From Deltaproteobacteria bacterium (GTDB taxonomy: Bacteria > Desulfobacterota > GWC2-55-46 > S146-70): a stretch of 5,542 nucleotides of DNA. The stretch is from the NCBI GenBank assembly GCA_015492395.1, contig WGFD01000206.1, positions 1-5,542 of the forward strand, read 5' to 3'. Below, in pieces: positions 1-5,542 of the stretch (its first letter is position 1; the number at the start of each line of letters is the position of its first letter). The position numbers and the translations under genes were made by a program. The notes below the pieces were generated by a model, which saw nothing but the letters and a program-made list of their open reading frames with translations, was not told the origin of the DNA and made no database searches.

Positions 1-932
1 ACAGGCTCCGCCACTCCTATTGCATATGCGAGCTGCACCTCACATTCGTCGGCGATCCCTGATGCAACGATATTCTTAGCTATATACCGCGCCATATAGG
101 AAGCCGACCTGTCAACCTTCGATGGATCTTTGCCGGAGAACGCCCCACCACCATGGCTTCCGTGTCCACCATAGGTATCAACTATTATCTTTCTTCCGGT
201 AAGACCGCAGTCACCCTGCGGGCCACCCACGACAAAACGCCCCGTGGGATTAACGTAAAACTTGGTAGCCGAATCCATCAGTTCTTCAGGTACAACGTGT
301 TTAATGACCTCCTCAATTACAGCCTCCCTTAACACCTTGCCGTCCACATCGGGAGAATGTTGTGTAGAAACCACAACGGTATCCACCGTGACCGGTCTGT
401 TATCGACATAACGTACCGTAACCTGGCTCTTACCGTCCGGCCTTAAGAAGTCCATCTGCCCGCTCTTTCTCACATCCGCAAGCCTCTTGGTAATCTTATG
501 GGAGAAGACGATGGGCATCGGCATGAGTTCGGGGGTATGATTACAGGCATATCCAAACATTAGCCCCTGGTCGCCGGCACCCTGTTCTTTGTTTTCGCCC
601 TCATCCACCCCCATGGCGATATCGGGAGATTGCTTATCCAAGGCAACCAACACGGCGCATGTATTGTAATCAAAACCCATTGCGGCATCGTCGTAGCCAA
701 TATCCTTTATAGTCCCTCTCGCCAACTCGGTGTAATTTATATAGGCATTCGTAGTAATCTCTCCTGCCAACATCGTCATACCCGTCGTAACCAATGTCTC
801 GCATGCAACCCTGCTCTTAGGGTCTTCCTTGAGCAAAGCATCCAATATAGTATCCGATATCTGATCTGCCACCTTGTCAGGATGTCCCTCAGAAACAGAC
901 TCTGACGTAAAAAGATACTCCTTCACCCCCAT
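1..932 (-). CDS. metK: S-adenosylmethionine synthetase (methionine adenosyltransferase), N-terminal 310 residues, cut by the window edge
   Basis: Makes S-adenosylmethionine from methionine and ATP in the cytosol, releasing phosphate and pyrophosphate; the product is the main methyl donor. I translated the minus strand by hand. The protein opens [20 protein letters not shown], with the family's nucleotide/methionine-binding GHPDK at residues 16-20. It goes on through the GAGDQG signature, [23 protein letters not shown], and the glycine-rich [17 protein letters not shown], and leaves the window after IGVAEP. No frame break was seen. The family is usually 380-400 residues, so about 75-90 C-terminal residues lie beyond base 1. 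Start choice: AAGGAGG sits 5 bases before the ATG at 932. A second in-frame ATG at 935 is only 2 bases from it, and one at 953 has no ribosome site. The gene has its own promoter and a leader of about 180 bases, so it need not depend on the PTS operon. An ahcY gene downstream would be typical but cannot be seen. Confidence 0.97.
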
Positions 933-1113
933 CATATCCTCCTTATTCAACATTTTCTATTGAAGCTCCCTGCAGCAAGATGCCGGCCTGCCTGTAACAG
1001 ACAGGAAATCTTCTCATGCAAGGAATTATCCGATTATATTTCGCTCGCGATGCATGTTCAATCAGATAGAATCAACCAAACCGGCAGAGATTCGACACCT
1101 TGCCGCCAGCCAG
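933..1113 (-). promoter_or_regulatory. Long structured 5' leader of metK, candidate regulatory RNA
   Basis: From the predicted transcription start to the metK start codon there are about 180 bases with no credible reading frame. They hold three stems in a row on the minus strand: arms 1103-1109/1081-1087 (7 bp with two G-U pairs), arms 1060-1068/1027-1035 (9 bp with one G-U), and arms 998-1005/987-994 (8 bp with one G-U and a 3-base loop). A further 6-bp pairing between 1051-1056 and 1015-1020 would make the middle stem a pseudoknot. metK leaders often carry SAM riboswitches, but I could not match this one to the SAM-I, SAM-II or SAH patterns I remember. That it is regulatory is inferred from length, folding and the gene it precedes. 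Confidence 0.45.
936..944 (-). promoter_or_regulatory. metK ribosome binding site
   Basis: The minus strand reads AAGGAGGAT directly before two tandem ATG codons. The spacing of GGAGG is 5 bases to the second ATG (932) and 2 bases to the first (935), which favours 932. The core AAGGAG can pair with a UUCCUU segment further up the leader (see findings). Confidence 0.85.
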
Positions 1114-1119
1114 CTATTA

Positions 1120-1148
1120 ATACTATAATTTTACAATATGACTGTCAA
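1120..1148 (-). promoter_or_regulatory. Sigma-70-type promoter for metK
   Basis: The minus strand has a perfect -35 box TTGACA (1148-1143), a 17-base AT-rich spacer and TAGTAT (1125-1120), 4 of 6 to the -10 consensus. An alternative -10, TATAGT (1127-1122), is 5 of 6 but leaves a 15-base spacer. The start of transcription would be near 1113. It is the best promoter-like sequence I found in the window and lies in the gap between ptsI and metK. Confidence 0.7.
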
Positions 1149-1175
1149 ATAAAATCGGTGATTCCCCGCCAGCCG
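1147..1175 (-). terminator. Possible weak terminator after ptsI
   Basis: On the minus strand a short GC-rich hairpin (arms 1171-1175 and 1156-1160, CGG-C-UG-type pairing that leaves a bulge) is followed by ATTTTATTT at 1155-1147. The stem is short and imperfect, so read-through into metK is quite possible. The T-run overlaps the first bases of the metK -35 box. Confidence 0.3.
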
Positions 1176-1333
1176 TCGCCGGTCCCGGAGCCGTCCCTGA
1201 AATTCCATACCACGCCAAGGAACACCCGCAAACCAGAAAGCGCATATAGGGGGGCTTTCTTTAAGCAAATGGGCCGCAATGACAACGGCGTAGATGGGCT
1301 TCTTACGGTTTTAGCGCGAATTGTAGTTGAATA
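1149..1333. other. Non-coding gap between ptsI and the metK promoter
   Basis: No gene recognised on either strand. An open plus-strand frame spans this area, but it has no ribosome site, its protein is not recognisable, and it runs into the end of ptsI and the metK leader. The gap contains an inverted repeat at 1235-1260 and a strikingly GC-rich block at about 1157-1206. On the minus strand that block carries GACGGCT twice, 19 bases apart from start to start. Confidence 0.6.
1235..1260. repeat. Inverted repeat downstream of ptsI
   Basis: AGAAAGC (1235-1241) and GCTTTCT (1254-1260) are perfect 7-base arms around a 12-base loop, about 75 bases past the ptsI stop. No run of T follows on the minus strand, so it is not a classical terminator. 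It could still protect the 3' end of the PTS mRNA. Confidence 0.4.
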
Positions 1334-3103
1334 TCAAATAAGCACTCCTTCGAACCTGCTCTTCATCTCATAGTTTATGTACGACTCCACTTCGCTGGTA
1401 GTGGAGAATTCCAGGATCTTTTCGCCTAAGCTCATCATATCACTGTAACGTATGGACCTGACTATCTTCTTGACACGCAGTATAGCCAGGGCATTCATGC
1501 TAAGTTGCTTCAACCCCAACGCGAGGAGTGCCATGGTACAGCTCGGGTCGCCAGCCATCTCCCCACAGACACTTACATCTATACCGGCCCTGTTTGCCAC
1601 ATCTATAACCCCCTTAATAGTCCGGAGCAGGGCCGGGTGCAGCGGCTCATAGAGATAGTCTACATGCTCATTACCCCTGTCAATAGCCAGGCAATACTGA
1701 AGAAGATCGTTTGTCCCGATAGAGAAGAAGGCGACATGCTTCGCAAGGTGGTCTGCGACTATTGCGGCCGATGGCACCTCTATCATTATACCGACCTCCA
1801 CGTCCGGGTCGAACGGCTTCTTTTCCCGCCTTAACTCGCTCTTGGCCTCCTCAAACACCTTCAATGCCCCAAGAAACTCCGCCACTCCCGATATCATGGG
1901 AAACATTATCTTGATATTTCCAAACACACTTGCCCTCAGGATACCCTTCAATTGCGTCTTGAAAACATCCGGCCTTTTCATACAGAGCCTTATCGCCCTC
2001 AGCCCCATCGCCGGGTTCACCTCCTTTTCATAACCCAGATTGGAAGTGAACTTATCCCCGCCAAGATCCAATGTCCTGATAATCGTAGGGTGGGGAGAAA
2101 CACGTTCAGCCACCTTCTTACACGCAGACAGATGCTCTTCTTCGGTCGGCAGGTCAGTCCTGCCAAGATAAAGAAATTCAGTCCTATAAAGGCCTATACC
2201 TTCCGCTCCGTGATCGGTCAACTGGCCGATCTCGTTCAGGAACTCTACGTTGCCCATCAGCCTTATCCTCTTGCCGTCTATTGTTTCAGCCGGCAGCTCA
2301 CTGTAATTGTGTAGTGACTTCTCGTAAGAAAAAAACTGCTTCTTGTGCCACTCATACTCCCTGATCACCTCCATGGATGGATTTATCACCACAGTGCCGG
2401 AGGTGCCATCAACTATCACGGTATCACCGTTCCTCAGGAGAGTCATTATGTTCTCCAACCCCACAACGGCCGGTATCTCCATAGATCTGGCGACAATGGC
2501 CGTGTGTGAGGTCCTCCCGCCCATAACCGTCACAAATCCCTTCACCTTGTCCTTAGACAACTGTACCGTATCCGTCGGAGCCAAATCCTTTGCTACGACT
2601 ATAACCTCTTCGTCTATATCGGTGATCTTGTCTCTCCTTTTGCCGATAAGGTTTCTCAAGATACGATCACCGATATGTTCGATATCGGCCCCTCTTTCCC
2701 TCAGGTACTCATCCTCCGTCTTGTCAAAGAACTCTCTTATCCCGCGGAGCACCATCTTAAGCGCCCACTCCGCGTTCACCTTTTCTCTTTTAATCGTCTT
2801 TATAGTGTCTTCGATCAGCATCTCATCATACAACATCATAATATATGCATCTATTATATGAACATGCTCTCTCCCCTTCTTGTTCTGCAGGATCTTGGCT
2901 CTTAACCTTTGCAACTGTTCCTGGGATATCTTGACCGCTCTTTTAAACCTCTCTATCTCATGCAAGAGGAAAGAGTCCTCCAGATGGCAAAAGGCAGGGA
3001 CCTCCACCCCCTCCTCCGGGATTATCAAGGCCTTGCCAATAACGATACCCGGCGAAACACCAATCCCTTTCAGGGTTATGCCGACACAACTTCCAGTTTT
3101 CAC
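1334..3103 (-). CDS. ptsI: PTS enzyme I (phosphoenolpyruvate-protein phosphotransferase)
   Basis: Cytosolic first enzyme of the phosphotransferase system. It takes phosphate from phosphoenolpyruvate onto a histidine and passes it to HPr. The protein has 589 residues, close to the usual 570-590. The phospho-histidine domain holds GGRTSH, with active His200. The C-terminal PEP-binding barrel holds Arg307 (RTEF), Arg343 (RTLDLGGDK), Glu442 (IEVPSAA), Asp466 (GTNDLLQY), Arg476 (DRGN) and Cys513 (VCGEMAGD). All seven sit exactly 11 residues later than the key residues of the E. coli enzyme as I recall them (189, 296, 332, 431, 455, 465, 502), so the core has no net gap and the catalytic set is complete. 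The start is GTG, overlapping the HPr stop as GTGA, with GGGGAGG just upstream. No better start is visible. It is the last gene of the PTS cluster. Confidence 0.97.
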   Translation of the reverse strand: MKTGSCVGITLKGIGVSPGIVIGKALIIPEEGVEVPAFCHLEDSFLLHEIERFKRAVKISQEQLQRLRAKILQNKKGREHVHIIDAYIMMLYDEMLIEDTIKTIKREKVNAEWALKMVLRGIREFFDKTEDEYLRERGADIEHIGDRILRNLIGKRRDKITDIDEEVIVVAKDLAPTDTVQLSKDKVKGFVTVMGGRTSHTAIVARSMEIPAVVGLENIMTLLRNGDTVIVDGTSGTVVINPSMEVIREYEWHKKQFFSYEKSLHNYSELPAETIDGKRIRLMGNVEFLNEIGQLTDHGAEGIGLYRTEFLYLGRTDLPTEEEHLSACKKVAERVSPHPTIIRTLDLGGDKFTSNLGYEKEVNPAMGLRAIRLCMKRPDVFKTQLKGILRASVFGNIKIMFPMISGVAEFLGALKVFEEAKSELRREKKPFDPDVEVGIMIEVPSAAIVADHLAKHVAFFSIGTNDLLQYCLAIDRGNEHVDYLYEPLHPALLRTIKGVIDVANRAGIDVSVCGEMAGDPSCTMALLALGLKQLSMNALAILRVKKIVRSIRYSDMMSLGEKILEFSTTSEVESYINYEMKSRFEGVLI

Positions 3104-3396
3104 TCCTCCTCCCCGAATTTATTATCGATAAGGTCGCCTAACTCAGCCACCGCATCCTCCGCGTCATCACCTTCAGCCCGTATAGTAATGCTGGTACCTT
3201 TCGTAGCGGCGAGAGTCAATACTCCCATTATACTCTTCCCATTTACTTCATAATCGTTCTTCGATACATAGATATCAGACTTGAACTTATTTGCCATCCG
3301 AACGAACTTCGACGCAGCCCTCGCGTGCAGTCCAAGCTTATTGCTTATAGTAAAGATACCCGAAGCCTTCTTGTACTTATTTTCGCCGCATGCCAT
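3100..3396 (-). CDS. ptsH: Phosphocarrier protein HPr
   Basis: Small cytosolic carrier that moves phosphate from enzyme I to the IIA component. It has 98 residues, with about 9 extra at the N-terminus (MACGENKYK) compared with the usual 85-90. The active-site block NKLGLHARAASKF contains His24, equivalent to His15. NGKSIMGVL carries Ser55, equivalent to Ser46, the residue phosphorylated by HPr kinase in Gram-positives and in many proteobacteria. Both sites are offset by 9, so the core aligns without gaps. Start: ATG at 3396, 8 bases after AGGAGGAG; there is no nearby in-frame alternative. The stop overlaps the ptsI start. The intact serine site implies a regulatory HPr kinase/phosphorylase in the genome, not seen here. 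Confidence 0.96.
   Translation of the reverse strand: MACGENKYKKASGIFTISNKLGLHARAASKFVRMANKFKSDIYVSKNDYEVNGKSIMGVLTLAATKGTSITIRAEGDDAEDAVAELGDLIDNKFGEEE
3104..3114 (-). promoter_or_regulatory. ptsI ribosome binding site embedded in the end of ptsH
   Basis: The minus strand GGGGAGGAGGA lies directly before the GTG start of ptsI. The same bases encode the last Gly-Glu-Glu-Glu of HPr. With the 4-base GTGA overlap this suggests translational coupling of HPr and enzyme I. Confidence 0.75.
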
Positions 3397-3404
3397 TCAG
3401 AGCA

Positions 3405-3412
3405 CTCCTCCT
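3405..3412 (-). promoter_or_regulatory. ptsH ribosome binding site
   Basis: The minus strand AGGAGGAG lies 8 bases before the ATG at 3396, inside the 23-base gap after the IID stop. It is one of the strongest ribosome sites in the operon. IIC and IID have none recognisable, which suggests HPr is made at a higher level. Confidence 0.8.
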
Positions 3413-3419
3413 CGGTCTG

Positions 3420-4202
3420 CTACTCCACTATACCACTAATAAAAGAAATCAACATAATAGGCCCGGCAATCAGATAGATGAGAGTCTGGATAGAGTATCC
3501 CTTTCTCATCAAGATGGATAAGAGCGGTATGGCCACGGCCAATGAAACGGTCATTACACAAAAGAGCAGGAGTGGTATATCCCCGATACCACCGAGGCCG
3601 GGAAGAGGCATATAAGCTGTGATACCGACCGCCAAAACAGCCAACATACCGCCCATCAAATACCTTATTCTCCCACTCCACGTCGGCAACTCAAGCCCAC
3701 CTATATGCTCTATGGTATCTTCCCCGTAACTATAACCCCTCCATAAACACGTCCACCTCATCCAAAGATGAAAGGCATTGTATATAAAAAGGAAGACCAG
3801 CACACCATATATACCCAGAACCATTATGGACCCAACGCCTACTATAGAGGCCAGCGGTCTGGCTGCCCCCCAAAAAAACCTGTCTCCTATTGCGCCAAAC
3901 GGCCCGCTTACGGCCTTCTTGAACATAATTATGTCATCAGGGGATCGAATCCCTTCTTGCACTTCCTCTTCCATCCTTATTACGGCACCAAGCACAGGAG
4001 AGGCCATGTACGGATGAACATTGAATGTCTCCACATGTCTTCGCAGCGCAATCCGCCGCTTATCCCTATTACGGTAGATCTTTTTAAGCGCCGGAGCCAA
4101 CGCAGCAACGAAACCAAGTCCCTGGAGCCTTTCATAACTCCATGAGGACTGGAGAAACAACGAGTTAAAAAATACCTTTATCAGCGTCTTCCTATCCACC
4201 AT
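3420..4202 (-). CDS. PTS mannose/fructose/sorbose-family IID membrane component
   Basis: One of the two integral membrane subunits of a mannose-family PTS permease, forming the sugar channel with IIC. 260 residues from the chosen start, within the usual 260-280. The N-terminal cytosolic part has the family's FLQSSWSYERLQGLGF (residues 16-31) and NVHPYMASPVLGAVIRMEEE (61-80). The hallmark SGPFGAIGDRFFWG is at 99-112. Hydrophobic segments follow at about 115-142, 182-200, 208-231 and 238-257. Start: I chose the ATG at 4202 (MVDRKTLIKVF), which matches the usual family beginning and overlaps the IIC stop by 11 bases. A longer version from a TTG at 4232 would add 10 residues with no family support. 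No Shine-Dalgarno sequence is visible, so it is probably coupled to IIC translation. The substrate cannot be told. Confidence 0.93.
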   Translation of the reverse strand: MVDRKTLIKVFFNSLFLQSSWSYERLQGLGFVAALAPALKKIYRNRDKRRIALRRHVETFNVHPYMASPVLGAVIRMEEEVQEGIRSPDDIIMFKKAVSGPFGAIGDRFFWGAARPLASIVGVGSIMVLGIYGVLVFLFIYNAFHLWMRWTCLWRGYSYGEDTIEHIGGLELPTWSGRIRYLMGGMLAVLAVGITAYMPLPGLGGIGDIPLLLFCVMTVSLAVAIPLLSILMRKGYSIQTLIYLIAGPIMLISFISGIVE

Positions 4203-4923
4203 TATAACCATAGTACAGAAACGTAAAGACAATGAGCGCTATCACAACGAAGAATGAATATACAAAATATATCCATTTGCTATATATAATGTTAAAAGCG
4301 GCGGCGAGACCCAGCACGAGCAGGGCGAACCACGCAATGGGGAGTCCAGTTGAAGCGAGGGAGTCCGGCATTCTCATGTAAATCACATAAATCATATGCA
4401 CGCCTGCAAGAACCGATATGAATATGGAGAGACTCCCGGCAAGGAAGAATAGCACAAGCCCTTTAAGGTTATTCCTGACAACCATATCTCCAACCTTGTC
4501 ATCCGGAGCCCCCTCAACGGCGTCAAAGAAGCGTGTATTATATCTCCTTGCAATCGCTTCCAGTCTGTTATAAAGAGTTCCCATAGGCATTATCAGCAGA
4601 GTGGCCAAGACCATCACGGACAGCATACCGGTTCCTTCCAACCCAAGCCATCTGGAACATATAACAGTTACTGCCGTACACACCGTGGTTATTACCGTCT
4701 CGTTGGGCGGCACATAACCTCCCAAGGACATATTACCCACAAATAAGAGCTCAAAGTAAATACCCGCCACCAGCCCAACCAGTAAATTACCCAATAAAAG
4801 ACTTAGAACCGGTGCCACGACAATTGGTCTGGAGATCATAACCTGGAATGCGGCCGTCCTATCTATCGACAACCCTCCGCCCAACAAGGAGATCATAATG
4901 GTTTCCCTTAAAAGGTCGGTCAT
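4192..4923 (-). CDS. PTS mannose/fructose/sorbose-family IIC membrane component
   Basis: Integral membrane subunit of the same permease. 243 residues, slightly short for a family of about 250-270. The N-terminus has the typical order: a hydrophobic helix, SIDRTAAFQVMISRPIV (residues 19-35), a long hydrophobic stretch (36-63), then the family signature GGYVPPNETV (68-77). Further membrane segments lie at about 78-114, 154-181, 193-213 and 215-238. A charged cytosolic loop at 118-152 (RLEAIARRYNTRFFDAVEG and beyond) separates the two halves. The ATG at 4923 is 11 bases after the IIB stop, without a clear ribosome site. The stop lies inside the start region of IID. No substrate specificity can be read; a mainly regulatory role is also possible. 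Confidence 0.93.
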   Translation of the reverse strand: MTDLLRETIMISLLGGGLSIDRTAAFQVMISRPIVVAPVLSLLLGNLLVGLVAGIYFELLFVGNMSLGGYVPPNETVITTVCTAVTVICSRWLGLEGTGMLSVMVLATLLIMPMGTLYNRLEAIARRYNTRFFDAVEGAPDDKVGDMVVRNNLKGLVLFFLAGSLSIFISVLAGVHMIYVIYMRMPDSLASTGLPIAWFALLVLGLAAAFNIIYSKWIYFVYSFFVVIALIVFTFLYYGYNGG

Positions 4924-4934
4924 CTATTTGCCGA

Positions 4935-5393
4935 TCACAAGTCTATAGGCCTATCATAGGGCACGGCCCTTATCTGTATGGGTACCCCCATACTTTTAAG
5001 CCTTTCGATTATGCCTTCATCAACCTTGTCTATGTAAACAGACCTGCTGATCTGCTTAGTCTCGCCACCGTGATGTATATTGCCCATATTGATACCCGTA
5101 ACTTTAACACCGCCTTCGCAAAGCCGCATAGCGTCATCCAAGGTGCCGACAAGGACAATCGTCCTGCGTTCGTCCATATTGCCCGACTTGATCTCCCGAA
5201 TAGCGTCGTTGATTCCAAGGACATGAATGGTAAGACTGCTAAACCCGCATGATTCGATAGCCAGCCTTTTAAACCGATTGGCCGCGGCGTCATCTGAAGC
5301 CACTAAGATGTAGTCCGCCTTCAAGAACGGTACCCACGACTCCACCACTTGGCCGTGTACCAGCCTGTCATCGACTCTGACCAAGACTATCAT
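4935..5393 (-). CDS. PTS mannose/fructose/sorbose-family IIB component
   Basis: Soluble phosphotransfer subunit that takes phosphate from IIA and hands it to the sugar at the IIC/IID channel. 152 residues, as expected for a stand-alone IIB. It opens MIVLVRVDDRLVHGQVVESW, the family's active-site region, with phospho-accepting His13. The second conserved block GINMGNIHHGGETKQISRSVY lies at about 100-120. The ATG at 5393 matches the family start exactly. The only ribosome-site candidate is a weak AGGG 8 bases upstream. This is the first gene of the visible operon. No IIA partner is fused or present in the window; it may lie beyond base 5542 or elsewhere. Upstream lies an unusual chain of hairpins that would form the 5' part of its mRNA. 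Confidence 0.94.
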   Translation of the reverse strand: MIVLVRVDDRLVHGQVVESWVPFLKADYILVASDDAAANRFKRLAIESCGFSSLTIHVLGINDAIREIKSGNMDERRTIVLVGTLDDAMRLCEGGVKVTGINMGNIHHGGETKQISRSVYIDKVDEGIIERLKSMGVPIQIRAVPYDRPIDL

Positions 5394-5412
5394 AATACCA
5401 TCCCTGTGATTT

Positions 5413-5429
5413 CAACTCTTTCCGAGTTG
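5413..5429. repeat. Hairpin A, nearest to the IIB gene
   Basis: CAACTC (5413-5418) and GAGTTG (5424-5429) are perfect 6-bp arms around a 5-base loop (GGAAA on the minus strand). It lies about 20 bases before the IIB start codon and leaves the ribosome region free. Confidence 0.6.
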
Positions 5430-5444
5430 TACTTATGGAACCTC

Positions 5445-5470
5445 TGAATAATTCATCCCTGAATTATTCA
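5445..5470. repeat. Hairpin B, 10-bp perfect inverted repeat
   Basis: TGAATAATTC (5445-5454) and GAATTATTCA (5461-5470) are perfect arms around a 6-base loop. On the minus strand the loop reads AGGGAT and is part of an 8-base CAGGGATG that recurs just before the IIB start. Two more outer pairs form beyond a single mismatch. Confidence 0.8.
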
Positions 5471-5475
5471 AAGAC

Positions 5476-5505
5476 GAAAAAGAAAAAGTGCAATTTTTCT
5501 TTTTC
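5476..5505. repeat. Hairpin C, 12-bp perfect inverted repeat of A/G against T/C
   Basis: Two copies of GAAAAA (5476-5487) face two copies of TTTTTC (5494-5505) across a 6-base loop, giving a perfect 12-bp stem. One arm is all purine and the other all pyrimidine, with only two G-C pairs, so as a terminator stem it would be weak. Confidence 0.8.
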
Positions 5506-5508
5506 TCA

Positions 5509-5539
5509 CATTTTCAATGACTTACAGCCATTGAAAATG
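5509..5539. repeat. Hairpin D, 14-bp inverted repeat with 3-base loop
   Basis: Arms 5509-5522 and 5526-5539 pair along 14 positions. The outer 11 (CATTTTCAATG against CATTGAAAATG) are perfect. The only non-standard position is A-C if the plus strand is transcribed and a tolerated G-U if the minus strand is. It ends 3 bases from the window edge, so an upstream gene or further hairpins could follow. No run of T comes after it on the minus strand. Confidence 0.8.
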
Positions 5540-5542
5540 GCG

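Follow-up and report, generated by a model that had tools for sequence, protein, structure and literature searches.

The hairpin chain upstream of a PTS operon is probably the cut-off end of a 152-base mobile element with five conserved hairpins and predicted CsrA-type GGA loops

The window analysed here, a stretch of 5,542 nucleotides from a Deltaproteobacteria bacterium (assembly GCA_015492395.1, contig WGFD01000206.1), carries genes for the PTS components IIB, IIC, IID, HPr and enzyme I (EI), followed by metK. All six genes lie on the minus strand, and thus the hairpins located at the end of the contig stand upstream of IIB on the coding strand (Table 1).

Table 1. Genes and structural features of the window
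Feature	Positions	Strand	Basis
PTS enzyme I (PF05524, PF00391, PF02896)	1334..3103	-	profile match
HPr (PF00381)	3100..3396	-	profile match
PTS IID (PF03613)	3420..4232	-	profile match
PTS IIC (PF03609)	4192..4923	-	profile match
PTS IIB (PF03830), first gene after the element	4935..5393	-	profile match
6-bp hairpin, loop GGAAA (5 bases), host leader of IIB, outside the element	5413..5429	-	by eye and fold
ATAA, expected right-hand target-site copy	5433..5436	-	location agrees with the 4-base duplications seen at other copies
Right-hand 106 bases of the 152-base five-hairpin element	5437..5542	-	copies share the stretch and diverge past window position 5437
Hairpin H4, loop GGGA, adjoining the right end of the element	5442..5473	-	14-bp arms with one mismatch; inverted-repeat scan and fold
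Hairpin H3	5476..5505	-	12-bp arms, loop of 6; inverted-repeat scan and fold
Hairpin H2	5509..5539	-	14-bp arms with one mismatch, loop of 3; inverted-repeat scan and fold

The four near-perfect hairpins that a sequence-only reading of this DNA had reported were all recovered by eye, by an inverted-repeat scan and by folding. The minus-strand RNA of the hairpin stretch reached -53.2 kcal/mol versus a mean of -27.3 for shuffled sequences (z = -7.33), and none of 200 shuffles was as good. That reading had taken the four hairpins as a single chain with arms growing with distance from the gene. The last three do belong together, whereas the 6-bp hairpin is host sequence and does not occur next to the other copies compared; moreover, complete copies elsewhere in the genome have two more hairpins, five in total, the chain in the window being cut by the contig end. 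The 10-bp arms ascribed to H4 correspond to a perfect core of its longer arms, and the gradual growth of the arms is accidental. The view that an ordinary terminator does not explain the feature holds: none of the four terminator-like sites (GC-rich stem plus T run) detected by a scan falls within positions 5413-5542. Likewise, a search against Rfam 15 gave no match at the gathering score of any family in the three stretches tried (window 4900-5542, L192 2600-2900 and L013 2500-2800), where matches to known RNAs were sub-threshold or absent.

The genome of origin (G000; 2.09 Mb in 359 contigs, 93.4% complete) was searched with the 149 bases upstream of IIB as query. The matches were near-identical and stopped at, or a few bases from, window position 5437; when 18 copies with identities of at least about 95% were placed side by side, their right-hand neighbours were all different. 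A dispersed palindromic element inserted at this site was one of the options in the sequence-only reading, which had also suggested looking for other such chains in the genome; near-identical copies at many sites with diverging flanks, at least 18 in number, bear this option out. The complete unit has 152 bases and comprises five hairpins in the order H1, HB, H2, H3 and H4, where H1 is GGAAGGTCTGA-TTTAT-TCAGACCTTCC and HB is GCGGCACA-GGGA-TATGCCGC; the unit terminates in CAGAGGTTCC, after H4. H1 and HB are missing from the window since the contig stops at position 5542, and it stops there because the element is a repeat. Counting the query copy itself, 16 full or nearly full copies were 96-100% identical to it, and older copies at 67-81% identity were also found. 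Full copies are 145-154 bases long, apart from one of 161.

With its 152 bases the element is too short for a transposase gene and lies within the size range of miniature inverted-repeat elements (MITEs, <500 bp). Its ends are of the GGAASSTCTGA type, forming terminal inverted repeats that are imperfect (GGAAGGTCTGATTTATTCA versus GGAACCTCTGAATAATTCA). Identical 4-base flanks were found in 6 of the 11 copies of the own genome with both flanks available (TTAA twice, CTAA twice, ATAA and TTAG) and in 53 of 79 gammaproteobacterial copies. These duplications are mostly YTAR (TTAA, TTAG, CTAA, CTAG), together with some ATAA and others. For the window copy one side alone is visible, the left partner of its ATAA falling past the contig end. 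Hence, the hairpin chain is almost certainly one end of a short mobile element of non-coding DNA. From its sequence characteristics we file it as a putative MITE that differs from the usual kind by a conserved, structured body which appears to swap ends.

Two identical 27-base minimal derivatives (GGAA..TTCC) are also present in this genome (G000:C337:2670-2696 and G000:C346:1977-2003), at different sites and with perfect flanks (TTAG/TTAG and TTAA/TTAA). They represent either a still-mobile 27-base element or the same internal deletion occurring twice.

IS5 targets the motif YTAR (PMC10359306). The own genome holds one IS5-family element with like ends, in contig C140 (GGAATCTCTGATTTATTC and GGAAAGTCCGATTAATTC). 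Its transposase is recognised by the IS5-family model NF033581 and shares 70% identity, over 324 columns, with the transposase of a Nitrospira element bounded by GGAAGGTCTGATTTATTC and GGAACGTCTGATTAATTC. Between ends of this kind, NF033581 scored 296-348 bits at one locus of the own genome (L093) and two of Nitrospira (L189 and L226). The C140 element lacks identical 4-base flanks and, therefore, may not be an active source. The occurrence of IS5-family elements with such ends in both the own genome and Nitrospira makes a transposase of this family the likely mover: very probably the element is moved by an IS5-family enzyme, which would act on it in trans. An IS1-type element in contig C337 was considered as a partner and rejected: its ends are alike, but it has inner repeats of its own and an 8-base near-duplication, which suggest insertion into a small hairpin. 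This element (L090, positions 1089-2312) has two overlapping reading frames (NF033558/PF03400) and apparently sits inside a tiny hairpin with MITE-type ends.

An exact 29-base pattern gave no match in the genome contig collection, and a wider pattern was used instead on named-species genomes, yielding at least 115 stretches, of which 80 loci were fetched. Going by their labels, these loci come from Gammaproteobacteria or Proteobacteria, Nitrospira, Deltaproteobacteria and a small number of other groups. Paired ends were found in 45 of the 80, giving 51 pairs, 47 of them shorter than 400 bases (in 11 of these 47 the pair is just both arms of a single 27-base end hairpin); three pairs were long, with that of L178 being doubtful. 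Strong matches to the five-hairpin body (at least 59 bits) occurred in 15 of the 80 stretches, and those inspected among the others have other bodies. Many other MITEs with GGAASSTCTGATTWATTC ends carry different bodies, some built on GTCATTGCGAGC-type repeats (L153-L172, L173-L252). As far as tested, a phage or plasmid element is not indicated: the exact end pattern had no match in viral contigs, the L192 copy none in plasmids or phages, and the L299 copy none in plasmids.

The body of the element is conserved as structure. Out of 30 candidate copies screened, one without its left end plus L011, L014 and the truncated L021-L023 were left out, resulting in an alignment (A1) of 24 elements from the own genome, G055 and named Proteobacteria. 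In this alignment, 89.6% of the cells are paired and 25 of 59 pairs have changed on both sides. Two-sided changes amounted to 100 cells versus 29.3 in shuffled controls, which ignore relatedness, and at most 50 in slid controls, which keep it; the covariation score was 0.273 versus 0.143 and at most 0.127, respectively. HB, H2 and H3 together account for 22 of the 25 two-sided pairs (9 of 14 pairs in H2 and 7 of 12 in H3) and H1 for three. None of the 14 pairs of H4 changed in this way, and this helix is also the least well paired (82.4% of cells), a result partly due to a shift of its 5' arm between groups within the alignment.

Covariance models located the body in at least 6 of 395 genomes of the phylum, the own genome counted (R1), and in at least 73 of 369 genomes of the class of Dyella (R2, built on 37 copies), at least three of the 73 having supplied copies to the model. 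As just 7 or 8 candidates per genome were scored, these counts are lower bounds; the isolate Dyella choica alone gave at least eight scored matches. A set of 79 gammaproteobacterial copies was then compiled from 30 loci first fetched, minus seven at contig ends, plus 56 newly fetched; two of its members, L341 and L389, coincide with L214 and L245 of the first set. Of 4475 stem cells in the 79 copies, 4204 are Watson-Crick. Selection on RNA of the modelled strand would be expected to produce an excess of G.T over A.C mismatches. The ratio was 58:30 in the first set (p = 0.004) and 64:47 in the second (p = 0.13; by genome 14 versus 4, p = 0.03), the events not being independent.

The same body was also found under other ends. 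Copies in G294 and G251 start with TGATGACTTCGC and are accompanied, as read by eye, by duplications of four bases (CCGT and TATA, for example); those in G314, G467 and G674 have CAGGCTGTTGAAAAA-type ends, and those in G019 a related-looking repeat. Indeed, G467 (L318, L394, L395) and G674 (L332, L379-L381) each hold, in one genome, the five-hairpin body with two kinds of ends, GGAA included. In copies with other ends, the new end again forms the palindrome H1, and the arms of H4 are new as well. Since the body survives a change of ends, it does not merely serve one transposase, which is the main reason for favouring a function of its own. Together, covariation and conserved loops favour a role of the element, in general, as a single strand or as RNA, and we consider it likely that selection on RNA or single strands, and not repair alone, has maintained the body.

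The loops were analysed in 45 elements, including two decayed ones (L096 and an old copy in L105), and in the 43 remaining without them. Broken or decayed copies (L097, L098, L148, L150-L152, L176, L201, L206 and L236 among them) were left out of both sets, as was L293 of G149, a copy of 114 bases without GGA in its HB loop. L206 and L236 are five-hairpin copies with an extra stretch after H1, each giving two partial model matches. Among the hairpins detected in the 45 elements, GGA was present in 32 of 34 HB loops and 35 of 44 H4 loops, versus 0 of 127 loops of H1, H2 and H3. The motif ANGGA occurred in the HB region of 40 of the 43 elements and in the H4 region of 39, with 104 occurrences on the modelled strand versus 13 on the other; mononucleotide shuffles of the modelled strand gave a mean of 26.7 and a maximum of 39 (200 shuffles). 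The 79 further copies behaved similarly (76 of 79 in HB, 77 of 79 in H4; 184 occurrences on the modelled strand versus 24), their loops being partly selected since these copies rank among the top matches of a model derived from GGA-bearing elements.

A stricter test, based on sequence only, required ANGGAN closed by at least four pairs. Such hexaloops were found 56 times on the modelled strand in the 43 elements and 93 times in the 79, and never on the other strand; 27 sibling MITEs, which share the ends but have other bodies, yielded three, both strands together. At least one was present in 38 of 43 and 75 of 79 elements. The stems closing the HB loop vary, with GCAC/GTGC, GTAC/GTGC, GCCC/GGGC, CCCC/GGGG and ATCC/GGAT among them. 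The commonest H4 loop, in 45 of 79 elements, is just AGGAU, which lacks the N of ANGGAN, and therefore two strict hexaloops occur in only 15 of the 79. The loops of H2 (GNAA-like) and H3 (YCRCRY-like) are constrained too.

The SELEX consensus for CsrA is RUACARGGAUGU in six-base loops with AC and GU pairing, most of the selected hairpins have four pairs or fewer, RsmE structures contain an ANGGAN loop, and CsrA bridges sites 10-63 nt apart (PMC7652899). HB has 8 pairs. The two GGA sites of the element are about 90 bases apart and thus outside the bridging range; the intervening H2 and H3 stems could bring them closer in space. CsrA is widespread. A gene search found it in 12 of 13 hosts (own genome counted; G443 was the host without a match) versus 3 of 14 control genomes, a weak test that addresses a necessary condition only. 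The element RNA, if made, is predicted to offer GGA docking loops to CsrA/RsmA. Transcription of the element and reading of its loops by CsrA are what we infer from these patterns; CsrA/RsmA is the best named candidate for the reader, an assignment that is tentative and somewhat below even chances.

The 79 copies lie near gene 3' ends, at a median of 26 bases behind a same-strand gene and with a median of 50 bases between the copy and a gene ending towards it; seven are within a longer open frame. The neighbouring genes had no significant orientation bias in this set, the ratios being 43:31 for 5' neighbours and 34:40 for 3' neighbours. Same-strand genes made up 24 of 36 5' neighbours in the first set, as judged by eye with a cruder gene call.

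Regarding the PTS locus, 51 relatives had a IIB match, and in 28 of the 29 loci fetched a IIA gene precedes IIB, with gaps of -4 to 269 bases. A search run without a positive control found no IIA gene in the own assembly. As IIA stands just upstream of IIB in relatives, the window element probably lies within the operon, inserted between IIA and IIB. In a comparison of this intergenic region in relatives, suggested by the sequence-only reading, the gap of 11 bases in the closest genome (G001) fits an insertion. The gaps of other relatives do contain folding sequence, different from that of the element. Eight of them (L061-L068; seven of family f6, one of f3) have strongly folding IIA-IIB spacers of 82-192 bases (z from -3.1 to -8.2 with mononucleotide shuffles), as if this junction tolerated or favoured palindromes.

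The explanation that we consider best, and hold with good confidence, is that the window shows the cut-off end of a 152-base MITE, probably carried by an IS5-family transposase, with five conserved hairpins, placed at the IIA-IIB junction, and that its RNA would present predicted GGA loops for CsrA/RsmA. The transposase would have carried the element into the junction; the ends would serve movement, and the body an RNA function independent of which transposase moves the element. Within a transcript, the element would place CsrA sites and strong hairpins beside a gene; transcribed on its own, it would act as a decoy. An artefact of assembly, which the sequence-only reading had named as a way in which its claim could fail at a contig end, has practically no probability left. 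The feature does touch the contig end, but complete copies are found inside many other contigs of the own genome and inside long contigs of G706 and G570, and the window copy is 94-98% identical to long matches, several of them inside other contigs. A native regulatory leader of the PTS operon, be it an attenuator, riboswitch or terminator, would suit a structure standing directly upstream of IIB on the coding strand, in a junction where eight relatives have other strongly folding spacers. It is nevertheless very improbable, being refuted as a locus-specific device by the same sequence beside many other genes and disfavoured by the Rfam and terminator results. Co-option by the PTS operon after insertion is possible; a real effect of the element on this operon seems doubtful to us.

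The alternatives that bear on the body itself carry more weight. The hairpins could matter as DNA only, through template-switch (quasipalindrome) repair or as transposition or replication signals, with no RNA role. Stems that are nearly all Watson-Crick, mismatches without a clear G.T bias in the 79 copies, neighbours without orientation bias, and an H1 that is the palindrome of the end sequence in each end type speak for this explanation. However, repair keeps stems and not the same GGA loops under different stems, and a signal for one transposase would not persist once the ends change; we regard it as a minority possibility. Cruciform-forming protein sites are likewise possible. Comparable in weight to the DNA-only account is a structured RNA module read by a factor other than CsrA (another RNA-binding protein or an RNase) that would protect or process host mRNAs. 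The constraint on the H2 and H3 loops, which CsrA alone does not explain, and the position of the copies near gene 3' ends speak for such a reader, whereas the HB loop closely fits the published CsrA motif (PMC7652899) and no named alternative was found. Returning to the five-hairpin MITE with predicted CsrA/RsmA loops, its boldest extension is a transposable, end-swapping CsrA/RsmA-binding RNA module that would spread CsrA sites or decoys and rewire or tap the carbon-storage regulon in many Gammaproteobacteria and in bacteria labelled Deltaproteobacteria, here in a sugar-PTS operon. This extension is speculative, and we would bet against it at present.

Dispersal is common to this element and to REP/BIME sequences, dispersed intergenic palindromes associated with RAYT transposases; unlike them, the element has defined ends, 4-base duplications, a DDE-type candidate partner and five different hairpins per unit. 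With IS5-family elements (NF033581) it shares the kind of ends and YTAR target sites, but it has no transposase gene, and its body is unrelated to that gene and occurs also under other ends. Like the CsrB and RsmX/Y/Z-type RNAs, it is short, with several hairpins, an ANGGAN hexaloop (in HB) and a GGA-containing loop in H4; in contrast to them, it is mobile and multi-copy, has two GGA loops and not many, and had no Rfam match to those families at threshold. Bacterial MITEs such as Chunjie of Geobacter uraniireducens, QMITE of Coxiella and the Correia element are shorter than 500 bp, with inverted-repeat ends, target duplications, intergenic location, many copies and stable stem-loops in a possible transcript (PMC10969869), all of which apply here. 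Chunjie has also been reported inside an operon, and thus this type of site is not new (PMC10969869). Compared with these MITEs, the element stands apart by a near-fixed length of about 152 bases and by a five-hairpin body covarying across distant bacteria and end types. Literature searches by topic returned no paper that we recognised as describing it, and searches with its end and loop strings returned, among the matches listed, eukaryotic subjects throughout.

The interiors of MITEs are usually seen as filler. In this element, the interior retains its structure in distant bacteria and under different ends, suggesting that the body has a function of its own. Should the loops be CsrA sites, a single family of elements would link transposition with a global post-transcriptional regulator, and the element may carry a regulatory switch between genes, provided that the RNA is made and CsrA docks. 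The origin of CsrA regulons and decoy RNAs could then be approached through the question of whether loci carrying the element become members of the regulon. Even without CsrA, the covariance models allow the annotation of an abundant element for which no Rfam family was found.

Two minor features of the window concern sequences outside the element. An 18-base inverted repeat lies inside the EI gene (positions 2616-2676), its arms being 89% complementary and separated by 25 bases. In addition, the host leader of IIB (positions 5399-5429, minus strand) combines the GGAAA loop of the 6-bp hairpin with ACAGGGATG at the ribosome-binding site; its two GGA are 17 bases apart, a CsrA-target-like layout that was not seen by eye in G001.
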